NCBI GenBank assembly: GCA_021794335.1
Contig: JAJYQZ010000351.1
Coordinates: forward strand, 1-5,442
Length of the DNA stretch: 5,442 nucleotides
Origin: a bacterium
Lineage (GTDB): Bacteria; SZUA-79; Acidulodesulfobacterales; Acidulodesulfobacteraceae
Direction of reading: 5' to 3'
The notes under the pieces are model-generated. The model did not search any database. It saw only the letters and a program-made list of their open reading frames with translations, and was not told the origin of the DNA. The translations under genes and the position numbers were made by a program. Below, piece by piece: positions 1-5,442 of the stretch. Each line of letters begins with the position of its first letter. The stretch's first letter is position 1.

Positions 1-2156
1 TCAAATCTAATTTAGAAGATATTATTAATTATGCCGAAATAGGCGAAAAGGATATTTTTGCGGTAATCTGGACCACGACGCCGTGGACTATCCCGTCAAA
101 TCTTGCAATATCTTTAAATCCCGACTTTGAATATTCTTTTGTTGACAATGGGAAGGAGATTTTTATCCTCGAAGAAAGCCTTGCGGATGAATTAATGAAA
201 AAATTCGGGTATCAAGGTTATAGAATTATAACAAAAACGAACGGTAAAAATTTAGAAAATAAAATCGCGGCACATCCGTTTATAAATAGAGATTCGTTGT
301 TAATATTAGGTTCGCATGTTAAAAAAGATGCGGGAACGGGGCTTGTTCATACGGCGCCGGGACACGGAGACGACGATTACGCTATCGGCCTTAAATACAA
401 CCTTCCGGCTTACGCCCCCGTTAATAACGAGGGGAGATTTTTAAAAGATGTGGATACTTTTGCGGGGATGCATGTATTCGAATCGAATCCTCATGTAATA
501 GAAAAGCTCAAAGAAGTCGGGGCTTTGGTTCTCGAAGAAAAGATAGACCATTCTTATCCGCACTGCTGGAGGTGTAAAAATCCTGTAATTTTAAGGTCAA
601 CCAAACAGTGGTTCATTTCTATGGGCATTAATAACTTAAGGGATAAATCCCTTAAGGCGGTAGAATCCGTTAACTGGATTCCGAAATGGGGCATAGACAG
701 AATTTCCGGCATGCTTGAAACGAGGCCCGATTGGTGCGTTTCAAGGCAGAGGTCATGGGGCGTTCCTATAACGGCATTTTATTGCAAAAATTGCGGCGAG
801 GCGTTTATAGATTATGATTTAACACTTAAAATAGCAGGCGAGTTTGAGAAATACGGGGCGGATTTATGGTTCGATAAACCGGCGGATTATTTTATAAACT
901 TAAGCGAAAAAGAGGTTAAATGCAAAAAATGCGGTTCAAAGGAATTCGAAAAGGAAGAAGATATTCTCGATGTCTGGTTCGATAGCGGGGTTAGCTATTA
1001 CTGCGTGTTAAAAAACGATAAGGAATTAAAGAGCAATGCTTTTGCTTTTCCCGCCGACTTATATTTAGAGGGTTCCGATCAGCATAGGGGCTGGTTCCAT
1101 TCAAGCCTTTTGATAGGGGTCGGAACGGGCGACGGCGCGCCTTACAAAACGGTTCTTACCCACGGCTTCGTTGTTGACAGTTCGGGCAAGAAGATGTCGA
1201 AGTCTCTGGGTAATGTGATAAGTCCGGACGAGATTATAAACAAGTACGGCGCCGATATATTGAGGCTTTGGGCGGCATCGGAAGATTATAAAAACGATAT
1301 GAGAATATCGCAGGAGATAATCCAGAGGCTTTCGGAAGGATACAGAAAGATAAGAAATACATTGCGGTTTATGCTCGGAAATTTAAACGATGCAGGCGAC
1401 GGGCGGGATGCCGTTAAATATGAAAATATGGCGGATATCGACAAATATGCCCTTCACAGGTTAGTCCTTTTATCCCAAAATCTTATCAGACACTATTCAA
1501 ACTACGATTTTCATTTAGTTTATCAAAATACATATAAATTTATTATAGAGTTTTCTTCTTTTTATCTTGATATCGTTAAAGATATACTTTATACGGATGC
1601 CAAAAATTCCGTTAAAAGAAGAGCGGTTCAATCGGTCTTGCACTTTTCGTTAAATATTTTCATCAAATTTCTGGCGCCCATAATGCCTTTTAGCGCGTCC
1701 GAAGCATGGGGATATTTCAGGAAATCAGGAAAACTTGACAATATTTTCCTCGAACAGCTTGACGAACCTGTCGAATCTTATGTAAATTTTGAGATTGCGG
1801 AAAAATTCGATAAATTAATCGAGATAAGGGATGTTGTGTTATCAAGCCTCGAAAAGGCAAGGGATAAAAAGTTTATCGGGAGTTCGCTGGAAGCGAGGGT
1901 TATTTTAAAGGCAAATAACGAGGATTACGACTTGCTGAACATGGTTAAAGTCGAAGACCTGAAAGATTTGTTTATAGTTTCGGGAGTCGCAATAGAACGG
2001 AATAATATGACGGATATTAATATCACCGAAGCTATTGTGGAAAAAGCCGAAGGAGAAAAGTGCGCGCGCTGCTGGAAATATGATACAAGCGTGGGGAAAT
2101 ATACCGATTATAACGATGTTTGCGACAGATGCCATGATGTTTTAGTTCACTTATGA
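1..2156 (+). CDS. ileS: Isoleucyl-tRNA synthetase, 5'-truncated by window edge
   Basis: Class I aminoacyl-tRNA synthetase that charges tRNA-Ile in the cytoplasm and hydrolyses mischarged Val-tRNA. The open frame continues upstream of the first ATG (195) to the left edge, with codons starting at position 3. That upstream part encodes WTTTPWTIPSNLAI (69-110), a hallmark of the CP1 editing domain, so 195 is not the true start. Further family motifs follow in order: GTGLVHTAPGHGDDDY in the editing site (333-380), YPHCWRCKNPVILRSTKQWF, SRQRSWGVPI, paired CxxC motifs, DVWFDSG (969-989), GSDQHRGWFHSS (1071-1106), the KMSKS ATP-binding loop (1191-1205), an anticodon-binding helical region, and a C-terminal zinc finger with four cysteines (2061-2132). 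About 717 residues are visible; the family is usually about 930, so roughly 200 N-terminal residues with the HIGH motif lie outside. No frameshift or missing motif is seen. It is the first visible gene of a run ending in the CO regulator. Confidence 0.97.
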   Translation, partial: KSNLEDIINYAEIGEKDIFAVIWTTTPWTIPSNLAISLNPDFEYSFVDNGKEIFILEESLADELMKKFGYQGYRIITKTNGKNLENKIAAHPFINRDSLLILGSHVKKDAGTGLVHTAPGHGDDDYAIGLKYNLPAYAPVNNEGRFLKDVDTFAGMHVFESNPHVIEKLKEVGALVLEEKIDHSYPHCWRCKNPVILRSTKQWFISMGINNLRDKSLKAVESVNWIPKWGIDRISGMLETRPDWCVSRQRSWGVPITAFYCKNCGEAFIDYDLTLKIAGEFEKYGADLWFDKPADYFINLSEKEVKCKKCGSKEFEKEEDILDVWFDSGVSYYCVLKNDKELKSNAFAFPADLYLEGSDQHRGWFHSSLLIGVGTGDGAPYKTVLTHGFVVDSSGKKMSKSLGNVISPDEIINKYGADILRLWAASEDYKNDMRISQEIIQRLSEGYRKIRNTLRFMLGNLNDAGDGRDAVKYENMADIDKYALHRLVLLSQNLIRHYSNYDFHLVYQNTYKFIIEFSSFYLDIVKDILYTDAKNSVKRRAVQSVLHFSLNIFIKFLAPIMPFSASEAWGYFRKSGKLDNIFLEQLDEPVESYVNFEIAEKFDKLIEIRDVVLSSLEKARDKKFIGSSLEARVILKANNEDYDLLNMVKVEDLKDLFIVSGVAIERNNMTDINITEAIVEKAEGEKCARCWKYDTSVGKYTDYNDVCDRCHDVLVHL

Positions 2157-2174
2157 GCCGTTGCGGGGGATTCC

Positions 2175-2954
2175 ATGAAGAAAAAAATAATTGCGGCAAA
2201 TTTTAAAATGAATAAAACAAATAAAGATATAGAAAGCTATTTCGATATCTTTGCGAGAAATATAAATGAATTAAAAAACAAAGGTTCTTTTGACGATGCG
2301 GAAATAGTTTTTGCCCCGCCTTTTACCGCGCTTTGCGAAACTTATAGAATAATTAAGCCGTTGGGCGGTTTTATAAAACTTTCTTCCCAAAATATTTATT
2401 ATGAAAAAAACGGAGCATATACCGGCGAAATTTCTTTGGATATGATTAAGAACTGCGGCTGCGTTTATGCTATAATCGGACATTCGGAAAGACGCAATAT
2501 TTTTAACGAAAGCGATGAACTGACAGCTAAAAAAATAAGAGCGGTTTATAATTATAATAATGAGGCAATAACCCCGATATTATGCGTCGGGGAAAATTTA
2601 GAAATCAGAAATAAAAACGAACATAAAAATTTTGTTAAAAATCAGCTAAATATAGCTTTGAATTCGATAAAGGGGGAAAAGGTTTCCTCGCTGATAATCG
2701 CTTATGAACCGGTGTGGGCCATAGGGACGGGGATTCCCATAAAGCCTGACGACGGCGGGGAAATGCACAGGTTTATTTATGATTATGTTAACGCAAATTT
2801 TTTGATAGGCGAGCTAAGGATTATATACGGCGGAAGCGTTACGGAATCGAATATAAAAGAGCTTATCGCCGAAAAGCATATCGACGGGGTGCTGGTCGGA
2901 GGAGCAAGTTTAGACCCTTTCGTATTTTTTAATATATTTAAGTTTTGTACTTGA
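2175..2954 (+). CDS. tpiA: Triosephosphate isomerase
   Basis: Cytoplasmic glycolytic enzyme interconverting dihydroxyacetone phosphate and glyceraldehyde 3-phosphate. The 259-residue product is full length for this TIM-barrel family (about 250). Active-site residues are all present: Asn9 and Lys11 in ANFKMN (the usual Trp of NWKMN is Phe), the electrophile His103 in IIGHSERR, and the catalytic base Glu178 in AYEPVWAIGTG, which also forms the phosphate-gripping loop 6. YGGSV (218-222) and GVLVGGASL (238-246) form the remaining phosphate-binding loops. The start at 2175 is supported by GGGGGA at 2165-2170, four bases upstream, and by the conserved N-terminal strand. It begins 18 bp after the ileS stop with no terminator between, so cotranscription is likely. 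In many bacteria tpiA is followed by secG; here the next gene is a CO-sensor regulator. Confidence 0.97.
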   Translation: MKKKIIAANFKMNKTNKDIESYFDIFARNINELKNKGSFDDAEIVFAPPFTALCETYRIIKPLGGFIKLSSQNIYYEKNGAYTGEISLDMIKNCGCVYAIIGHSERRNIFNESDELTAKKIRAVYNYNNEAITPILCVGENLEIRNKNEHKNFVKNQLNIALNSIKGEKVSSLIIAYEPVWAIGTGIPIKPDDGGEMHRFIYDYVNANFLIGELRIIYGGSVTESNIKELIAEKHIDGVLVGGASLDPFVFFNIFKFCT

Positions 2955-2957
2955 AAT

Positions 2958-3671
2958 ATGCAAGTTTCAGAAGATTTTCTGAATGTGGGATTGGTTTTTC
3001 TTTCATCCGATTTTAAGGTTGTCGGCATGAATGAATTTGCAAAGCAGGTTTTGGGTCCTGCCGTGAGGGAATTCGGCGAAAGTGTTTTTAAATATCATCC
3101 CCGCAAAAGTCATCTTAAAATAAAAAGCCTTTTGGAAGAATCCCTGAGTCCTCATCTCAATCCTCCCGCTACCATGGTTATCGATGTATTAAACAAGGTA
3201 TTAATGGTTAATGTTAATGTTTGCGCTATCGATATAAAGGAACTTTCCTCATCAAATCGATTATATGTTATGACATTTCTGGATATAACCGAACAAATTA
3301 AGGCTGAAACAAATCCTCATACCGGCATGGTGGAATTAAAGAAGTTTCCGGTAATCAGCGAAGGTTCAATCCAGTTTTTGGACATTAAATCCGTGTACTT
3401 TATCCAATCGGATGGAAATTATTGCAAAGTTTTCACGGAAAACCGCCGGTATTATCTTCATTCCACCTTAAAAAATATACTTAAACGATATACGGGCCCC
3501 GAATTTTTTCGCGTTCACAGGTGTTTTGTAGTTAATATAAATCTCATAAACAGCATAGAGCAGGATAAGCAAGGGCACAATAAGATTGTCTTTGACAAAA
3601 CGACGGTACCTGCCGTTCCGGTATGCCGCAGGAAGATACGCGAACTTAAAAATTTACTGGATATTGCTTAA
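2958..3671 (+). CDS. rcoM: RcoM-like heme PAS-LytTR carbon monoxide-sensing transcriptional regulator
   Basis: Probable one-component activator in which a heme-binding PAS domain senses CO and a LytTR domain binds DNA. The PAS domain spans about residues 6-118. It is followed by a short linker and a LytTR domain at about 128-237, with the typical FFRVHRCFVVNINLI segment (183-197) and VPVCRRKIRELKNLL at the end. Aligned by eye with remembered Burkholderia xenovorans RcoM-1, YHPRKS matches the segment holding its heme ligand His74 (here His47), and MVIDVLNKVLMVNV matches that holding Met104 (here Met73). No cysteine is seen at the position of its Cys94. The protein is 237 residues, lacking about 27 N-terminal residues of RcoM-1. 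The start at 2958 lies 3 bp after the tpiA stop in the same frame and has no evident Shine-Dalgarno; later starts would cut the PAS domain, so termination-reinitiation coupling is likely. The cooF and cooS genes downstream strongly support the CO role. Heme binding is inferred. The alternative is a PAS-LytTR regulator with another ligand. Confidence 0.85.
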   Translation: MQVSEDFLNVGLVFLSSDFKVVGMNEFAKQVLGPAVREFGESVFKYHPRKSHLKIKSLLEESLSPHLNPPATMVIDVLNKVLMVNVNVCAIDIKELSSSNRLYVMTFLDITEQIKAETNPHTGMVELKKFPVISEGSIQFLDIKSVYFIQSDGNYCKVFTENRRYYLHSTLKNILKRYTGPEFFRVHRCFVVNINLINSIEQDKQGHNKIVFDKTTVPAVPVCRRKIRELKNLLDIA

Positions 3672-3711
3672 TTTCAAGCCGTTTATCAAACCTTTCAAGC
3701 CGTTTATCAAA
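3672..3711 (+). repeat. Perfect 19-bp direct repeat, candidate LytTR (RcoM) operator
   Basis: Two identical copies of TTTCAAGCCGTTTATCAAA lie at 3672-3690 and 3693-3711, separated by CC, giving a 21-bp period, about two turns of the helix. Each copy holds GCCGTTTAT (3678-3686 and 3699-3707). This matches 8 of 9 positions of the LytTR-family consensus [TA][AC][CA]GTTN[AG][TG], and the two boxes are 12 bp apart, the spacing described for LytTR sites. The repeat begins directly after the regulator stop codon and lies upstream of cooF, where an activator site is expected. The role as operator for the adjacent RcoM-like protein is inferred. Confidence 0.75.
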
Positions 3712-3717
3712 AATTTC

Positions 3718-3746
3718 TTTACAGAAGTTAAGAAATAAATTAATCT
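3718..3746 (+). promoter_or_regulatory. Candidate cooFS promoter
   Basis: TTTACA (3718-3723) matches the sigma-70 -35 hexamer TTGACA at five of six positions. A 17-bp spacer leads to TAATCT (3741-3746), a poor -10 element with about three of six matches. The direct repeat ends 6 bp before the -35, a position suited to an activator contacting RNA polymerase, and a weak -10 fits an activator-dependent promoter. The predicted transcript would begin near 3752-3755. The region is AT-rich, so chance matches are easy. Confidence 0.35.
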
Positions 3747-3764
3747 CCTTAAAAAGGAGGTGAT
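3743..3764 (+). promoter_or_regulatory. Strong Shine-Dalgarno of cooF within a possible sequestering hairpin
   Basis: AAGGAGGTGAT (3754-3764) is an almost full-length complement of the 16S rRNA 3' end, five bases before the cooF ATG, and fixes the start at 3770. The preceding ATCTCCTT (3743-3750) can pair with AAGGAGGT (3754-3761): eight pairs, one of them G-U, closed by an AAA loop. Transcripts including 3743-3750 could therefore mask the ribosome site, whereas transcripts starting just downstream could not. The Shine-Dalgarno is certain; the regulatory hairpin is a suggestion, since the three-base loop is tight. Confidence 0.6.
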
Positions 3765-3769
3765 TTATA

Positions 3770-4333
3770 ATGAAAGAGATTTTCATTGATATCGAAAAGT
3801 GCACCGCCTGCAAATCCTGTGAGATTGCCTGCGCAATTCAACATTCCTCGTCCAAAGATCTATTTTCGGCTATTTTTGAAACTCCGGCGCCGATAAAAAG
3901 AGTTCATGTCGAGAAGGCTTTTTCTTTTTCTTATCCCGTTAAGTGTATGCATTGCGCCGATGCCGCATGCATGGCAGCTTGTCCTACAGGAGCTATGCAA
4001 AGAGACCAAGAGTTTGGCAGGGTCGATGTTAACTTAGATAAATGTATGGGATGTTGGATGTGTGCCATGGTTTGTCCTTTTGGCGCAATTACCGCGGATT
4101 ATGCAATGAAGGTGGCCAGAAAGTGCGATTTTTGCCTTGACAGGCTAAAAGACGGTAGAAAGCCTGCGTGCGTTGAAGCATGTCCCACCCATGCTCTTAC
4201 CTTTGGAGAAACGGAAGAACTTTTTAAAACTCAAAGGATATTATCTGCGGAAAGAGTTGCCAGGGCTGTTACAATTAATGAAGAAAGAAAAATAACGCCC
4301 ATGGAAATGTTAAGAAATTTAGGAAATATTTAA
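3770..4333 (+). CDS. cooF: CooF-type four-cluster [4Fe-4S] electron-transfer protein
   Basis: Iron-sulfur protein expected to take electrons from carbon monoxide dehydrogenase and hand them to a redox partner such as a hydrogenase or a pyridine-nucleotide oxidoreductase. The 187-residue product has sixteen cysteines in four groups: 11/14/17/21, 59/62/67/71, 92/95/98/102 and 119/122/134/138. This is the pattern of the CooF/HycB/DmsB family of 4x[4Fe-4S] ferredoxins, and no cluster ligand is missing. There is no signal peptide or membrane segment, so it should be cytoplasmic. Length is close to that of known CooF proteins (about 190). The start is set by the excellent Shine-Dalgarno. cooS follows after 16 bp with no terminator, so the two are almost surely cotranscribed. 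By sequence alone it could be the electron-transfer subunit of another oxidoreductase; adjacency to cooS is what makes CooF the best call. The final electron acceptor is not visible. Confidence 0.88.
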   Translation: MKEIFIDIEKCTACKSCEIACAIQHSSSKDLFSAIFETPAPIKRVHVEKAFSFSYPVKCMHCADAACMAACPTGAMQRDQEFGRVDVNLDKCMGCWMCAMVCPFGAITADYAMKVARKCDFCLDRLKDGRKPACVEACPTHALTFGETEELFKTQRILSAERVARAVTINEERKITPMEMLRNLGNI

Positions 4334-4335
4334 AA

Positions 4336-4342
4336 CGGGGGT
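4336..4342 (+). promoter_or_regulatory. Ribosome binding site deciding the cooS start
   Basis: CGGGGGT lies seven bases before the ATG at 4350. A second in-frame ATG at 4356 would be 13 bases away, so 4350 is preferred. The site sits in the 16-bp gap after the cooF stop and is much weaker than the cooF site. Confidence 0.55.
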
Positions 4343-4349
4343 AATTAAA

Positions 4350-5442
4350 ATGCCAATGAAGATATTTGATAAAGTTACGCAATCATTAATAGACAGGGCA
4401 GAGGAGCTTGGTATAGAGACAGGTATCGACAGGTTGGAGGACCAGCAGCCGCAGTGCGGTTTTGGGCAGCTTGGCTCATGCTGCAGAATGTGTTATATGG
4501 GTCCATGCAGGATAGACCCTTTTGGAAATGGCGCTGCAAAGGGCGTGTGCGGGGCAACTGCCGATACGATTGTATGTAGAAATCTTTTAAGGGAGGAGGT
4601 CGGAGGTGCGGCGTCCCATGTGGGACACGCAAGACATGTAGTAATCGCTTTTCAAAAAATGCTGGAAGGGAAGGCCCCGGGCTACAAAATTACCGACAAG
4701 GCCAAATTGTTGGAAGTTGCTTCGGGATTGGGGATTAAAACTAACGGGAAATCGGATATGGATGTGGCAAGGGAAGTAGCTTCTAAGGCGATGGACGATT
4801 TAAGCAGGCAAGATGGGGAACCTATGAACTGGCTTAAACTTAGAGCGCCTAAAAGGGAATTCGAGATGTGGAAAAATAAAGGGATTTTGATTTCTAACGC
4901 CCATAACGAAATTGAGGAGGCGATGCACAGGACATCCATGGGCAACGATGCCGATCCTATAAATTTACTCTTAGCTTGTTTAAAGATGGGTCTTGTGGAC
5001 GGTTATGCGGGACTCCATATGGCGACGGATTTTCATGATATTTTATTTGGGACGCCTCAAATTAGCAAAATTGAGGCGAATATAGGCGTCCTTGAAAAAG
5101 ACAAGGTGAATATCGCAATACACGGACATAATCCCGTGCTTTCTGAAAAGATACTCGAATGGACTAAAAAACTGGAAGAGGAGGCAAAAAAACGGGGGTC
5201 GCTGGGTATAAATGTGGTCGGCGTCTGCTGTACCGGCAACGAACTTACTATGAGACACGGCGTTCCGATGGCTGCCCATAATCTTCAGACGGAACTAGTT
5301 TTAATCACGGGAGCCGTTGATGCTATGGTTGTGGATATGCAGTGTATATGGCCGTCTTTGGCTATGATAGCGGAGTGTTTTCACACAAAGTTCATTACCA
5401 CGGAATCTTTTGTAAAGATACCCGGCGCTATTCATGTGAATT
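4350..5442 (+). CDS. cooS: Anaerobic Ni-Fe carbon monoxide dehydrogenase catalytic subunit, 3'-truncated by window edge
   Basis: CooS oxidises CO with water to CO2, two electrons and two protons at a Ni-Fe-S C-cluster, working as a cytoplasmic homodimer. The frame is open from 4350 to the right edge (364 codons), over half of the usual 630-640. The N-terminal block QCGFGQLGSCCRMCYMGPCR supplies the shared D-cluster cysteines 36 and 44 and B-cluster cysteines 45, 48 and 53, with Cys67 in KGVCGAT completing it. HGHNPVLS gives the C-cluster ligand His260, GVCCTGNE gives Cys294, and DMQCIWPS gives Cys332. Spacings equal those of Carboxydothermus CODH-II (His261, Cys295, Cys333). Other family motifs include MHRTSMGNDADPINLLL and DILFGTP. 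His90, His93 and His96 match three of the four histidines of the proposed proton path; the fourth position is Ile99. The remaining C-cluster cysteines lie beyond the window, so integrity of the whole gene cannot be judged. Placement after cooF, without acetyl-CoA synthase subunits in view, favours a CO-oxidising role. Confidence 0.95.
   Translation, partial: MPMKIFDKVTQSLIDRAEELGIETGIDRLEDQQPQCGFGQLGSCCRMCYMGPCRIDPFGNGAAKGVCGATADTIVCRNLLREEVGGAASHVGHARHVVIAFQKMLEGKAPGYKITDKAKLLEVASGLGIKTNGKSDMDVAREVASKAMDDLSRQDGEPMNWLKLRAPKREFEMWKNKGILISNAHNEIEEAMHRTSMGNDADPINLLLACLKMGLVDGYAGLHMATDFHDILFGTPQISKIEANIGVLEKDKVNIAIHGHNPVLSEKILEWTKKLEEEAKKRGSLGINVVGVCCTGNELTMRHGVPMAAHNLQTELVLITGAVDAMVVDMQCIWPSLAMIAECFHTKFITTESFVKIPGAIHVN

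Follow-up and report, generated by a model that had tools for sequence, protein, structure and literature searches.

The DNA analysed here, a stretch of 5,442 nucleotides called the window below, carries a partial ileS, tpiA, a LytTR regulator gene, a gap, cooF and cooS, in this order. The gap, from the regulator stop (gene end at 3671) to the cooF start (3770), is 98 bp long and holds a tandem repeat, and the question is whether this repeat is the site through which the regulator controls the CO dehydrogenase genes that follow. An earlier note on this DNA had predicted it to be the operator of an RcoM-like branch of regulators. The features concerned are as follows.

2958 to 3671, + strand: RcoM-like single-component regulator, N-terminal PAS-like sensor and C-terminal LytTR (PF04397, E = 1.4e-21)
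3672 to 3677, and again 3693 to 3698, + strand: 5' extension TTTCAA, the same in both window units, unconserved in relatives
3678 to 3690, + strand: predicted operator box 1, GCCGTTTATCAAA, with its LytTR nonamer at 3678-3686
3699 to 3711, + strand: predicted operator box 2, GCCGTTTATCAAA, with its nonamer at 3699-3707, 21 bp after box 1
3718 to 3723, + strand: -35-like hexamer TTTACA, 10 bp after the box 2 nonamer
3741 to 3746, + strand: possible weak -10, TAATCT, uncertain (3/6 matches, 17-bp spacing)
3770 to 4333, + strand: cooF-like ferredoxin with Fer4-type domains, first gene of the predicted target operon
4350 to 5441, + strand: cooS, catalytic subunit of Ni-containing CO dehydrogenase (PF03063, E = 7.9e-100), running off the window

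The repeat itself was as the earlier note had described it. The sequence TTTCAAGCCGTTTATCAAA is present twice between the LytTR gene and cooF, at 3672-3690 and 3693-3711, and the copies are identical over 19 bp with a period of 21 bp. This run is the longest perfect tandem run in the window for periods of 12-30 bp, and when the gap was shuffled 20,000 times with its dinucleotides preserved, no run reached 19 bp (maximum 14). The nonamer consensus of LytTR sites is [TA][AC][CA]GTTN[AG][TG]. Against this consensus, GCCGTTTAT matches 8 of 9 positions in both units with a spacer of 12 bp, inside the 10-13 bp that separate the two 9-bp direct repeats of LytTR-type operators, so the nonamers claimed in the earlier note are also real, and ACCGTTYAT, carried by many relatives, matches all 9. 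An RNA element in the repeat region was considered and rejected, with no Rfam match there and no inverted repeat in 3500-3900.

The regulator gene next to the repeat codes for a protein in which PF04397 spans residues 138-234. LytTR was the sole Pfam domain found, with no match to a receiver, MHYT or PAS domain. The missing PAS match counts against the preferred reading, though a cox-linked LytTR regulator of Paraburkholderia aromaticivorans, used as comparator, is likewise without one in Pfam. The match of the window regulator to the PAS S-box was weak and below the cut-off (E = 0.066). A profile search of solved structures returned LytTR domains only, including those of ComE and AgrA. As judged from residue conservation only, the candidate heme ligands are H47, kept in 20/20 regulators, and M73, kept in 19/20; the L096 regulator is without M73, which counts against the preferred reading. 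Their counterparts in the P. aromaticivorans comparator, which is 29% identical and itself not proven to be an RcoM, are H75 and M105. H75, C95 and M105 of the comparator lie one residue beyond His74, Cys94 and Met104 of RcoM-1, whose heme ligands are His74 and Met104, the latter also named in a reference title. The accessible part of one report states that histidine and methionine hold the heme in reduced RcoM and that the methionine is exchanged for CO (PMC9670170). M105 of the window protein was also tried as a heme ligand and rejected, because L099 and L100 have V at this position and because its partner in the alignment with the P. aromaticivorans protein is another Met than M105. Three of the 82 proteins that matched the regulator bear the JGI name 'CO-responsive transcriptional regulator RcoM'. 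Homology thus supports a predicted role of the window regulator in sensing CO.

Relatives of the regulator were collected at three levels. Of the 82 matching proteins, 33 were aligned with the window regulator as alignment A1. A scan of genome contigs gave 329 loci, and among the best 80, 9 had 47-66% identity over most of the protein, while the other 71, with 24-41% identity mostly in the LytTR part, were dropped. Whole-genome searches with A1 (1331 genomes, some repeated) yielded 19 orthologue genomes, L081-L089 and L092-L101; L090 was removed as a weak second match and L091 as a fragment of the L089 gene. The orthologous regulators in these 19 other genomes are 41-66% identical to that of the window, and 9 of the 19 genomes were assigned to Nitrospirae/Thermodesulfovibrionales, Nitrospinota, Thermodesulfobacteriota, Deltaproteobacteria and an unclassed proteobacterium.

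When a pair of RCCGTTYATCAAA boxes was searched for from 40 bp before to 330 bp after the regulator gene end, the best pair had a period of 21 bp in the window and in 19/19 relatives, periods of 20 and 22 being also allowed. In the relatives the pair starts between 22 bp before and 187 bp after the regulator gene end. As the operator prediction of the earlier note implied, the pair is not absent from relatives that have the regulator, and it lies upstream of cooF or cooS in 16/19 of them. With a leave-one-out matrix, the operator pair outranked every other pair of its locus (3.5-5.4 kb, both strands) in 20/20 loci, always at a period of 21 bp though 19-23 were allowed. The members of L081/L101, L086/L097/L098 and L094/L095 were also kept apart in this analysis; L084 and L089, whose operators are near-identical, were not separated. 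The margins were wide except in L088, where a score of 9.8 against 3.8 for the second-best pair counts against the operator reading. The training positions of the matrix came from the RCCGTTYATCAAA scan, the consensus of which was drawn partly from the same loci. The family consensus provided a test independent of that scan, and over the 20 loci it gave a mean pair score of 16.6/18 at period 21 and of 14.0-14.75 at the remaining periods between 15 and 27. In 200 sets of shuffles at period 21, the set means averaged 13.99 with a standard deviation of 0.16, and the highest was 14.4. Among the 17 loci with regulators below 80% identity, the best box columns carry 1.7-2.0 bits and the spacer columns 0.2-0.8 bits, with CC, T and A invariant in box 1 and CC, T and TC in box 2. 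The three TAA-like columns before box 1 (0.8-1.2 bits) are part of the regulator stop codon region in several loci. Nothing pointed to a third box at a further 21 bp upstream, where columns in these 17 loci reach at most 0.84 bits. In L089, the match to the regulator passes from one frame to another towards the C terminus (residues 1-205 and 201-233), so that this copy is frameshifted or misassembled; its operator lies 47 bp after the stop of the first frame.

The conserved part of each unit across the relatives is about 13 bp (RCCGTTYATCAAA), and the perfect 19-bp identity in the window exceeds it. Accordingly, the earlier view of the 19-mer as the operator unit holds for the core pair of about 13 bp, which relatives keep, and not for the 6-bp TTTCAA extension, which they do not. 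The same note had read the exact identity as selection or a recent duplication. Part of the identity may well stem from a recent duplication or from homogenisation, TTTCAA being common only to the window's two copies, yet a local tandem duplication devoid of a regulatory role would not give the 13-bp core pair at the same period in 19/19 relatives down to 41% regulator identity. Duplication alone is therefore insufficient, and we regard it as a very improbable explanation of the repeat. TTTCAA itself may be due to recent homogenisation or to chance.

The same extension raises the further idea that the true operator is of the RcoM type, TTCNNGCA, because the window has TTCAAGCC twice at a period of 21 bp. 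RcoM-1 uses TTCNNGCA repeats, according to the part of PMC11347149 that is accessible, and TTCAAGC fits TTCNNGC fully in both window units. In 0/19 relatives is the full TTCNNGC found at the same place in either unit (3-6 of 7 positions, counting the two N and the final C of the box), whereas RCCGTTYATCAAA is kept in both. The TTCNNGC fit in the window looks coincidental or lineage-specific, and an operator of this type is scarcely credible here.

The position of the boxes relative to a -35-like element was constrained as well. Over the 20 loci, a -35-like hexamer starts 10 bp after the second nonamer with a mean match to TTGACA of 4.25/6 (3-5 per locus), and the match is at most 2.2 at other distances of 0-29 bp. 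The TT of the -35 is invariant in 17 loci, and the next position is G in 14/17. Similarly, the accessible part of PMC6193735 states that most repeats of LRS-type LytTR operons are separated by 12 bp and that they strongly tend to lie 10 bp upstream of the -35. The fixed phasing of the boxes to the -35 would argue for activation. A LytTR operator could also serve a repressor whose action CO lifts. CoxC, a LytTR protein that responds to CO, is such a repressor and acts from an operator overlapping the -35 (PMC11347149, available in part), and here box 2 does abut the -35 with its 3' end, as does the conserved AAATTTC. The nonamer, however, ends 10 bp upstream of it, as in self-activating LRS regulators, and there is no overlap. 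The window's own -10 is weak, which counts against the preferred reading, and a generic promoter scan of the window reported no promoter. A poor -10 at the expected spacing recurs in several promoters (3/6 in the window, L084 and L100), which speaks against repression, as activator-dependent promoters often have a poor -10. We therefore consider the repressor reading unlikely. In addition, a hairpin, ATCTCCTTAAAAAGGAGGT, at 3743-3761 pairs with the cooF Shine-Dalgarno sequence and was flagged as terminator-like; it could add translational control.

The evidence thus favours the prediction of the earlier note, which gains support from the pair in 19/19 relatives, its top rank in 20/20 loci and the layout with the -35. 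It is highly probable that the paired boxes are the operator of an adjacent RcoM-like CO sensor that activates the coo operon. This reading draws on the top-ranked pair, the score peak at period 21, the information in the box columns and the 10-bp peak of the -35, as well as on cooF or cooS being the next gene in 16/19 relatives, the retention of H47 and M73, and the Geobacter rcoM gene that precedes cooS. From the paired boxes, their 21-bp period, their distance to the -35, their conservation and the linkage of regulator and coo genes, we infer binding of the regulator to the boxes, CO as the signal and activation as the result. Two LytTR domains, most simply those of one dimer, would bind the two RCCGTTYATCAAA boxes, which are separated by two helical turns and so share one face of the DNA, and box 2 would end just upstream of the -35 of a cooF-cooS promoter. 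CO on the regulator heme might then trigger DNA binding or contact with RNA polymerase, and the CO dehydrogenase operon would be switched on.

The genes that follow the operator agree with this target in most relatives. By tblastn with the proteins of the window, cooF and then cooS follow in 12/19, cooS alone in 4/19 and neither in 3/19. The window cooF is 59-77% identical to its counterpart in the 12 relatives, and the window cooS, a truncated protein, matched TIGR01702 with E = 8.1e-118 and 394.2 bits (cut-off 478). An oxidoreductase-like gene was seen by eye after cooF-cooS in L001, L002, L004, L005 and L009, and Pyr_redox_2 was confirmed in the L004 protein. Three more distant orthologues have the pair in front of non-coo genes, which counts against the preferred reading: the operator precedes a rubrerythrin-like gene in L099/L181, a 209-aa frame without Pfam match and then a PKD/NosD-type protein in L096/L180, and a rhodanese-domain protein in L100/L182.

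In the region 2175-2958 of the window, 3 bp separate the tpiA stop from the regulator start; the regulator follows ileS and tpiA and may be expressed with these housekeeping genes. The window IleS is 96% identical to that of G408, 94% to G410 and 86% to G002, and its matches suggest that the window lineage belongs to the small G002 group, of which G408 and G410 are the closest genomes; the nearest named genus, Candidatus Acididesulfobacter, is at 70%. The regulator, cooF and cooS were found in 0/28 of the fetched flanks of ileS loci of the G002 group. Genome searches found no regulator anywhere in G408 or G410, the G410 assembly being 0.9 Mb with a flank that ends inside tpiA, and in G002 the regulator and ileS are on different contigs. 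Because related ileS loci are without the regulator and coo genes, and the G002 regulator is on another contig, the regulator, operator and coo genes appear to behave like a portable cassette.

Additional targets of the regulator were sought in 38 genomes. Of these, 19 are relatives that possess the regulator; the other 19, which served as controls, gave no match to it at E 1e-40, a cut-off at which they could contain a more diverged regulator. The pair pattern was found at the regulator in 16/19 regulator genomes, the pairs of G007, G009 and G259 exceeding 3 mismatches. Extra matches numbered 8 in the 19 regulator genomes and 12 in the 19 control genomes, and the reversed pattern gave 3 matches over all 38. 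Of 13 extra matches examined among the 20, 12 fall within open frames of 100 aa or more on either strand, some of which are maybe chance frames. The repeat is thus not scattered at random, a point on which the earlier note had made its reading depend, and no further target beyond the regulator locus rose above background in the 38 genomes. In one genome (G402, contig C2, 224487-224581), a 21-bp tandem repeat with CCGTTTATC gave four pattern matches within a 203-aa open frame and looks like a coding repeat, not an operator.

Among 19 distant LytTR loci (L133-L151), the test covered the 9 in which a coo gene comes next downstream, and 10 were left out, 7 of the response-regulator type and 3 without a coo gene downstream. 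A similar pair was clear in only 4/9: at most 1/500 shuffles matched the pair score in L135, L138, L141 and L146, and 10/500 did so in L139. The pair was not significant in L134, L140, L147 and L149 (30-248/500 shuffles). As the pair is not significant in these four distant loci, we do not extend the motif to every coo-linked regulator. About three TTTATCC-like repeats in 20-bp steps were seen by eye before cooS in L139 and L140. The LytTR genes of L142-L145, L148, L150 and L151 are of the response-regulator type, and an apparent acetyl-CoA synthetase-type gene, also seen by eye, follows several of them.

These results offer a specific, testable site for coo-linked RcoM-like regulators, and the box pair might serve as a signature for CO-inducible CO dehydrogenase operons in uncultured anaerobes. 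Such a compact gas-responsive switch could also be used as a CO biosensor part. With some reservation, we lean towards a broader view, that the coo-linked RcoM-like branch has its own DNA code of two canonical RCCGTTYATCAAA boxes at 21 bp, 10 bp from the -35, and not three TTCNNGCA repeats; it would form a CO-inducible regulator-operator-coo cassette across several phyla, a module re-used for non-CO genes in a few lineages.

Regulators of the RcoM type linked to coo genes are already known from Geobacter (PMC4703632) and Rubrivivax (PMC4257681), both sources being available in part. In Geobacter sulfurreducens, the accessible text describes the rcoM gene GSU2099 as immediately preceding cooS, which is accompanied by cooF and an FAD-NAD oxidoreductase (PMC4703632), a layout similar to that found here. 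Among the matches listed in the open-licence PMC literature, the accessible text describes no operator for coo-linked RcoM-like regulators, and none appears in the available parts of PMC6557876, PMC13077300, PMC7306483, PMC4349456, PMC13056359 and PMC4703632.

The closest likeness in DNA is to the direct-repeat operators of the LytTR family, such as those of the LRS regulators HdrR and BrsR in Streptococcus mutans and of YpdB in E. coli; most LRS operons also have two direct repeats at 12-bp spacing. According to the accessible parts of the reports, the BrsR operator, ACCACTTAT-12 bp-ACCGCTTAT, resembles ACCGTTYAT-12 bp-ACCGTTYAT (PMC6193735; PMC4847170), and the distance to the -35, biased to 10 bp in LRS operons, is 4-11 bp in S. 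mutans itself (PMC6193735) and 10 bp here. Unlike in these systems, the box here is longer (RCCGTTYATCAAA), the protein is a PAS-like/LytTR one-component regulator, and the predicted target is a CO dehydrogenase operon and not the regulator's own promoter. CoxC of Afipia carboxidovorans is likewise a CO-responsive LytTR protein, with direct repeats at 18-21 bp intervals, but it differs in its membrane MHYT sensor, to which the window protein gave no Pfam match, its three TTNNNGCN repeats and its action as a repressor (PMC11347149, accessible in part). RcoM-1 of Paraburkholderia xenovorans shares with the window system a LytTR domain, the candidate His/Met ligands, repeats about two helical turns apart and a link to CO oxidation. 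Its site, as given in the available part of PMC11347149, consists of three TTCNNGCA repeats at 12-13 bp spacing, whereas two repeats with a different core are found here, and its target is cox in place of the anaerobic coo. A TTCNNGCA triplet proposed upstream of the P. aromaticivorans cox genes, in 21-bp steps (8, 7 and 7 of 8 positions, N counted), was set aside as weak because five further 7-of-8 matches occur on the two strands of the same 525 bp. The term 'RcoM-like branch' is therefore apt for the regulator, and 'RcoM operator' is not apt for its site, since motif and copy number differ from the published RcoM-1 operator. The aerobic cox and the anaerobic coo lineages may thus have CO sensors that are alike in their heme ligands and yet recognise different DNA. 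Judged by its sequence, the window element is a predicted classical LytTR operator placed on an RcoM-like sensor, and not an RcoM-1 operator.
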